Assembly: GCA_019112625.1 (NCBI GenBank)
Contig: DXIW01000052.1
Span: 1-60,149 of the forward strand
Direction: 5' to 3'
Length of the DNA: 60,149 nt
Source: Candidatus Acutalibacter stercorigallinarum
Lineage (GTDB): Bacteria > Bacillota > Clostridia > Oscillospirales > Acutalibacteraceae
Shown here: one piece after another, positions 1 to 60,149 of the stretch
Layout: each line of letters starts with the position of its first letter
Position numbering within the stretch: position 1 is the first letter of the stretch
The notes under the pieces: generated by a model
Told to the model about the DNA's origin: nothing
Databases searched by the model: none
What the model saw: only the letters and a program-made list of their open reading frames with translations
Made by a program: the position numbers and the translations under genes

Positions 1-205
1 CGCGGGGTGCCAGGGCGCGGCGGGGCAAGGGAGATTGCGGGAAGGGAGGGGCGGTGGTATCGCCCCGGAGAATCACTTTGGGGAAGGGGCGCGGGGCGGC
101 AGGGCGCGGCGGGGCAAGAGAGATTGCGGGAAGAGACGGGCAGTGGTATCGTCCCGGAGAATCACTTTGAGGAAGGGGACGCGGGGTGCAGGGCGCGGCG
201 GGAAA
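1..205. repeat. Tandem ~89-bp direct repeat, at least 2.2 copies, running off the left edge
   Basis: The blocks starting at 1, 90 and 180 all begin with CGCGGGG. The block AGATTGCGGG recurs at 32 and 121, and AATCACTTTG at 71 and 160, so the period is 89-90 bp with only a few substitutions per copy. The third copy breaks off near 205. No credible protein is encoded. It lies just downstream of the rlmH terminator. What lies to the left cannot be seen, so the total copy number is unknown. Confidence 0.8.
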
Positions 206-230
206 CGACAAGACGGAAAAAATGCCGGGC

Positions 231-259
231 AAAAAGAAAAAGGCGGCCGGGGCCGCCTT
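231..259 (-). terminator. Intrinsic terminator of rlmH, overlapping its stop codon
   Basis: On the minus strand a 9-bp perfect stem (AAGGCGGCC, 240-248, with GGCCGCCTT, 251-259) is followed by a T-rich run (231-239). The stem contains most of the TAA stop of rlmH. Confidence 0.8.
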
Positions 260-728
260 ACTTGTGGTATTTGGAGTTCTGCAAAATTTGGAAGCCCCGG
301 TAGAGCTGCTCGCAGAGCATGACCCGGGCCAACTGGTGGGGGAAGGTCATGGGGGACATGGAGATGCCCTCCCCCGCCTGTTTGACGGCGTCCGCCAGGC
401 CGAAGGAGCTGCCGATGACGAAGGTCACCGCCCCGGGATGGTCCATGGCCTTTTGCAGCCGCCGGGCCAGGGCGGGGGAATCCAGCTGCTTCCCCTCGAT
501 GCACAGGGGGTACACGGCGCCCTGGGTCCGCTCTAAAATGGCGGCGGCCTCCTTCTCCAGGGCCGCTTTGATCTCCGCCGGGGAGGGGTCCTGGGGTAGG
601 CGGGCCTCGGGGAGCTCCATCAGCTCCCACCGGCACAGGGGCCGCAGCCGCTTTTCGTATTCCGCCACGGCGTCACGCCAGTAGCGCTCTTTCAGTTTGC
701 CGATGCAGATGAGCCGCACCCCCAGCAT
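258..728 (-). CDS. rlmH: 23S rRNA (pseudouridine1915-N3)-methyltransferase RlmH
   Basis: A 156-residue SPOUT-class methyltransferase that methylates pseudouridine 1915 in helix 69 of 23S rRNA on assembled ribosomes, using SAM. The trefoil-knot SAM site is visible as IGSSFG (residues 105-110). The family signature MTFPHQLARV (127-136) and the C-terminal YHK that contacts the substrate are also present. Length matches the family (about 155-160). The ATG at 728 is chosen because AGGGGGGAG sits just upstream; the frame stays open further upstream but overlaps the hydrolase gene. It follows that hydrolase gene by 13 bp and is probably cotranscribed, a frequent pairing near the end of walRK-yycJ-type clusters. 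Confidence 0.95.
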   Translation of the reverse strand: MLGVRLICIGKLKERYWRDAVAEYEKRLRPLCRWELMELPEARLPQDPSPAEIKAALEKEAAAILERTQGAVYPLCIEGKQLDSPALARRLQKAMDHPGAVTFVIGSSFGLADAVKQAGEGISMSPMTFPHQLARVMLCEQLYRGFQILQNSKYHK

Positions 729-741
729 GGGCGCTCCCCCC

Positions 742-1524
742 TTAAAAGATGATGGACTTCCCCGCCCGGTTTTCCGGCTGGGCCACGTCCAGGAGGAAGT
801 CCACCTCCCGGACATAGCCCGCCCGGGTGAGGGCCTCCAGAGAGGTACCCAGGGCCAGGGCGGGGGTGTTGTTCTCGTGGCTGAGATGGGCCAGCAGGAA
901 CCGGCGGGTACCGCTTTGGAGCAGCTGCGGCAGCAGGGCGGCACAGGCCCGGTTGGACAGGTGGCCCCGCTCGGACAGGATACGGCGCTTGAGCATGGCC
1001 GGGTAGGGGCCGGTGCGCAGCAGCTCCAGGTCGTGGTTGGATTCGATGACCACGAAATCCGCCCCCAGCAGGTGGCTGCGCACCGTGTCGGTGACCTGGC
1101 CCAGGTCGGTGGCCAGGGCGAAGGTGCGGCCGTCCTGGGTACGGATGCGGTAGCCCGTGGACTCGGCGCAGTCGTGGCTGGTGGGGAAGGGTTCCACCTC
1201 CATACCGGAGAGCTCCAGGCCGGGGTGGGCGGTGTGGGTCTCCAGGCCCTCCAGGCTGGGGGCCAGGGCGCGGAGCGTCCCCGCCGAGGCGTAGATGGGG
1301 GTGCCGAATTTTTTGGCGAACACCCGCAGGCCGGACACGTGGTCCGTGTGCTCGTGGGTGACCAGGATGCCCCCGATGGCCAGGGGGTCAATGCCGCAGA
1401 GACGCAGCATGCCCTCCAGCTGTTTTGCGCTGCGGCCGGCGTCGATGAGCAGGCCGCAGCTGCGGGAGCCGATGTAATAGCTGTTGCCGGAGCTGCCGCT
1501 GAACAGCGGGCAAAGTCTGGCCAT
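742..1524 (-). CDS. MBL-fold metallohydrolase, YycJ/WalJ type
   Basis: A 260-residue metallo-beta-lactamase-fold hydrolase. The metal-binding motif THEHTDH is at residues 56-62. The N-terminus (LFSGSSGNSYYI, 7-18) is typical of the YycJ/WalJ group, thought to act in cell-wall or DNA-replication-linked housekeeping; the substrate is not known from sequence. The ATG at 1524 has GGAGGG at a good distance, and an upstream in-frame start would add about 19 atypical residues. It lies between murA and rlmH on the same strand. In Bacillus this family accompanies walRK, which is absent here. Confidence 0.9.
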   Translation of the reverse strand: MARLCPLFSGSSGNSYYIGSRSCGLLIDAGRSAKQLEGMLRLCGIDPLAIGGILVTHEHTDHVSGLRVFAKKFGTPIYASAGTLRALAPSLEGLETHTAHPGLELSGMEVEPFPTSHDCAESTGYRIRTQDGRTFALATDLGQVTDTVRSHLLGADFVVIESNHDLELLRTGPYPAMLKRRILSERGHLSNRACAALLPQLLQSGTRRFLLAHLSHENNTPALALGTSLEALTRAGYVREVDFLLDVAQPENRAGKSIIF

Positions 1525-1611
1525 AGATGTTTCCCTCCGCAGAAAGAAGGGAGCCGGAAGCGGCTCCCTTTCTTTTCTCACATGATAGCAGGGCCGGTGT
1601 GGGGCTCTGCT

Positions 1612-2904
1612 TCAGCCCACGTTGGCCGGGGCCTCGTCTTTTCCGTCCCGGCGGCGGTAGATGTCCGCCCCCAGGTTTACCAGCTTGTCCACGATGTTCT
1701 CGTAGCCGCGCTCGATATACACCACGTCCTCCACCTGGGTGGTGCCCTCGGCTACCAGCCCGGCGATGACCATGGCCGCCCCGGCCCGCAGGTCCAGGGC
1801 CCGGACAGGGGCGCCCTTGAGGTGGTCTACGCCCTCTACAATGGCGACCTTGCCGTCTACGGTGATCTGGGCGCCCATGCGCCGCAGCTCGTCCACATAC
1901 TTGAAGCGGCCGCCCTCCCAGACGCTCTCGTTGACCATGCTGGTGCCCTGGGCGATGGACAGCAGGGCCACGATCTGGGGCTGCATGTCCGTGGGGAAGC
2001 CGGGATGGGGCATGGTCTTCACGTTGCACTTGCGCAGGGGCTTGTCGCACACCACCCGCACGCTGTCGTCCCCCTCCTCTACGGTGACGCCCATCTCCTC
2101 CAGCTTGGCGGAGATGGACTCCAGATGCTTGGGGGTCACGTTCTTCACGGTGACGTCGCCGCCGGTGGCGGCAGCGGCCACCATGTAGGTGCCGGCCTCG
2201 ATCTGGTCGGGGATGATGGAGTAGGTGCAGCCCCGCAGCTTCTGGACGCCGTGGATCTTGATGGTGTCCGTGCCGGCGCCCCGGATGTCGGCGCCCATGG
2301 TGTTCAGGAAGTTGGCCAGGTCCACGATGTGGGGCTCCCGGGCGGCGTTCTCGATGATGGTGAGGCCCCGGGCCTTCACCGCGGCCAGCATGATGTTCAT
2401 GGTGGCGCCTACGGTGACCACGTCCAGGTAGATGTTGGCCCCGTGGAGGTCGTTTTTGGCGGAGACGGCGATCATGCCGTTGTCCAGGCTGTAGTCGCAG
2501 CCCAGGGCCGCGAAGCCCTTGAGGTGCTGGTCGATGGGACGCACCCCGAAGTTGCAGCCCCCGGGCAGGGGCACCACCGCGTTGCGGCAGCGGCCCAGCA
2601 GGGCCCCGATAAAGTAGTAGGAGGCCCGGATGCGCCGGGCGCTCTCGGCGGAGACGGTGTCCGTGTCGATGGAGCGGGGGTCCACGATGATGGTGTGGCG
2701 GTCCAGGTACTCCACCTTGCCCCCCATCTCCTGGAGGATGTTCGTGAGGGTCTTTACGTCGGAGATGTCGGGGATATTTTCGATACGGCAGGGCGCCTCG
2801 GACAGGATGACGGCGGGGATGATGGCCACGGCGGCGTTCTTCGCGCCGCTGATGGTCACTTCGCCGGTGAGGCGGTTGCCGCCTTTGATCACATATTTAT
2901 CCAA
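1612..2904 (-). CDS. murA: UDP-N-acetylglucosamine 1-carboxyvinyltransferase MurA (TTG start)
   Basis: Transfers enolpyruvate from PEP to UDP-GlcNAc, the first committed step of peptidoglycan synthesis, in the cytoplasm. The 430-residue protein has Lys22-Asn23 in SGAKNA and the catalytic cysteine C117 in PLPGGC, the residue alkylated by fosfomycin, so it should be fosfomycin-sensitive. The start is best read as TTG at 2904: this gives the standard N-terminus MDKYVIKGG and places AGGAAG about 9 nt upstream. No ATG fits. A consensus promoter lies 72 nt upstream. A 30-nt C-terminal spacer separates it from the MBL hydrolase translation unit downstream. Confidence 0.95.
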
Positions 2905-2975
2905 AATCACACTTCCTAACAACCTGAGACAGCCAAACGGGCTGCGATTCTTTTCCTAGTATTAGACTGTTGCTT

Positions 2976-3004
2976 ATCATAATACATCGCCGGAAAAATG
3001 TCAA
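2976..3004 (-). promoter_or_regulatory. Sigma-A promoter of murA
   Basis: Minus-strand TTGACA (2999-3004), 17-bp spacer, TATGAT (2976-2981). The -35 is a perfect consensus. Confidence 0.85.
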
Positions 3005-3119
3005 CCGCAGGGAGACATCAACCGCCCCTTTGCCGCAAAAGCCGGGGGAAAAATCGCAAAAACGGCGGGAACTCACAAAATGGTCGGGGAAATCAGGTCC
3101 TGGTTTCCGGCGGGAAGGG

Positions 3120-3821
3120 TCACTTTTTCCGGCCCAGGATGACGGGCTTTTCCTCCCCCCGGAGGAGGCGGCCGATGTTGGCGTGGTGCTTGATGAGCAC
3201 CGTGAGCCCCACGAACAGGGCGGCCGCCGTGGCGAACAGGAGATACCACAGGGGTGCGCCATCCCGGCGGAAGCTGAGGAAAAAGGTGAGGAGAAAGGCA
3301 TACACCGGGTAGGTGGCGGCACAGGTCACCGAGGCCAGGGAGACGATGCGCTTCCAGGCGAACATGACGGCGAAGGTAAGGAGCACCAGCAGGAACACCC
3401 GCCAGTCGGTGAAGGCGATCATGGCGGCGGCGGTGACCACCCCCTTGCCCCCCCGGAAGCCGTAGAACACCGGGAAGATGTGGCCGATGACGCAGGCCAT
3501 GCCGGCGGCGTACTTCATCACCGAGGGGAATTCCGGCGGATACTCTGCCCCGGAAAAAGCAGAGAACAGAAAGGCGATGAGCACCGCCAGGAGCACGGCG
3601 GCCACGCACTTGAGGAAATCCCCCACAAAGGTGAGGGCCGCGGGCACCTTGCCCACGGTGCGCAGGACATTGGTCATGCCCGCGTTGCCGCTGCCGTACT
3701 TCCGGATGTCCTCTTTATTTTTGAAAAACCAGGTGAGTATGATGGACCAGTTGACGCTGCCCAGCAGGTAGCCCACCACCGCCGCCAGGGCCAGCGGCCC
3801 GGCGTAGAGTAAGAACGTCAT
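3120..3821 (-). CDS. plsY: Acyl-phosphate:glycerol-3-phosphate acyltransferase PlsY
   Basis: Integral membrane enzyme that acylates glycerol-3-phosphate from acyl-phosphate, the first step of phospholipid synthesis. It has 233 residues with about six hydrophobic spans. The three family motifs are visible: GSVNWS (21-26), GSGNAG (43-48) and FRGGKG (122-127). AAGGGGGAAA lies upstream of the ATG. der ends 19 bp before it on the same strand, so the two are likely cotranscribed. This der-plsY order is common in Clostridia. Confidence 0.95.
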   Translation of the reverse strand: MTFLLYAGPLALAAVVGYLLGSVNWSIILTWFFKNKEDIRKYGSGNAGMTNVLRTVGKVPAALTFVGDFLKCVAAVLLAVLIAFLFSAFSGAEYPPEFPSVMKYAAGMACVIGHIFPVFYGFRGGKGVVTAAAMIAFTDWRVFLLVLLTFAVMFAWKRIVSLASVTCAATYPVYAFLLTFFLSFRRDGAPLWYLLFATAAALFVGLTVLIKHHANIGRLLRGEEKPVILGRKK

Positions 3822-3840
3822 GGCTGTTTCCCCCTTTTTG

Positions 3841-5175
3841 TTATCGCTTGCCGTCCTGCTCGCCCCGCTCCCGGATGACCAGGCGTACCGGGGTGCCGGT
3901 GAGGCCGAAGGTCTCGCGGATGCGGTTGATGAGGTACCGCTGGTAGGAGTAGTGGAAGAGCTCGTGGTCGTTGCAGAAGCACACGAAGGTGGGCGGCTTG
4001 GTGGAGGCCTGGGTCATGTAGTAGATCTTCAGGCGCTTGCCCTTGTCGGTGGGGGGCTGCACCCGGGCGGTGGCCTGGGCCAGGATGTCGTTGAGGACGC
4101 CGGTGGTCACCCGCATGGCGTTGGAGGCGGCGGCCTGCTTGATGAGCTCGAACATCTTGTCCAGGCGCTGGCCTGTCTTGGCGGAGATGAAGAGGATGGG
4201 GGCGTAGGACATGAAGGAGAAGTCCTTCTCCAGTTTGGCCTGCATCTCCTGCATGGTCTTGTCGTCCTTCTCGATGGCGTCCCACTTGTTGACGCAGATG
4301 ATGCAGCCCTTGCCCGCCTCGTGGGCGATACCCGCCACCTTGGAGTCCTGCTCGGTAAAGCCCACCTGGGCGTCGATGAGGATGAGGCACACGTCGGCCC
4401 GCTCTACGGCCATCTCGGCCCGGAGGTTGCTGTAGTGCTCGATGGCGTCCTCCACCTTGCTCTTCCGGCGCAGGCCGGCGGTGTCGATAAAGGTGAAGGT
4501 GCCGTGCTGATTGACGATGGTGGTGTCCACGGCGTCCCGGGTGGTGCCGGCGATGTCGGAGACGATACAGCGGTTCTCGCCGCTGACCTTATTCACCAGG
4601 GAGGACTTGCCCACGTTGGGCTTGCCGATGACCGCCACCTTGATGATGTCGCCCTCCTCTTCCTCCTCCTGCTCCTCGGGCAGGAGGGCCACCACCCGGT
4701 CCAGCAGGTCGCCGGTGCCGTGGCCGTGGACGGAGGAGACCATCACCGGGTCCCCCAGGCCCAGGTTGTAGAACTCGTAAAACTCGGCGGGGGGCTCGCC
4801 CACGGTGTCGCACTTATTGACGCAGAGCACCACCGGCACCCCGCTTTTCAAAAGGAGGCTGGCCACGTCCTGGTCGGTGGCGGTGACGCCCGAGCGGATG
4901 TCGGTGACCAGGATGATGGCGGCGGCAGAGTCGATGGCGATCTGGGCCTGCTCCCGCATCTGGGTGAGGATCACGTCCTTGGAGGCGGGCTCGATGCCGC
5001 CGGTGTCCACCAGGGAGAAGGTGCGGCCGCACCACTCCCCGTCGCCGAAAATGCGGTCCCGGGTGACGCCGGGGGTGTCCTCCACAATGGAGAGGCGCTG
5101 CCCCACGATTTTATTGAACAGGGTGGATTTGCCCACATTGGGCCGGCCCACAATGGCCACGATTGGCTTCGCCAT
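3841..5175 (-). CDS. der: Ribosome biogenesis GTPase Der (EngA)
   Basis: Tandem-G-domain GTPase needed for 50S subunit assembly. The 444-residue protein has two P-loops, GRPNVGKS (10-17) and GKPNVGKS (184-191), with matching DTGG (57-60) and second-domain switch motifs, then a KH-like C-terminal domain. An acidic linker (EEQEEEEEGD, ~167-176) separates the two domains. The ATG at 5175 gives the canonical MAKPIVAIVG start; the open frame upstream reads through hairpin repeats and is not coding. It is first in a two-gene unit with plsY. Confidence 0.96.
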   Translation of the reverse strand: MAKPIVAIVGRPNVGKSTLFNKIVGQRLSIVEDTPGVTRDRIFGDGEWCGRTFSLVDTGGIEPASKDVILTQMREQAQIAIDSAAAIILVTDIRSGVTATDQDVASLLLKSGVPVVLCVNKCDTVGEPPAEFYEFYNLGLGDPVMVSSVHGHGTGDLLDRVVALLPEEQEEEEEGDIIKVAVIGKPNVGKSSLVNKVSGENRCIVSDIAGTTRDAVDTTIVNQHGTFTFIDTAGLRRKSKVEDAIEHYSNLRAEMAVERADVCLILIDAQVGFTEQDSKVAGIAHEAGKGCIICVNKWDAIEKDDKTMQEMQAKLEKDFSFMSYAPILFISAKTGQRLDKMFELIKQAAASNAMRVTTGVLNDILAQATARVQPPTDKGKRLKIYYMTQASTKPPTFVCFCNDHELFHYSYQRYLINRIRETFGLTGTPVRLVIRERGEQDGKR

Positions 5176-5233
5176 CTTCTCACCGATCCTTTCTATCAAA
5201 ACGATTGGGCAGGGCTGGGGCACTGCCCTAACC

Positions 5234-5282
5234 CCCCTCCGCCGCCTGAAGGCGGCACCTCCCCCTGTGGGGGAGGCAAGGG
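5234..5282. repeat. Two-hairpin intergenic repeat, copy A
   Basis: A CCCTCC leader is followed by hairpin one, GCCGCC (5241-5246) with GGCGGC (5251-5256). Hairpin two then pairs CCTCCCCC (5258-5265) with GGGGGAGG (5269-5276). The same plan recurs at 11376-11420 with different stem-one sequence. Confidence 0.8.
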
Positions 5283-5316
5283 ATTCCACCTTTTCACGGG
5301 TTAGGGAAAGCTGTCT

Positions 5317-5796
5317 AAATTCCGGCGCACGTAGCGCAAAGGGATTTTCTCGCCCAGTCCGGCCACGGACCAAAATTCCGGAACGCCCTTTGTGGAGGAA
5401 TTTTCTTGTCCAGTCCGGTCACGGGCCAAAATTCCGGCGGGCGAAGCCCAGAGGAATTTTCCTGTCCCCACGAGTTATCCTCGCTTATGCTCGTCTAACT
5501 CGGTAAGAACCGCTTGGGAGTTTGCAAAACTCCCATTTTGCTTCGCAAAACCGCGCTTCTTGCGCTGGGAGAAAGAGGGGCCGAGTAAGTTGTACTTTGC
5601 GCAACTTGACTCATGGTCACAAAACTAAAATTCCGGAACGCCCTTTGTGGAGGAATTTTCCCGTCCCACGAGCCAAGTCTCACTGTCGTTCGACTTGCTC
5701 GGCCGAGTTTCGCGTTGGCGAAACTCGCAGCCTGCTGCTACCATCCAGCGAAACTGTTCCCTTAAAATTCCGGCGGGCGAAGCCCAGAGGAATTTT
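5317..5796. repeat. Five copies of a 32-33-bp palindromic repeat
   Basis: Copies lie at 5317-5348, 5372-5404, 5428-5460, 5627-5659 and 5764-5796. Each starts AAATTCCGG and ends (G)GGATTTT or GGAATTTT, so the ends pair. Copies 2 and 4 are identical, as are copies 3 and 5. Type 3/5 carries an inner GGGC-GAA-GCCC hairpin and copy 1 an inner GCGC pair. Each is followed by a partly conserved C-rich tail (CYYGTCC). Confidence 0.85.
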
Positions 5797-5810
5797 CCCG
5801 TCCCGCGCGG

Positions 5811-7166
5811 TCACGCGTGTTCCCAGGCGGCCTCGTAGGGGTTGTGACCGGGGGAGGAGGGCTCCGGCAGGCCCCAGAGGGCACAGGCCAGGGCCTCGCC
5901 GGTGCTGCCCACCCGGCGGCAGGGCACGCCCAGGGCGGCGGAGAGCTGGGTGAGGGTCATGTCGTCCAGGAACACGTCCTCCCCGGCCCGGAGCATGTTG
6001 GTGGAGAGGAGCACCTCGTCCCCCAGGTCCCGGCCCTGGAGGTGTTTCAAAATGTCCTGGCCGGTGAGGAGCCCGGTGACGTTTACCGTGCCCCCGAAGA
6101 AGTCGTTTTTCACCGGCACCAGGTCGATACTTAAATTATGGCATTTCCGGCGGCATCCGTCAAGCATCTCCTGGAAGAAAGCATAGCCCCCCTCCCCGGT
6201 GGGGATGGTGACCTTCCGGGTGACGTCGGGCAGGTCCAGGTCCTGGAGGGCCCAGGCGAGCTCGTCCTCCAGGTTGCGGAGCATGCCCACGCCGTTCTCG
6301 ATCTGGGGGAAGTCCTCGTAAAACTCCAGGGGCGGGATGGGCAGCCCGGCCAGGAGGTAGAGCTCGTCGGAGGCGTAGACCGTGCGGCTGCCCCGCTCCC
6401 GGCGGAATTTCTCCCCCCAGCGCTCCAGCTGGGCCACGGCCTGCAGGGCCCCCGCCCGGTCGAAGGGGGTGAGGGGGTACAGGCCCTCCCGGTAGCGGGT
6501 GAGGCCCACGGGCACACAGGCCACGCTGAGGAGCCCCTCCCCCAGGGAGAAGAGCTTCTCCAGGGTGAGCTCCAGGGCAGCACCGTCGTTGAGGCCGGGG
6601 CACAGGACGATCTGGCAGTTGAGCTTGATGCCGCCCTCTGCCAGGCGGTACAGGTGGCGCAGGGAGTCCCCAGCGAAGCGGTTGCCCATCATCTTGCAGC
6701 GGAGCCCCGGGTCCATGGTGTGTACCGACACGTTGATGGGCGAGATGCGCATCTGCAGAATGCGGTCGATCTCCCGGTCGTCGATATTGGTGAGGGTGAT
6801 GTAGTTGCCGAACAGGAAGGAGAGCCGGTCGTCGTCGTCCTTGAAATAGAGGGTCTCCCGCATACCTTTGGGCAGCTGGTCGATAAAGCAGAACACACAC
6901 TTGTTCCGGCAGGAGCGCTGCCGGTCCATGAGGTAGGTCTCAAATTCCAGGCCCAGGCTGGCGTACTGGGGTTTCGCTAAATCTACGGTGAAGGGCTCCC
7001 CCGCCCGGGTGAGCCTGACCCGCAGCTCCTTCTCTGTCTCGAAAAAGCGGTAGTCCAGCACGTCCACAATCTCGTGGCCGTTGAGGGACACCAGCACGTC
7101 CCCCGGCTGGATGCCCAGCCGCTGGGCCCGGCTGCCCGGCTCTACCCCGGTGATTGTTACCGCCAT
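5811..7166 (-). CDS. DUF512 family protein: PDZ plus radical-SAM-like Fe-S domain
   Basis: A 451-residue protein with an N-terminal PDZ-like segment (residues ~5-65, with the carboxylate-loop pattern GSRAQRLGIQPGD). A cysteine cluster C-x3-C-x2-C (C86, C90, C93) typical of a radical-SAM or related Fe-S centre follows. The rest matches the DUF512 family, of unknown function. The gene is regularly found beside der in Clostridia, as here, which hints at a ribosome- or GTPase-linked role, but that is inference. The ATG has AGGAGGAAG upstream. No membrane segment or signal peptide is present. Confidence 0.88.
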   Translation of the reverse strand: MAVTITGVEPGSRAQRLGIQPGDVLVSLNGHEIVDVLDYRFFETEKELRVRLTRAGEPFTVDLAKPQYASLGLEFETYLMDRQRSCRNKCVFCFIDQLPKGMRETLYFKDDDDRLSFLFGNYITLTNIDDREIDRILQMRISPINVSVHTMDPGLRCKMMGNRFAGDSLRHLYRLAEGGIKLNCQIVLCPGLNDGAALELTLEKLFSLGEGLLSVACVPVGLTRYREGLYPLTPFDRAGALQAVAQLERWGEKFRRERGSRTVYASDELYLLAGLPIPPLEFYEDFPQIENGVGMLRNLEDELAWALQDLDLPDVTRKVTIPTGEGGYAFFQEMLDGCRRKCHNLSIDLVPVKNDFFGGTVNVTGLLTGQDILKHLQGRDLGDEVLLSTNMLRAGEDVFLDDMTLTQLSAALGVPCRRVGSTGEALACALWGLPEPSSPGHNPYEAAWEHA

Positions 7167-7189
7167 GGCGCTTCCTCCTCTCTCCCGCG

Positions 7190-7227
7190 GGAAGATAGAA
7201 AAGAAGGGAACGCTTTTGGGCGTTCCC
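7190..7227 (-). terminator. Intrinsic terminator of the yceD-rpmF operon
   Basis: Minus strand: GGGAACGC stem (7206-7213 with 7220-7227), 6-nt loop, then a T-rich tail (TTCTTTTC). Confidence 0.85.
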
Positions 7228-7246
7228 TTGCTTCGCTGCTCGAAAT

Positions 7247-7429
7247 TTACGCGTCCTTCTTCACGACAACGCGGCCGTTGTAGTAGCCGCAGTTCCCACA
7301 GACTCTGTGAGGTGTCTTATACTCCCCGCACTGCGGGCACTTCATCAACGCGGGGGGCTGCAGCTTCCACACGTTGGAACGTCTCTTATTCTGCCGAGCA
7401 CTGGATACTTTACCCTTGGGTACTGCCAT
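7247..7429 (-). CDS. rpmF: 50S ribosomal protein L32
   Basis: A 60-residue zinc-ribbon ribosomal protein with four cysteines, C31-x2-C34 and C44-x2-C47. This is the zinc-binding (C+) form rather than the cysteine-free paralogue. The N-terminus MAVPKGKVSSARQNKRRS is diagnostic. GAGGAGGTG precedes the ATG. It follows yceD by 53 bp, the usual yceD-rpmF order, and ends at a strong terminator. Confidence 0.97.
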   Translation of the reverse strand: MAVPKGKVSSARQNKRRSNVWKLQPPALMKCPQCGEYKTPHRVCGNCGYYNGRVVVKKDA

Positions 7430-7482
7430 ACTAGCACCTCCTCACTGTCTATCGATAATGAATACCGCCGGCGGCGGTTTGT

Positions 7483-7986
7483 TCAGCGGTCCTCCAGCAG
7501 GCTTTGCAGCGCCGCCAGACGGGGGTCTATCTCCCGCTGTTCACAGGAGCACTCCTCCAGGTTCCGGTTTTTGCCGCATACAGGGCAGATGCCCTTGCAG
7601 TCCGGCCGGCACAGAAACTTGCTGGGCATGTCCAGCAGGATGTCCTCGGTGAGCAGCTGGTCCAAGTCCAGCCGCTCCTCGGGCACCACCACGTAATCCT
7701 CGTCGTCGCCGTCCCCGCTGAGCTCCCGCACCAGGGTGTGGGTGAACGTGGGGGCAAAGTGACGGGTGGTGGTCTCGAAGCACCTGTCGCAGGGCATGGT
7801 GACCGTATAAGAGAGCTCCGCCGTAAGCAGGGCGGAACCCGCAAAGCTCTTCAGCTGGGCCCTGACCTTTACCGGCGCACAAAACGGCTTGACACCGCCC
7901 AATTCCACTTCCGAAAGGTCCAGGTCGTAGGCCACATCTTCGCTGCAGCCCTCTGAGAGAAAAAACTTTTTAAGATCGATCACCAT
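7483..7986 (-). CDS. YceD/DUF177 family protein
   Basis: A 167-residue protein of the DUF177 family, linked to 23S rRNA accumulation and ribosome assembly in other bacteria. The C-terminal half is cysteine-rich (MPCDRC near 84-89 and CRPDCKGICPVCG near 128-140), suggesting metal binding. It sits first in the operon with rpmF behind a consensus promoter. The exact molecular function is not established. Confidence 0.9.
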   Translation of the reverse strand: MVIDLKKFFLSEGCSEDVAYDLDLSEVELGGVKPFCAPVKVRAQLKSFAGSALLTAELSYTVTMPCDRCFETTTRHFAPTFTHTLVRELSGDGDDEDYVVVPEERLDLDQLLTEDILLDMPSKFLCRPDCKGICPVCGKNRNLEECSCEQREIDPRLAALQSLLEDR

Positions 7987-8013
7987 AGCTCCACCTTCAT
8001 GCCGTACTGATAT

Positions 8014-8042
8014 ATTATAATGAGGGTTTCCCGCTTTGTCAA
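8014..8042 (-). promoter_or_regulatory. Full-consensus sigma-A promoter of yceD-rpmF
   Basis: Minus strand TTGACA (8037-8042), exactly 17 bp, TATAAT (8014-8019). This is the only perfect -35/-10 pair noticed in the window and fits a ribosomal-protein operon. Confidence 0.92.
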
Positions 8043-8080
8043 GCCTTTTTCCGTGTTTCCCCGGGAGCGGGCCTATCGCA

Positions 8081-8109
8081 GAAAGAGGGGCGGCCGGTGC
8101 CGCCCCTCT
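8081..8109 (-). terminator. Hairpin downstream of the small P-loop gene
   Basis: Perfect 11-bp stem AGAGGGGCGGC (8084-8094) with its complement (8099-8109). The T-tract on the minus strand is short (TTTC), so termination may be partial. Confidence 0.6.
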
Positions 8110-8131
8110 CGCCAGTTTTTGGAAAGGGCTG

Positions 8132-8545
8132 TTACTTCAGCACATACTCCTGCACGGCGGCGGGGATCTCCTCGTCGGCGGCGGAGATGGAGAGCACGAA
8201 GTTGGCCTCGGCGCTCTCGCTGAGGCGCTTGAGCTCGTTTACCAGGGGCTCCAGCACCTCGGCGCCGGTGCCCGCGATCTTCAGGGTGGAGTCTACGAAT
8301 ACGTCGGTGACGTCGTAGTTCCCGGCGCAGATGCCGGCCAGGAAGCCGTACAGGCCCTTGCCCCCCTGCACGTCGTAGGCGTCGATGTCGATGAGGCGGG
8401 CCGCGTGGGAAATATCATAGGTCAGCTTGAGGCCCTTTTCGACTACCACCACGTTGCCGTTGGACTTCTCCACGGCGGCGTTGGCCAGGTCGATGAGCTT
8501 CTTGGTCTTGCCGGAGCCTTTTTTGCCAGTCAAAAGAGTGATCAT
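8132..8545 (-). CDS. Small P-loop NTP-binding protein
   Basis: A 137-residue protein with a clean Walker A motif, GKKGSGKT (residues 7-14), and a DVFVDS strand around 86-91 that could serve as Walker B. It is much shorter than an ABC or AAA ATPase. Small proteins of this kind are widespread in Clostridia and often labelled PilT-like, a label not supported here by any secretion context. AAGGAGAG precedes the ATG. It lies between pgi and the yceD operon on the same strand. Confidence 0.75.
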   Translation of the reverse strand: MITLLTGKKGSGKTKKLIDLANAAVEKSNGNVVVVEKGLKLTYDISHAARLIDIDAYDVQGGKGLYGFLAGICAGNYDVTDVFVDSTLKIAGTGAEVLEPLVNELKRLSESAEANFVLSISAADEEIPAAVQEYVLK

Positions 8546-8626
8546 AGTACAACTCTCCTTTATTTTATTCTTCCGCCTGCCGGCGCCGGTCCCCCGGGAA
8601 GGCAGATGTGCAACAATGGGATGGCC

Positions 8627-9967
8627 TTACCGGGACAGCCGGGCCTCCAGGGCGGCCTTGGCCTCCTCGTAGCCGGGCTTGCCCAGCAGGGCGAACATGT
8701 TCTTCTTGTAGCTCTCCACCCCGGGCTGGTCGAAGGGGTTGACCCCCAGCATGTAGCCGGAGATGGCGCAGGCCTTCTCGAAGAAGTAGATAAGCTGGCC
8801 CAGGGTGTCCTCGGAGAAATCGGAGGCGTGGATGACCACGTTGGGCACGCCGCCGTCGTTGTGGGCCAGGACAGTGCCCTCGTAGGCCTTCTCGTTGACG
8901 AAGGCCATGGTGCGGCCCTCCAGGTAGTTGAGGCCGTCCACGTTCTCCGGGTCGTTGCCCAGGGTGATCTGGTGCTTGGGAGTATCGATGAGCACCACGG
9001 TCTCGAACAGGGTGCGGCGGCCGTCCTGGATATACTGGCCCAGGGAGTGCAGGTCGGTGGAGAAGATGACAGAGGCCGGGAACAGGCCCTTGTTGTCCTT
9101 GCCCTCGCTCTCGCCGTAGAGCTGTTTCCACCACTCATTCATCATGGCGTAGCAGGGCTCGTAGGAGACCATGACCTCGGTGCACTTGCCCTTGTTGTAC
9201 AGGATGTTCCGGATGGCGGCGTACTTGTAGCAGTCGTTCTCCTGAAGGTCGGGGCTGGTGTATTTCTCCATGGCCTTCTGGGCGCCGGCCATGAGGGCGC
9301 TGATGTCCGCCCCGGCCACGGCGATGGGCAGCAGGCCCACGGCGGTGAGCACGGAGAAGCGGCCGCCCACGTCGTCGGGCACCACGAAGGTCTCGTAGCC
9401 CTCTTTGTCGGCCAGCTGCTTTAAGGTACCCTTGGCCTTATCGGTGGTGCAGAAGATGCGCTCCTTGGCGCCCTCCTTGCCGTACTTTTTCTCCAGCAGC
9501 TCCCGGAACACCCGGAAGGCGATGGCCGGCTCGGTGGTGGTGCCGGACTTGGAGATCATATTGATGGAGACGTCTTTCCCCTCGCAGATCTGCACCAGCT
9601 CCGCCAGGGCGGTGGAGCTGATGGAATTCCCGGTAAAATAGATGGCCGGGGTGTCCTTGCGCAGGTCGTTGTACTTTTCGGACTTCAAGAATTCAATGGC
9701 GGCGCGGGCCCCCAGATAGGACCCGCCGATGCCGATGACCACGAACACGTCGGAATTGCCCTGGATTTTTTTGGCCGCGGCCTGGATGCGGGCAAACTCC
9801 TCCTTGTCATAATCCCGGGGCAGGGTGGTCCAGCCCAGGAAATCGCTGCCCGGGCCCTTGCCGGACTCCAGCAGCTGGTGGGCGGCCTCTACCTGGTGCT
9901 GTATGGCCTGGTACTCGTGCTGGGAGACAAACCCTTTGAGATACCGGTCCTCCAATTTCAGCGGCAT
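8627..9967 (-). CDS. pgi: Glucose-6-phosphate isomerase
   Basis: Interconverts glucose-6-phosphate and fructose-6-phosphate in glycolysis and gluconeogenesis. The 446-residue protein belongs to the short Gram-positive PGI group. Visible motifs are [12 protein letters not shown] and [10 protein letters not shown] in the SIS domains, and [12 protein letters not shown] near the C-terminus, which contains the active-site Gln-Pro and Lys region. The ATG at 9967 has AGGAGG with a 7-nt spacer; an upstream GTG in frame is less likely. A promoter lies 86 nt upstream. Confidence 0.96.
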
Positions 9968-10053
9968 AAAAATACCTCCTGTTTTTTCCACCTGGGCCCG
10001 TTTCCCCGCCCCGAAGGGGGCCGGGCGGGCCAGCTTTTTCTTTTTGTGTCTCT

Positions 10054-10082
10054 ATTTTACAATAAGTTGGCGGAATTTGCAA
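10054..10082 (-). promoter_or_regulatory. Promoter of pgi
   Basis: Minus strand TTGCAA (10077-10082), 17 bp, TAAAAT (10054-10059). Confidence 0.7.
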
Positions 10083-10124
10083 GGCCGCTTTCATGGGTTC
10101 TGCCGGATTTTCCAAAACAGGGCC

Positions 10125-11264
10125 CTAACACCAGGTGAGGACCGCCTGCCACAGGCTGCGGAAGGCGGCAAAAAAGGTGACGGCCTCCACCGCCGCCCCG
10201 GCGGTGATGGCCGCCTCCCCCAGGGTCTCCCCGTCCAGGCGGTAGGTAATGCGGCCGATGGTCTGGCCCCGGGTGATGGGGGCGGTGAGGTCCGGCTGCC
10301 AGGTAACCTCCTCCTCCACCTGCTCCCCCTGGCCCTTCTCCACCAGGAGGGAGGGCAGGTCCCCCACCTGGGCGGGGACGGTCGTTTCCATGCCCCCGGC
10401 CACGGGGACCTCCCCCAGCTGGGGCGGCTGGGGCCGGGCCACCTCCCACCCGGCGAAGCCGCAGTCCAGCAGGGCGGCGGCGTCCTGGAACCGGTGGTCG
10501 GTGGAATCCGCCCCCAGCACCACGGCGATGAGCTCCATACCGTCCCGCTCTGCGGTGGCGGCGATACAGCTGCCCGCCTGGGAGGTGGTGCCTGTCTTCA
10601 ACCCGGTGATGCCCTGGTAGGAGCGGATGAGCTTGTTGGTGTTCACCAGCTGGGTCTCGCCGTTTCGCACAGAGTCCATCCAGGCGAGGGTGTAGTCCCG
10701 GATCTTTTCGAAGCGGAGGAGGGCCCGGCTCATCAGGGCCACGTCGTAGGCGCTGGTGACGTGGCCCTCCTCGTCCAGGCCGTTGCAGTTCTGGAACACC
10801 GTGTCCGCCATGCCCAGCTCTTTGGCCCGCTCATTCATCCGGGCCACGAAGGCCTCCTCGCTGCCGGAGACCGCCTCGGCCAGGACCACGGCGGCGTCGT
10901 TGGCGCTCATGATCACCGTGGCCTTGATCAGGTCGTCCACGGTCATCTGCTCCCCCTCCTCCAGCCAGATGTCGGACCCGCCCATGGAGGCGGCATGGGC
11001 CGAGGCGGTGAGGGTGTCGGTGAGGGACAGCTTTCCCGCCTCCATGGCCTCGAAGGTGAGCAGCAGGGTCATCACCTTGGTGATGGAGGCGCAGGGCCGC
11101 TGCTGGTGGGGCTCCTTCTCCGCCAACACCCGGCCGGTGGAGGCCTCCATCAGCACGGCGGCGGGGGCGGTGACCGATGCCTCGGCCCCCTGGGCGGAGA
11201 GGCCGGGCAGGGCCAGGGCGGCGGCCAGCAGCAGGGCTATGGTTTTTCTCCCGATCCGTTTCAT
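10125..11264 (-). CDS. Secreted D-alanyl-D-alanine carboxypeptidase (DacA/DacF-type PBP5 family)
   Basis: Removes the terminal D-Ala of peptidoglycan stem peptides outside the membrane. The 379-residue protein has a signal peptide (MKRIGRKT then a hydrophobic core, cleavage near Ala29). The three penicillin-binding motifs are S60-x2-K63 (SITK), S120-A-N122 and K223-T-G. A PBP5-type C-terminal domain follows, and the end (~355-379) may be a membrane-binding amphipathic helix. The ATG at 11264 has GGAAAGGAG; the longer open frame upstream covers hairpin repeats. DacF is a sporulation gene in Bacillus, but nothing here proves sporulation-specific expression. Confidence 0.93.
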   Translation of the reverse strand: MKRIGRKTIALLLAAALALPGLSAQGAEASVTAPAAVLMEASTGRVLAEKEPHQQRPCASITKVMTLLLTFEAMEAGKLSLTDTLTASAHAASMGGSDIWLEEGEQMTVDDLIKATVIMSANDAAVVLAEAVSGSEEAFVARMNERAKELGMADTVFQNCNGLDEEGHVTSAYDVALMSRALLRFEKIRDYTLAWMDSVRNGETQLVNTNKLIRSYQGITGLKTGTTSQAGSCIAATAERDGMELIAVVLGADSTDHRFQDAAALLDCGFAGWEVARPQPPQLGEVPVAGGMETTVPAQVGDLPSLLVEKGQGEQVEEEVTWQPDLTAPITRGQTIGRITYRLDGETLGEAAITAGAAVEAVTFFAAFRSLWQAVLTWC

Positions 11265-11375
11265 AGGAACGCTCCTTTCCTTGCTCTTAGGAAAGGATAT
11301 GCGGGGAGGCGGGAAATGAGAAGGGAGGTGAGACGGGTGGCGCTTTCCGCGGCGCAGTGGATTTGCATGGAAACT

Positions 11376-11420
11376 CCCTCCGGCCCGGCAAAGCCGGGCC
11401 ACCTCCCTCATAGAGGGAGG
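11376..11420. repeat. Two-hairpin intergenic repeat, copy B
   Basis: CTCCCTCC leader; hairpin one GGCCCGGC (11382-11389) with its complement (11393-11400); hairpin two CCTCCCTC (11402-11409) with GAGGGAGG (11413-11420). Same plan as 5234-5282. The compensating base differences in the stems keep both hairpins perfect. Confidence 0.8.
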
Positions 11421-11503
11421 CTGGTGGCGGCTGATACCGTGGGCATGGGAGGGAGCTCCTGCCCTTGTAGGAGAATGCTCTGCCCAAGGCTTTGGAAAGG
11501 GGG

Positions 11504-11607
11504 TTCAAAGGGGGCGGAAGCCCCCTTTGAAAGGAAAGTATAAATGATTTCCCCCTCCCATGGCGGGAGGCCAACGGTTTATACCAGGGGTCGGCCATGG
11601 GAGGGGG
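11504..11607. repeat. Two further perfect inverted repeats
   Basis: A 12-bp stem with a 4-nt loop (11504-11531) is followed by a 14-bp inverted repeat with a 29-nt loop (11551-11607). Neither is followed by a clear T-run on either strand, so neither is a standard terminator. Confidence 0.75.
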
Positions 11608-11633
11608 CAGGGGGTGGGAATCTCCCGGTACAG

Positions 11634-11668
11634 AAAAAAACAGCGCCCGGGCGGGAGCCTGAGCGCTG
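11634..11668 (-). terminator. Intrinsic terminator after the small membrane gene
   Basis: Minus strand CAGCGC/GCGCTG stem (11641-11646 with 11663-11668), GC-rich interior, then seven Ts (11634-11640). It probably ends the long thyX-to-U32 transcript. Confidence 0.8.
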
Positions 11669-11675
11669 AGGGTGG

Positions 11676-11903
11676 TTATTTTTTCTTTTCGAACACGCCA
11701 TAGAGGGCGAAGGCCAGGCCCAGCAGGGCGACCACTAGGAAAACCGCCAGGGCGGGCGTGAGGCCCATGCTTTGCAGACAGCCCAGCCAGCCGCTTGTGC
11801 CGTTATAGACCACCGGCTCGGCCAAGAGGGTGCAGGCCAGCAGGGCGATGACCCCGGCCGCGCCCACGAACAAGAGGGCGATGCCAAAAATCAGCTTTTT
11901 CAC
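11676..11903 (-). CDS. Small two-span membrane protein
   Basis: A 75-residue protein with two hydrophobic helices (about residues 3-24 and 47-70) and a lysine-rich C-terminus (FEKKK). The start is read as GTG at 11903, giving VKKLIFG, because AAGGAGG lies 7 nt upstream; that Shine-Dalgarno overlaps the stop region of the U32 gene, so translation is probably coupled. I do not recognise a family. Confidence 0.6.
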   Translation of the reverse strand: MKKLIFGIALLFVGAAGVIALLACTLLAEPVVYNGTSGWLGCLQSMGLTPALAVFLVVALLGLAFALYGVFEKKK

Positions 11904-11916
11904 AGGAAGTCCTCCT

Positions 11917-13134
11917 TTAGTTCGCCTTGCGGCGGAGGTAGGCACCGGAGGCCACAGGTAAATCGGTTTTCCAGTAGACGGTCATCTCCGCGTGGGGGGC
12001 CTTGTCGATGGGCTCCCAGTCCTCGTTGTAGAGCTCATCCAACGTGGCGGTGAGGGGGTCGGTCCCCGGCTGGAGGATGTCCACCTCCTCCCCGCGGAAG
12101 AAGCGGTTGCGCTCGGTGAGACGCAGGTAGTTCCCCTCCCGGCCCTGGCAGATGGCCACCAGCTCGTAGTTGCGGGTGTACTGGCTGCGGTCCGGGGTCT
12201 GGCCGGGCTGGCCGCCGAAGTAGAACCCGGTGGAGTAGGCCCGGTGGCTGATTTTCTCCGTCTCCTCCAGGATCTCCTGGGGCAGGGGGTCCGCCGGGTG
12301 CTCATAGAAGAAATCGATGGCACGGCGGTAGGCCTGGGTGACGCTGGCCACGTAGTAGGCGGACTTGGCCCGGCCCTCCAGCTTCAGGCTGGTGATGCCG
12401 GCATCCACCATGGCGGGGATGTGCTGGATCATCCGCATGTCGTTGGAGTTGAGGATGTAGGCGCCCTCCTCCCGCTGGAGCAGGGTGAAGGGCTGGTCCG
12501 GCCGCTCCTTCTCGATGAGGGTGTACTCCCAGCGGCAGGGCTGGGCGCACTCCCCCCGGTTGGCGTCCCGGTCCGCCATATAGTTGGACAGCAGGCACCG
12601 GCCGGAGAAGGACACGCACATGGAGCCGTGGGCGAAGGCCTCCAGCTCCAGGGCGGGGTCGGTCTTTTGCCGTATCTCGGCGATCTCGGCCAGGGGGACC
12701 TCCCGGGCCAGGACCACCCGCTGGGCCCCCAGGTCGCAACAGGCCTGGGCGGCGGCGTAGTTCACCACCCCAAACTGGGTGGAGATGTGCCGGTGCACCT
12801 GGGGGGCGTATTGCTTGGCCATGGCCAGCACCCCCAGGTCCGAGAGGATGAAGGCGTCCACCCCGGCCTCCTGGCAGAACGCCAAAAAACGGGGGAGCTC
12901 CTGAAATTCCCGGTTGCGGGGCAGGGTGTTGCAGGTCACATAGACTTTGACGCCCCGGCTGTGGCAGAAGGCCACGGCCTCCCCCAGCTCCTCCTCGGTG
13001 AAGTTGGCCGGGGCCGAGCGCATGCCGAAGCTCTTGCCCGCCAGGTACACCGCGTCGGCGCCGTAGTTGACGGCGGCCTCCAAACGCTCCCGGTCCCCGG
13101 CCGGGGAGAGGAGCTCAGGTTTTTTCTTCCACAT
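11917..13134 (-). CDS. Peptidase U32 family protein (TrhP/YegQ-like tRNA hydroxylation candidate)
   Basis: A 405-residue U32 protein with the family signature around AFAHGSMCVSFSGRCLLSNY and a following CAQPC. Members of this group (YegQ/TrhP, YrrO) install the 5-hydroxyl on wobble uridine 34 of tRNA using prephenate. Others act on 23S rRNA (RlhA) or as collagenase-like proteases. The N-terminus KPELLSPAGDRERLEAAVNYGADAVY-type barrel start is classic. The precise target cannot be assigned. In Bacillus the paralogous yrrN-yrrO pair lies near mltG (yrrL), and mltG is directly upstream here, supporting the YrrO-like assignment. Confidence 0.88.
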   Translation of the reverse strand: MWKKKPELLSPAGDRERLEAAVNYGADAVYLAGKSFGMRSAPANFTEEELGEAVAFCHSRGVKVYVTCNTLPRNREFQELPRFLAFCQEAGVDAFILSDLGVLAMAKQYAPQVHRHISTQFGVVNYAAAQACCDLGAQRVVLAREVPLAEIAEIRQKTDPALELEAFAHGSMCVSFSGRCLLSNYMADRDANRGECAQPCRWEYTLIEKERPDQPFTLLQREEGAYILNSNDMRMIQHIPAMVDAGITSLKLEGRAKSAYYVASVTQAYRRAIDFFYEHPADPLPQEILEETEKISHRAYSTGFYFGGQPGQTPDRSQYTRNYELVAICQGREGNYLRLTERNRFFRGEEVDILQPGTDPLTATLDELYNEDWEPIDKAPHAEMTVYWKTDLPVASGAYLRRKAN

Positions 13135-13143
13135 GGCGCGCCC

Positions 13144-14460
13144 CTAGTCGGTGAGGCCAGCCAGCTGCAGGTTGTACTCGTGGTCCCACTGGTTGGTAGC
13201 GTAGTAGGCGGTGCCGTCGGCGGCGTGGCAGAAGTACAGGTAGTAGGGGGCGTTGCCCTCGGTGCTGGGCCGCAGGGCCGCCATGATGGCGTCCATGCCC
13301 GGGTTGCTGATGGGCCCGGGGGGCAGGCCCTGGATGTTGTAGGTGTTGTAGTCGCCGTAGGGCAGGGCGTCGCTGGTGGGCACGGCGGCGGCGTTGCGGT
13401 AGGGGTAGTAGACGGTGGAGTCGCACCCCAGGACGTAGATGTCCTGCTGGCCGCCCCACTCCAGGCGGTTGTGGAGCACGGCGGAGACCTTGTACATGTC
13501 GTTGGAGTCGGCGGCCTCGTTCTGGATGATGGAGGCCAGGGTGATGATCTCGTCCAGGGTGTAGTCCGACTGGGCCACGCTGTTCAGGATGTCCTCGGTC
13601 ATCTTCTCGTGGAAGTTGTTGAGCATCTTGCCGATGACCATATCCAGGTCGTCGTTCTTATAGAAGGTGTAGGTGTCGGGGAACAGGTAGCCCTCCAGGG
13701 CGTAGTACCGGCCGGAGGTGTCCCCGATCTGGGCCACTTCCTCGTAGTTGGTGAAGTCCCCGGTGTTCAGGTAGGCCAAAAACTCGTCCGCGTCGCAGAC
13801 CTCGTTCTCCTCCAGCACAGCGGCGATCTCCAGGGCGTTGTAGCCCTCGGGGATGGTGACGGTGACCTCTTCCTTCACCTCGTTGCCGCCCTGGAGGGTG
13901 TTGATCAGGTCCTCGTAGTCCTTGTTGGTCTCCAGCTCGTAGGCGCCGGAGCTGATCCAGCTCAGCTCCTCCTCGTCCATGGTGATTTTGCAGTAGAGGC
14001 TGAAGAATTCCGGCTTGTTGATGGCCCCGCTGTCGTAGAGGATCTGGGCCAGCTGGTCCACGTCGGTAAGGCCGCCCTCGGGGATGTTCACCGTGGTGGT
14101 GCCCTCGGCCCGGCCCACGGCCAAGAAGTCGTTGGAGCCCTGGACCAGGTAGCTGGCCAGGGTGAGGGACACCAGCACCACCATGCAGATCCACACCAGG
14201 GAGAACACCCGCTTGTTCTTCCGGGCCTTCAGCTTGTCCCGCTTTTTATGGGCCTTTTTCTCCGCCTTGCGCTCCTTCTCCGTAAGGTAGCCCTGGTCGT
14301 TGGCGGTGGGGGCGTAGGGGGTGGGCTGGCTCCTGCGGCGCTGGGGCAGGTCGATGTTCCCCGTGGCCAGGTCCCGCTCGTCGATCTGCAGTTTGAACCC
14401 GCCGGTGGAGGAGGGCTGCTGCCCGCCCCGCCGCTGGTCCTTCTCTGGTCTCTCTCTCAT
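13144..14460 (-). CDS. mltG: Endolytic transglycosylase MltG
   Basis: Cleaves nascent glycan strands and so limits peptidoglycan chain length at the membrane. The 438-residue protein has an unusually long charged cytoplasmic tail (residues 1-84, with KERKAEKKAHKKRDK), one membrane helix (~85-106), a LysM-like segment, and the YceG catalytic domain. The conserved glutamate is kept within ASIIQNEA; the preceding family Glu is Gln here. The NTYNIQGLPPGPISNPG motif is clear. Its ATG overlaps the stop of the folate gene upstream (ATGA), implying translational coupling. Confidence 0.92.
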   Translation of the reverse strand: MRERPEKDQRRGGQQPSSTGGFKLQIDERDLATGNIDLPQRRRSQPTPYAPTANDQGYLTEKERKAEKKAHKKRDKLKARKNKRVFSLVWICMVVLVSLTLASYLVQGSNDFLAVGRAEGTTTVNIPEGGLTDVDQLAQILYDSGAINKPEFFSLYCKITMDEEELSWISSGAYELETNKDYEDLINTLQGGNEVKEEVTVTIPEGYNALEIAAVLEENEVCDADEFLAYLNTGDFTNYEEVAQIGDTSGRYYALEGYLFPDTYTFYKNDDLDMVIGKMLNNFHEKMTEDILNSVAQSDYTLDEIITLASIIQNEAADSNDMYKVSAVLHNRLEWGGQQDIYVLGCDSTVYYPYRNAAAVPTSDALPYGDYNTYNIQGLPPGPISNPGMDAIMAALRPSTEGNAPYYLYFCHAADGTAYYATNQWDHEYNLQLAGLTD

Positions 14461-15077
14461 AACATTCTTTCCTTTCCGGGCCGCTGGTCCTGGGCGGCGC
14501 AGGGGATGGCCCCCGCCTCCGCCGCCACCAGCCGCACCCTCTGGTCGTGTGGCGCCGCGGGCAGCCGGGGCAGCAGCAGCGCCCCGTAGCACAGGCCCAC
14601 GGTCTCTAACTGTGGATGTGCCGCTAAAAAGCGGTCGTAATAGCCTTTTCCATAGCCCAGCCGGAACCCGGACCGGTCGAAGGCCAGGCCGGGCACCAGG
14701 CACAGGCCCTCCTCCCCTTCTGGGGCTGGGGGGCAGCGCCGGGGGTCCGGCTCGAAAATACCGAATTTACCGGGCGCCAGGTCCTCCTCCCCGGTGACGC
14801 GGAGGAAAGCCATCTCCCCCGGCTGCTGTAAACACCGGGGGGCGTACACCTCTTTCCCCGCCTGCAAAGCGGCCAAGAGCAGGCGGCGGGTATCCGGCTC
14901 CTCCCCGGTGCTCACGTACAGGTAGAGCCGCCGGGCCTGCCGGTACTGGGGCAGGGCTGTAATCACCCGGAAGATGGCCCGGTCCTTCTCCGGCCGGCCG
15001 GGGAGCTGCCGCCGCTTTTGGAGCAGCTCCCTGCGCAGGGCGGCCTTTGCCTCCTGGGGGGAGGTCAGCTCTGCCAC
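14457..15077 (-). CDS. 5-formyltetrahydrofolate cyclo-ligase
   Basis: ATP-dependent conversion of 5-formyl-THF to 5,10-methenyl-THF, returning folate to the one-carbon pool. The 206-residue protein has the ATP site KAALRRELLQKRRQL near the N-terminus and the signature GYGKGYYDRFL near 140-150. It overlaps mltG by 4 bp downstream and the DJ-1 gene by 13 bp upstream. With thyX in the same gene run, it makes functional sense: ThyX consumes methylene-THF. Also called MTHFS/YgfA. Confidence 0.92.
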   Translation of the reverse strand: MAELTSPQEAKAALRRELLQKRRQLPGRPEKDRAIFRVITALPQYRQARRLYLYVSTGEEPDTRRLLLAALQAGKEVYAPRCLQQPGEMAFLRVTGEEDLAPGKFGIFEPDPRRCPPAPEGEEGLCLVPGLAFDRSGFRLGYGKGYYDRFLAAHPQLETVGLCYGALLLPRLPAAPHDQRVRLVAAEAGAIPCAAQDQRPGKERML

Positions 15078-15613
15078 TGGATGCCGTCCTGGATCTGGGC
15101 GGCCTTCTCCGGGGAGACCAGGGCCGCGGTGAGGGCCAGGCCAAACTGGGTGGAGACCCCCATGCCCCGGGCGGTGAGGAACTGGCCGTCCCGCACCACA
15201 TAGGCGCTGCTGAGGACGGCGCCGCCCTCGGTCAGGTCCTTTTGGAAGCTGGGGAAGGCGGTGGCGTTCTTCCCCGCCAGCAGGCCCTTGTGGGCCAGGA
15301 TGGAAGGGGCGGCACAGATGGCGGCCACCAGCTTGCCCTCTTTTACGCAGCTCTCGATGCAGTGCTTCACCGCCGGGGAGGCCTCCAGGTTGTGGGTGCC
15401 CGGCAGGCCGCCGGGGAGCACCATGGCGTCAAGCTCCGACGGGTCCACGTCCTCCGCGGCCAGGTCGGTTTTCACCGTGATGCCGTGGGAGCCGGTGACT
15501 TCCATTCCTGTCACCCCGGCCAATGTTACGGTGACCCCAGCCCGACGCAGGATGTCCACCGGGGTAAGGGCCTCGATCTCTTCAAAACCATCGGCTAAAA
15601 ACACAACGACCAT
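15065..15613 (-). CDS. DJ-1/PfpI family protein
   Basis: A 182-residue DJ-1-superfamily protein. The nucleophile-elbow cysteine C100 lies in AAICAAPS, with Glu14 (in GFEEIEAL) positioned to hold it and His108 nearby. Family members act as glyoxalase III, deglycase or redox chaperones; which of these applies is not settled by sequence. Its end overlaps the start of the folate ligase. Confidence 0.9.
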   Translation of the reverse strand: MVVVFLADGFEEIEALTPVDILRRAGVTVTLAGVTGMEVTGSHGITVKTDLAAEDVDPSELDAMVLPGGLPGTHNLEASPAVKHCIESCVKEGKLVAAICAAPSILAHKGLLAGKNATAFPSFQKDLTEGGAVLSSAYVVRDGQFLTARGMGVSTQFGLALTAALVSPEKAAQIQDGIQWQS

Positions 15614-15637
15614 CGCATACCATCCTTTCCCGAATTG

Positions 15638-15823
15638 TCAAGAAAAACCATAGCGAATCACGTAATAAATCACATAAAACCAGCTGAGCAGGCCGTGGAG
15701 GATGGCCCAGCCCACCGAGTGCCAGTTGCAGTAGCTGATGACCATGGCAAGCACGCTGCCAAAGCTGACGCCCTTCCACACGGTCTTTTGTACGACAGAG
15801 CGTCTTTTCTCCTGTTCCTCCAT
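15638..15823 (-). CDS. Small membrane protein, conserved in Clostridia
   Basis: A 61-residue protein with a basic N-terminus and two hydrophobic stretches (about 20-32 and 36-58) rich in aromatic residues (SWFYVIYYVIRYG). GAGAGGAGAG precedes the ATG. Similar short proteins with a WAILHG...FYVIYY pattern are familiar from Firmicutes, without known function. It sits between tmk and DJ-1 on the same strand. Confidence 0.7.
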   Translation of the reverse strand: MEEQEKRRSVVQKTVWKGVSFGSVLAMVISYCNWHSVGWAILHGLLSWFYVIYYVIRYGFS

Positions 15824-15841
15824 AGGGGGCTCTCCTCTCTC

Positions 15842-16510
15842 TCAGGAATTTTTCAGCAGGGGCTCCACGGCGCGGAGCACCGCCTGGTGGATGTCCTCCA
15901 CGGGCAGGGGCGCGCCGTCTCTGGCGCAGGGGACGACCTGCCAGCCCAGGCGCTGGGCGGCGAAGGCGGCGCACTCGGCGCACTGGCGCAGGAAGGCCAG
16001 GTGGCTCTCGTGGATGTCCTTCTTCCCGCTGTCCCCGTGGTAGCGGTGCAAAAGGAGCTTTTGGGAGACCTCCACGGGCATGTCCAGGTAGATCACTAAA
16101 TCTGGCCGGGGGATGCCCAGCTTGTTATACTCCAGGTCCTGGGCCCAGGCGAGGTAGTCCTCCCACTGGTCACGGGGGAGCTTGCCCAGCTGGTAGATCA
16201 GGTTGGAGGTGGCGTACCGGTCGCAGAGGATGAGGGTCCCCTGGCGGTAGTCCGCGCCCCAGTCCTTTTTGTAGCTGGCGTAGCGGTCCACCGCGTAGAA
16301 GGCGCTGGCGGCGTAGGCGTTCACGTCCTCCGGGTCGCTGCCGAACTCCCCGTTCAGGTACATCTTCACCAGGGATGAGGAGGGGGAGCTGTAATCGGGG
16401 AAGGTGACCTTGCGCACCGGCTCCCCCCTATTTTCCAGGGCCCTGTGCAGCAGCTGGGCCTGGGTGCCCTTGCCGCTGCCGTCCAGGCCCTCCAGTACCA
16501 CTAAGCCCAC
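15842..16510 (-). CDS. tmk: dTMP kinase
   Basis: Phosphorylates dTMP to dTDP. The 222-residue protein has P-loop GLDGSGKGT (8-16) and the DRY motif in LCDRYATSN. A GTG start at 16510 is chosen because GGGAGGAC lies just upstream and the protein then begins MGLVVLEG. It is 46 bp downstream of thyX, so consecutive steps of dTTP synthesis are cotranscribed. Confidence 0.93.
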   Translation of the reverse strand: MGLVVLEGLDGSGKGTQAQLLHRALENRGEPVRKVTFPDYSSPSSSLVKMYLNGEFGSDPEDVNAYAASAFYAVDRYASYKKDWGADYRQGTLILCDRYATSNLIYQLGKLPRDQWEDYLAWAQDLEYNKLGIPRPDLVIYLDMPVEVSQKLLLHRYHGDSGKKDIHESHLAFLRQCAECAAFAAQRLGWQVVPCARDGAPLPVEDIHQAVLRAVEPLLKNS

Positions 16511-16556
16511 AGCAGTCCTCCCTTTCTCTCTAGTATGGTCCAGGGGCCGGGAAAAG

Positions 16557-17315
16557 TCACAGGGACGCGAACCTTTCCCGGACCTCTTTCATCTTTCCGC
16601 AGCTCATCTTGCCCTCGGGGCAATTCCCCCGCAGGCAGGGGGGGCCGGCCTTCTCGAAGATATGGGGCGCCACGGCCTTCACCTCTTTGAGCATCTCCAC
16701 CGCCAGGGCCCGGATCTCCCACTGGGCCCGGTTGCAGCACCGGTGGGTGAAGAAGTTGAGAAGGGACCGGGCGTTCATGGTGCAGATCATCTTGGTGGCG
16801 CAGGCGTTGGGCAGCACGAAGCGGGCGTCCTCGATGGCCTTTTTCTCCGCCTTCCGGTTGGCGGACTTCTCGTCCTCCCCCTGGGCCAGCAGCTCCCGCT
16901 TGTGCTTTTCTTTCAGGAGGGCGGTGAGGTTCTCGTAGTGCTTCTGGTCCTCCTCCATGGCCCGGAGGAATTCCTCTTTGGCCTCGGGGATGGCTTCGAT
17001 CTCCGGGGGCAGGACGAATTCGAAGGCGTTCTCTTTTACATAGCGCTGGCTCTGCACGCTGTAGGAGGCGATGCGGTGCCGGGTGATCTGGGCCAAGAGG
17101 GAGCGGGACACCCCCTGGATGCCGAAGGTGAAGCTGGCGTGCTCGATGGGGCTCTCGTGGCCGATGGAACCCAGCATCTCCAAAAAGGAGGCGGTCTTTT
17201 CCTCGGTGAGGCCCTCGTACACCGTGTCGATGTCCGCGGCGGCGTAGCACAGCTTGGCGGCGCAGGCCACGGTCCTTTCCGGCTGGGGGGTGTAGGCCAG
17301 CAGTTTCACTTCCAT
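16557..17315 (-). CDS. thyX: FAD-dependent thymidylate synthase ThyX
   Basis: Makes dTMP from dUMP with methylene-THF and reduced FAD, independent of dihydrofolate reductase. The 252-residue protein has the ThyX motif [13 protein letters not shown] (79-91, consensus RHRxxSxxxxSxR). The C-terminal tail is cysteine-rich ([13 protein letters not shown]), which is not part of the core fold. The ATG at 17315 has GAGAGGAG upstream. It is first gene of the run thyX-tmk-(membrane)-DJ-1-folate ligase-mltG-U32. Confidence 0.95.
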
Positions 17316-17359
17316 AGGGCAGGCTCCTCTCTTGGGCAAACTTTTCCATAATCTATGTT

Positions 17360-17388
17360 ATTATATCAAAACCTGGCGCAGTTCACAA
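17360..17388 (-). promoter_or_regulatory. Promoter of thyX operon
   Basis: Minus strand TTGTGA (17383-17388), 17 bp, TATAAT (17360-17365). Confidence 0.8.
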
Positions 17389-17470
17389 CCCCCTGTTTCC
17401 CTTTCCCGGAAAGCTGAAAAAATCCCGGGCCTTTTTCTTCTTTTTGTGAGTGTTTTCGCCCCGTTTCCCG

Positions 17471-17476
17471 TATAAT
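17471..17476 (+). promoter_or_regulatory. -10 element upstream of the sigma-serpin operon
   Basis: TATAAT at 17471-17476, 31 nt before the sigma gene start. No good -35 at 16-18 bp was found, and no GAAC/CGTC-type ECF promoter, so autoregulation is not visible at this spot. Confidence 0.5.
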
Positions 17477-17506
17477 GGATAGAGAGGAGTGAAAGGAGGG
17501 TGCGCC

Positions 17507-18046
17507 ATGGACCAGGGGGCCGAGTACTACCGGCGGTACCTCGCCGGGGATGAGACAGGCTTCGACCAGTTGATGGAGCTGTACCGGGAGAACCTCATCT
17601 TCTTTCTGCTGCGGTTTCTGCCCTCGGTGGAGGACGCGGAGGACGCGGCGGAGGACGCCTTTGTGGAGCTGCTGCTCCACCGGTGGCGGGAGGATGGGGG
17701 CGCCAGCCTGAAGACCTATCTGTTCACCATTGGGAAGCGGAAGGCCCTGAGCCACCTGCACCGCCGGGGGAGGCGGAAGGAACAGCCCCTCTCCCCCCTG
17801 CTGCAGGCGGAGGCCCTGAGCCTGGAGGACCGGGTGTGCCGGGACGAGGAGCGCCGGGAACTGGTGGAGGCCATCCGCCGGCTGCCGGAGCAGTACCAGG
17901 AGGCCCTGTACCTGCTGTACTTCGAGGGGCTCAGCCTGGACGAGGCGGCCAGGGTACTGGGCAAAAACAAGAAGCAGGTGGAGAATCTCTCCTACCGCGG
18001 GAAACAGGCCCTGAAGCAGGACCTGGGAAAGGAGGCGCGCAGATGA
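17507..18046 (+). CDS. ECF-type RNA polymerase sigma factor coupled to the serpin gene
   Basis: A 179-residue sigma-70 family protein of the ECF type. Region 2 is visible around residues 10-80 (FDQLMELYRENLIFFLLRFL, then DAEDAAEDAFVELLLHRW). Region 4 with its helix-turn-helix lies around 125-170 (LPEQYQEALYLLYFEGLS, then DEAARVLGKNKKQVENLSYR). Regions 1.2 and 3 are absent, as expected for ECF. AAAGGAGGG precedes the ATG at 17507. Its TGA overlaps the ATG of the serpin gene (ATGA), so the two proteins are made together, the usual layout for a sigma factor and its membrane partner. Confidence 0.9.
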   Translation: MDQGAEYYRRYLAGDETGFDQLMELYRENLIFFLLRFLPSVEDAEDAAEDAFVELLLHRWREDGGASLKTYLFTIGKRKALSHLHRRGRRKEQPLSPLLQAEALSLEDRVCRDEERRELVEAIRRLPEQYQEALYLLYFEGLSLDEAARVLGKNKKQVENLSYRGKQALKQDLGKEARR

Positions 18047-19506
18047 AAACTCCAGAGGAGTTCAAGGCGGCGGTGTACCAGAAACGGGACGCCGCCCAAA
18101 AACGCCGGAAGCGGACGGCCCTGGGCCTGTGCCTGGCCGCCGTGGTGGTGCTGGGCGGGGGCTTCTTCGCCCTGCGGGGGCTGGGGCTCTCCGGCGTCAC
18201 CGGCTACGAGGAGGGCGGCCCCACGCTGCAGGTGCTGGCCCCGCCTGCCCTCCAGGACCTGCACGACATGGACGCACTTTACAGCACCACCGAGGACGGG
18301 GCCTTTACTATCGACCAGGAGGCCCGGGAGGAGTTCAACCGCCTGGGCAGGGAAGCCAAGGTGGAGGAGGCTTTTCCCCAGGCGGTGAGCGGCTTTGCCC
18401 AAAAGGCCGCGCCCCTGCTCCTGGGCGAGGAGGAGAACGGCTGCTTCTCCCCCCTGAGTTTGTACTACGCCCTGGCCCTGGCGGGGTCGGGGTCCCAGGG
18501 GAAGACCCAGGAGGAGTTTCTGGAGGTCCTCTGCGCCCCCGACCTGGACTGGCTGGGGGAACAGGCGGGCCGCTGCTACCGGCAGCTCTACCAGGACAAC
18601 GACCGGGGCACCCTGACCATGGCCAACTCCCTGTGGCTGCAGAAGGTGTACCCCTTCGCCCAGAGCTTTCTGGACACCGCCGGGGAGGACTACTTCGCCG
18701 CCCTGTTCTCCGGGGACTTCCGGGACCCCCAGCTGGGGAGCGAGGTGAGCCGGTGGATCAGCGACAACACCCAGGGGCTGCTGGCCCCGGAATTGCAGTT
18801 TGACACAAGCGCCCGCCTGGCGGTGGTAAACGCCCTGTACTTCCACAGCAAGTGGACGGATGAGTTTGACCCCCAACTGACCAGCCCGGAGGAGTTTACC
18901 CGGGCCGACGGCTCCACCGTTACCGCGGACTTCATGCACGCCGAGGGGCAGCGGAACAGCGTATGGATCGGGGAAAACTACACCCTGGCGGCCAAGGGGC
19001 TTTCCAGCCAGGCGGTCGCCTTCTTCGTCCTGCCGGAGGAGGGCGCCACCCCCCAGGAGCTGCTGGAGGACCCGGACTTCTGGGAGGAGCTGGAGCAAGT
19101 CATGACTGGCGGCGCCTACGCCCAGGTAAACTGGTCGGTGCCGAAATTTACGGTGGACAGCCAGTTTGACCTGGGGGACGTGCTGCCCCAGCTGGGCCTC
19201 ACCACCGCCGGCAACCCCTGGGCCGCGGACTTCTCCGGCATTACGGAGGTGGAGCCGCTGACCCTTTCCGGGGGCAGCCACGGGGTGCACTTCGCCATTG
19301 ACGAGGAGGGCATCGAGGCCGCGGCCTACACGGCGACCTCCATGAGCGGCTCCAGCGGGCCCCCGCCCCTGGAGATCGACATGGTGCTGGACCGGCCCTT
19401 CCTCTACGGGGTGACGGCCCTTACCTCCACCGAGGAGATGGAGTACAGCAGGATGGACAGCACCCTGCTGTTCCTGGGGGTGTGCGGGGACCCCACAGCG
19501 TCGTAA
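18043..19506 (+). CDS. Membrane-anchored serpin, candidate anti-sigma/sensor partner
   Basis: A 487-residue protein: short basic cytoplasmic tail (1-24), one membrane helix (~25-46), linker, then a complete extracellular serpin domain (~105-482). Serpin marks are FSPLSLYYALAL (135-146), VNALYFHSKW (262-271), the reactive-loop hinge EEGIEAAAYTAT (421-432) and LDRPFLYG (449-456). The small-residue hinge predicts a true inhibitor. Counting from the hinge (Gly423 as P15) puts the P1-P1' bond near Ser437-Ser438. That is a small P1 of the kind elastase-like proteases accept, but exact P1 placement is uncertain. In the slot after an ECF sigma gene one expects an anti-sigma factor. The tail plus single helix fits that role, with the serpin as the sensor. 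Confidence 0.9.
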   Translation: MKTPEEFKAAVYQKRDAAQKRRKRTALGLCLAAVVVLGGGFFALRGLGLSGVTGYEEGGPTLQVLAPPALQDLHDMDALYSTTEDGAFTIDQEAREEFNRLGREAKVEEAFPQAVSGFAQKAAPLLLGEEENGCFSPLSLYYALALAGSGSQGKTQEEFLEVLCAPDLDWLGEQAGRCYRQLYQDNDRGTLTMANSLWLQKVYPFAQSFLDTAGEDYFAALFSGDFRDPQLGSEVSRWISDNTQGLLAPELQFDTSARLAVVNALYFHSKWTDEFDPQLTSPEEFTRADGSTVTADFMHAEGQRNSVWIGENYTLAAKGLSSQAVAFFVLPEEGATPQELLEDPDFWEELEQVMTGGAYAQVNWSVPKFTVDSQFDLGDVLPQLGLTTAGNPWAADFSGITEVEPLTLSGGSHGVHFAIDEEGIEAAAYTATSMSGSSGPPPLEIDMVLDRPFLYGVTALTSTEEMEYSRMDSTLLFLGVCGDPTAS

Positions 19507-19521
19507 CCAGACAGGAGACAG

Positions 19522-19553
19522 GGGGCGGGCCCAGGTGGCCCGCCCCTTTTTTT
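19522..19553 (+). terminator. Intrinsic terminator of the sigma-serpin operon
   Basis: Perfect 10-bp stem GGGGCGGGCC (19522-19531 with 19537-19546), loop CAGGT, then seven Ts. Confidence 0.92.
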
Positions 19554-19569
19554 GCAGGGAAAAGGGCGG

Positions 19570-19598
19570 TTGCTTTTTCCCGCGCTTTCCGGTACAAT
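19570..19598 (+). promoter_or_regulatory. Promoter of the DUF4317 gene
   Basis: TTGCTT (19570-19575), 17 bp, TACAAT (19593-19598). Confidence 0.8.
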
Positions 19599-19634
19599 AG
19601 GAGGGTATTTTTTGAAAAAGCGAGGTAACGCCCT

Positions 19635-20777
19635 ATGAATACGAAAGAGGTCGCAGAGCTGCGCCGCCGGTGGCAGCCGGAGAAAAACGCGGTGCGCCGC
19701 ATCTACGGGTGCTTTGTCAACGACCGGGGAGAGCTCATCACCGATCTGGACGAGCCCCTGTCCATGCTGCCCCAGGAGGAGGCGGAGCAGTACTTCGCCC
19801 TGCTGAAGAAGTCCCTCTCCGGGCGGCTGGGGAAGCATCTCATCGACCTGGTGTTCTCCACCCAGCAGGTGGTGGACAGCGAGGAGCACAAACTGCTGAT
19901 GGCCCTGCGGGAATCGGGCTTACAGGACGGGGAGGCCCGCCAGGCCTTTTACCAGAAGGCCATGGAGACCTTGGACCTGGAGGGCAGCTACCTGCTGCTG
20001 CTGGCCCACGACACCTTCGACGTGCCGGTAAAGGCCAAGGACGGCACCCGCCTGGAGGACGGGGACCGGGTGTTCTCCTACATCCTGTGCGCGGTGTGCC
20101 CGGTGAAGGAGGGCAAGCCGGGGCTGAGCTACTACCCCGGGGACAACGAGTTCCACTGCTACTCCCCCCAGAACGTGGCGGCCCCGGAGTACGGGTTCCT
20201 GTTCCCCGCCTTTGACGACCGGGCGGCCAACCTCTACAACGCCCTGTTCTACTGCCGCAAGCCTGACCTGCTGCCCGAGGCTTTCCTGGACAGTGTGTTC
20301 CACACCGAGGTGCCCATGGCGGCAGAGGAGCAGAAGGAGGCCTTTCAGGAGGCGCTGGCCGAGGCTTTGGGCCAGGAGTGCAGCATGGACGTGGTACAGG
20401 TGCTCCACAGCCAGCTCTCCGGTTTGGTGGCGGAGCACAAGGAGTCGAAAGACCCGGAGCCCCTCACCCTGACGGCCCGGGCCATCGGGCAGATCCTCAC
20501 CCAGTGCGAGGTGCCGGCGGAGAACGTGGAGGCCTTCCAGGCCCTGTGCGACGAGCGCTTTGGGGAGGGCGCGGCTTTGGACCCCTTGAACCTGATGGAC
20601 CCGGGGAAGGTGGAGATCAAGACGCCCCAGGTGTCTTTGACCGTGGAGGCGGACTACTCCCCCCTGGTGCAGGCCCGGGTCATCGACGGGAAGCGGTACC
20701 TGCTCATCCCCGCCGGGGAGGGCGTGGAGTTCAACGGCCTGGCGGTGCGCATCCCCGCCCAGGAGCAGGAGGCTTAA
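19635..20777 (+). CDS. DUF4317 family protein
   Basis: A 380-residue soluble protein. The N-terminus (MNTKEVAELRRRWQPEKN, then GCFVNDRGEL) matches the DUF4317 family, common in Clostridia and of unknown function. No signal peptide or membrane helix is present. It has its own promoter and is flanked by terminators on both sides, so it is monocistronic. Confidence 0.82.
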   Translation: MNTKEVAELRRRWQPEKNAVRRIYGCFVNDRGELITDLDEPLSMLPQEEAEQYFALLKKSLSGRLGKHLIDLVFSTQQVVDSEEHKLLMALRESGLQDGEARQAFYQKAMETLDLEGSYLLLLAHDTFDVPVKAKDGTRLEDGDRVFSYILCAVCPVKEGKPGLSYYPGDNEFHCYSPQNVAAPEYGFLFPAFDDRAANLYNALFYCRKPDLLPEAFLDSVFHTEVPMAAEEQKEAFQEALAEALGQECSMDVVQVLHSQLSGLVAEHKESKDPEPLTLTARAIGQILTQCEVPAENVEAFQALCDERFGEGAALDPLNLMDPGKVEIKTPQVSLTVEADYSPLVQARVIDGKRYLLIPAGEGVEFNGLAVRIPAQEQEA

Positions 20778-20791
20778 ATCGCAGGACATAC

Positions 20792-20826
20792 AAAAGGCAC
20801 AGGAGCCAAAAAGCCCCTGTGCCTTT
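20792..20826. terminator. Convergent terminator between DUF4317 and the solute-binding protein
   Basis: Stem AAAGGCACAGG (20793-20803) with CCTGTGCCTTT (20816-20826). It serves the plus-strand gene ending at 20777 and the minus-strand gene ending at 20834. Confidence 0.8.
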
Positions 20827-20833
20827 CTACTTG

Positions 20834-22228
20834 TCACTCGTCCTCTTCCTCGTGGATGCCCAGCAGGTCGCCCTCGGTCTCGAAGGCCTGGGCCCAGTAG
20901 GCGTCCATCTCCGCCAGCAGCTCCTCCCCGGTGACGGAACCGGCCAGAAGCTCCCGCACCAGCTGGTCCCGCTGGGCGGGCCAGGTATCGTAGGCCTGGT
21001 ACATCACCGGCGGGTCGGCGTACTGATACCAGTCGTTCTTCTCCATCATGTACATCTCGCCGCCCCGGTCCCCCTCCAGCAGGGAGGACTCCATCTCCAG
21101 GGCGGAGACGTGGATGGGCAGGGCGCCGGTCACCTTGGCGAAGTGGGTGTTGTTATCGGCGCTGGAGAGGTACAGCAGGAAGTGGGCGGCGATCTCCGGC
21201 TCCTCACTGTGGGCGGAGACGGCCCAGCCCACGTACTGGTCGGAGATGATGGAGGCCCCTGTGGCCCCCTGCACCGGGCCGATGGTCCCCCAGCTGCCCT
21301 CGGGCAGGGAGGCGGCCAGCTCCTCCCCCACGCCGGACCCGGCGAAGAGGATGGCGGCCTCGCCGTTTAGGAAAGCCTCCACCGCCTGGTCCTCGGTCCA
21401 CTCCAGGGACTGGGGCAGGGTATAGCTCAGGTAGTGCTCCTTGAAGTTCTCCACCGCCTCCGGGAGCATCTCCCAGGTGAAGATGGTGAGGTGTTCGTCA
21501 CCAGCGGCGAAATAGGCGGCCCCTTGGGCCCCCAGGCGGCCCAGGCTCAGGTCGCCCCACAGGGCGGCGTCGAAGAGCTGGCCCAGCCGCTCCTTGCCGC
21601 CGAAGGCCACCTTGCCCTTCTCCCCCAGGCGCTCTACGGTGCGGGCGATCTGGTTCCAGTTGCGGCACCACTCCCGGGGGGTGATGGCGCTCTCGGCGGT
21701 GGCGTTGTACTCCTCGAACCAGTCGGCCCGGTAGTAGGTGACCAGCTGGTCGAAGTCATAGGGGATGACGTAGGCGTGGTCCTTCCCCATGGTGCGGATG
21801 GCCTGCCAGGCCTCCTGGGAGAGGGAGTAGCGCTCCTCCCAGGTGTCCACCCAGTCGTAGAGGTCCAGCAGCAGGCCCTCCTCCACCGCCTGGGGCACGT
21901 CCGCCTCTTCCATCTCCCCGATGTCCGCCTCCCCGGAGGCCAGGGCGGCCTGCAGGGCCTCCTCGCTCCCGTAGGAGCGCACCTCCACCTGGGTATTGGG
22001 GAAGTCGGCGGTGTACTTTTCGGCGATCTCCTCCAGCACGGCGGCGCGCTGGGTGTCCGCCTCTGCGGTGCCCAGCACCAGTTGGGCGGGGCTGCCGTCG
22101 TTTTCCGCCCGCTCCTCCTCCACATAGGTGAGGGAGCTCTCCTCCCCGGTATCCCCCGCGCAGCCGCCCAACAGGCCCCCGCACAGGAGCAGCCCTGCCA
22201 GCAGGGCGCAAAGCATCTTCCGTTTCAT
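20834..22228 (-). CDS. Orphan extracellular solute-binding lipoprotein (family 1)
   Basis: A 464-residue lipoprotein: signal peptide MKRKMLCALLAGLLLCGG followed by the lipobox LLGGC, so Cys25 or so would be lipidated. The mature part resembles family-1 (sugar-type) ABC solute-binding proteins, with an early strand ending in EIAEKYTADFPNTQVEV and a mid-region EDQAVEAFLNGEAAILFAG. The mature protein is strongly acidic. No permease or ATPase gene lies nearby, so either it pairs with a transporter elsewhere or has another binding role. The substrate cannot be told. Confidence 0.85.
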   Translation of the reverse strand: MKRKMLCALLAGLLLCGGLLGGCAGDTGEESSLTYVEEERAENDGSPAQLVLGTAEADTQRAAVLEEIAEKYTADFPNTQVEVRSYGSEEALQAALASGEADIGEMEEADVPQAVEEGLLLDLYDWVDTWEERYSLSQEAWQAIRTMGKDHAYVIPYDFDQLVTYYRADWFEEYNATAESAITPREWCRNWNQIARTVERLGEKGKVAFGGKERLGQLFDAALWGDLSLGRLGAQGAAYFAAGDEHLTIFTWEMLPEAVENFKEHYLSYTLPQSLEWTEDQAVEAFLNGEAAILFAGSGVGEELAASLPEGSWGTIGPVQGATGASIISDQYVGWAVSAHSEEPEIAAHFLLYLSSADNNTHFAKVTGALPIHVSALEMESSLLEGDRGGEMYMMEKNDWYQYADPPVMYQAYDTWPAQRDQLVRELLAGSVTGEELLAEMDAYWAQAFETEGDLLGIHEEEDE

Positions 22229-22288
22229 GGCACAAACCTTTCCCCAGGGCCCCGGTCCCGCGGCCCTGTGTGCGTTATCGTTGGTTCT

Positions 22289-22317
22289 ATTATAGCCGCC
22301 CCCGGGGAAAAACACAA
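22289..22317 (-). promoter_or_regulatory. Promoter of the solute-binding protein gene
   Basis: Minus strand TTGTGT (22312-22317), 17 bp, TATAAT (22289-22294). Confidence 0.8.
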
Positions 22318-22324
22318 GGGGCAA

Positions 22325-22350
22325 GAAAAAGCCCGGGGCCTCCCCCGGGC
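22325..22350 (-). terminator. Terminator of the fucosidase-to-nitroreductase operon
   Basis: Minus strand stem GCCCGGG/CCCGGGC (22331-22337 with 22344-22350) followed by TTTTT. Confidence 0.85.
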
Positions 22351-22365
22351 GTTTTTCCGATTCGC

Positions 22366-22887
22366 TCAGACTTTGTGGATGTAGTCCGTCTTGCGCTCCT
22401 TGGGCTGGGGCGCGGGGCCGGCGGCGTAGCCCAGGGCCAGGGAGCCCACCCCCCGGAGGTTTTCCGGCAGGCCCCACTCCCGCAGCAGGGCTTTGCCCTG
22501 GGGGAGCTGGAACATCTCCCGCTCCCCGTGAATCCAGCAGGAGGAAAGGCCCAAAGCGTGGGCGGCGTCCATCATGGTGCACAGCACGCAGGAGCCGTCC
22601 TCCACGCAGGTGCCCCGGTCCGGGTCGGCCAGCACCAGCAGGATGGTGGGGGCCCCGTAGTAGGGGTCGTTCTCCATGCCCCGGGCCAGCTGGTTCAGCT
22701 CCATCACCGCCTGGCGGTACTTGGGGCTCTGCACCGCCACGATCACCGGGGACTGCATCCCCATACCGGTGGGGGCGTAGGTGCCCGCCTCCAGCACGGC
22801 GTCCAGCTCCTGGGGGGCGACCTGCTCCGGTTTGTAGGCCCGCACGCTGCGGCGGGTCTTTAACAGTTCCAGCATCTTGTTTTCCAT
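22366..22887 (-). CDS. Nitroreductase-family oxidoreductase
   Basis: A 173-residue flavoprotein of the nitroreductase fold. The FMN-binding start KTRRSVRAYKPEQV and the later GLPENLRGVGSLALGY are typical. The short length fits the minimal family members. The physiological electron acceptor is unknown. AGGAGGTAG precedes the ATG at 22887. It lies 19 bp after the transglutaminase-like gene and shares its terminator. Confidence 0.9.
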   Translation of the reverse strand: MENKMLELLKTRRSVRAYKPEQVAPQELDAVLEAGTYAPTGMGMQSPVIVAVQSPKYRQAVMELNQLARGMENDPYYGAPTILLVLADPDRGTCVEDGSCVLCTMMDAAHALGLSSCWIHGEREMFQLPQGKALLREWGLPENLRGVGSLALGYAAGPAPQPKERKTDYIHKV

Positions 22888-22906
22888 AGGGCTACCTCCT
22901 ATTGTA

Positions 22907-25378
22907 TTATGGTATGATCTCCCTGGCGGCTTCCGCCAGGTCCAGCACCAGCTCCCCGGTGCCCACGTTGTAGCCGCTGCAGGCGTACAGGCCGCTGCCA
23001 TGGCTGTCCGCCAGCACCAGCAGGGGGTAGCGCTCGGGCTCTACGAACATCCGCCGGGCCAGGGCGGTAACGGTGTCGGGGAATTCCCCGGTGTACACCT
23101 TGGCCTGGGGCAGGGCTGCCAGGGTCTTTCGCAGGGTGGGGTCTGCCTTGGCGGCGAGGTCCTCCAGCACCAGGCGCACCTGGCACAGGTCTTGGATGGC
23201 CGCGTATTTCTCCGCGGCCTCCCGCAGCTCGTTCAGGATGTGCTCGGTGGGCTCCCGGCCGGGCTCCAGCCACAAAAGCAGGCTCAGGGGGGACTGGCGG
23301 AGCAGGGCCTCGCTGGGAAGCTCCCCGCCGTCCTCCTCGTAGAGCGTGAAGGGCGGCAGGGAGAGCCGGGCCAGCAAGTCCGCCCCCCGGCCCTGGCGGA
23401 AGGAGAGGAGGAAGGATTTCTCCTCCCCCGGGGTGAGGGTAAAGTCCAGCCGCTGGGCCAGCTGGTCCCCTGCCGGCAGCCGCTGGGTGGTGAGCAGCCG
23501 GTAATCGCCGGGGGCCAGGGAGAGCTGAAGCCCGCCCCCCGCGGGCACGTCCCCGGCGGCCAGGGCCGCCCAGCCCCGGGGGGTGCGGCGGGCCAGGGTG
23601 TAGTTCTGATGGAACACGCCCGGCTGGCCTGCCGGGGCCCGGAGGGTCACAGAGGCGGCGGGGGCCGCCTGCCCCACAGGGCGAAAGGCGCCGGCCTGCC
23701 AGACTTCCGGCCGGCCGCCGGCGGTGTTTAACCGGGCGGGCACGCCCAGGCTGCGGCACAGGGCGCAGAACAGCACCTCCCGGCCCCCGGGGGCAGCGGC
23801 TTTCAGCCGGAAAATGCCCAGGGGTGTGGCGGGCAGATCGGGATAGGTGTCGTCCTCCTCCCGGATGTGCTCTTCCACCCAGGCCCAAAGGGCGGCGGGG
23901 TCGCCGCGGAAGCGGGCCCGCTCCAACCCGGGGAAGGCATCGGCCAGCGCCCTGCGCCAGGGGGCCAGGGGCTCCAGGGCGATGCGGGGGCAGAGCAGGG
24001 CGGTGTCGAACACGTCGGGGGGAAAGCTGTTTTCCCAGGCCAGGGCGTCCAGGGACTCCTCCAGCACCGCCGGGGGGAGGTGGGACGCCCGGTCCTTTTC
24101 CGTCAGGGTAGCTGCCACCCGCCCCTGGGCGGGGGAGAGCTCCTGGGGAACGGCGACGGCCAGCTTTGCCTCCCGCAGCCGGGCGGCATGATCCAGGCAG
24201 GCCCGGCGCGCCTGCTTTTGCGCCGGGGGCAGGGGCGCGGGGTAGGAGGCCGCGGCGGGCGGGGCGGCAAAGTCGAAGGGGAGCCAGGCCTCCTGGGGAT
24301 CAGGCCGGCCCAGGATGAGCTCCAGAGCCGGGGACTCCCCGGTGTGGAGCAGGCCCTCGGCCCAGAGCTCCCCGGCCTGGGCGGTGACCCACACGCTGCC
24401 CTTGCCCAGCCGCAGCCGGGCGGCGCCGTCCGGGCCGGTGGTGCGGGAGGCGATCTCGGCCAGCTCCCCCATATTGAGCAGGCCGAAGGCCACCCGGGCC
24501 CCGGGCAGGGGCCGGCCCTGGGGGTCGCGGACAGTGACGGTGACCGGGACCACCGGGGCGTAATTCTGGGTGACGCTCTCGTATACCACGCCGCCCCGCA
24601 GGTCCGTATCTAAGGGGTCGGCCTGGGGGAACAGGAGCTTTGCCTCCTCCCAGGGGCCGGGAGCAAAGCTGCGGGTGTGGATGAGCATGGCCCGGGCCGC
24701 CGCCCCGGTGAACCAGCCCCGGTCCAGCTGGGGCTCGGGCTCGCAGGCCCCCAAATACTGCCAGCGGCTGCCGGTAAAGGCCTCCACCCAGGCGTGGTTG
24801 TCGTCGCAGTGGGACCACCAGGGGGCATACACCTGCCGGGCGGCGATGCCCACGGCCCGCAGGGCGTTGACCGTGAAGGTGGACTCCTCCCCGCAGCGGC
24901 CGTAGCCGCACTGGTACACCGCCAGGGCCGAGGCCGTCCGGCCGTCGGTGGAGCGGTAGGTGGCCTCCTCGGCGCACCAGCGGTTTACCTCTAAAATGGC
25001 TTCCTCCAGGGGGAGGCCTGCCACCCGGGGGCGCAGCTTTTCGTAAAACAGCGCCCGGCAGGGGGCCAGCTGCTCGTTGTTTACCCGGGGGCAGAGCACC
25101 TGCCGGAAAAAGAGCTCCTCCGGCAGGGCGGCGCACCAGGGAAATTCCGCCCGCACCCGCAGGCTGTGGCGGACACAGCCCAGGAGCAGCTCCGGGCTGT
25201 AGTCCCCCAGGTCGGACAGGGGCAGGGCGGCCAGGAGGGCCCGCAGCAGCAGGGCTTCCTCCTCCCCGCAGGAGGCGAGGGCCGCCTCCCAGGTTTCCGC
25301 CAGCGCCTCCGGCAGGGCGGACTTCCGCCGGGGCCAGGCGGTCTCGGTATAGCGGGCGATATTCTTCCAAGCTGTCAT
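22907..25378 (-). CDS. Large cytoplasmic transglutaminase-like protein with a duplicated, degenerate second domain
   Basis: An 823-residue protein without signal peptide. The first transglutaminase-like core has C162 in GRCGEES and H195 in DNHAWVEAF; the usual third residue (Asp) is replaced in context by ACEPEP (211-216). After a Greek-key-like segment (~275-350), a second copy begins: LLCPRIALEPLAP repeats the first copy's VLCPRVNNEQLAP. In this copy the nucleophile position in GGREVLFCALCRSLG has lost the RCGEES cysteine. The last ~120 residues look thioredoxin-like without CxxC. It overlaps cutC by ATGA. Whether it is a protease, peptide hydrolase or binding protein is unknown. Confidence 0.8.
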   Translation of the reverse strand: MTAWKNIARYTETAWPRRKSALPEALAETWEAALASCGEEEALLLRALLAALPLSDLGDYSPELLLGCVRHSLRVRAEFPWCAALPEELFFRQVLCPRVNNEQLAPCRALFYEKLRPRVAGLPLEEAILEVNRWCAEEATYRSTDGRTASALAVYQCGYGRCGEESTFTVNALRAVGIAARQVYAPWWSHCDDNHAWVEAFTGSRWQYLGACEPEPQLDRGWFTGAAARAMLIHTRSFAPGPWEEAKLLFPQADPLDTDLRGGVVYESVTQNYAPVVPVTVTVRDPQGRPLPGARVAFGLLNMGELAEIASRTTGPDGAARLRLGKGSVWVTAQAGELWAEGLLHTGESPALELILGRPDPQEAWLPFDFAAPPAAASYPAPLPPAQKQARRACLDHAARLREAKLAVAVPQELSPAQGRVAATLTEKDRASHLPPAVLEESLDALAWENSFPPDVFDTALLCPRIALEPLAPWRRALADAFPGLERARFRGDPAALWAWVEEHIREEDDTYPDLPATPLGIFRLKAAAPGGREVLFCALCRSLGVPARLNTAGGRPEVWQAGAFRPVGQAAPAASVTLRAPAGQPGVFHQNYTLARRTPRGWAALAAGDVPAGGGLQLSLAPGDYRLLTTQRLPAGDQLAQRLDFTLTPGEEKSFLLSFRQGRGADLLARLSLPPFTLYEEDGGELPSEALLRQSPLSLLLWLEPGREPTEHILNELREAAEKYAAIQDLCQVRLVLEDLAAKADPTLRKTLAALPQAKVYTGEFPDTVTALARRMFVEPERYPLLVLADSHGSGLYACSGYNVGTGELVLDLAEAAREIIP

Positions 25379-26130
25379 AGGCGATGCAGTTCCTCCCAAG
25401 CGGCCCGGACCTTGTGCTCGTCCGTGCGCCAGATCTCAAATTCGCTGAGGCCAGGCAGCCCCATGGGCACCCCCTCTTTCCGGTAGGCCATGCCGCTTTC
25501 CACCACGGTCTTGCCGCTCATGTGGAAGCTGGTGAACAGGGGGCAGGCCTGACTCAGTGCCCGGATGGCCGCCGCGTCCACCCCGGCGCCCACCAAAAGC
25601 TCCACCGGAGCGGCGGCCTGGGCCAGCTCCCCAAGGAGGGCGGCGCCCTCCAGACAGCTGGCGGCCTGGCCGGAGGTGAGGATGGTGTCAACCCCCAGGG
25701 CTTTACAGGTTTCCAACGCGGCGAAGGGGTCCCGGCACAGGTCGAAGGCCCGGTGGAGGGTAAACCGCCTGCCCCGGCTGTGGGCCAGGGCGGCCAGCTG
25801 CTCCATCCGGGGCAAATCCAGATCCCCCTGGGGGGAGAGACACCCGCAGACCAGGGCGTCGGCCCCCTGGTCCAGCAGGGCCTCCCCCTCCTCCAGCAGC
25901 AGGGCGAACTCCCGGTCCGTGTAGAGGAAGTCCCCGAACCGGGGGCGCAGCAAAGCGTGGACCGGCAGGCCGGTCTCCCCTTTTACCGCCCGGAGCAGGG
26001 CCAGGCTGGGGGTGGTGCCCCCGATGACCAAATTGGCGCAGAGCTCCAGCCGGGTGGCCCCGCCGGCCTTGGCGGCCAGGGCGGATTCCAGGCTGTCCAC
26101 GCACACTTCCAGCACAAAGGGCTTTGCCAT
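25375..26130 (-). CDS. cutC: CutC family protein
   Basis: A 251-residue TIM-barrel protein of the CutC family, historically named for copper homeostasis although a direct copper role is doubtful. Visible family marks are LEVCVDSLESA at the start, HRAFD in the middle and ILTSG after it. It is sandwiched between a fucosidase gene (3-bp gap) and the transglutaminase-like gene (4-bp overlap). That context argues for a role in sugar or glycoconjugate metabolism here rather than metal handling. Confidence 0.93.
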   Translation of the reverse strand: MAKPFVLEVCVDSLESALAAKAGGATRLELCANLVIGGTTPSLALLRAVKGETGLPVHALLRPRFGDFLYTDREFALLLEEGEALLDQGADALVCGCLSPQGDLDLPRMEQLAALAHSRGRRFTLHRAFDLCRDPFAALETCKALGVDTILTSGQAASCLEGAALLGELAQAAAPVELLVGAGVDAAAIRALSQACPLFTSFHMSGKTVVESGMAYRKEGVPMGLPGLSEFEIWRTDEHKVRAAWEELHRL

Positions 26131-26133
26131 GGC

Positions 26134-27453
26134 TTACTCCTTTAAGGTGACTTCCAGCACCGTGTCCACCGGGTCGGGCAGCACCGGGTCGGGGCCCAGG
26201 TCGGCGAAGGCCAGGCCCGGGTAGTTGCCGCTCATCCAGCTGTGGGAGACAGGCACCTCGGCGCCGGTGGCCAGCATGCGGATGCAGTCGATGTCCTCCC
26301 CCTTCAGGCCCATGAGGGGCAGGGGGCCGATGGAGTTCTCGAACACGTGGTAGTAGAGCTTGTTCCCGCTGCGGGTGATGCGGCCGCAGTCGGGCTTCTC
26401 CATGCCGGCCTTGCCGCAGCCGTAGATGCTCTTGCTGTTCCGTTTCATCCAGGCGCCGATCTCTTTCAAAATCGCCTGGGACTGGGGCGGGATGTTGCCC
26501 TTGGCGTCGGGGCCTACGTTTAAGAGCATGTTGCCCCCCTTGGAGACGCACTCCACCAGCTTTTTGATGAGCATGGGGGCGGGCTTGTAGAACCGGTCGT
26601 ACTCGCAGTAGCCCCAGTTGTTGTTCATGGTGACGCAGGCCTCCCACACCAGGTCGCGACCCTGCTTGTCCTGGATGCCCTGGGGCGGGATGATCTGCTC
26701 GGGGCTGACGAAGTCCCCGTGGTAGGGGGTGGGGTTCCCTTCCCACATGGAGCCGAAGCCCTCACCGCTGACCTCCAGCCGGTTGTCGATGATGACCCCG
26801 GGCTGCAATTCCCGCACCATGGTGACCAGCTCGGTGGCCTTCCACTTCTCGCCCCGCATCACGTTGTACTGGTCCTCGTAGGAGAAGTCGAACCAGAGGA
26901 TGTCGATCTTCCCGTAGTTGGTGCACAGCTCCCGCACCTGGTTGTGCATGTAGGTGAGGTACCGGTCGAAGTCCCGGCCCTCGTTGCCGTAGGCGGGGTC
27001 GTCCCGCATGGGGTGCTGCTTGTCCCCATAGTGGGGGTAGTCGTCGTGGTACCAGTCGATAATGGAGAAGTACAGCCCCACCTTCAGGCCCTCGGCCCGG
27101 ACGGCGTCCACGTACTCCCGCACCAGGTCGCGGCCGCACTTGGTGTTGGTGGACTTGAAGTCGGTGTACTGGCTGTCGAACAGGCAGAAGCCGTCGTGGT
27201 GCTTGGCGGTGAGGACCACGTACTGCATCCCCGCCTCCTTGGCGGCCCTGGCCCAGGCCTTGGGGTCGTAGTCCACGGGGTCAAACTCGTAGAAGTAGCG
27301 CATGTAGTCCTCCTTGGGGATGCGCTCTACGCTGCGCACCCACTCGCCCCGGGCGGGGATGGCGTACAGCCCCCAGTGGATGAACATGCCGAACCGGGCC
27401 TGGGTAAACCAGGCCACACGCTTTTCGTACTCTTCGCGGTTGAATTGGTACAT
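26134..27453 (-). CDS. Cytoplasmic alpha-L-fucosidase, GH29
   Basis: A 439-residue GH29 enzyme that removes alpha-L-fucose from glycans. The catalytic barrel shows FGMFIHWGLY (21-30), KHHDGFCLFDS (84-94) and the nucleophile Asp189 in ILWFDF. The acid/base residue cannot be placed with confidence. There is no signal peptide, so it acts on imported oligosaccharides. The ATG at 27453 has GGAGGAGA upstream. First gene of the operon GH29-cutC-transglutaminase-nitroreductase. Confidence 0.93.
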   Translation of the reverse strand: MYQFNREEYEKRVAWFTQARFGMFIHWGLYAIPARGEWVRSVERIPKEDYMRYFYEFDPVDYDPKAWARAAKEAGMQYVVLTAKHHDGFCLFDSQYTDFKSTNTKCGRDLVREYVDAVRAEGLKVGLYFSIIDWYHDDYPHYGDKQHPMRDDPAYGNEGRDFDRYLTYMHNQVRELCTNYGKIDILWFDFSYEDQYNVMRGEKWKATELVTMVRELQPGVIIDNRLEVSGEGFGSMWEGNPTPYHGDFVSPEQIIPPQGIQDKQGRDLVWEACVTMNNNWGYCEYDRFYKPAPMLIKKLVECVSKGGNMLLNVGPDAKGNIPPQSQAILKEIGAWMKRNSKSIYGCGKAGMEKPDCGRITRSGNKLYYHVFENSIGPLPLMGLKGEDIDCIRMLATGAEVPVSHSWMSGNYPGLAFADLGPDPVLPDPVDTVLEVTLKE

Positions 27454-27504
27454 AGTTTCTCCTCCCTTTTCCGGCCGCCGTTTTTTGGCCGGAGGTTTGG
27501 TTTT

Positions 27505-27533
27505 ACTATAGCACAGCGGCGGGAAGATGGAAA
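27505..27533 (-). promoter_or_regulatory. Promoter of the GH29 operon
   Basis: Minus strand TTTCCA (27528-27533), 17 bp, TATAGT (27505-27510). Confidence 0.6.
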
Positions 27534-27616
27534 GCGGTTTTTCCAAAAATCTCCGGGAAATCACGGCGGTTTTGTTTTCCGCACGAAAATTTTACTGTTC
27601 CGCACCCTCTCCCCGC

Positions 27617-27645
27617 TTGCCAGGCGCCACCCTTTGTGATAGGAT
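27617..27645 (+). promoter_or_regulatory. Promoter of trkAH
   Basis: TTGCCA (27617-27622), 17 bp, TAGGAT (27640-27645). The ~73-nt leader contains an ACGGCAC/GTGCCG hairpin but is too short for a full c-di-AMP (ydaO) riboswitch. Confidence 0.65.
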
Positions 27646-27718
27646 ATACCCTTAGCGGACAACGGCACTACCGTGTGCCGGGAAAATTTCCACAGTGGAA
27701 CCGAGGGAAAATGGGAAC

Positions 27719-29083
27719 ATGAATATCGTGATCGTAGGCGACGGCAAGGTGGGCTCGGCCCTGACCTTGCAGCTGGCCAAAGAGGGACACGACGTGGTGG
27801 TCATCGACAGCAACAAGATGGTGCTCCAAGAGGCCCAGCAGGCTTTGGACATCAACGTGGTGCACGGCAACGGCGCCACCTTAAAGGTACAGAAAATGGC
27901 CAACGTGGACACCAGCGACCTGCTCATCGCGGCCACCTCGGCCGACGAGGTGAACCTGCTGTGCTGCATTCTGGCCCGGAAGCTGGGCTGCAGCCACACC
28001 ATCGCCCGGGTGCGCAACCCGGAGTACTACAGCCAGCTGTTTTTGCTGAAGGACGAGCTGGGCCTGAACATGATGGTAAACCCGGAGCGGGCCACCGCCC
28101 GGGAAATCTTCCGGCTGCTGCAGTTCCCCTCCTTTCTGAAGCGGGACTCCTTCGCCAAGGGGCGGGTGGAGATTGTGGAGCTGGCCCTGCGGCCGGGCAG
28201 CCCCCTTATCGGGGTGCGGCTCTCGGAGCTGCACAAGATCATCAAGCTGAAGGTGCTGGTGTGCGCCGTGGAGCGGGGCAGCCAGGTCTTTATCCCCGAC
28301 GGCAGCTTCCAGCTGGAGGAGGGGGACCGGCTGTCGGTCACCGCCTCCGCCGGGGACCTGGCCCGGCTCATCCGGGGCCTGGGCATCCAGCAGAAGAAGG
28401 TGCGGGACGTGATGATCGTGGGGGGCAGCCGCATCGCCATTTACCTGGCCATGGAGCTGCTGAACACCGGGGTGGACGTGAAGCTCATCGAGATCGACGA
28501 GGAGCGCTGCGAGCTGCTGGCGGACGTGCTGCCCAAGGCCACGGTCATCCACGCCGACGGTTCCAACCGGTACGTGCTGGACAGCGAGGGCCTGGCCCGC
28601 ACCGACGCGGTGGTCACCCTGACGGACATGGACGAGGAGAACCTGATCATCTCCATGTACGCAAACTACCTGGGCACCTGCAAGGTCATCACCAAGATCA
28701 ACCGCACCGACTTTACCGAGGTGCTCTCCGACAAGGGCATCGACTGCGTGGTGAGCCCCAAGGAGCTGTGCTGCAACGACATCGTCCGGTATGTGCGGGC
28801 CATGGGCAACCGGAAGGGCGAGTCGGTCATCACCCTGCACCGCATCGTGGGGGACCGGGTGGAGGCGTTGGAGTTCCGGGCCGGGCGGCAGCTCTCCCAG
28901 CTTGGGAAGCGCCTGGCGGACGTGCGCCTGAAGCCCAACACCCTCATCGCCTGCATCAACCGCCGGGGGAAGATGATCCTCCCCAAGGGCAGCGATTCCA
29001 TCGAGGCCGAGGACTCGGTGATTGTGGTGGCCCTCTCCGACCAGGTCATCGACGACCTGAGCGACATCTTCCTGGAGGAGTAA
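27719..29083 (+). CDS. trkA: Trk potassium uptake regulator TrkA
   Basis: Cytoplasmic gating subunit of the Trk potassium transporter. The 454-residue protein is the double-length form with two RCK units: NAD-binding GDGKVG (7-12), then a second Rossmann start MIVGGSRIAIY near 231, each followed by an RCK-C domain. The ATG at 27719 follows GAGGGAAA. TrkH begins 6 bp after its stop, so the pair forms one operon. Confidence 0.95.
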   Translation: MNIVIVGDGKVGSALTLQLAKEGHDVVVIDSNKMVLQEAQQALDINVVHGNGATLKVQKMANVDTSDLLIAATSADEVNLLCCILARKLGCSHTIARVRNPEYYSQLFLLKDELGLNMMVNPERATAREIFRLLQFPSFLKRDSFAKGRVEIVELALRPGSPLIGVRLSELHKIIKLKVLVCAVERGSQVFIPDGSFQLEEGDRLSVTASAGDLARLIRGLGIQQKKVRDVMIVGGSRIAIYLAMELLNTGVDVKLIEIDEERCELLADVLPKATVIHADGSNRYVLDSEGLARTDAVVTLTDMDEENLIISMYANYLGTCKVITKINRTDFTEVLSDKGIDCVVSPKELCCNDIVRYVRAMGNRKGESVITLHRIVGDRVEALEFRAGRQLSQLGKRLADVRLKPNTLIACINRRGKMILPKGSDSIEAEDSVIVVALSDQVIDDLSDIFLEE

Positions 29084-29089
29084 CGCGCC

Positions 29090-30541
29090 ATGAATTACAA
29101 GATGATCCTCCGGCTGATCTGCTATATTCTGCGGGTGGAGGCGGTGTGCCTGGTCCCGCCCCTGGGCATCTCCCTGTTTTTGGGGGAGAGGGATGCCGCC
29201 TTGGGCGCCGGGCTCACCATCCTGCTGTGCGGGGCCCTGAGCCTGACCACCTGCTTCCTGCCGCCCCGGACGAAAGAGATCTCCCCACGGGAGGGGTTTC
29301 TCAGCGTGGCGCTGTGCTGGGTGGTGGTGTCTTTGGCTGGGGGGCTGCCCTTCTTCTTCAGCGGGGCCATCCCCAACTTCATCGACTGCTTTTTTGAGAC
29401 GGTCTCCGGCTTTACCACCACGGGCTCCAGCATTTTAACGGATGTGGAGGCCATGCCCAAGGGGCTGCTGTACTGGCGCAGCTTTACCCACTGGCTGGGG
29501 GGCATGGGGGTGCTGGTGTTCCTGCTGGCGGTGGTGCCCATGGGCAAGGGGCGCAACTCCCTGCTGCACGTGATGCGGGCCGAGAGCCCCGGCCCCCAGG
29601 TGGACAAGCTGGTGCCCACCCTGCAGAAAAGCGCCAAGATCCTCTATACCATCTATATCGCCATGACCCTCATCCAGATCACCCTGTTGCTGCTGGGTGG
29701 CATGCCCCTGTTCGACTCTCTGACCATCTCCTTCGGCACGGCGGGCACCGGCGGCTTTGCCATCAAGAACGACAGCATGGCAGGGTACAGCACTTACCTG
29801 CAAGCGGTGTGCACCGTATTCATGGCGCTGTTCGGGGTGAATTTCAGCATCTACTACCTGGTGCTCCTGCGGCAGTTCGGCAAGGTGCTGCACAACGAGG
29901 AGCTTTGGCTCTACCTGGGGATCATGGCCGGGGCCACCGCCCTCATCACCTGGGACATCGCCCCCCAGTATAACGGGGACCTGGGCCAGTCGCTGCACCA
30001 CGCGGCCTTCCAGGTGTCCTCCATTATGACCACCACGGGCTTTGCCACCACGGACTTCAACCTGTGGCCCCCCTTCTCCAAGATGATCCTGGTGACGCTG
30101 ATGATCGTGGGGGCCTGCGCCGGGTCCACCGGCGGGGGCATCAAGGCGGCCCGGGTGCTGCTGCTGTTCAAGTCCGGCCGGCGGAGCCTGAAGCGGATCA
30201 TCCGGCCCCGGCAGGTGGCCCAGGTCCACGTGGACGGCCAGCTGGTGGACGAGAGCGTCATCCACAACACCTACAGCTACATGGTGTTCTACAGCATCAC
30301 CGCCATCCTCTCCATGCTGGTGGTGGCACTGGACGAGCAGTCCCTGGAGACCACCATCACCGGGGTGCTCACCTGCCTGAACAACGTGGGCCCCGGCATG
30401 GACATGGTGGGCCCCATGAGCAACTTCGCCCACCTCTCCTGGCTGAGCAAGCTGGTGCTGTCCTTCGACATGCTGCTGGGCCGGCTGGAGATTTTCCCCA
30501 TGCTCCTGCTGTTTATGCCCGGGGCGTGGAAGCGCAGCTGA
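29090..30541 (+). CDS. trkH: Trk potassium transporter membrane subunit TrkH
   Basis: Potassium channel-like membrane subunit, 483 residues with about ten hydrophobic spans. The four selectivity-filter loops can be found: GFTTTGSS, FGTAGTGGF, IMTTTGFAT and CLNNVGPG. Loop four keeps the central glycine. STGGGIK in the intramembrane loop is the usual gate motif. Ends with a terminator 12 bp downstream. Confidence 0.95.
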   Translation: MNYKMILRLICYILRVEAVCLVPPLGISLFLGERDAALGAGLTILLCGALSLTTCFLPPRTKEISPREGFLSVALCWVVVSLAGGLPFFFSGAIPNFIDCFFETVSGFTTTGSSILTDVEAMPKGLLYWRSFTHWLGGMGVLVFLLAVVPMGKGRNSLLHVMRAESPGPQVDKLVPTLQKSAKILYTIYIAMTLIQITLLLLGGMPLFDSLTISFGTAGTGGFAIKNDSMAGYSTYLQAVCTVFMALFGVNFSIYYLVLLRQFGKVLHNEELWLYLGIMAGATALITWDIAPQYNGDLGQSLHHAAFQVSSIMTTTGFATTDFNLWPPFSKMILVTLMIVGACAGSTGGGIKAARVLLLFKSGRRSLKRIIRPRQVAQVHVDGQLVDESVIHNTYSYMVFYSITAILSMLVVALDEQSLETTITGVLTCLNNVGPGMDMVGPMSNFAHLSWLSKLVLSFDMLLGRLEIFPMLLLFMPGAWKRS

Positions 30542-30552
30542 AAAAACGAGAG

Positions 30553-30581
30553 AGCCGTCCCGGATTTGGGGCGGCTTTTTT
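30553..30581 (+). terminator. Terminator of trkAH
   Basis: Stem AGCCGTCCC (30553-30561) with GGGGCGGCT (30568-30576), one G-T wobble, then six Ts. The T-run overlaps the -35 of the next promoter. Confidence 0.85.
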
Positions 30582-30608
30582 GCAATCTTCGTTCCAGACG
30601 TGTAAGAT
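30580..30608 (+). promoter_or_regulatory. Promoter of the second sigma-factor operon
   Basis: TTGCAA (30580-30585), 17 bp, TAAGAT (30603-30608). Housekeeping-type; no ECF-style GAAC/CGTC pair was found. Confidence 0.7.
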
Positions 30609-30662
30609 TGGCCCCCAAAAAGGGAGAGTGTTGGTAGAGGAACAAAAAAGGAGGGATGGGAA

Positions 30663-31220
30663 ATGGACGACCGGGAGATCGTGAAGCTGTTCTGGGCGCG
30701 GTCGCCCCAGGCGGTGGACGCCCTGGACGAGGCCTACGGCCCGGACCTGCGCCGCCTGGCCCAGCGGCTGCTGGACGACCGGCAGGACGCCGAGGAGTGT
30801 GTGAACGACACCTACCTGAGCCTGTGGCAGGGCATCCCCCCGGCGAAGCCGGACCCCCTGCTGCCCTACGCCCTGCGGGTCACCCGAAATTTGTGCTTAA
30901 AGCGCAAACGGTGGAACACCGCGGGGAAGCGCTCCTCCCCCTTCGACGCGGCCTTTGAGGAGCTGGAGGACTGCCTGGGGGACTCGGCCGGGCCCGAGGC
31001 CAGCTTCGACGAGGGGGAGCTGAAGGCCGCCCTGAACAGCTTTGTGCGGGGGCTCTCCCACCGGGACAGGGTGCTGTTTTTAGGGCGGTACTGGTACGGC
31101 TGCTCCCTGAAGGAGCTGGGGGAGCGGCTGTCCATCACCGAAAACAACGGGGCCGTGCGGCTCTCCCGGCTGCGGGAGAAGCTGAAGGCCCACCTGCGGA
31201 AGAAAGGAGTATTGGAATGA
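30663..31220 (+). CDS. ECF-type RNA polymerase sigma factor (second)
   Basis: A 185-residue sigma factor. Region 2 includes LAQRLLDDRQDAEECVNDTYLSLW (~32-55), the typical DAEECVNDTYL motif of this clostridial ECF group. Region 4 is around 125-172 (FVRGLSHRDRVLFLGRYWYG, then SLKELGERLSITENNGAVRL). AAGGAGGGA precedes the ATG. It overlaps the next gene by ATGA. Confidence 0.9.
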   Translation: MDDREIVKLFWARSPQAVDALDEAYGPDLRRLAQRLLDDRQDAEECVNDTYLSLWQGIPPAKPDPLLPYALRVTRNLCLKRKRWNTAGKRSSPFDAAFEELEDCLGDSAGPEASFDEGELKAALNSFVRGLSHRDRVLFLGRYWYGCSLKELGERLSITENNGAVRLSRLREKLKAHLRKKGVLE

Positions 31221-32695
31221 AGGCCGAGGATCTGCTGCAAGCCATGAACGACATCGACACCAAATATGTGGCCGAGGCCCAGCCCTGGACCGCCCCGGTG
31301 AAGAAGCTGCACCACCCGGTGTGGGCCGCGGCTGCCGCCGTGATGCTGTGCCTGGGGCTGGGGGCCGGGGCCGCGGTACTGCTCCACTCCCCGGCGGTAC
31401 AGCCCGGCGCCGAGGGCGGGGTGACCACCGAGCTCTCCTCCAGCCAGGAGGCCGGGGGGGCCCGCGTTACCCTGGAATTCGAGCATCTGGCGGCCGGCGA
31501 GGAGAAGATCGCCCCCTTTGCCGCCACCTATGGTCCCGCCTATGCCGAGGCCAGCGCCGCAGGGGAGGACGGGGGGATCTTTGGTGGGGGCTATTCGGAG
31601 ATATTCCTCACCCGGGAACAGCTGGAGGCCATCTGGCAGGGGGACGCCCTGCCCTGGGATGGGATCGGCCTGGAGAACGTCACCCTGGACGCCACCGCCG
31701 CCTTCCAGGACGGGGAGCTGATCCAGGTGTATATCGAGGCTCCGGACCTCTTTACCATCCAGCTGGTGTCCCGGGCCTATGCGGAAGCCAACGCGGCGGA
31801 TTGGGCCCGGCAGGTGGAGGAGAGCTTCGCCAGCGCCAACAACCAGGTAGACGGCACCCCGGTGGTGGCCGGCTGGTTCCAAGAAACCGCCCTGTATGGG
31901 GATGCCAAGCTCGATGAGACGGTGGCAAAGGCCCTCTTCTCTGTGGACAGCGCCATCGTCACTGTCACCGCCGCTTCCAGTGAGATGGCGTTCCCCACCC
32001 AGGAGGAAGCCCAGGCCTTTGTGGAGCAGGTGGTGGGGCAGAGCTTGAACACAGGCGTTGTGCTGAGCGGGCTTTCCGCGCCGCAGGACGACACGGATAC
32101 TGCGCTGGAGTTTGCCCAGTGGGACGAGGCGGAATATGAGACCTTGTTCCGGGAGTGGGCCGACAGCTACAGGGCCGATGTGATCGAGCCCCAGGTGACA
32201 AAGCCCGACGGCAGTTACCGCACCCAGGACTTGCCCCTGGAGCAGGTAAAAGCCCTGTGGGGCGGGGAGTTCCCCTGGGTCAACGGACACGACAGTTTCC
32301 AAAATCCCCGGGCCTACACCTACCATACGGAAGAGGGGGAGCCCGTGTACGCGGTCATTGAGATCGGCGGCGGGGACGTGGGCTTTACCGTCACCATCCT
32401 TCCCCAGTATCCCCAAGGGGAGTGGGGCGAAGCCCTCACCGCCGTGCTGGCACAGGCTAACGAGGAGGTAAACGGCGTGCCGGTGCTCACCAGCGGCACC
32501 CAGCTTTCCACTGCCGCCTACACAAAGTATGAGGCGCTGTTCCAGCCCCAAAGCAGCGATAGCGTCATCCATGTGGAAGCCCACGCAGGGGACACCCAGT
32601 CCGACTTTACCCCCGAGGAAGCCCAGACCTTCGTGGAGCAGGTGGTGGAGGGGACGCTTACCGGCGGCATCGACCTGGCCGTGCTCCAGCCTTGA
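31217..32695 (+). CDS. Single-pass membrane protein with duplicated ectodomain, candidate anti-sigma partner
   Basis: A 492-residue protein: cytoplasmic N-terminus (1-33, AEDLLQAMNDIDTKYVAEA, a start seen in many clostridial ECF partners), one helix (~34-57), then a large acidic ectodomain. The ectodomain is a duplication: LTREQLEAIWQGDALPW (~131) recurs as LPLEQVKALWGGEFPW (~339), and AFVEQVVGQSLNTG recurs as TFVEQVVEGTLTGG. I do not recognise a catalytic motif. The architecture and coupled translation match the serpin gene at 18043, so a sensing anti-sigma role is inferred. Confidence 0.72.
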   Translation: MKAEDLLQAMNDIDTKYVAEAQPWTAPVKKLHHPVWAAAAAVMLCLGLGAGAAVLLHSPAVQPGAEGGVTTELSSSQEAGGARVTLEFEHLAAGEEKIAPFAATYGPAYAEASAAGEDGGIFGGGYSEIFLTREQLEAIWQGDALPWDGIGLENVTLDATAAFQDGELIQVYIEAPDLFTIQLVSRAYAEANAADWARQVEESFASANNQVDGTPVVAGWFQETALYGDAKLDETVAKALFSVDSAIVTVTAASSEMAFPTQEEAQAFVEQVVGQSLNTGVVLSGLSAPQDDTDTALEFAQWDEAEYETLFREWADSYRADVIEPQVTKPDGSYRTQDLPLEQVKALWGGEFPWVNGHDSFQNPRAYTYHTEEGEPVYAVIEIGGGDVGFTVTILPQYPQGEWGEALTAVLAQANEEVNGVPVLTSGTQLSTAAYTKYEALFQPQSSDSVIHVEAHAGDTQSDFTPEEAQTFVEQVVEGTLTGGIDLAVLQP

Positions 32696-32710
32696 CATGA
32701 TAAAACGCAC

Positions 32711-32746
32711 AAAAGGGAGGCGCTTGTAGCGCCTCCCCTCTTTTTT
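32711..32746. terminator. Bidirectional terminator
   Basis: Perfect 10-bp stem GGGAGGCGCT (32715-32724 with 32728-32737), Ts to the right (32741-32746) and As to the left (32711-32714). Serves the genes on both sides. Confidence 0.9.
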
Positions 32747-32753
32747 GCCCGCG

Positions 32754-33131
32754 TTACGCGTTGCGGGTGATGTACTGGCAGTACACGTAGATGTTCTGGA
32801 TCTTTTTGGCGGTGACGCCGTCGCTGGCCTCCACCTCGGGCTGGGTCTCCGAGGGGGTGATGTGCAGCTTTACGGCGATGGCGTCCTGCCCCACCCGCAT
32901 TTTCCGGATGGGCTTGTAGGCGAAGTCCCGGGGCTCGATGTCCACGAAGTCGTGGAGCACCTGCTCCGTGGCCCGGTCGGTGAAGCAGCGGAGGATGTCC
33001 CCGGCGTCGTACATGTCGATGATGGCCTTGGCTTCCTCGAAGCTCAGGTTGGTGGAGTGGTAGTCCCCCGCGCCGATAACGTACATGGTGCTGTTGTCCA
33101 AAAGCAGCAAGGGTTCTTTCTTTTCCGACAT
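32754..33131 (-). CDS. Conserved hypothetical protein, possible STIV B116-like (DUF1874) relative
   Basis: A 125-residue soluble protein. Its opening strand-turn-helix (LLLLDNSTMYVI, then LSFEEAKAIID) followed by an ATEQVL helix and a GQDAIAVKLHI strand resembles the order of elements in the DUF1874/B116 family. That family includes viral ring nucleases (AcrIII-1). The catalytic His of that family is not present at the matching place (FTDRATEQVL), and the C-terminus differs. The resemblance is by eye and weak. The gene has its own strong promoter and a terminator, so it is an independent unit beside hflX. AAAGGGGG precedes the ATG. Confidence 0.55.
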   Translation of the reverse strand: MSEKKEPLLLLDNSTMYVIGAGDYHSTNLSFEEAKAIIDMYDAGDILRCFTDRATEQVLHDFVDIEPRDFAYKPIRKMRVGQDAIAVKLHITPSETQPEVEASDGVTAKKIQNIYVYCQYITRNA

Positions 33132-33226
33132 GGCATGTGCCCCCTTTGAATAGGATTTGACGGCTGGCTGCACCCACCGCCCGCTTTTGCGGCAATAGAT
33201 ACAGAGTTTTTGCCTTACTAATAACT

Positions 33227-33255
33227 ATTATAGCTATAGTGACAGGTGTTTGCAA
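33227..33255 (-). promoter_or_regulatory. Promoter of the hypothetical gene
   Basis: Minus strand TTGCAA (33250-33255), 17 bp, TATAAT (33227-33232). Close to consensus. Confidence 0.82.
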
Positions 33256-33283
33256 GGGGTCACGCCGTTTGTTAAAAAATAAA

Positions 33284-34549
33284 TTATTGGTGGGGTTCCG
33301 GCTCCCCGCCGGTCTGGTAGTCCTTCACCTGGGCGAAGAGCCGCTGGTCCACCCGGGCGGAGAGCCGCAGGCCCTCGGCCACGTATTCCTCGCTGAGCAC
33401 CGCGCCCTCCTCCCGGAGCCTGGCGGCCAGGCCGCTTTTGGCAAAGGGCAGCAGCAGCTCCACCTGGAAGGTCTTTTCCGGCAAGTTCGCCTCGATGGCC
33501 TCCAGCAGCCGGTCGATGCCCTCCCCCTTCAGGGCGCTGATGCGCACCGCCCCCGGCAGCCGGATGGCCAGCTCCGGGTCGGTGACGGCGTCCCACTTGT
33601 TCAGCACCGGGATGACCGGGTGCCCCGCGGCCCCCAGCTCCTCCAGCAGGTCCTGGGTGACCCGCAGGTGCTCCCCGGCCTCGGGGCTGGAGGCGTCGCA
33701 GATATTCAGCAGGATGTCGGCGGTGGCGGCCTGCTCCAACGTGGACTTGAAGGCCTCCACCAGGTGGTGGGGCAGGCGGCGGATGAGGCCCACCGTGTCG
33801 ATGAGCATGACGGTCTTGCCGCAGGGCAGCTTCAAGGCCCGGGCTGTGGGGTCCAGGGTGGCGAAGAGCTTGTCCTCCGCCAGCACCCCGGCCTGGGTGA
33901 GCTGGTTCATCAGGGTACTTTTCCCGGCGTTGGTGTAGCCCACCAGGGCCACGGTGACGGTGCCGGCCTTCTGCCTGCGGCGCTGGATGAGCTCCCGGCC
34001 GGCCTCCACCTCCTCCAGCTGTGCCTTCAGCCCGCTGATGCGCCGCCGGATGTGGCGGCGGTCGGTCTCCAGCTTGGTCTCGCCGGGGCCCCGGGTGCCG
34101 ATGCCGCCCCCCAGCCGGGACAGTGCCGTGCCCTTGCCCCCCAGCCGGGGCAGCAGGTACCGCAGCTGGGCCAGCTCTACCTGGAGCTTGCCCTCCCGGC
34201 TGCGGGCCCGCTGGGCGAAGATGTCCAGGATCAGGGTGGTGCGGTCGATGACCCGCACCCCGAAGAGCTCCTCCAGGTTCCGGATCTGGGTGGGGGACAG
34301 CTCCCGGTCGAAGATGGCCAGGTCCAGCTCCTCCCGCTTTACCAGGTCCGCGGCCTCCTCCGCCATGCCGGAGCCCAGGCAGGTGGCGGTGTCCGGGGCC
34401 GGGCGCTTCTGGGTGAGGAAGAAGGCGGGCTCCGCGCCGGCGGTGCGGGTTAGCTCCGCCAATTCGTCCAGGGAGGCCTGGGCGTCGTATTCCCCGGTGT
34501 CCAGGGCCACCAGCAGGGCCTGTTCCGGGCGGGTCTCGTTTTCAAACAA
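33284..34549 (-). CDS. hflX: Ribosome-associated GTPase HflX
   Basis: GTPase that splits stalled 70S ribosomes. The protein (~421 residues) has the HflX N-terminal domain, a coiled linker with the glycine-rich LGGGIGTRGPGETKLETD signature, and the G domain with GYTNAGKST and NKWD. The start is taken as TTG at 34549 because GGAGGGGAG lies 6 nt upstream; an in-frame GTG at 34567 would place this sequence inside the gene. Its promoter overlaps the terminator of the phage-derived block upstream. Confidence 0.92.
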   Translation of the reverse strand: MFENETRPEQALLVALDTGEYDAQASLDELAELTRTAGAEPAFFLTQKRPAPDTATCLGSGMAEEAADLVKREELDLAIFDRELSPTQIRNLEELFGVRVIDRTTLILDIFAQRARSREGKLQVELAQLRYLLPRLGGKGTALSRLGGGIGTRGPGETKLETDRRHIRRRISGLKAQLEEVEAGRELIQRRRQKAGTVTVALVGYTNAGKSTLMNQLTQAGVLAEDKLFATLDPTARALKLPCGKTVMLIDTVGLIRRLPHHLVEAFKSTLEQAATADILLNICDASSPEAGEHLRVTQDLLEELGAAGHPVIPVLNKWDAVTDPELAIRLPGAVRISALKGEGIDRLLEAIEANLPEKTFQVELLLPFAKSGLAARLREEGAVLSEEYVAEGLRLSARVDQRLFAQVKDYQTGGEPEPHQ

Positions 34550-34581
34550 GGGTATCTCCCCTCCCACAAAAAGATACCCCC

Positions 34582-34610
34582 ATTATAGCAGAGAAAGGGG
34601 CGGGATGCAA
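34582..34610 (-). promoter_or_regulatory. Promoter of hflX
   Basis: Minus strand TTGCAT (34605-34610), 17 bp, TATAAT (34582-34587). The -35 lies in one arm of the preceding terminator. Confidence 0.8.
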
Positions 34611-34633
34611 AATCTTCTTTCGCATCCCGCCCC
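34597..34633 (-). terminator. Terminator closing the phage-derived block
   Basis: Perfect 12-bp stem GGGGCGGGATGC (34597-34608) with its complement (34622-34633); short T-rich tail (TTTCTC) on the minus strand. Confidence 0.75.
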
Positions 34634-34646
34634 GTTTTTCCGGCGG

Positions 34647-35117
34647 TTATCCGGTCTCCCCCTGCTGCAGCTCCCAGGCCAGGTGGGCGGGGAGCAGCCG
34701 GTCCAGCTCCCGCTCGGCCTCCTCTTCTGTGACGCCTGCCGGGCTGCCTGTCACCAGCAGGCCGCCCTCCTCGGTCTCGGCCAGGGTCCCCTCCACCCCG
34801 GCCCCGGGGAGCAGGGCGCTGTACTCCGCCAGGGTGTGGGCGTCCCCTCCCACCCCCAGCCGGGCCAGCAGGGAGGCCCGGCGCTGGCCCGCCGTCCCGG
34901 CGGACACCTGGGGCCGGAACAGGAGCTCCCAGCAGTCCAGGCCATAGCCCGCGGCGGTCTCGATGAACAGCTCTCCCAAAAGCTCCGCGAAGGACGCCTC
35001 GATGAGGGCGAAGCCCGCCCCGTAGGCGGAAAGCTCCGCGTCCACCCGGGTGTCCCCGTCCAGGGTGTACAGCCCGGTGCCCCGGAGCACCTGGGCCATA
35101 TGCTCCGCCGCCGTCAT
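34647..35117 (-). CDS. DUF2313 (YmfQ/XkdU-like) baseplate-end protein
   Basis: A 156-residue protein matching the DUF2313 family, found next to baseplate J in Mu-like and PBSX-like phages and thought to link the baseplate to fibres. ELLFRPQVSAGTAGQRRASLLARL is in the family style. Here no fibre gene follows; the block ends in a terminator. It overlaps the J gene by ATGA. Confidence 0.75.
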   Translation of the reverse strand: MTAAEHMAQVLRGTGLYTLDGDTRVDAELSAYGAGFALIEASFAELLGELFIETAAGYGLDCWELLFRPQVSAGTAGQRRASLLARLGVGGDAHTLAEYSALLPGAGVEGTLAETEEGGLLVTGSPAGVTEEEAERELDRLLPAHLAWELQQGETG

Positions 35118-36175
35118 GCGATCTCTCCGATCTGCACCGTGCCCTCCACGGGGATCACCCCGGTGAGGGAGCTGATGTCCTGCATATTCACCGCGAACTC
35201 CAGCCGGTCGATGGGCGCCGCCCCCAGGATCACCCGGCTCAGGTCCGCCAGGGTGACGGGGCTGGCCACCCCCAGCCCGGCAAACCACTGGGCCAGGGCA
35301 TCCTCCACCGCCGTTTTGACAGCGGTGAAGTCCGCGCCGGCCCGGGGCCGCACATTGGCGGACACGTTCACCGGCAGGGGGGTGGCGGCCGCCACAGTCA
35401 CCGTGACGCCGATCTCCCGCTGGGCCTGGAGGCCGGCCTCCAGCTCCTCCAGCACCGCCGCGGAAGGGGCCGCGCCCTCCCCCCAGGCAAAGACCGCCAC
35501 CGTCCCCACGCCGCTGGCCCGGGGCACCACCTGGACTGTGGTGATGCCCGGGACCGCCAGGGCGGCGGATTCGTAAAAGCCCGCGTTGCCGGTGGTGGCG
35601 CACCGCTGGTAGGCCCCCAGGACGCGGGCCCGGTAGGCCTCGTCTTCCTCCGGGTCGCGGCCGCCGGTAAAGGCGGCCTCGTTGGTCACATAGTCGATGC
35701 CCGTCACCGGGGTCACCAGGGTGCTGATATACCCCGCCGCGGCGTTGCCCCCGCTGCCCCCCAGCACGGCCTGGGCGGGGATGTCCACGGTCAGCTCCCC
35801 GGCGGAGAGCACCCCCTCCTCCAGGGTTTCGTACTCCACCGCCTCCTCCCCGGGGGCGGCGCACAAGGTGCCCGCGGGAATCACCAGGTCGAAGTCCAGG
35901 GCCAGGTACCGGCTGAAGGTCAGCTCCCCCTGGGCGTGGGAGGCCTCCCGCCGGGCCAGGCCCCGCTGGGCGCCGTGGCGGTCCAGCTGCTCCCCGGTGG
36001 CCGTCTGGGGGAAGGCCTGCCGCCACAGCCAGTCCATCCCCGCCTGGAGGCGGTACAATTCCCCTGCCAGCACCCGCAGCCGCAGCCCCAGGTCCGAAAC
36101 CGCCTCCACCTCCTGGCCGCTCTCCTCCCGGTAGGCGTCCTCCATCCGCTTTACGATGTTTTCGTAGCTTTCCAT
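35114..36175 (-). CDS. Baseplate J-like protein (XkdT-like)
   Basis: A 353-residue baseplate wedge protein. The N-terminus (MESYENIVKRMEDAY), the early YRLQAGMDWLWRQAFPQTATGEQLDRHG and the central LVTPVTGIDYVTNEAAFTGG, EEDEAYRARVL motifs are diagnostic of the family. Full length for the group. It overlaps the gp25-like gene by 25 bp. Confidence 0.92.
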   Translation of the reverse strand: MESYENIVKRMEDAYREESGQEVEAVSDLGLRLRVLAGELYRLQAGMDWLWRQAFPQTATGEQLDRHGAQRGLARREASHAQGELTFSRYLALDFDLVIPAGTLCAAPGEEAVEYETLEEGVLSAGELTVDIPAQAVLGGSGGNAAAGYISTLVTPVTGIDYVTNEAAFTGGRDPEEDEAYRARVLGAYQRCATTGNAGFYESAALAVPGITTVQVVPRASGVGTVAVFAWGEGAAPSAAVLEELEAGLQAQREIGVTVTVAAATPLPVNVSANVRPRAGADFTAVKTAVEDALAQWFAGLGVASPVTLADLSRVILGAAPIDRLEFAVNMQDISSLTGVIPVEGTVQIGEIA

Positions 36176-36495
36176 ACTTCCACGTCCCCCTCTCCCAACG
36201 GTGTGGCGATGGTGAACACCGCCCCGTGCTCTGTGGCTTGGGCCGCTGTGGCCCGCACCCCGGGCAGGTCCAGCAGCGCCTCGTTGGCCAGGGCCACCGC
36301 CCGCTCCAGCGCGTGGTCCCCGGCCGGGTCCCACTGCCAGAAACCGCTGCCCAGCTCCGGCTCGTAGGGCAGGCTGCCCTTTACCATGGCGATGCGCATC
36401 CCGGCGTTCTGCAGCAGCTCCGCAAGGCCGGAGACCCACCCCGGCAGGCCCCCGGGCCCCAGGGCCCAATCTCCGTGCTCCCATTTGATATCCAA
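36151..36495 (-). CDS. gp25/XkdS-like baseplate wedge protein
   Basis: A 114-residue protein with the DUF2634/gp25-like pattern: a GSGFWQWDPAGDHALERAV stretch followed by ANEALLDLPGVRA and a strand-rich C-terminus. The start is uncertain: TTG at 36495 has AGGAGG at 10 nt, while a GTG at 36504 overlaps the previous stop. The TTG reading is given. Confidence 0.72.
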   Translation of the reverse strand: MDIKWEHGDWALGPGGLPGWVSGLAELLQNAGMRIAMVKGSLPYEPELGSGFWQWDPAGDHALERAVALANEALLDLPGVRATAAQATEHGAVFTIATPLGEGDVEVWKATKTS

Positions 36496-36500
36496 CTGCC

Positions 36501-36830
36501 TCACTCCTCCTTGGGCTGGAACACCTGCCCGTTGATGACCACTTGTCCGTTCCGATTCAGCAGGATCTCCGCCCCGCCCGCGGAGTAGAGCCGGACCTCC
36601 CCCTCCTGCAGGGAGCTGTCCGGCGGGCTGGCCAGGCCGGCGCAGTAGCCCTCCAACAGCACCGCCTGGTTCCCGCTGGCGGCGGCGCTGGAGAACCCAT
36701 AAGGCAGCAGCTGCTGGGGAGAGCGGTAGGCCCGCTCCCCCTGGATGGAGAGCCCTTGGCCGCCGGTGACCTGCCCCTTGCGCAGCCGCACCCCCGTCTG
36801 GGGGAAGAGTTTTCCTGTCAGCCACAGCAT
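36501..36830 (-). CDS. Short baseplate spike protein (gpV/gp45-like)
   Basis: A 109-residue protein. Its C-terminal EVRLYSAGGAEILLNRNGQVVING is the beta-strand repeat seen at the end of gpV/Mu gp45 spikes. It is shorter than usual (typically 150-200), lacking most of the OB-fold portion or keeping a reduced one. A TGACATG junction couples it to the XkdQ-like gene. Confidence 0.7.
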   Translation of the reverse strand: MLWLTGKLFPQTGVRLRKGQVTGGQGLSIQGERAYRSPQQLLPYGFSSAAASGNQAVLLEGYCAGLASPPDSSLQEGEVRLYSAGGAEILLNRNGQVVINGQVFQPKEE

Positions 36831-36831
36831 G

Positions 36832-37716
36832 TCACTGCCCCCTTTCCAGTACGATTTGGGTGCGCCGGCCGTTTTCATCCCACAGGGCCCGGCCGCTGCG
36901 CACCGGGCAGCCGGAAAACTTTCCCAGGCCGGGCACCTCCACATCCGCTTTTTCGCCCCGCAGGGGCCACAGCAGCCCCGGGCACTCCACGGTGAGGGAG
37001 AAGCTCTCCCGCTCCCCCCGGGCGATGACCTCCCGGGGGTCCTCCCCGCTCTGCATGCTCCCGTACCGGCGGCGCTCCACCACCGCCTCCTGATTGCGGT
37101 AGGGGGTGTCGTACCCGCCCCGGAAGCTCTGCTGCCGCACCTCGCTGATCCGCTTGCAGGGGGCCAGGGCCAGGGTGGCCGAAAGCACCTCCCCCAGCCG
37201 CAGTTCCCGCTCCGGCGCCCCCTCACAGTGCAATACGCCCTGGCAGTCCACATAGGGCTGGGTGCCCAAAAGCGTCTGGCAGAAGTCGCTGAGCACTGTC
37301 CAGCAACTGGTCCCCTTTTCGATGACCAGCTCCCCCGGTGCAGCGGCCTCCCACACCACCCGGGTGATGCCCAGGGGCTCCAAAAGCGTTTTCCCCAGCT
37401 TTTCCAGGGTGGGCCGCTGGATGATCCCCGGGGGCGCTTCGTTGTCCAGGAGCAGCGCCTCCCCGCTGCGGCACACCAGTTCCACGGTGATGCCGCTGTC
37501 CGTCAGGCGGGTGTTCTGCTCGTCCACCAGCCCCCGGAACACCGTCTCCCCCTGGCGGCAGGCCGTCACCCAGACCAGCTCCTCCCACACCCGGTCCGCC
37601 GGGAACACCGCCTCCAGCAGGTCCGCCGGGGCGTCCCGGTCGTAGGTGAGGGAGGCGCTTCTGGGCTCGCCCAGCAGCATCTGGCTGCCGTCTTTCAACG
37701 TGCCCCAAAATGTCAC
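36832..37716 (-). CDS. XkdQ-like baseplate hub protein
   Basis: A 294-residue protein resembling XkdQ/gpD hub proteins: DLLEAVFPADRVWEE, FRGLVDEQNTRLTDSG and LTVECPGLLWPLRGEKADVEV fit the fold. It probably forms the hub on which the spike sits. The start is GTG at 37716, overlapping the LysM gene stop (GTGA). Confidence 0.78.
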   Translation of the reverse strand: MTFWGTLKDGSQMLLGEPRSASLTYDRDAPADLLEAVFPADRVWEELVWVTACRQGETVFRGLVDEQNTRLTDSGITVELVCRSGEALLLDNEAPPGIIQRPTLEKLGKTLLEPLGITRVVWEAAAPGELVIEKGTSCWTVLSDFCQTLLGTQPYVDCQGVLHCEGAPERELRLGEVLSATLALAPCKRISEVRQQSFRGGYDTPYRNQEAVVERRRYGSMQSGEDPREVIARGERESFSLTVECPGLLWPLRGEKADVEVPGLGKFSGCPVRSGRALWDENGRRTQIVLERGQ

Positions 37717-38228
37717 GGCACCCGCACCTCCTCCCCGGCTCCCAGCACGGCGATGTCCCGGATGTGGGGGTTGGCCGCGATCATCTCCTCCATGGTTCTC
37801 TCATAGCGCCTGGCGTAGTCCCACAGGCTCTCCCCCGCCTGGGCGGTGTGGACGCCCCGGCCCCGGCCGTCCTCCCCGGCCCGGTGCTCGGTAAACCCAA
37901 AGCTGTAGTGGATGAGCTCCTCCCCCGGGGCGCCCAGCAGCTTCAGGCTGTCCATCACCGCTAAAAAGGGCTCCTGCCCCGGCAGCTGCAGGCTGCCCGG
38001 CCCGCCCCGGCGGAACACCGCTTGGAGCTGCCGCCACTGTTCCCCGCAGTCCTCCCCGGTGAAGTACCCCTCCCCGGTGATCCTCCGCTTGGCCTCCCCC
38101 AGGTCCTCCAGCCGGCTGCCCCGGTAGGGCAGGGCCGTCTCCTTCACGTTACGCTCCAGTGCCAGGGTGAGGGCTGTGGGGTTGTGGGGCCAGGTAAAAT
38201 CACGAAACCGCATGCCCATCAAATTCAT
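37713..38228 (-). CDS. LysM-domain tail protein (XkdP-like)
   Basis: A 171-residue protein. An N-terminal phage domain (MRFRDFTWPHNPTALTL) precedes a C-terminal LysM repeat (VHTAQAGESLWDYARRYERT to the end), the XkdP layout in which LysM may bind peptidoglycan or act in tail assembly. AGGAGG upstream of the ATG overlaps the stop of the 25-residue ORF. Confidence 0.85.
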   Translation of the reverse strand: MNLMGMRFRDFTWPHNPTALTLALERNVKETALPYRGSRLEDLGEAKRRITGEGYFTGEDCGEQWRQLQAVFRRGGPGSLQLPGQEPFLAVMDSLKLLGAPGEELIHYSFGFTEHRAGEDGRGRGVHTAQAGESLWDYARRYERTMEEMIAANPHIRDIAVLGAGEEVRVP

Positions 38229-38237
38229 GGCCGCCTC

Positions 38238-38315
38238 CTAAAATCCCGCGGGATAGCGCCTGCTGTCCCGCTCCAGCTCCCGGGAGAGCTCCTGGGCCTG
38301 TTCCCTGCCGTCCAT
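38238..38315 (-). CDS. Very small ORF (25 residues) at the usual tape-measure position
   Basis: Reads MDGREQAQELSRELERDSRR then five more residues and TAG. AGGAGG lies 7 nt before the ATG at 38315; another in-frame ATG at 38321 directly abuts the Shine-Dalgarno. The peptide is charged and probably helical. Its stop overlaps the ribosome site of the LysM gene, so it may be a translational coupler, a real small protein, or the vestige of a longer gene. Confidence 0.5.
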   Translation of the reverse strand: MDGREQAQELSRELERDSRRYPAGF

Positions 38316-38336
38316 GTCCATTCCTCCTGTCCTTTG

Positions 38337-39008
38337 TTATGCTGTCTCCTCCTGCCGCTGGTAAGAGACGAACACCCCCCGGTTTTGGGAGAGGCTCTTC
38401 CACCGGCAGCCCACATACGTCTCCGGCGACTCCCCCAGCTTTGCCGTAAAGCTGGCCAGCCGCTCCAGGCCCTGGGTGTCCAGGCCCTCCAGCTCTACGG
38501 TGTACCGGGTGCGCCGGTCCCCCAGGGCGAAGGCCTGGCTCTCCCCGATGGACACCAGCTCCCGACCCTCGGTGCTCACCGCCACGCTCCAGCCCGCTAT
38601 GGGGTAGACCTTCCCGCCCAGGGTGACCTCCCCGCCGCCGCCCTCATCCAGGCCGGCAAACTCCACCGCACAGGGGATGGCCAGCAGCCCGGTGGGCTTG
38701 TCCTGCTGGGCCTTGCCCCGCTCCATGCCCCGGAACCCAGGGGCCAGCTCCCGGGCCGCCGCTTCCACAGCGGCCAGCAGCGGCTCCGCCTCTCCGGGCT
38801 CGGTGCCCCGGGGAAGGAACACCGTAAGCTCCAGCTTCCCGGACCAGCCCTCCGGCGCGAAGCGCTCCTTTGCCACCTGCCCGGCCACGGTGAGCCTCTC
38901 CACCCGCCGGGAGCTCTGCTCCGTCCCGTAGGCCGCCTGGAACTCCCCTTGAGGGAAATCCGCCGCCAGCTGCTCCAGCAGGCTCTCCAACAGCTCATAC
39001 GCTCCCAT
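38337..39008 (-). CDS. Phage structural protein of unassigned role, possibly terminator/tube fusion
   Basis: A 223-residue protein. The first half (MGAYELLESLLEQLAADFPQ..., strands, AVEAAARELAPG) has the look of a tail-terminator domain. The second half (EVTLGGKVYPIAGWSVAV, RRTRYTVELEGLD, YVGCRWKSLS) is strand-rich and could be tube-like. It is the only gene between the connectors and the LysM gene, where phages carry sheath, tube, chaperone and tape measure. The assignment is inference from position and predicted strands. Confidence 0.55.
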   Translation of the reverse strand: MGAYELLESLLEQLAADFPQGEFQAAYGTEQSSRRVERLTVAGQVAKERFAPEGWSGKLELTVFLPRGTEPGEAEPLLAAVEAAARELAPGFRGMERGKAQQDKPTGLLAIPCAVEFAGLDEGGGGEVTLGGKVYPIAGWSVAVSTEGRELVSIGESQAFALGDRRTRYTVELEGLDTQGLERLASFTAKLGESPETYVGCRWKSLSQNRGVFVSYQRQEETA

Positions 39009-39333
39009 CTGTTCCCTCCGTTTCCAGCCGCTCCAGCAGGGCCCGCAGGCAGACCTCCTGTCCCCCGGCGGCCAGGGGCTCCGCCCGCAGCACCCGGTAG
39101 CGGTCCGCTCCCCGGCACAGCACGTCCCCGGGGGCGGCCTCCTCCAGCCACCCGGTGAACACATACAGGGGCAGGGCCAGCTCCCCCAGCTGGTGGGGCA
39201 GGCTGCCCCGCGCCTCTTCCGGGTCCCCCTTCAGCCGGGCCACCAGGCCCCGGCCCGCTATGGTCCCGCCGCTTGCCCGTTCCAGCTCCACCGCGTCGAA
39301 GTACCGGAACAGCCGTTTCATCCAGCTCTCCAT
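38995..39333 (-). CDS. Head-tail connector/adaptor protein
   Basis: A 112-residue protein starting MESWMKRLFRYFDAVELERA. The size, position after the capsid gene, and strand-rich layout (LPLYVFTGW, DVLCRGADRYRVLRAE) match head-closure or stopper proteins. It overlaps the next gene by 14 bp. A TTG at 39351 is an alternative start. Confidence 0.62.
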   Translation of the reverse strand: MESWMKRLFRYFDAVELERASGGTIAGRGLVARLKGDPEEARGSLPHQLGELALPLYVFTGWLEEAAPGDVLCRGADRYRVLRAEPLAAGGQEVCLRALLERLETEGTDGSV

Positions 39334-39337
39334 GGCC

Positions 39338-39706
39338 TCACGCCCTTCCAAAATAGAAATCCCCGTCCCGCAGCACCGGCCCGCACAGCCGCCGCTGTTC
39401 CTGGGCCAGGGCCCGGGCCTTTTCCTCCCTGGCGGCCCAGTCCAGCTTCACCTCCGGGGTGGAGAGGCTCCCCGGCAGCAGGGCCCCGTCCGCCAGCACC
39501 AGGTGGTAAAAAGCCTGGGCCGCCGCCAGGCCCACCAGGCTCTCCTCCCAGCCGGCAGCCCCGGGCCCGGCCTGGGCCTCTGCCCATTTGGCGCCGCCCT
39601 CACACAGGGCCTCCCACAGCGCCTTCCGCTCCGGGCTGGCGGTCTCTTCGTCCTCCCCGCTGTACAGCAGGAACCGCTCCAGCACTTGTTCCCGATCCAG
39701 TTCCAT
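39338..39706 (-). CDS. Head-tail connector (gp6/DNA-packaging type)
   Basis: A 122-residue protein, mostly helical (ELDREQVLERFLLYSGEDEE...), in the place of the first connector protein after the major capsid gene. AAGGAGGAAAAC precedes the ATG at 39706. The assignment is by position and size. Confidence 0.6.
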   Translation of the reverse strand: MELDREQVLERFLLYSGEDEETASPERKALWEALCEGGAKWAEAQAGPGAAGWEESLVGLAAAQAFYHLVLADGALLPGSLSTPEVKLDWAAREEKARALAQEQRRLCGPVLRDGDFYFGRA

Positions 39707-39766
39707 GTTTTCCTCCTTTGGATGGGGCAAAGGCGGGCTTTTGCCCGCCTCCCCAACATACCTTTC

Positions 39767-40777
39767 TCAGCCCGCCGACACCGTGTAGGAGATACCCTGG
39801 GCCGCGCCCTCGCAGATCCGGGCAAAGCCCGAGGTCACGCTGATGGCCGCCCGCTCCAGCTGCCGGTCGATGAGCTTGTCGTAGTCGGTGACCACGTCCC
39901 CGGCCTGCACCAGCTCCAGGGCGCAGCTCTTGTCCAGGCCGATGATCTTCCCGTCCTCCATGCCGGGTACGTGGATGAGCTTGGCCCCCAGGGGGGTGCA
40001 CAGCTTGCCGGTGCCCTGGAAATTCATCCCCGCCTGGGCGTCCTTGAACTCCGTGATCTGCAAGAGCTTCTCCATGGCGGCGGTACCGGCCACCACCGTG
40101 TTCAGCTGGAAGGGGGCCAACCTGCCCCACAGCTCCACAAAATCACTGTAGTCGGGGGTGCCGGCGGTAAAGGTGATCCCCGGCTTGCTGCCGTCCCCGT
40201 CGATGAGGGCCTTCACCGCATCCTGCATCTGGGCCGCGGCGATGTAGGCGCCGATCTGCCGCAAGGTCACGGTGAGCAGGTCCAGCTTCTGGAAGCGCAG
40301 CGCCTCGTAAGAGGTCACCAGCATCCGGCCCCGCTTTTTCAGGTTTACCAGGCCGTCGTTCATGCGGATGGTGGTGGCGGGCAGCTGGGCGCCCTCGGCC
40401 ACGGGCTTCAGGGTCTTGGTGTCCTCCCCCTGGGCGGTGATGCTCCGGTAGTCCACCCCGTCGATGGTGGTCACGGTGGCCACCAGATCCTTCAGCTGGT
40501 CGGCGCCCTCCATGCCGCTGCGCACCGCCCGGGCCACATACTCCGGGAACAGCGCCGCGCTGGACGTGCACTGGAAGAATTTCTCCACCGGGTCCGAGCC
40601 GGGCCCGCTCACCCGGATGCCGAAGCGCTTCAGCTGCCGCTGGTAGGCGTCCAGGCCCTCCAGGGCCGTGCCCCGGTAGTGCTCGGAGCCGTCCAGCTCC
40701 TCCAATACCTGGGTAAAGCTCTTCCCCGGTACGCCGTACATGCCTTTTTCCAGTCTCAGGTCCTTAAAATATGCCAT
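39767..40777 (-). CDS. Phage major capsid protein (HK97-like)
   Basis: A 336-residue protein. The order N-terminal arm, E-loop-like strands (RSITAQGEDTKTLKPVAEGA), helical spine (LLTVTLRQIGAYIAAAQMQDAVKALIDGDG) and a C-terminal A-domain fits HK97-type capsid proteins. AAGGAGG lies 6 nt before the ATG at 40777. The N-terminus is short, consistent with scaffold functions being supplied by the protease gene. Confidence 0.85.
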   Translation of the reverse strand: MAYFKDLRLEKGMYGVPGKSFTQVLEELDGSEHYRGTALEGLDAYQRQLKRFGIRVSGPGSDPVEKFFQCTSSAALFPEYVARAVRSGMEGADQLKDLVATVTTIDGVDYRSITAQGEDTKTLKPVAEGAQLPATTIRMNDGLVNLKKRGRMLVTSYEALRFQKLDLLTVTLRQIGAYIAAAQMQDAVKALIDGDGSKPGITFTAGTPDYSDFVELWGRLAPFQLNTVVAGTAAMEKLLQITEFKDAQAGMNFQGTGKLCTPLGAKLIHVPGMEDGKIIGLDKSCALELVQAGDVVTDYDKLIDRQLERAAISVTSGFARICEGAAQGISYTVSAG

Positions 40778-40801
40778 GTGCATCCTCCTTTGCTGCGATT
40801 T

Positions 40802-41143
40802 TTACAGGAACAGCCCGCACTGCCCGGCGGTGCTGTCGGCGTACACCACCAGGGCGGGCCTGCCGTCCGTGTCCGGCTGCACCTTGCCGCTGGCGTCCAT
40901 AGACACCTTCCCAAACCCCACGGTGAGGGTGGCGGCGCAGGGCAGCTCCACATAGCCGTACAGCTGCACCCCGGCCAGGCCGTTCCGCAGGCTCACCACC
41001 ACGCCGGCGGGCACGTCCCCCTCCGCGGAGCAGGGCCCCACCTGGCCGCTGGCGGTGATCTTCACCGCCTTGCCCACCGTCACGCCCTCGGCGGCCTCAA
41101 AGGTGGCCACCACTTCGCCGATCTTGTCAAACGCTGCTTCCAT
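40802..41143 (-). CDS. Capsid decoration-like protein
   Basis: A 113-residue beta-rich protein (VTVGKAVKITASGQVGPCSAEGD, PAGVVVSLRNG, QLYGYVELPCAATLTVG) located between protease and capsid genes, as decoration or DUF2190-like proteins are. AAGGAGG precedes the ATG. Probably stabilises the shell. Confidence 0.68.
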   Translation of the reverse strand: MEAAFDKIGEVVATFEAAEGVTVGKAVKITASGQVGPCSAEGDVPAGVVVSLRNGLAGVQLYGYVELPCAATLTVGFGKVSMDASGKVQPDTDGRPALVVYADSTAGQCGLFL

Positions 41144-41158
41144 CTTTTTTCCTCCTTC

Positions 41159-42082
41159 TCAGATTTGGAATCCCCGGTCCTCTTCCGCGAGGCCCGGGCT
41201 GGTCTCCGGCGCCAGCTGGGGCTTTAAGGGCAGCGCCCGCTGGGCCATGCGTTCGTAGGTCTTTCCCAACAGGGACAGCTCCTCCAGCGAGAGCCCCTGG
41301 GCCGCGGACTTCATCACCGCCGCCGGCACCTCCGGCTGGAGCAGGGCGCTGTACCGCAGCACGTCCCGGGTCAGGCTCTCCCGGTAGGCGTCGCCCCACC
41401 GGGCCTTTTCCCGCAGCTGGCCCCACGCCTGGCGCAGCCGGTCCGCCTGGGCCTTGGTGACCTCCCCGGAGAGCAGGCCCTCCAGCTCCCCCTCCCGGAA
41501 GCTCTTGGTCACCCCGGCCTCCCGCTGGGCAGGCACCGCCACAAAAGAACACTCGTAGGCGTCGGTGGGGTCGCAGAGCACCCGGTGGCCCACGCCCTCG
41601 GGATACTCCTTCCCCTTTTCGTGGCCGCACTGCTCCTTGCCGCACAGCCCGCACACCGACCGCTTTACGCTGCAGCTGACGCTCACCTCCTTCAAAATGC
41701 CGCTGTCGATGAGCTCGATGACCTCCTGGTTCCCCGGGGTCCGGGGCAGGTAGGCCCTGGCGGTGAGCTGCACATAGGCCTCCCCCGCCCGGGTCCTGCG
41801 CTCCGGGTCCCGCCGCAGCGCCGTGCGGTAGATGCGGGCCGTCTGGTTTATGCTCTTCTGCTCGTGGTCGAAGATGCAGGTCTTGCCCAAAAACAGCTCC
41901 CGCAGCTTTTCCAAGGCCTCTGTGGAGAACCGCTCAAAGTCCCGGTCGATCTCGTTGTCGCACAGGGCCAGGGAAAAGGCGTACACCTCCTCCGGGCCGT
42001 ACTCCCGGCGGGTATAGCGGTTGATGTCCTTCATCTCCCCCGGCTCCGGTGTCCGGCTCTTCAGCACCGTTCCTTCCTTCAC
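41159..42082 (-). CDS. Prohead protease/scaffold-like protein
   Basis: A 307-residue protein. The N-terminal half carries a His in FDHEQ (~70) and a Ser in LKEVSVSC (~133-140), in the order seen in phage capsid maturation proteases (U35/HK97 gp4 type). ECSFVAVPAQREAGV follows, as in those proteases. The helical C-terminal half (LSGEVTKAQADRLRQAW...) may act as scaffold. A CGLCGKEQCGHEKG insert (~143-156) looks like a small zinc knuckle, unusual for this family. GTG start at 42082 with AGGAGGG at 5 nt. Confidence 0.75.
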   Translation of the reverse strand: MKEGTVLKSRTPEPGEMKDINRYTRREYGPEEVYAFSLALCDNEIDRDFERFSTEALEKLRELFLGKTCIFDHEQKSINQTARIYRTALRRDPERRTRAGEAYVQLTARAYLPRTPGNQEVIELIDSGILKEVSVSCSVKRSVCGLCGKEQCGHEKGKEYPEGVGHRVLCDPTDAYECSFVAVPAQREAGVTKSFREGELEGLLSGEVTKAQADRLRQAWGQLREKARWGDAYRESLTRDVLRYSALLQPEVPAAVMKSAAQGLSLEELSLLGKTYERMAQRALPLKPQLAPETSPGLAEEDRGFQI

Positions 42083-42083
42083 A

Positions 42084-43199
42084 TCATCCCTCCTGTTCCG
42101 CTTTCAGTTCCTGTTCCAGCTTTTTGGCCCGGGCGGTGAGGTACCTGGCGTTGGCGTGGTCCACCTCGTCCTGCATGGTGATCTCCTCCCACTCCACCCG
42201 GCAGCCGGGTTCGTAGCCCTCCAGGGCCAGCCAGGTGTCGCAGATCTTCCCCACCACCGGGGTGAGCACCCGTCGGTAGGCGTCCAGCTCACTGGTGAGC
42301 ATGTCCGCCTGCTGACTGCTCATCCGCTCGGTGGAGGACCAGGACAGCCCCAGCAAAAACGGGGGCACGCCCAGCTTCGCCACGATCTGCTCCAGCATCT
42401 GCCGCACCGGCACCTGGCTGTCCAGAATCTGGTTGTCCGCCCCGATGGCCCGGATGGACACGTCCCCCACCGCCACGAAGTCACAGGGCTCGCGGCTGGT
42501 CATGGCCCGCTTCCACTCCCGCGCCACCTGGCGGGCCCGGTCCCCGGCCAGCATGCCGCCCAGGCCGTCGGGCTTGCAGGTCACGGCGAATTTCACGTTC
42601 CCCAGCCGCTCCCAGTTCACCCCCAGGGTATGGTAGACCTGCAGCAGCACCTGGCTCACAAAGGGCAGCCCCCGCAGCACCGACACCCCCCAGGGGCGGC
42701 CCGCCTCCGGGTTCAGCGCCGACACCAGCAGCAGCTGGGGGTAGGGGCACTCCCGTCTGCCTTGGGCGTCCCGGGCATATACCTTTACCCCCAGGGGGCC
42801 GTCCTCCTCCAGGTCCAGCTGGTCCAGCCCGGCGTTGTACAGCGCGCCGATGTGCTCCCCCTGGAGCACCATCTCCCCCACGGCGTTGCCGTAGGTCAGC
42901 AGATCCTCGAAATAGACCCCCACAAACTCGCCGATGCCCGCCCCGGCGGCGTTCACCTGCACCTTGGCCAAAAAGTCCTCCAGTCCCGTCTGGGCGGCGG
43001 GGTCCCGGCAGGTCACCGTAAAGTCCCCCAGCAGCCGGCGCAGCTTGTACAGCGCCGCGTCGATGATGGGCACGCTCTCCCGCAGGGCCTTGTACAGCTG
43101 GCGCTCCCCGGCCCCCAGGGGCAGCCCGGGGAAGGCCGGCCCCGCGTAGGTCTGTACGCTGGCGGCGGTCAGACGCTCCCGCTTTTTCCGGCCCAGCAT
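42084..43199 (-). CDS. Phage portal protein
   Basis: A 371-residue portal protein, the ring at the capsid vertex through which DNA normally enters. GVPPFLLGLSWSSTERMSSQ and DAYRRVLTPVVGKICDTWL are in the PF04860 style. First gene of the block. A terminase, which docks on this ring, is not present on either side. Confidence 0.85.
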   Translation of the reverse strand: MLGRKKRERLTAASVQTYAGPAFPGLPLGAGERQLYKALRESVPIIDAALYKLRRLLGDFTVTCRDPAAQTGLEDFLAKVQVNAAGAGIGEFVGVYFEDLLTYGNAVGEMVLQGEHIGALYNAGLDQLDLEEDGPLGVKVYARDAQGRRECPYPQLLLVSALNPEAGRPWGVSVLRGLPFVSQVLLQVYHTLGVNWERLGNVKFAVTCKPDGLGGMLAGDRARQVAREWKRAMTSREPCDFVAVGDVSIRAIGADNQILDSQVPVRQMLEQIVAKLGVPPFLLGLSWSSTERMSSQQADMLTSELDAYRRVLTPVVGKICDTWLALEGYEPGCRVEWEEITMQDEVDHANARYLTARAKKLEQELKAEQEG

Positions 43200-43269
43200 A
43201 GGCGTCTCACTCCTCTCTGCATTTGCTCCATCCCTTTCTCCTTTCTGGGCACTGCCCGTTTTACCACCC

Positions 43270-43308
43270 CCGGAAAAACAAAAGAAGTTGCCTAAAAACA
43301 GGCAACTT
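43270..43308 (-). terminator. Terminator-like hairpin in the leader of the phage-derived block
   Basis: Minus strand: perfect 9-bp stem AAGTTGCCT/AGGCAACTT (43285-43293 with 43300-43308) followed by a long T-rich run (TTCTTTTGTTTTT). It lies 71 bp upstream of the portal start. No minus-strand gene lies just upstream to terminate, so it may act as an attenuator. Confidence 0.75.
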
Positions 43309-43371
43309 TCGAAAGAAGATTACGAAAAACCATCGCTTTTTTAATTTTGTCTTACTTTGTTCCCCATCGTA

Positions 43372-43400
43372 TTGATTTCCGCCCCGACCTAGTGTAAGAT
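43372..43400 (+). promoter_or_regulatory. Promoter of the TM2 gene pair
   Basis: TTGATT (43372-43377), 17 bp, TAAGAT (43395-43400). Confidence 0.7.
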
Positions 43401-43445
43401 AAAATCAAGCAAAGGCCCATTCCCGAAGAAAGGACGGTATTCCCT

Positions 43446-43778
43446 ATGGCAGACTACCATAACTATAGCCCCGATACCAACCAGCAGCCCATGTACAACC
43501 CGCCCCAGTACCAGCCCCAGCCTGGCATGGCGCCTCCGCCCGGCTACCCCCAGAAGAGCCGTGTCGCCGCCGGCATCCTGGCCATCCTGCTGGGCCATTT
43601 CGGCATCCACAGCTTCTACCTGGGCAATACCTCCCGGGGATTGATGCAGCTGCTCATCTCCCTGCTCACCTGCGGCGTCGGCTGGATCATCATGTCCATC
43701 TGGGGCATCCTGGACGGCATCAAGCTCTTGGACGGCCGCATCAATATCGACGCAAACGGCGTATTCCTCAAGGATTGA
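43446..43778 (+). CDS. TM2 domain protein (short)
   Basis: A 110-residue membrane protein: Pro/Gln/Tyr-rich N-terminal tail (1-36), then the TM2 domain of two helices separated by a short turn (SRVAAGILAILLGHFGIHSFYLG, then LISLLTCGVGWIIMSIWGILDGI). TM2 proteins are widespread and of unknown function. A TM2 paralogue follows 24 bp later. Confidence 0.9.
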   Translation: MADYHNYSPDTNQQPMYNPPQYQPQPGMAPPPGYPQKSRVAAGILAILLGHFGIHSFYLGNTSRGLMQLLISLLTCGVGWIIMSIWGILDGIKLLDGRINIDANGVFLKD

Positions 43779-43802
43779 CCCACAGGAAAGGAGGAGACTA
43801 CC

Positions 43803-44429
43803 ATGAACGATCTGGAAAATAAGGACCTGAACGGCCAGCAGCCCGAGGCCCAGCCCGAGACCGCCCAAAGGGAGCCCGCCGCCCCCAAGGAGGCCAAAAC
43901 AGTGCCCCAGCTCACCCTGGAGCCCGACCCGGTCCCCCCCGAGGAGCCTGTTTCCCAGCCCCACATCACCGGCTCCGCCGCGGAGCCCTTCCAGATGCCC
44001 GACCCGCCCCACGCCCCGGAACCGCCCCGGGAGGAGCCCGCCTACCAGCAGGGCTACACCCAGCCCGATTACAGTGCCCAGTACCAGCCCCCGGAGTATA
44101 AGCCCCCCGAGTACGGCGGCCAGGCGCCCCAGCAGCCCTACTACCAGGCCCCCTACGCCACCCAGCCCCCCGCGGGCTACCAGCAGAAAAGCCGCCTGGC
44201 CGCCGGGCTTCTGGCCATTACCCTGGGCATTTGGGGGGTGCACAATTTCTACCTGGGGTACATCGGCCGCGGCGCCGCCCAAATCATCCTCACCCTGGTG
44301 GTGGGGGCCCTCACCTGCGGCGCCAGCACCGTGGCGGTGCTCATCTGGTCCTTCGTAGAGGGCGTGCTCCTGCTCTCCGGCAGCAGCTCCTACCTCTGCG
44401 ACGCCAACGGCGTCGTCCTGCGGGACTGA
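43803..44429 (+). CDS. TM2 domain protein with long disordered N-terminus
   Basis: A 208-residue paralogue of the preceding gene. The N-terminal ~128 residues are acidic and Pro/Gln/Tyr-rich with PPEYK-like repeats and are probably disordered. The TM2 domain is at ~129-190 (SRLAAGLLAITLGIWGVHNFYLG...). Tandem duplication followed by extension of the tail is the simple explanation. Confidence 0.88.
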   Translation: MNDLENKDLNGQQPEAQPETAQREPAAPKEAKTVPQLTLEPDPVPPEEPVSQPHITGSAAEPFQMPDPPHAPEPPREEPAYQQGYTQPDYSAQYQPPEYKPPEYGGQAPQQPYYQAPYATQPPAGYQQKSRLAAGLLAITLGIWGVHNFYLGYIGRGAAQIILTLVVGALTCGASTVAVLIWSFVEGVLLLSGSSSYLCDANGVVLRD

Positions 44430-44442
44430 CCGAAAAACGCGA

Positions 44443-44480
44443 AAAACCGGTACGGCTCATGCCGCACCGGTTTTCTTTTT
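44443..44480. terminator. Bidirectional terminator between TM2 pair and ybaK
   Basis: Stem AAAACCGGTACGGC (44443-44456) with GCCGCACCGGTTTT (44461-44474), one mismatch, T-rich on both exits. Confidence 0.85.
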
Positions 44481-44485
44481 CTCTC

Positions 44486-44971
44486 TCAGCCCTGGGGCTC
44501 CTCCTGCCAGCCTTTGCACAGGTCCACCCAGCCGGAGCTCCCCGCGTGCTCCTCCAGCTCCGCCAGGGTGAGCTCCACCGCGCTGTTGCCGCTGCCCGCG
44601 GCGGGGTACACCTTGGCAAACCGCTGGAGGGACACATCCAGATACGCCCGCACCCCGGGCTTCTGGGCAAAGGGGCACACCCCGCCGGGGGCGTGGCCCA
44701 CCGCCTCCTCCACTTCCTCCCAGGGGATCATCCTGGCCTTCTGGTGGAAGAAGTCCTTGTACTTCCGGTTGTCGATCTTCGCGTCCCCGGCGGTGATGAT
44801 GAGCACCGGCCCGTCCTCCAGATAGAAGGACATGGTCTTGGCGATCTCCCTGGGCTGGCAGCCCAAGGCCTGAGCCGCCAGCTCCACCGTGGCGCTGGAC
44901 TGGTCCAGCACCTTCACCCGGTCCCCCAGGCCCGCCTGTTCAAAATATGCCTGTACCTGTTCCAAAGGCAT
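44486..44971 (-). CDS. YbaK/EbsC-type aminoacyl-tRNA deacylase
   Basis: A 161-residue YbaK-domain protein that hydrolyses misacylated tRNA (Cys-tRNAPro in the best-studied case). The conserved lysine is in DAKIDNRKYK and the glycine loop in HAPGGVCPFAQ, with the VYPAAGSGNSAVELT signature near the end. It stands 21 bp downstream of nagB. Confidence 0.9.
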   Translation of the reverse strand: MPLEQVQAYFEQAGLGDRVKVLDQSSATVELAAQALGCQPREIAKTMSFYLEDGPVLIITAGDAKIDNRKYKDFFHQKARMIPWEEVEEAVGHAPGGVCPFAQKPGVRAYLDVSLQRFAKVYPAAGSGNSAVELTLAELEEHAGSSGWVDLCKGWQEEPQG

Positions 44972-44992
44972 GGCTCTCGCCCCGTTTCCTTT

Positions 44993-45700
44993 TTATTTGC
45001 AGAGGATCACCGTGGCGTCCGGGTGCAGCTGCAGCACCGAGGCGGGCACCTGGGGGGTGACCTCTCCGTAGCAGGCCCGCTCCACAATCTCCCGCTTGTC
45101 GCTGCCGGCGATGAGCAGGATCTTCTTGGCCTTCATAATGGTGCCGATGCCCATGGTGATGGCCGTGGTGGGCACGTCCTCAATCTTGTCGAACAGCCGG
45201 GAGTTGGCCTGGATAGTGCTCTCGGTGAGGGCCACCGTATGTACGTCCCGGGGGAAGGCGTCCGTGGGCTCGTTAAAGCCGATGTGGCCGTTGTGGCCGA
45301 TGCCCAGCAGCTGCAGGTCCGCGCCGCCCAGCTCCCGCACCAGGGCCTCGTAACGGGCGGCCTCCGCCTCCATGTCCGGGGCGATGCCGTTGGGCAGGTA
45401 GGTGTTCTCCTTTTTGATGTTCACCTTGTCGAACAGGTTGGTGTCCATAAAGTACCGGTAGCTCTGGGGGTCGTCGGGCTTTAGGCCGCAGTACTCGTCC
45501 AGGTTCACCGTGCGCACCTGGGAGAAGTCCAGCAGCCCGGCGGCGCACTGCTCCGCCAGCAGCTCATAGGTGCGGATGGGGGAGCTCCCCGTGGCCAGGC
45601 CCAGCACGCAGTCGGGCTTCAGGAGCACCTGGGCCCCCAGCATCCCGGCGGCCAGCTGGCTCATTTTCTCGTAATTCTCTACCTCGATGATCCTCATCAT
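44993..45700 (-). CDS. nagB: Glucosamine-6-phosphate deaminase
   Basis: Converts glucosamine-6-phosphate to fructose-6-phosphate and ammonia, feeding amino sugars to glycolysis. The 235-residue protein belongs to the short monomeric type seen in Firmicutes. Motifs GLATGSSP, VNLDEYCGL and GIGHNGHIGFNEP are intact, including the catalytic Asp and His. The C-terminal allosteric tail of E. coli NagB is absent. Two ATG codons in tandem begin the gene. Confidence 0.95.
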   Translation of the reverse strand: MMRIIEVENYEKMSQLAAGMLGAQVLLKPDCVLGLATGSSPIRTYELLAEQCAAGLLDFSQVRTVNLDEYCGLKPDDPQSYRYFMDTNLFDKVNIKKENTYLPNGIAPDMEAEAARYEALVRELGGADLQLLGIGHNGHIGFNEPTDAFPRDVHTVALTESTIQANSRLFDKIEDVPTTAITMGIGTIMKAKKILLIAGSDKREIVERACYGEVTPQVPASVLQLHPDATVILCK

Positions 45701-45755
45701 CCATTACATCCCTTTCTTGTTCCGTATTGTTATCTGCTGCCGGAAAGCTCCGGCC

Positions 45756-46679
45756 TTACGCCTCTGTCTTGTTCCGCCCGGCGGGGAGCTGTGCCAGCAC
45801 CACCGCGGCGAACACCAGCACGCAGCCCACAATCTCCTTGGGGGACAGGGGCTCCTGCAGAATGAGCCACCCCGCCGCCGCCGCGAACACCGACTCCAGG
45901 CTCAAGATCAACGAGGCCACCGTGGGGCTCACGCTGCGCTGGCCCAAGATCTGGCAGGTGTACCCCACCCCGCTGGAGAGCACCCCGGTGTACAGCAAGG
46001 GCCCCCAGGCCGCCAGGATGCCCTGGAAGTCCGGCTCCTCCAGACACAGCGCCAGCACGGTAGAGAGCAGCCCCGCCACAAAAAACTGCACGCAGGAGAG
46101 CTCCACCCCGTTGACCTGGGGCGCCACCCGGTCCACCACGATGATGTGCAGGGAGAAGAAGGCGGCGCTCAGCAGCACCAGCAGGTCCCCGGGACCGATG
46201 GCCGGCCCCCCGGCGGTGTCGCTGGTCACGCTGAGGAGGTACGCCCCCACCAGGGCGATGCCCACGCCGATCCACACCTTTAGCCCCGGCCTGCGGCCCA
46301 AAAAGATGCCCAGCACCGGCACGATGACGATATACAGCGCCGTTAAAAACCCGGCCTTCCCGGCGGTGGTAAATTGGATGCCCGCCTGCTGCAGCAGGCT
46401 CCCGGCCCCCAGCAGCAGGCCGCACAGGGCCCCGCCGCCCAACAGGAGCTTCCTGCCCCGGGCAGGGTCCGCCTCTTGGGGCTTCCCGGCCTGGAGCCGC
46501 CGGTTCCAAAAAATCAGCGGCAGCAGCACCAGCCCGCCGATGTAGCTGCGCACCGCGTTGAAGGTGCAGGGGCCGATATAGTCCATGCCCACGCTCTGGG
46601 CCACGAAAGCTGTGCCCCAGATCAGCGCCGCCAGCATCAGGAAGAAGGCCCCCCGCCACTGTGACGCTCTAGTTCCCAT
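45756..46679 (-). CDS. EamA/DMT-family transporter
   Basis: A 307-residue membrane protein with ten hydrophobic spans arranged as two EamA repeats (AALIWGTAFVAQS in the first; SRSVSPTVASLILSLESVFAA-type motif in the second). Probable metabolite or drug exporter; substrate unknown. It overlaps the MATE gene by 11 bp. Confidence 0.9.
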   Translation of the reverse strand: MGTRASQWRGAFFLMLAALIWGTAFVAQSVGMDYIGPCTFNAVRSYIGGLVLLPLIFWNRRLQAGKPQEADPARGRKLLLGGGALCGLLLGAGSLLQQAGIQFTTAGKAGFLTALYIVIVPVLGIFLGRRPGLKVWIGVGIALVGAYLLSVTSDTAGGPAIGPGDLLVLLSAAFFSLHIIVVDRVAPQVNGVELSCVQFFVAGLLSTVLALCLEEPDFQGILAAWGPLLYTGVLSSGVGYTCQILGQRSVSPTVASLILSLESVFAAAAGWLILQEPLSPKEIVGCVLVFAAVVLAQLPAGRNKTEA

Positions 46680-48051
46680 TTGCGGCAGCCTCCTTGTTTT
46701 CCCGGGTCAGGTTCTTCATCCAGTTGTACCGGTTGATCTTCACCACCGCCACAAAGCACTTCAGGATCTGGTCGCACTTCAGGCAGGCGAACACCACCCA
46801 GGGCGGCGCCTGCAGCCACATGGCGATGAGCGCCGAGGGGATGACCACCAAAAACACGAAGATGGTATCGTTCTTGAACACGAAGGAGATGTCCCCGCCG
46901 GACTTCACCAGCCCGAACAGGCAGGCCGCCTGGTAGCAAGTGCCGATGATGGTCACGGAGATGACGTTGATAAACTGCCGGGAGTAGGCCTGGGCCTCCA
47001 GGCTGGCGTCGCCATACAGGCCGATGAACCCGTCCCGGAACAGGAACACCACCGCCCCGGAGATGAGCCCCACAAAGAGGAAGATCATCTGCACGGTCTT
47101 GGAGTACTCCTTCATCTTCTCATACAGCCCGGCCCCCACCGTCTTGCCGGTGATGATGCCCACCGCGGAGGACAGGCCGTTCATCCACACATAGATCAGG
47201 TTGTGGAGCATACCGGTGATGCTGGCCGCGGCGATGACCCCGGCGCTGTAGCAGCCCAGAATCTTGGTGTTGGCCAGGGAATTCACCGCCCACACCACCT
47301 GCCCGCCGATGATAGGCAGGCCGTAGCGGATAAAATCCTTCAGCAGCTGGCGGTCGGTGCGCAGCAGGTCCCGCACCCCGAATTCCAGCTTCTTGTCGAT
47401 GACGAACACATACACCACGCTCACCGTGGTCTCCATGATCCGGGCGATGAGGGTGGCCAGGGCCGCACCCCGCACCCCCATGGCCGGGAAGCCCAGGTTG
47501 CCGAAGATGAACACCCAGTTGAGCCCTACGTTCACCACAAAGGCCATGATGGAGATATACAGCCCGATGCGGGCGGTCTCCACGCTGCGCATGGAGGCGA
47601 TCATCACCTGGGTGATGCAGAAGAAAATGTAGGTAAAGCCCACAATCTGCAGGTAGGCGGCCCCTTCCTGGATGACCCCTGCCTCCCCGGTGAACAGGCC
47701 GATGATCTGGGCCGGGAACAGCACCGCCCCCAACGTGATGAGCAGCCCCACCACAAAGGCGAACTTCACCCCCACGGACACCACCTTGCGGATGCTCCCC
47801 GTGTCCTTCTTGCCCCAGTACTGGGCGGCCAGGATGAGGATGGCGCCCTCGATGCCCGCCACGAACATCTGCAGCACCTGCTGGAGCTGCCCGCCCACAT
47901 ACACTCCGGACATGGCGTTGTCCCCCAGGGAGCCGATCATCACGTTGTCCGCGAAGTTTACCCCGTAGGTGATCAGGTTCTGCAGGGAGATGGGGATGGC
48001 CAGCAGGAAAAGGTTCTTGTAAAACGACCGGTCCTTGGTAAACACTGCCAA
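46669..48051 (-). CDS. MATE-family efflux transporter, full length
   Basis: A 460-residue MATE transporter with twelve spans in two halves (FADNVMIGSLGDNAMSGV in the first, QVVWAVNSLANTKILGCYSA in the second). The start is read as TTG at 48051, with AGGAG 10 nt upstream; a GTG two codons later is possible. Its leader carries a promoter and a terminator-like hairpin, suggesting attenuation. A second, shortened MATE gene is found at 56021. Confidence 0.9.
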   Translation of the reverse strand: MAVFTKDRSFYKNLFLLAIPISLQNLITYGVNFADNVMIGSLGDNAMSGVYVGGQLQQVLQMFVAGIEGAILILAAQYWGKKDTGSIRKVVSVGVKFAFVVGLLITLGAVLFPAQIIGLFTGEAGVIQEGAAYLQIVGFTYIFFCITQVMIASMRSVETARIGLYISIMAFVVNVGLNWVFIFGNLGFPAMGVRGAALATLIARIMETTVSVVYVFVIDKKLEFGVRDLLRTDRQLLKDFIRYGLPIIGGQVVWAVNSLANTKILGCYSAGVIAAASITGMLHNLIYVWMNGLSSAVGIITGKTVGAGLYEKMKEYSKTVQMIFLFVGLISGAVVFLFRDGFIGLYGDASLEAQAYSRQFINVISVTIIGTCYQAACLFGLVKSGGDISFVFKNDTIFVFLVVIPSALIAMWLQAPPWVVFACLKCDQILKCFVAVVKINRYNWMKNLTRENKEAAANGN

Positions 48052-48080
48052 AGCAGCAACACTCCTCTTTTACCCATTCC

Positions 48081-48116
48081 AAAGAAAGCGCTGCTTCACA
48101 GCGCTCCCTTTTCTTT
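48081..48116 (-). terminator. Terminator-like hairpin in the MATE leader
   Basis: Stem AGCGCTG/CAGCGCT (48087-48093 with 48099-48105), outer pairing AAAGAA/TTCTTT, then TTTCTTT on the minus strand. It sits between promoter and gene. Confidence 0.6.
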
Positions 48117-48125
48117 CACACAAGT

Positions 48126-48154
48126 ATCATACTATACCACCCCGGTAAAGTAAA
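48126..48154 (-). promoter_or_regulatory. Promoter of the MATE-EamA operon
   Basis: Minus strand TTTACT (48149-48154), 17 bp, TATGAT (48126-48131). Confidence 0.65.
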
Positions 48155-48183
48155 GGCGGGTTTTCTTTTTTGGAAAAACTTTT

Positions 48184-48975
48184 TCACCCGGGCAGCAGGC
48201 CAAAGTGGACCAAAGCCTTCTCCACCCCGTCCTGGCCGATGGGCGCGGTGACGTAGTCCGCCGCCGCTTTCGCCGCCGGGGTGCCGTTGCCCAGGGCCAC
48301 GCCGGCGCCCGCCCAGCGGAGCATCCGGCAGTCGTTGTCCCCGTCGCCGAACACCATGACCTCCTCCCGTTTCCAGCCAAAGCGCTCCGCCACTGCGGCG
48401 ATACCCACTTCCTTGCCGCCCCCCTGGGGGATCACATCCAAAATGTCCCCTCCCGCAGAGGTGATCTCGATGTGCTCCAGGGGCGCCAAAAGCCGCCTGG
48501 CCTCCTGGACCGGAGCGTACATGCAGAACTGCAGCACCGGGTGGTCCTTCAGCCGGGCGATGTCGTAGAGGGCCGGGGCCGGCAGCCCCGCCCAGGCAAA
48601 GTGCTGCCGGATACACGCATCCGGCCCCAGGGCGAAGGTCTCCTCCTCCTCGATGAGGATGCAGGCAAAGGGCTCCTTTTGGTACAGCTCCACCAGCCGG
48701 CGGATGTCCTCCTCCCGGTGGGCCATGCGGTGGAGCACCTGCCCCGCCCGGTCTGTGGCCAGCTGGCCGTTTACGGTGACATACCCGTCGAAGGGGTACA
48801 GCTCCGCCAGAAACGTCACCCAGCCGGGGATGCGCCCGCTGGCTATGTACAGGCCTACCCCGCTCTCCCCCAGGGCCTTCAGGGCCCGCCGGGTCGAGGC
48901 CGGCATCTGGCTGCCCCCTTCCGGGCTGTGGTCCAGCAGGGTGCCGTCAATGTCGAAAAATACGGCCTTTATCAT
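48184..48975 (-). CDS. Cof-type HAD-family phosphatase
   Basis: A 263-residue HAD hydrolase. Motif I is DIDGTLLD (8-15), motif IV GDGDNDCRML near 214-223, with a C2-type cap between. Such proteins dephosphorylate sugar phosphates, flavin precursors or similar; substrate unknown. It begins directly after the murC stop. Confidence 0.92.
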   Translation of the reverse strand: MIKAVFFDIDGTLLDHSPEGGSQMPASTRRALKALGESGVGLYIASGRIPGWVTFLAELYPFDGYVTVNGQLATDRAGQVLHRMAHREEDIRRLVELYQKEPFACILIEEEETFALGPDACIRQHFAWAGLPAPALYDIARLKDHPVLQFCMYAPVQEARRLLAPLEHIEITSAGGDILDVIPQGGGKEVGIAAVAERFGWKREEVMVFGDGDNDCRMLRWAGAGVALGNGTPAAKAAADYVTAPIGQDGVEKALVHFGLLPG

Positions 48976-50361
48976 TTACTGCTCCCGCTCCTTGTACTTC
49001 TCCACAATGAGGTTGGCGCACTTGTAGATGTCCCCGCCCCCCAGGGTCAGAATCAGATCCCCGGGCTGGGCGTGCTCCATCACATAGTCCGCGATCTTCT
49101 CAAAGCTGTCGAACCACACGCTGCCGGGCACCTTGGCCGCCAGGTCGCTGGTGTGGATGCCCCACTTGTTCTCCTCCCGCACCGCTAAAATCTCCGTCAT
49201 CACCAGGTGGTGGGGGATGGACAGGGCCTTGGCGAAGTCCTCCAGCAGGTTGTAGGTCCGGGAATAGGTGTGGGGCTGGAACACCGCCCACACCTCATGG
49301 TACCCCATCCGCACCGCGGAGGTGAGCACGGCGGTGAGCTCTGTGGGGTGGTGGGCGAAGTCGTCCGCCACGGTGACCCCCTCAAACTTGCCCAGCACCT
49401 CAAAGCGCCGGTGCACCCCGGAGAATTTCCCCAGCGCGGCGCAGATGGCCTCCGGCGAGACCCCCAGGGCGTGGGCGGCGGCGGCCGCGGCCACGGCGTT
49501 CATCATGTTGTGCTCCCCGGGGACGATCAGGTTCACCCGGCCCAGCTTCTCCCCCCGGCAGGTCAGGGTGAAGTCCTCGCAGGCGGTGTCCTCCTCGTTC
49601 ATCTCCGTGGGGTAGTAGTCGTTGGTGTCCTTTAGGCCGAAGGTGACCACCCGGGCGTTGGTGATGCCCCGCACCGCCTCCATAGCCCGCTCATTGTCCC
49701 CGTTGACCACGATGAGCTGGGAAGTCTGGGCGGCGAACTGGTGGAAGGACTTGACGATGTTGTCCACGGTCTTGAAGTAGTCCAGGTGGTCCGCGTCGAT
49801 GTTCAGAATCACCGCCACCGCCGGGTGGATGTGGAGGAAGGAATCCACGTACTCGCAGGCCTCGCACACCATGGTCTCCCCGTGGCCGATGCGGGAGTTG
49901 GCCCCCAGAAGGGGCAGCTTCCCGCCGATGATGGCGCTGGGGTCCATGCCCCCCTCCATCAGGATCTCCGTGAGCATGGCGGTGGTGGTGGTTTTCCCGT
50001 GGGTGCCGGACACCGCTACGCACCGCTTGAACATATCGGTGAGCAGGCCCAGCATCTCCGCCCGCTCCAGGGTGGGGATGCCCTTCTCCCGGGCCGCCAC
50101 CAGCTCGGGGTTGTCTTTTTTGCAGGCGGCGGTGTAAACCACGCACTCCGCGTCCCCGATGTTCTCCGCCTTGTGGCCCATGGCCACCGGGATGCCGTAC
50201 CCCCGGATGCGCTGCAGGGTGTCGGACTCATTGATGTCCGACCCGGTGAGGGCATACCCCTTGTGGTGGAGGATCTCCGCCATGGGGCACATCCCCGAGC
50301 CGCCGATCCCCACAAAATGCAATTTTTTTATCTGTCCCAACAGGCCGCTGTACTCGTTCAT
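48976..50361 (-). CDS. murC: UDP-N-acetylmuramate--L-alanine ligase MurC
   Basis: Adds L-Ala to UDP-MurNAc in cytoplasmic peptidoglycan synthesis. The 461-residue protein has GIGGSGM at the N-terminus (UDP-binding), the ATP loop SGTHGKTTTT, and HIHPAVAVILNIDADHLDYF in the centre. VFQPHTYSRTYNL marks the C-terminal domain. It stands apart from other mur genes, as is common in Clostridia, and shares a transcript with the HAD gene. Confidence 0.96.
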   Translation of the reverse strand: MNEYSGLLGQIKKLHFVGIGGSGMCPMAEILHHKGYALTGSDINESDTLQRIRGYGIPVAMGHKAENIGDAECVVYTAACKKDNPELVAAREKGIPTLERAEMLGLLTDMFKRCVAVSGTHGKTTTTAMLTEILMEGGMDPSAIIGGKLPLLGANSRIGHGETMVCEACEYVDSFLHIHPAVAVILNIDADHLDYFKTVDNIVKSFHQFAAQTSQLIVVNGDNERAMEAVRGITNARVVTFGLKDTNDYYPTEMNEEDTACEDFTLTCRGEKLGRVNLIVPGEHNMMNAVAAAAAAHALGVSPEAICAALGKFSGVHRRFEVLGKFEGVTVADDFAHHPTELTAVLTSAVRMGYHEVWAVFQPHTYSRTYNLLEDFAKALSIPHHLVMTEILAVREENKWGIHTSDLAAKVPGSVWFDSFEKIADYVMEHAQPGDLILTLGGGDIYKCANLIVEKYKEREQ

Positions 50362-50519
50362 AAAACCGAGACCTCCTCGATTTGTTTTCTCTCGCCAGAG
50401 CGATTCCGCTTCCGGTCACATCGCATACTTAAGTTTATTATACAGCGGAAGCCCGCCAAAATAAATAGTTATTTCAAAAAAAGCGAGATCATCCCCGATT
50501 TGCGAAAAAACAGCCCTTC

Positions 50520-50546
50520 ACCAACCCCCTTTTGCCGCATACTATA
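50520..50546 (+). promoter_or_regulatory. Candidate sigma-K promoter of dpaAB
   Basis: AC (50520-50521), 16 bp, CATA-CTA-TA (50538-50546). This matches the Bacillus sigma-K consensus (AC, 16-17 bp, CATAnnnTA). spoVF, the orthologous operon, belongs to the sigma-K regulon in B. subtilis. Confidence 0.68.
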
Positions 50547-50592
50547 AAGGTAGCCCCCCCTGGGGGCGCTCTACGGGAAAGGGGAGGATACC

Positions 50593-51447
50593 ATGTCGCT
50601 TGCCACCACCTTCGGGGTCCTGGGCGGGGACCGCCGCCAGCTGTACCTGGCCCAGTCCCTGGCCGGGGACGGCTACCCGGTGTACACCAGCTGCCTGGGG
50701 GAGGGCTCCCCGCCCGGCTGTTTGGGGTCCCTGCCCCCGGTGGAGCTGGCCGCCCGGTGCGGCATCCTCCTGCTCCCCCTGCCCGCGTCGCGAAACGGCG
50801 TCCTCAACGCCCCGCTGGCCCCGGCGCCCATCCCCCTGGACGAGGACTTCGTCCGGCTCCTTTTGGGCAAACGGGTCTACGGCGGGATGCTCTCGCCCCT
50901 CCGGGCCGCGTCCCCCCTCTGGGAGCAGGTGACCGCCTGGGACTACTACACCCGGGAGGAGCTCCTGCTGGGCAACGCCTTCCTCACCGCGGAGGGGGCC
51001 GTGGGCCTGGCCATCCACGAATACGAGGGCAGCCTGGGAGGCTCCCGCTGCCTGGTCACCGGCTTTGGCCGCATCGGCAAGGCGCTGTGCGCGGCGTTAA
51101 AGGGTCTGGGGGCCCAGGTGGACTGCTGCGCCCGGAAACCCCGGGACTTCACGGTCCTCCGGGCCCTGGGCTGCCAGCCCCTGGCTTACGGCCGCCTGGA
51201 GCAGCCCTACGACGTGATCTTCAACACCGTGCCCGCCCCGGTGCTCACCGCCCAGGCCCTCTCCCGCCAGCGGTGGGGGACCCTCCTGCTGGAGCTGGCC
51301 TCCCCGCCCGGGGGCATCGACCGGGAGGCCGCCCGCCGCTTTGGCCTGCGGGTGATAGACGCCCCGGGCCTGCCGGGCCGGCTCGCCCCCAAGTCCGCCG
51401 GGGAGCTCATCAAAGAGGCGGTCTACGCCATGATGGAAGAGGCCTAG
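50593..51447 (+). CDS. dpaA: Dipicolinate synthase subunit A
   Basis: With DpaB, converts dihydrodipicolinate to dipicolinic acid in the mother cell for loading into the spore core. The 284-residue protein has two nucleotide-binding folds, FGVLGGDRRQ near the N-terminus and LVTGFGRIGKAL near 152-163. AAAGGGGAGG precedes the ATG. Presence of this operon marks a spore former that uses SpoVF rather than the EtfA route. Also known as spoVFA. Confidence 0.93.
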   Translation: MSLATTFGVLGGDRRQLYLAQSLAGDGYPVYTSCLGEGSPPGCLGSLPPVELAARCGILLLPLPASRNGVLNAPLAPAPIPLDEDFVRLLLGKRVYGGMLSPLRAASPLWEQVTAWDYYTREELLLGNAFLTAEGAVGLAIHEYEGSLGGSRCLVTGFGRIGKALCAALKGLGAQVDCCARKPRDFTVLRALGCQPLAYGRLEQPYDVIFNTVPAPVLTAQALSRQRWGTLLLELASPPGGIDREAARRFGLRVIDAPGLPGRLAPKSAGELIKEAVYAMMEEA

Positions 51448-51472
51448 CCCGGTACGCTAGAGAAAGGATCTG

Positions 51473-52105
51473 ATGCCCATGCCCACCCTTGGTTTCGCCA
51501 TGTGCGGCTCCTTCTGCACCCTGTCGAAGGCCCTGGAGCAGATGGAGCGCCTGCGCGGCGGCTACGCTATCCTGCCGGTGATGTCCCAGAACACCTACGA
51601 GACGGACACCCGCTTCGGCACCGCCGCCAGCTTTATCCAAAAGGCCCAGGAGATTGCCGGCCGGCCGGTGCTCCACACCATCCCCGAGACAGAGCCCATC
51701 GGCCCCAAGGGCCTGGTGGACGCCATGGTGGTGTGCCCCTGCACCGGCAACACCCTGTCCAAGCTGGCCGCCGGCATCACCGACGGCCCGGTGACCATGG
51801 CGGTGAAGTCCTCCCTGCGCACCGGCACCCCGGTGGTGCTGTGCTGCGCCACCAACGACGCCATGGCCGCCTCGGGCCCCAACCTGCTGCGGCTATTAAA
51901 CACCAAGCACGTGTACCTGGTGCCCCTGCGCCAGGACGACCCGGTGAAAAAGCCCGTCTCCCTGGTGGCGGACTTCTCCCTCCTCCCCCAGACCGTGGCC
52001 CTGGCCCTAAAGGGCAAGCAGCTCCAGCCCGTGTTCCTCCCGCCCCACACCGGCGGCCCCGCCGGGCAGGGAGCCCCCGCCTCCCAGGGCGTTCCAGGGC
52101 CGTAA
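51473..52105 (+). CDS. dpaB: Dipicolinate synthase subunit B
   Basis: A 210-residue flavoprotein-fold subunit. The opening FAMCGSFCTLSKALEQMERL, central PCTGNTLSKLAAGITD and KHVYLVPLRQDDPVKKP are diagnostic of the family. It has a Pro/Gly-rich C-terminal extension (PPHTGGPAGQGAPAS) beyond the usual end. It lies 25 bp after dpaA. Also known as spoVFB. Confidence 0.93.
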   Translation: MPMPTLGFAMCGSFCTLSKALEQMERLRGGYAILPVMSQNTYETDTRFGTAASFIQKAQEIAGRPVLHTIPETEPIGPKGLVDAMVVCPCTGNTLSKLAAGITDGPVTMAVKSSLRTGTPVVLCCATNDAMAASGPNLLRLLNTKHVYLVPLRQDDPVKKPVSLVADFSLLPQTVALALKGKQLQPVFLPPHTGGPAGQGAPASQGVPGP

Positions 52106-52144
52106 GGGCCGCTTTTCCCGTCCATTTTCCACCCTCTCACGCCG

Positions 52145-52176
52145 AAGGGCGCGTCCCAGCCGCGGGGCGCGCCCTT
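52145..52176 (+). terminator. Possible terminator of dpaAB
   Basis: Stem AAGGGCGCG (52145-52153) with CGCGCCCTT (52168-52176). The T-run is weak (TTTGTCC). Confidence 0.5.
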
Positions 52177-52216
52177 TGTCCTGCCCCCCGGCAAAACCCA
52201 CGGGAAAACTTCTTTC

Positions 52217-52245
52217 TTTACATCTCCCCCGTTTTGGGGTATCAT
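52217..52245 (+). promoter_or_regulatory. Promoter of the zinc-ribbon gene
   Basis: TTTACA (52217-52222), 17 bp, TATCAT (52240-52245). Confidence 0.7.
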
Positions 52246-52305
52246 AAGGGGAGCGCAGCCGTGGGCCCACGGCCGCGGAATCTGGGAAAGAAAAGGGGCG
52301 AGACC

Positions 52306-52788
52306 ATGCTCTACTGCGCCAAATGCCACGGCGTCTGCGAGGACGCCACCGCCAAGTGCCCCAACTGCAAAAGCTCCAAGCTCCGCCCTGTCACCGGGGA
52401 CGACTTCGTCCTCCTCCACCGGGTGGACCAGTACACCGCCCAGCGCCTGGAGCCCCTCTTCCAGGAGCACGGCGTGGCCTACCGGCTGGAGCCCTTTGAC
52501 GGCGGCCGCATCTCCTACCTCTACGACAGCGACGTGCTCCCCACCGACCGCATGGTCCTGGCCCGCTGGGGGGACTACCCCACCGCCCAGGGCCTGGCCC
52601 GGCAGCTGGCCCAGGACATCGAGCGGGAGCGGGCGGCAGAGTCCGGCGAAGAAACTTTCGAGGACATGCCCCTGAAAAAGCGGGTCATGGTGCAGATCCT
52701 CTCCGTGGCCGCGTTCCTCGTCCTCATCGCCCTGGTGGTGTTCGGCGCCGACGCCGCCGCCAACTGGGTCAAGGGCCTGTTCCAGTGA
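52306..52788 (+). CDS. Zinc-ribbon membrane-anchored protein
   Basis: A 160-residue protein: N-terminal zinc ribbon (C4-x2-C7 and C18-x2-C21), a middle domain (~32-105) in the DUF2007-like style (LEPLFQEHGVAYRLE), and one C-terminal membrane helix (~131-150). Function unknown. It could be a membrane-tethered adaptor. It has its own promoter and lies 79 bp before metY. Confidence 0.72.
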   Translation: MLYCAKCHGVCEDATAKCPNCKSSKLRPVTGDDFVLLHRVDQYTAQRLEPLFQEHGVAYRLEPFDGGRISYLYDSDVLPTDRMVLARWGDYPTAQGLARQLAQDIERERAAESGEETFEDMPLKKRVMVQILSVAAFLVLIALVVFGADAAANWVKGLFQ

Positions 52789-52867
52789 TCTTGTCCGTTC
52801 CCGGCCCCTGCCCTTCCAGCAGGACCGCCGGCGCCAGATACACCCCATTTTGGAAAGGATGGATACC

Positions 52868-54148
52868 ATGAAAACACAGAAGCCGGATACCCTCTGCATC
52901 CACGCAGGGTATACCCCCAAAAACGGGGAGCCCCGGGTGGCCCCCATCGTCCAAAGCACCACCTACGTCTACGAGAGCTCCCAGGAGATGGGCGCCCTGT
53001 TCGACCTCCAGGAGGAGGGCTTCTTCTACACCCGTCTGGGCAACCCCACCCTGGATGTGGTGGAAAAGAAGATCGCCGCGCTGGAGGGCGGCGTGGGGGC
53101 CATGCTCACCTCTTCCGGCCAGGCGGCCTCCCTCATGGCTGTGCTGAACATCTGCCCCGCCGGCTTCCACGTGGTCAGCTCCAGCGCCATCTACGGCGGC
53201 ACCTTCAACCTGTTCTATAAGACCATGAAGGAGATGGGCATTGAGACCACTTTCGTCTCCCCCACCGCCACCTTGGAGGAGCTCCGGGCCGCCATCCAGC
53301 CCAACACCCGGGCCGTGTTCGCCGAGACCCTGGCCAACCCCTCCCTGGTGGTGGCCGACCTGGAGACCTTCGCCCAGGCTGCCCACGAGGCGGGCCTGCC
53401 CCTCATCGTGGACAACACCTTCCCCACCCCCATCAACTGCCGCCCCTTCGACTTCGGCGCCGACATCGTCACCCACTCCACCACCAAATACATGGACGGC
53501 CATGCCGTGCAGGTGGGCGGCGTCATTGTGGACTCCGGAAACTTCAACTGGGACAACGGTAAATTCCCCATGCTCACCACCCCCGACGAGTCCTACCACG
53601 GGGTCACCTATACCAAGCAGTTCGGCAAGGCGGCCTATATCACCAAGTGCCGCACCCACCTGATGCGGGACATCGGCGCCCAGGCCGCGCCCATGAACGC
53701 CTTCCTCCTGAACCTGGGCCTGGAGACTTTGGCCCTGCGCATGGAGCGCCACTGCACCAACGCCCTGGCCGTGGCCAAGTACCTGGAGGCCGACCCCCGG
53801 GTGGCCTGGGTGGACTACCCCGACCTGGAGTCCAGCCCCCAGCACGCCCTGGCCAAAAAGTATATGCCCCACGGCACCTGCGGCGTGGTGTCCTTCGGCG
53901 TAAAGGGCGGCCGGGAAGCCGCCACCAAATTCATGGACAGCCTGGAGCTGGCCTCGGTGGTCACCCACGTGGCGGACCTGCGCACCTGCTGCCTCCACCC
54001 GGCCAGCACCACCCACCGGCAGATGACCGACGAGCAGCTGAAGGAGGCCGGCGTGGCCCCCGACCTCATCCGTCTCTCCGTGGGCATCGAGAACATCGAC
54101 GACATCCTGGCCGACCTGGACCAGGCCCTCGCCAAGGCCACGAAGTAA
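52868..54148 (+). CDS. O-acetylhomoserine sulfhydrylase (MetY-type PLP enzyme)
   Basis: PLP enzyme of the Cys/Met metabolism family that makes homocysteine from O-acetylhomoserine and sulfide. The 426-residue length and long central insertion (DNGKFPMLTTPDESYHGVTY) distinguish it from shorter cystathionine enzymes and methionine gamma-lyase. Lys207 in THSTTKYMDGHA binds PLP. AAAGGATGG precedes the ATG at 52868. No SAM riboswitch was found upstream. Confidence 0.9.
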   Translation: MKTQKPDTLCIHAGYTPKNGEPRVAPIVQSTTYVYESSQEMGALFDLQEEGFFYTRLGNPTLDVVEKKIAALEGGVGAMLTSSGQAASLMAVLNICPAGFHVVSSSAIYGGTFNLFYKTMKEMGIETTFVSPTATLEELRAAIQPNTRAVFAETLANPSLVVADLETFAQAAHEAGLPLIVDNTFPTPINCRPFDFGADIVTHSTTKYMDGHAVQVGGVIVDSGNFNWDNGKFPMLTTPDESYHGVTYTKQFGKAAYITKCRTHLMRDIGAQAAPMNAFLLNLGLETLALRMERHCTNALAVAKYLEADPRVAWVDYPDLESSPQHALAKKYMPHGTCGVVSFGVKGGREAATKFMDSLELASVVTHVADLRTCCLHPASTTHRQMTDEQLKEAGVAPDLIRLSVGIENIDDILADLDQALAKATK

Positions 54149-54159
54149 CCGCCATACAG

Positions 54160-54195
54160 AAAAGTCCCCCGGAGCCAATTCCGGGGGACTTTTTT
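54160..54195. terminator. Bidirectional terminator between metY and mreB
   Basis: Perfect 14-bp stem AAAAGTCCCCCGGA (54160-54173 with 54180-54193) and Ts on both exits. Confidence 0.92.
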
Positions 54196-54207
54196 GCGCG
54201 CTATTTT

Positions 54208-55233
54208 TCAGGTATACGCCACCAGGGGGTTCAGTTTCCCGTGGGTGCGGCTGTCGATCTTGTCGATGTACTTGATGGCCTTCCCGGCCCCCAGCACCAC
54301 GCAGTTCTCCGGGTTGTCGAAGGTGACCACCGGGATCTTGGTCTTTTTCGAGAGCAGGGTGGAGAACCCATACAGGTTGGCCGAGCCGCCGGTGAGGTAA
54401 ATGCCGTCGGTGAAGATGTCCGCCAGCAGCTCCGGCGGGGTCTCCTCCAGGGTGGCCTGCACCGTGCGCACAATGGCGATGGCGGGCTCGATGAGGGCCT
54501 CAATCATCTCGTCGGAGTTCATCACCGTGGTCTCCGGCAGGCCGCTCATGGCGTGGCGGCCCTTCAGGGTAAAGGTGGCCAGCTTCTTCCGGGGGTAGGC
54601 GCAGCCAATGGCGATCTTGGCCTCCTCGGCCATCCGGTCGCCGATGACCAGGTTGAATTTCTTCCGCACATATTTGATAATGGCGTCGTTGAAATTGGCC
54701 CCGGCGATGTGGGTGGAGTTGGCGATGGCGATGCCGTTTAGGGAGATCACCGCCATGTCCGTGGCCCCCTCGCCGATGTCCACGATCATGGTGCCGTGGG
54801 GCTCGGCGATGTCCACCCCCGCGCCGATGGCGGCGGCCACCGGCTCCTCGATGAGGCACACCTTCCGCACCCCCGCCGCGGTGATGGCGTCCACCACGGC
54901 CCGCTTCTCCACCTCGGTGATGCCGCAGGGCACGCTGACCACCACCCGGGGCATAAACATCCGGCTGCCGCTAACCTGCTTCAGGTAGTGGCTGATGAGC
55001 AGCTCCGCCATGGAGAAGTCGGAGATGACCCCGTTGTTCAGCGGCCGGGACACGGTGATCCGCTCCGAGGTGCGGCCCAGCATGTCGTAGGCCTCGGTGC
55101 CCATGGCGATCACCTCGTCGGTCACGTTGTCCACCGCCAGGATGGAGGGCTCGCTGAGGACGATGCCCTTCCCATCCAGATAGACCTTGAACCGGGAAGT
55201 CCCCAGATCGATGGCAATATCAGTTCCGATCAT
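54208..55233 (-). CDS. MreB/Mbl-family actin-like rod-shape protein
   Basis: A 341-residue actin-fold cytoskeletal protein that guides lateral wall synthesis on the inner membrane face. Phosphate 1 reads DLGTSRFKVY instead of the common DLGTANT-V-Y. Phosphate 2 DIGEGATDMAV and the PRVVVSVPCGITEVEKRAV motif are conserved. The altered phosphate-1 loop marks it as a divergent paralogue (Mbl/MreBH-like), not the MreB of an mreBCD cluster; mreC and mreD are not adjacent. Confidence 0.9.
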   Translation of the reverse strand: MIGTDIAIDLGTSRFKVYLDGKGIVLSEPSILAVDNVTDEVIAMGTEAYDMLGRTSERITVSRPLNNGVISDFSMAELLISHYLKQVSGSRMFMPRVVVSVPCGITEVEKRAVVDAITAAGVRKVCLIEEPVAAAIGAGVDIAEPHGTMIVDIGEGATDMAVISLNGIAIANSTHIAGANFNDAIIKYVRKKFNLVIGDRMAEEAKIAIGCAYPRKKLATFTLKGRHAMSGLPETTVMNSDEMIEALIEPAIAIVRTVQATLEETPPELLADIFTDGIYLTGGSANLYGFSTLLSKKTKIPVVTFDNPENCVVLGAGKAIKYIDKIDSRTHGKLNPLVAYT

Positions 55234-55286
55234 TCTGTCACGCTTCCTTACTGGGGCCTAAACCCCCATTTTCTTATACTTCGACT

Positions 55287-55315
55287 ATTGTACCACAGCC
55301 GCCCGCCTTTTTCAA
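55287..55315 (-). promoter_or_regulatory. Promoter of the mreB-family gene
   Basis: Minus strand TTGAAA (55310-55315), 17 bp, TACAAT (55287-55292). Confidence 0.8.
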
Positions 55316-55332
55316 CAGGGGAAATGGCCCGC

Positions 55333-55361
55333 TTGCCATTCCGGCCCCGGTGTGCTATACT
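55333..55361 (+). promoter_or_regulatory. Promoter of the GNAT gene
   Basis: TTGCCA (55333-55338), 17 bp, TATACT (55356-55361). Divergent from the mreB promoter, with only 17 bp between the two -35 boxes. Confidence 0.78.
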
Positions 55362-55391
55362 GAGAAAAATTTTTTCCAAGGAGTGAGTTCT

Positions 55392-55946
55392 ATGCAGCCC
55401 TATCAGGAGACCTTCCAGAGCAAAGGCCAGGCCCTCACTATCCGCACCCCCCGGGTGGAGGACGCCGCCGCCCTTATCGCCTATATCGAGGTGATCGACC
55501 AGGAGACCACCTTCCTGACCCGGGAGCCCGGGGAGTTCGCCCAGAACGTCACCCTGGAAAAAGAGCAGGCCTTCCTCCGCTCCTGTCTGGAGGACGAGGG
55601 CCAGCTGTTCCTCATCGTCGAGGACGGGGACGGCTCCATCGTGGCCACCTGCAACTGCTCGTCAATGGCCCGCCGGCAGCGCCACCGCCACCGGGCGGAG
55701 CTGGGCATCTCGGTCAAACAGGCCTACTGGCGCCAGGGCCTGGGCCGCCGGATGATGGAGCTTTTGGAGGAGTGGGCGGCCGCCCAGGGCATCGAGAAAC
55801 TGGCCCTGGAGGTGGACACCCAAAATTTCCGGGCCATCGGGCTGTACCTCAGCAAGGGCTACACCGTAGAGGGCACCCTGCGCCACACCGCCAAAATGGC
55901 CGACGGCACCTACCGGGACTACTACGCCATGGCCAAATTCCTGTGA
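55392..55946 (+). CDS. GNAT-family N-acetyltransferase
   Basis: A 184-residue GNAT enzyme. The acetyl-CoA pyrophosphate loop is visible in AYWRQGLGRRMM (~116-127) after a strand with HRHRAELGISV, and ALEVDTQNFRAIGLYLSKGY is the typical motif B region. The acceptor is unknown; L-amino-acid, phosphinothricin and ribosomal-protein acetylases all look similar. AAGGAGTGAG precedes the ATG. Confidence 0.9.
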   Translation: MQPYQETFQSKGQALTIRTPRVEDAAALIAYIEVIDQETTFLTREPGEFAQNVTLEKEQAFLRSCLEDEGQLFLIVEDGDGSIVATCNCSSMARRQRHRHRAELGISVKQAYWRQGLGRRMMELLEEWAAAQGIEKLALEVDTQNFRAIGLYLSKGYTVEGTLRHTAKMADGTYRDYYAMAKFL

Positions 55947-55975
55947 CGAATGGCCGCCCGTCAAAAAAAACACGC

Positions 55976-56017
55976 GAAAAACAGCCTCCGCTGGTCCCTC
56001 CAGCAGAGGCTGTTTTT
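55976..56017. terminator. Bidirectional terminator
   Basis: Long stem AAAAACAGCCTCCGCTGG with CCAGCAGAGGCTGTTTTT (one mismatch), T/A tracts on both sides. Confidence 0.88.
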
Positions 56018-56020
56018 GGT

Positions 56021-56854
56021 CTAGGAGGTTTCTGCCCCGGCGCCGTGGATCGTCTTGACCCACTTGCCGCTTTTCAGGCGGAACACGCACCACACGGCCT
56101 TGATGATCTGGTCAATGTGCAGCAGCAGGAACACCCAGAACGCCGGCAGGTGGAGCACCAGCCCCGCCAGGGCTCCCAGGGGGATGGCGAAGCACCACAT
56201 GGTGAGGGTGTCCGCCGCCACCAGGAAGCGGGTGTCGCCCCCGCCCCGGAGCACCCCCTTGGTCAGGATGGAGTTGGCGGAGCGGAAGATGACGATCAGG
56301 CTCAGGGCGTCCATCAGCTGCAGGGCGATGTCCTTGGTCCCGGGTTCCACATCGTAAAAGCCCACCATGGGCCCGCTGATGAGGAAGATGATCCCGCCGG
56401 CCGCCGCGCCGATGGCCAGCCCCATGAGCAGGAAGGTGGCTGTGGACCAAATCAGGTATTCCGCCCCGGCGTCGATCACCGGCTGCTCTTTCGTGTAGAG
56501 AGTCATGATCTGCCGGGAGAACAGGACGTTGGCCACGGTAAAGGCCAGGGCCAGCAGCACCCCGGACCGCAGCGCCACGGTGATGACCTTCTTCAGGGAG
56601 AACAGGTCCTGAGACCCCCAGAACCGGGAGGTGAGCACCGAAGCGCCAATACTCACCCCCATGCACAAAAACGTGAACAGGGTGATGAACTGGTTGGCCA
56701 GGGAGGAGGCGAACAACGCCGTCTCCCCCAGGCTGCCCAGCATGATGGTGTCCACCAGGTTCACCCCAGTGGTGATGACGCTCTGCATGGCAACGGGCAG
56801 GGCGATCTTCGCCACGTCCCTGTAAAATTTCCTGTCTGTCTCCAAATACCTCAT
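56021..56854 (-). CDS. MATE-family transporter with large in-frame internal deletion
   Basis: A 277-residue MATE protein, where the family has 440-460. The N-terminal spans are normal up to EYLIWSTATFLLMG (~137-150). The next residues, LAIGAAAGGIIFLISGP, match the region after span 9 of the 460-residue MATE at 46669. About 175 residues (roughly spans 5-9) are missing without loss of frame. The C-terminal KGVLRGGGDTRFLVA and final spans are normal. The product probably cannot form a working twelve-helix transporter. Either the gene is decaying by deletion or the sequence was collapsed here. Confidence 0.82.
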   Translation of the reverse strand: MRYLETDRKFYRDVAKIALPVAMQSVITTGVNLVDTIMLGSLGETALFASSLANQFITLFTFLCMGVSIGASVLTSRFWGSQDLFSLKKVITVALRSGVLLALAFTVANVLFSRQIMTLYTKEQPVIDAGAEYLIWSTATFLLMGLAIGAAAGGIIFLISGPMVGFYDVEPGTKDIALQLMDALSLIVIFRSANSILTKGVLRGGGDTRFLVAADTLTMWCFAIPLGALAGLVLHLPAFWVFLLLHIDQIIKAVWCVFRLKSGKWVKTIHGAGAETS

Positions 56855-56878
56855 GGGCGCCTCCCGGCCAGCGGCCCT

Positions 56879-58276
56879 TTAGAACACCCAGGCATTTCCG
56901 CTTTCCCCGTCCTCGTCCTCCACCGCGTGGGGGCGGAATTCAAACTTGGGCTTGTACTGCTGCAGTAGGGGCAGCAGCTCGTCGTGGAGGTTCACCTTGG
57001 CCTCGCACACATCGTCAAACACCATGGTGACCGGCTTGCCCTCCTGGCACTTGTCCCACTGGGGCAGGCCGCCGCAGTTGGGGTCGCCGGTGCGGGCGAA
57101 ATTGACAAACGCCCCGCTCATCACAGCGTCCAGCATGTCCCCGTTCTCCTGCTGGCACACGGGGATGATCTCCCCGTTGTGGAAGAAATAGGGGATGTCG
57201 GAGCAGTGCCAGGCCGGCCGTCCCCCGTCGAAGTCAAACACCTTGGCGAACAGGTAGTTGTACACCGGGGCGCTGGCCTCTCTGGCCTTTTTCTTCACAT
57301 ACTCCAGGGTGCCGGGGAGGAACATGGTGTCCACGTCCACGGCGTAGACCTCGTTCTTCCCGGGGAAGGCCTTGCGGTAGGCGGCCAGAGTCTTCTCGCC
57401 CCCCTCTTCCCCGCAGAGCTTCTTCACGTGGGCCTCCCGCTCCTGGGTGGTGAGGGCGTCCCGCTCCCCCAGGTCGTACACCGGGCCAAACTCCGCCAGG
57501 ACGGTCCCCGCGATGGTGGGCTTTTTCAGGGAGGAGGCGGAGAAATCCCCGGCCAGGGGGTCGCAGGTGTAGTACTTGTTGGGCTGGGGGGACCAGTTGA
57601 CCCGCTTGCCCTGGCGCTCCAAGGCGGCGCAGGCCTTGTTCACCGCCCAGATGTACTGGGGCACCGGCACCTTTTCCAGCTTTTCCGCGTCGCTCGCCGG
57701 GATGTTCAGGTTCTTCAGAATTTCCAGCACCAGTTCCTTAGGGGAGCAGGTGGAGTCAAAATCCCCGGCGGGGATAACGCCGGACATGACGATCATCTTC
57801 TGGAACAGGTCCTCGGCCTCGGGGATCTGGCCCAATACCGTGACTTTCCCGCCGCCGCCGGACTGGCCGAAGATGGTGACGTTCTCCGGGTCGCCCCCAA
57901 AGCAGGCGATGTTCTCCTTTACCCAGCGCAGGGCCTCCACCAGGTCGGCCATGCCCACGTTCACAGAATTCCAGTATTTCTCCCCGAAATCGGACATGTC
58001 CAGATAGCCAAAGGCGTTGAGCCGGTGATTGACCGACACCACCACCAGGCCGTCCTTTTTCGCCAGGTTGAAGCCGTCGTAGGACACCTGCTCGATGGAA
58101 GAGCCGGCGGCATACCCGCCCCCGTGAATCCAGAACAGCACCGGCTTCTTGGCGGCGGGGTCGCAGTGGTCCGTCCACACGTTCAGGTACTGGCAGTGCT
58201 CGGAAGAGGGCCAGAACCGGTGGGGCGTCATGACCTCGCCGGTGGGCATGGGCTCAGACAGCACCGGGCAGATCAT
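56879..58276 (-). CDS. Type-B carboxylesterase lacking its N-terminus
   Basis: A 465-residue alpha/beta hydrolase of the carboxylesterase/para-nitrobenzyl esterase family. The oxyanion HGGG (51-54), Ser139 in GQSGGG, Glu262 and His357 (PAWHCSDIP) form an intact catalytic set. The usual first ~70-80 residues, including the GxxxGIPYAxPP motif, are absent. The frame remains open only about ten codons further upstream (to a stop near 58,305), where base composition changes. It is therefore a 5'-truncated gene cut by the island to the right. Whether it is still expressed is unclear. Confidence 0.85.
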   Translation of the reverse strand: MICPVLSEPMPTGEVMTPHRFWPSSEHCQYLNVWTDHCDPAAKKPVLFWIHGGGYAAGSSIEQVSYDGFNLAKKDGLVVVSVNHRLNAFGYLDMSDFGEKYWNSVNVGMADLVEALRWVKENIACFGGDPENVTIFGQSGGGGKVTVLGQIPEAEDLFQKMIVMSGVIPAGDFDSTCSPKELVLEILKNLNIPASDAEKLEKVPVPQYIWAVNKACAALERQGKRVNWSPQPNKYYTCDPLAGDFSASSLKKPTIAGTVLAEFGPVYDLGERDALTTQEREAHVKKLCGEEGGEKTLAAYRKAFPGKNEVYAVDVDTMFLPGTLEYVKKKAREASAPVYNYLFAKVFDFDGGRPAWHCSDIPYFFHNGEIIPVCQQENGDMLDAVMSGAFVNFARTGDPNCGGLPQWDKCQEGKPVTMVFDDVCEAKVNLHDELLPLLQQYKPKFEFRPHAVEDEDGESGNAWVF

Positions 58277-58621
58277 CCCGTAGGGAAAAATGTCCTTAGT
58301 TGGTTACAGTTATGCGGTGTGGTTACAAAGAGACATTTTACTTTCGGAAAACGTTTCGCCGGATCACCAGCTTTGGTCAATAAAGACGCTGTCTTTGATA
58401 CAAACAGAAAAAGCCTTCTCCGACACATAAGTGCTGAAAAAGGCTTGAAATAAAGGGCTTTCGAGGTTCCGCTGTGTTTTACAGCAGAGCTTCGGAAGCC
58501 CTTTTTCTGTTTATTCGATTGTCGCTGGCCGGTTCCGTGGCCTTGGGAACTTACCCCTCAAAAACAGCGGTCGGAGGAAAAATTAAATAGTGTGAAATAA
58601 TTAAAATGTTTGTCGCTCCAC
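58277..58621. other. Junction region between high-GC core and low-GC island
   Basis: No gene is supported. GC content falls from the core level to under half within this stretch. The direct repeat TGGTTACA occurs at 58301 and 58320. Two terminator-like hairpins follow: AAGCCTT/AAGGCTT around 58406-58440, with a T-rich exit on the minus strand, and a longer one at 58455-58506. No integrase remnant was recognised. Confidence 0.7.
58455..58506 (+). terminator. Long hairpin with plus-strand T-run
   Basis: GGGCTTTCGAGG... pairs imperfectly with ...TTCGGAAGCCC through several wobble pairs, loop TTTT, then TTTTTCTG. It may be bidirectional, since the minus side is also A/T-rich. Confidence 0.65.
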
Positions 58622-59248
58622 TTATTCACGTACAATAACCCGCTTCACATCCTTATACTTTTCACGCAGCACTGGTATGTCTACTTTTCTTCCGAGAAGC
58701 TCTTGAACCACTCCCCATAAGCCATTCTTCTCATCTGGGAATCCGTCCATGTAATCTATAAATGGAAGGCTATTAACGACCAGTGTCTCTCCCTCAATAC
58801 CACGTCCGGGAACCCCGTACTTTATCACAGGCTCTTTACCACTTCGGATATTCTTTCCGAACACAATCGGCTCAGAAACTGGTGCGCCGCCCAAAAGAGT
58901 CATGCTGATTGCGATATCGAGGATTTGGCCATCAAGTTCTATCCATGAGTGATCGAAATAGAGACCTTGCCCAAGCATTTCTCCTGTGCATAGCTTGGGA
59001 GAATACCCCAGTTCAGAAAGCGCAACATATAAGGCAGAACAGCTTGCATGGCAAGCACCCCACCATTGTTTCCGCTTCATATATTCACTCAAATTGCAAA
59101 GGACATTTGCGATGTCCTCTTTGTAACCGGCATTCTGAACAGCAGCCCTAATCAGATCACCGGTACTCATGGATTCCTTCAAAAGACAGCAATGCTTATA
59201 TTTCTTTCCGCTACCACATGGGCATGGGTCATTTCGTCCGATTTTCAT
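58622..59248 (-). CDS. SEC-C zinc motif fused to a transglutaminase-like domain
   Basis: A 208-residue protein of low GC content. Residues 1-22 are a SEC-C metal-binding motif (C9, C11, C20, C21 in [15 protein letters not shown]). Residues ~60-115 fit a transglutaminase-like Cys-His-Asp arrangement: C66 in WGACHASC, H100 in DHSWIEL and D111 in ILDIA. I know of no characterised protein with this pair. The gene starts 6 bp after the DUF262-like gene stop, so they form an operon. Confidence 0.72.
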
Positions 59249-59254
59249 TTGTGA

Positions 59255-60149
59255 TCACTCAACATTCTTCTTCAGCTGTTCAAATGCAGCTTTAATTTTT
59301 GCCGCCATCAGCTTTCTGCGCTCAATCAGGAAGTCCTCATAGGGCATATTCTCCCAACCGTGCGGAAGTGCATTTTCTTCTTCCATACGCTGGATTTCTT
59401 CAGGGCTGCGACCCTCACAAACAACAGGATAATAAATCGAGGGAGCCTCATCGAGTATCTCCATATTATCCTTCCAATCGATGAAGGCGTAGTTAGCCAT
59501 CTGGTTGATCTTAGCGTCGTTATATCCCAGCGTCTTCAGATAAGCCTTCGGGAACAGGTGATGCTTCTCCAGTGACTTTCTCTTACCGTCAGTACCGGGC
59601 TCGAATAGTTTGCTGACGAGCAGATTACTCTTCGAGAACAGGATTTTAGCATTCAGAATGTTTAAGGCGGCTACATAGGCGTTCCAAGCATTATTGCCTC
59701 GGCCCGATACTGCCAAGCCCTCGGAACCGATAAGAGTAATATCGAAGTAGTCGTTTGTAAGCCGCTCCTCAACCCTCGACAAAATGAATCGCTTGTATTC
59801 TTCCAACGACGTGAGCTCCTTGATAGAGTTCAGGTGGTTTTCAACCGTGGATTCAAACGATCCAGTATATAGCGACACCAAAGACGCGTAGAAGAACCAC
59901 AGCGAAGTCAGATGCATGTTTTCATTGTATGACGCATTGAACCGGTACTTCGCAATCAGGTAGAAGGCATAGGTGTAGTAAATTGCATTTCCAGAAAGAA
60001 TCAGGTCTCCAGACAAGTAACCGGCATTCATAATAGATTTTAAGAATTCATGCCAATTATGAACGTCAAGCACGTCCGGAAGTTTTGCCTTAAGCAGCTC
60101 AAAACGCTGATTTCGCAGATCCTCGTCGACAGCGCCTTTTTTATCAAAG
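59255..60149 (-). CDS. DUF262/DUF1524-like HNH-type protein, 5' end beyond the window
   Basis: The visible 297 codons are the C-terminal part; the frame is open to the window edge, so the N-terminus is off the right end. The C-terminal domain has KHHLFPKAYLKTLGY followed by QMANYAFIDWKDNMEI. That is the His...Asn layout of the HNH-like nuclease domain (DUF1524) found behind DUF262 in GmrSD-type modification-dependent restriction enzymes and relatives. The preceding helical region agrees. The ParB-like DUF262 NTPase domain cannot be seen. Low GC and island position support a defence role. Confidence 0.7.
   Translation of the reverse strand, partial: FDKKGAVDEDLRNQRFELLKAKLPDVLDVHNWHEFLKSIMNAGYLSGDLILSGNAIYYTYAFYLIAKYRFNASYNENMHLTSLWFFYASLVSLYTGSFESTVENHLNSIKELTSLEEYKRFILSRVEERLTNDYFDITLIGSEGLAVSGRGNNAWNAYVAALNILNAKILFSKSNLLVSKLFEPGTDGKRKSLEKHHLFPKAYLKTLGYNDAKINQMANYAFIDWKDNMEILDEAPSIYYPVVCEGRSPEEIQRMEEENALPHGWENMPYEDFLIERRKLMAAKIKAAFEQLKKNVE

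Follow-up and report, generated by a model that had tools for sequence, protein, structure and literature searches.

The 60,149-bp stretch of Candidatus Acutalibacter stercorigallinarum DNA analysed here, referred to as the window, includes a two-gene operon in which a gene coding for an ECF sigma factor overlaps a gene coding for a membrane-anchored serpin. The product of the second gene is probably (we would put it at about 0.6) a single-pass anti-sigma factor whose serpin domain senses and traps an extracellular protease, following the logic of RsiV. This reading is built on the architecture of the gene pair, the homology of the cytoplasmic tail, the recurrence of the pairing, a conserved hinge, and a promoter element restricted to genomes harboring the pair, all of them read from sequence. 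The features of the locus are as follows.

17446..17476, + strand: promoter element GTGAGTGTTTT-N14-TATAAT, conserved in four genomes and proposed as the target of the window ECF sigma factor (autoregulation)
17507..18046, + strand: ECF sigma factor gene, 179 amino acids, with sigma region 2 and region 4 domains
18043..18046, + strand: ATGA overlap of the sigma stop and the serpin start, read from the sequence
18043..19506, + strand: gene for the membrane-anchored serpin, 487 amino acids, proposed anti-sigma factor
18043..18117, + strand: basic cytoplasmic tail, residues 1-25, an anti-sigma-type module by its tail profile score
18118..18174, + strand: predicted transmembrane helix, about residues 26-44 by hydropathy (helix 4-45 in the model)
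18178..18357, + strand: juxtamembrane linker, about residues 46-105, from alignment A1
18394..19416, + strand: serpin domain (PF00079 and predicted fold)
19297..19365, + strand: hinge and reactive centre loop, residues 419-441, with P15 at Gly423 and P1 at Ser437 by count
19520..19553, + strand: intrinsic terminator closing the two-gene operon, a 12-pair stem followed by a T run

The pairing had been described in an earlier note on this DNA and proved to be real, as did its details: the ATGA overlap, the basic tail, the single helix and the complete serpin domain. The sigma protein scored above the cut-off with the Pfam region 2 (r2) and r4_2 models and with TIGR02937, and combines regions 2 and 4 in a small protein, as is characteristic of ECF sigma factors. 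The second gene overlaps the sigma gene and, judging from charge and hydropathy, codes for a single-pass protein with its N terminus inside, the arrangement expected of a membrane anti-sigma factor. The same gap of −4 was found between the ECF gene and the serpin gene in 55 of 78 ECF-adjacent serpins, and the terminator has a fold z-score of −3.8. A cleaved signal peptide in place of the membrane anchor is not favored because 25 residues precede the helix (the median is 34 and the range 23-62 over 78 TM-serpins), whereas many free serpins have short lipoprotein signals; cleavage after the helix could nonetheless occur. The window serpin has no AxA signal-peptidase-like site in that position, and across the TM-serpins such a site is only weakly above chance (27 of 78, with 18.2 ± 3.2 in shuffled sequences, 6 of 1000 of which reached as many), so that AxA is not convincing as a site-1 motif. 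Linker residue P67 is invariant across the 18 ECF-coupled serpins of alignment A1.

The anti-sigma role proposed in the earlier note gains its main sequence support from the tail. A profile of the window's tail lineage, type C, was trained on 42 proteins with non-serpin ectodomains encoded directly after relatives of the window sigma gene, 15 of which have a serpin gene further down. The window serpin tail matched this profile with 37.9 bits (E = 9.4e-11) and the tails of its three orthologs with 28.6, 42.1 and 47.2 bits, while 200 shuffled tails did not exceed 4.6 bits and the N termini of 210 other serpins did not exceed 7.4 bits. Six of 855 decoy ORFs reached 10 bits or more, and these are by their sequence ECF partners, mostly copies of the training proteins. 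The cytoplasmic part is therefore related by homology to the tails of other ECF-overlapping membrane proteins, whose assignment as anti-sigma factors is by gene position only, and appears to be a swappable anti-sigma-type module that in the window bears a serpin. Class I (ZAS) anti-sigma domains carry a zinc-binding motif of the H-x3-C-x2-C type; a zinc-finger anti-sigma domain of this class was ruled out, as the 25-residue tail has no Cys or His.

A second tail type, type A, with a consensus near MKxExLxDAIGxxDxxxIExA, is found on 61 of 77 ECF-adjacent TM-serpins, that is, on most of the other coupled serpins. A type-A profile made mostly of serpin tails found 80 matching places in 42 of 60 relatives (E ≤ 0.001). 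An ECF gene lies immediately upstream in all 30 of the type-A loci that were fetched, 23 of which are not rows of the query; 12 encode serpins, 2 have a serpin further down and 16 carry other ectodomains. A type-A profile trained on 18 non-serpin partners only reached 10 bits or more with 51 of 78 serpin tails, none of 78 shuffled tails and 1 of 245 other serpins, the lone match (L110) being cut by a contig end. The occurrence of type-A tails on non-serpin ECF partners indicates that these tails, too, are general anti-sigma-type modules with an exchangeable ectodomain. At a threshold of 21 bits, tails were recognized on 72 of 77 ECF-adjacent serpins as compared with 1 of 281 others, again contig-cut; the profiles used in this count were partly built from the same tails, and 41 of 46 held-out tails reached 21 bits. 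Sigma identity and tail similarity, compared over serpin and non-serpin partners, showed a weak correlation (rho 0.21; 34 of 2000 permutations as high) because the non-serpin set is mostly of one tail type, and profiles leaving the serpins out were used instead. The window has a second ECF gene (30663-31220, + strand) with a 4-nt overlap to a membrane protein gene (31217-32695, + strand), whose 492-amino acid product has a type-A tail and a non-serpin ectodomain that matches no Pfam family.

The pairing recurs in relatives, as a search suggested in the earlier note was meant to reveal. The statement there that serpins are rare in bacteria does not hold in this group, in which they were detected in 131 of the 398 family-sample genomes and 165 of the 391 class-sample genomes. 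For the family sample, the regions around nearly all serpin hits were retrieved, leaving out the four weakest places. Among the resulting 180 serpin ORF records, some of them repeated through overlapping loci and 5 of them weak, 43 lie directly after an ECF gene and 19 more have an ECF gene upstream at a distance of up to about 1.5 kb. In 18 of these 19 records the two are separated by a gene that begins at the ECF stop, and one such middle gene itself encodes a TM-serpin. The largest classes of sigma-unlinked serpins in this sample are lipoproteins and other exported forms. The loci from the class sample, 30 top-scoring and 40 hand-chosen in favor of long open frames, included one ECF-adjacent TM-serpin (L322) and three arrangements of ECF gene, middle gene and serpin. 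A scan of named genomes with the window protein alone confirmed no relative, and with alignment A1 it matched at least 564; the best 80 of these at least 564 loci included 21 with an ECF-adjacent TM-serpin, one of them in Faecalispora jeddahensis (L342), and 2 with ECF gene, middle gene and serpin. The earlier note had held that a serpin found mostly without the sigma gene would speak against its proposal. Such is the distribution of serpins at large (43 plus 19 of 180 records are sigma-linked), and the opposite is seen for the tail-bearing serpins, which at 21 bits or more are nearly all ECF-adjacent.

The relation between the two genes was also examined from the sigma side. When the 30 places with the highest scores for relatives of the window sigma factor in the family sample were inspected, the one in the window among them, a same-strand serpin gene was found no more than 3.5 kb downstream at 10 of them. 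Far fewer than one would be expected by our estimate, because there is on average well under one serpin per 2-Mb genome. A FastTree phylogeny of 348 distinct serpin domains comprised 77 ECF-adjacent TM-serpins, 21 with a middle gene and 250 free serpins; the sampling is uneven, and these tallies are therefore counts and not frequencies. On this tree, no fewer than 33 changes of state (gains or losses) are needed to explain the coupling, and no fewer than 6 changes of tail type within the coupled serpins. Type-A and free serpins surround the clade of the window serpin and its three orthologs (support 97), whereas the window sigma factor and tail are of type C, which points to a domain swap across lineages.

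Other arrangements were seen in the course of this survey. Three-gene loci (L083, L044, L040, L051, L057, L005, L306, L327 and L328) consist of an ECF gene, a gene for a membrane protein with an anti-sigma-type tail and a serpin gene; the serpin mostly has a lipoprotein signal, and it may be an input or an output of the system. Three serpins (L125, L119 and L168) have a short basic N terminus of the YRKKSP type and a membrane helix, with no ECF gene in the stretch fetched, which is cut short by the contig end upstream of L125 and L119. Long N-terminal extensions, some of them SLH-like to the eye, are present in many of the class serpins chosen by hand (L301, L302, L307, L309, L316 and others).

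The reactive loop has the features expected of an inhibitor. The predicted structure of the window protein is that of a serpin, although loop residues 432-441 fall below pLDDT 50 and the prediction does not discriminate the native from the relaxed state. The hinge of inhibitory serpins, P17-P9, has the consensus ExGTEAAAA according to the available text of PMC8233489. The window hinge, E-E-G-I-E-A-A-A-Y, conforms to it apart from P14 (I) and P9 (Y). The inhibitory-type hinge recognized in the earlier note is a general property of these proteins: Gly at P15 and small residues at P12-P10 are present in 56 of 57 ECF-adjacent serpins and in 189 of 210 others, the latter being what was left of 220 rows after 10 with loops shorter than 25 letters were dropped. 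The small P1 that it had predicted is also common: counting assigns G, S or A to P1 in 45 of 56 ECF-adjacent serpins as compared with 76 of 189 others, and R in none and K in one of the 56; as the loops vary in length, the placement of P1 is uncertain. Elastase is just one of many possible targets for the window serpin. The single exception to the conserved hinge is an ortholog of the window serpin (L207, G407:C128), which has a degenerate, shorter reactive loop. The genome in which it was found, G407, also has a second ECF-serpin pair, of type A (L199). That one of the four orthologs is without an inhibitory hinge counts against the protease-trap reading, as does P14, at which 42 of 56 ECF-adjacent serpins have V or C and 120 of 189 others have T, and as does the lack of an AxA site in the window protein.

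A search for a shared promoter motif, also proposed in the earlier note, led to the element GTGAGTGTTTT-N14-TATAAT, which precedes the orthologous ECF gene in four genomes, its spacing unchanged. The pattern was derived from these four sites, which therefore match it by construction. In the window it is the sole match at up to 3 mismatches, with 0.02 expected. With up to 2 mismatches allowed, the four pair-bearing genomes have 17 sites (1, 8, 5 and 3, respectively), 4 of them seeds; the 13 further sites all lie within three of these genomes, the window genome having only the autoregulatory site, itself a seed. The element was absent at this threshold from 13 genomes of the same genus without the pair, a control set drawn from 25 other genomes of the genus, and a reversed control pattern gave one hit over all 17 genomes. 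Allowing 3 mismatches added background only, with 1-8 hits in the four pair genomes, 0-2 in the other 13, and up to 10 in one genome for the reversed pattern. The consensus of the sites is gTgAGTGtTtTt-N10-ttGTATaAt. Five of the 17 are sites of the sigma operon, one genome contributing two. The remaining 12 include one cut off by a contig end; each of the other 11 precedes an open frame that, taking the longest frame listed, begins 20-92 bases away (about 73 for a better start at L479). All 11 target products have a strong N-terminal hydrophobic stretch. They include lipoprotein-like proteins, an Acyl_transf_3 protein, an SLH protein and small membrane proteins. Two of these products, encoded in different genomes, share 52% identity, and Pfam names only 2 of 10 regulon proteins scanned. 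The pattern of sites is what an autoregulated ECF sigma factor with a surface regulon would look like.

The closest known counterpart is SigV-RsiV of Bacillus subtilis, in which, as far as the available text goes, an ECF gene is likewise followed by a gene for a single-pass protein with a short cytoplasmic tail; the RsiV-like topology claimed in the earlier note thus has support at this level. RsiV is described in the accessible parts of the literature as receptor and inhibitor of lysozyme in one, encoded in a sigV-rsiV-oatA operon (PMC5014341). Its transmembrane segment spans residues 37-59, signal peptidase cuts it after lysozyme binding, and the operon is transcribed by its own sigma factor (PMC4183432, PMC5014341). 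The likeness considered here is one of layout. Unlike RsiV, with its DUF4163/DUF3298, the window protein has a serpin ectodomain; a Pfam search at E up to 1 returned Serpin above the cut-off and two unrelated weak matches. Capture by the window serpin would be covalent and irreversible, again unlike RsiV, and the window protein is without an AxA site. An exchangeable outer sensor on a membrane anti-sigma factor is also known from SigI-RsgI of cellulolytic clostridia, where the text consulted describes a family of such factors whose extracellular sensor modules can be swapped. SigI itself is not known to be an ECF sigma factor. According to the same partial sources, RsgI sensors are carbohydrate-binding or hydrolase modules or PA14, and serpins of those organisms figure as cellulosomal protease inhibitors only; no Pfam or NCBIfam match to an RsgI-type N-terminal anti-sigma domain was found in the window serpin. 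The siropins of Eubacterium siraeum and other bacterial serpins share the serpin domain and inhibitory-type hinge, and the siropins are described as inhibitors, with no sigma factor, operon or transmembrane anchor in the portion of the siropin paper at hand. A class of membrane-anchored prokaryotic serpins is recognized in a serpin phylogeny paper, the available part of which does not mention sigma factors. No serpin linked to an anti-sigma factor was found in the partially accessible literature searched, which excluded subscription papers and the 2021 ECF reclassification. The receptor logic is known already from RsiV and RsgI; the use of a serpin as the sensor appears to be new.

In the mechanism that we propose, the short basic tail would bind the ECF sigma factor and hold it at the membrane at rest, with the reactive loop exposed outside as bait. 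An extracellular serine-type protease would cut the loop and become trapped, and the insertion of the cut loop into sheet A, a large shift, may pull on or expose the juxtamembrane segment. In tengpin, according to the text available, an N-terminal tail stabilises the native state (PMC8233489), and a similar N-terminal coupling could be a route by which loop insertion reaches the membrane. A site-1 protease, followed by a site-2 protease acting within the membrane and by cytoplasmic proteases, would then remove the tail, and capture by the serpin would render this release irreversible. The freed sigma factor would transcribe its own operon, replacing the used-up suicide inhibitor, and in relatives also genes for exported and membrane proteins.

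That the two genes are neighbors by chance can be rejected: frequent as serpins are in the class (165 of 391 genomes), the conserved overlap, the tail homology and the recurrence at clade level contradict the absence of a functional link. It is quite unlikely that the membrane serpin is an effector that shields surface proteins from proteases and is merely co-regulated, with the tail as its anchor. Related serpins are in many cases lipoproteins with no linked sigma gene, and some operons place the serpin behind an ECF gene and a separate membrane protein (18 middle genes), a position resembling that of an output; the tail, however, is homologous to those of non-serpin ECF partners and is nearly confined to ECF-adjacent serpins (72 of 77 against 1 of 281).

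If the protein is an anti-sigma factor, its input could differ from the one proposed. Some non-inhibitory serpins bind hormones, and the serpin domain might sense a small ligand, a partner protein or a different kind of stress; the loop of one ortholog is degenerate, and 10 of 10 scanned ectodomains of other ECF partners or middle genes with similar tails have no Pfam family above the cut-off, so that the tail does not imply protease sensing. We regard such an input as unlikely, since P15 Gly with small P12-P10 in 56 of 57 proteins is hard to explain without loop insertion. The loop might instead be a sacrificial cleavage sensor that releases the sigma factor when cut by any protease, with no trapping, and many proteases would cut at the small P1 residues (G, S or A) counted in 45 of 56 proteins. 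This is very improbable, as a mere cleavage site needs neither a conserved hinge nor a serpin core.

A wider form of the protease-trap reading, to which we would give roughly even odds, is that serpins have been grafted repeatedly on different anti-sigma tails and act as covalent one-shot transmembrane receptors, in which capture and the stressed-to-relaxed transition free an ECF sigma factor that replaces the receptor and adjusts the surface. If the protease-trap reading is correct, bacterial serpins, the roles of which are largely unknown, would gain a regulatory function, and protease trapping would join the few known direct inputs of ECF systems. Many Clostridia, a class assigned from the named relatives, many of them from the animal gut, would then watch their own surface for proteases of host or microbial origin. 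The analysis also reveals a family of interchangeable anti-sigma tails, the other scanned ectodomains of which have no known function.
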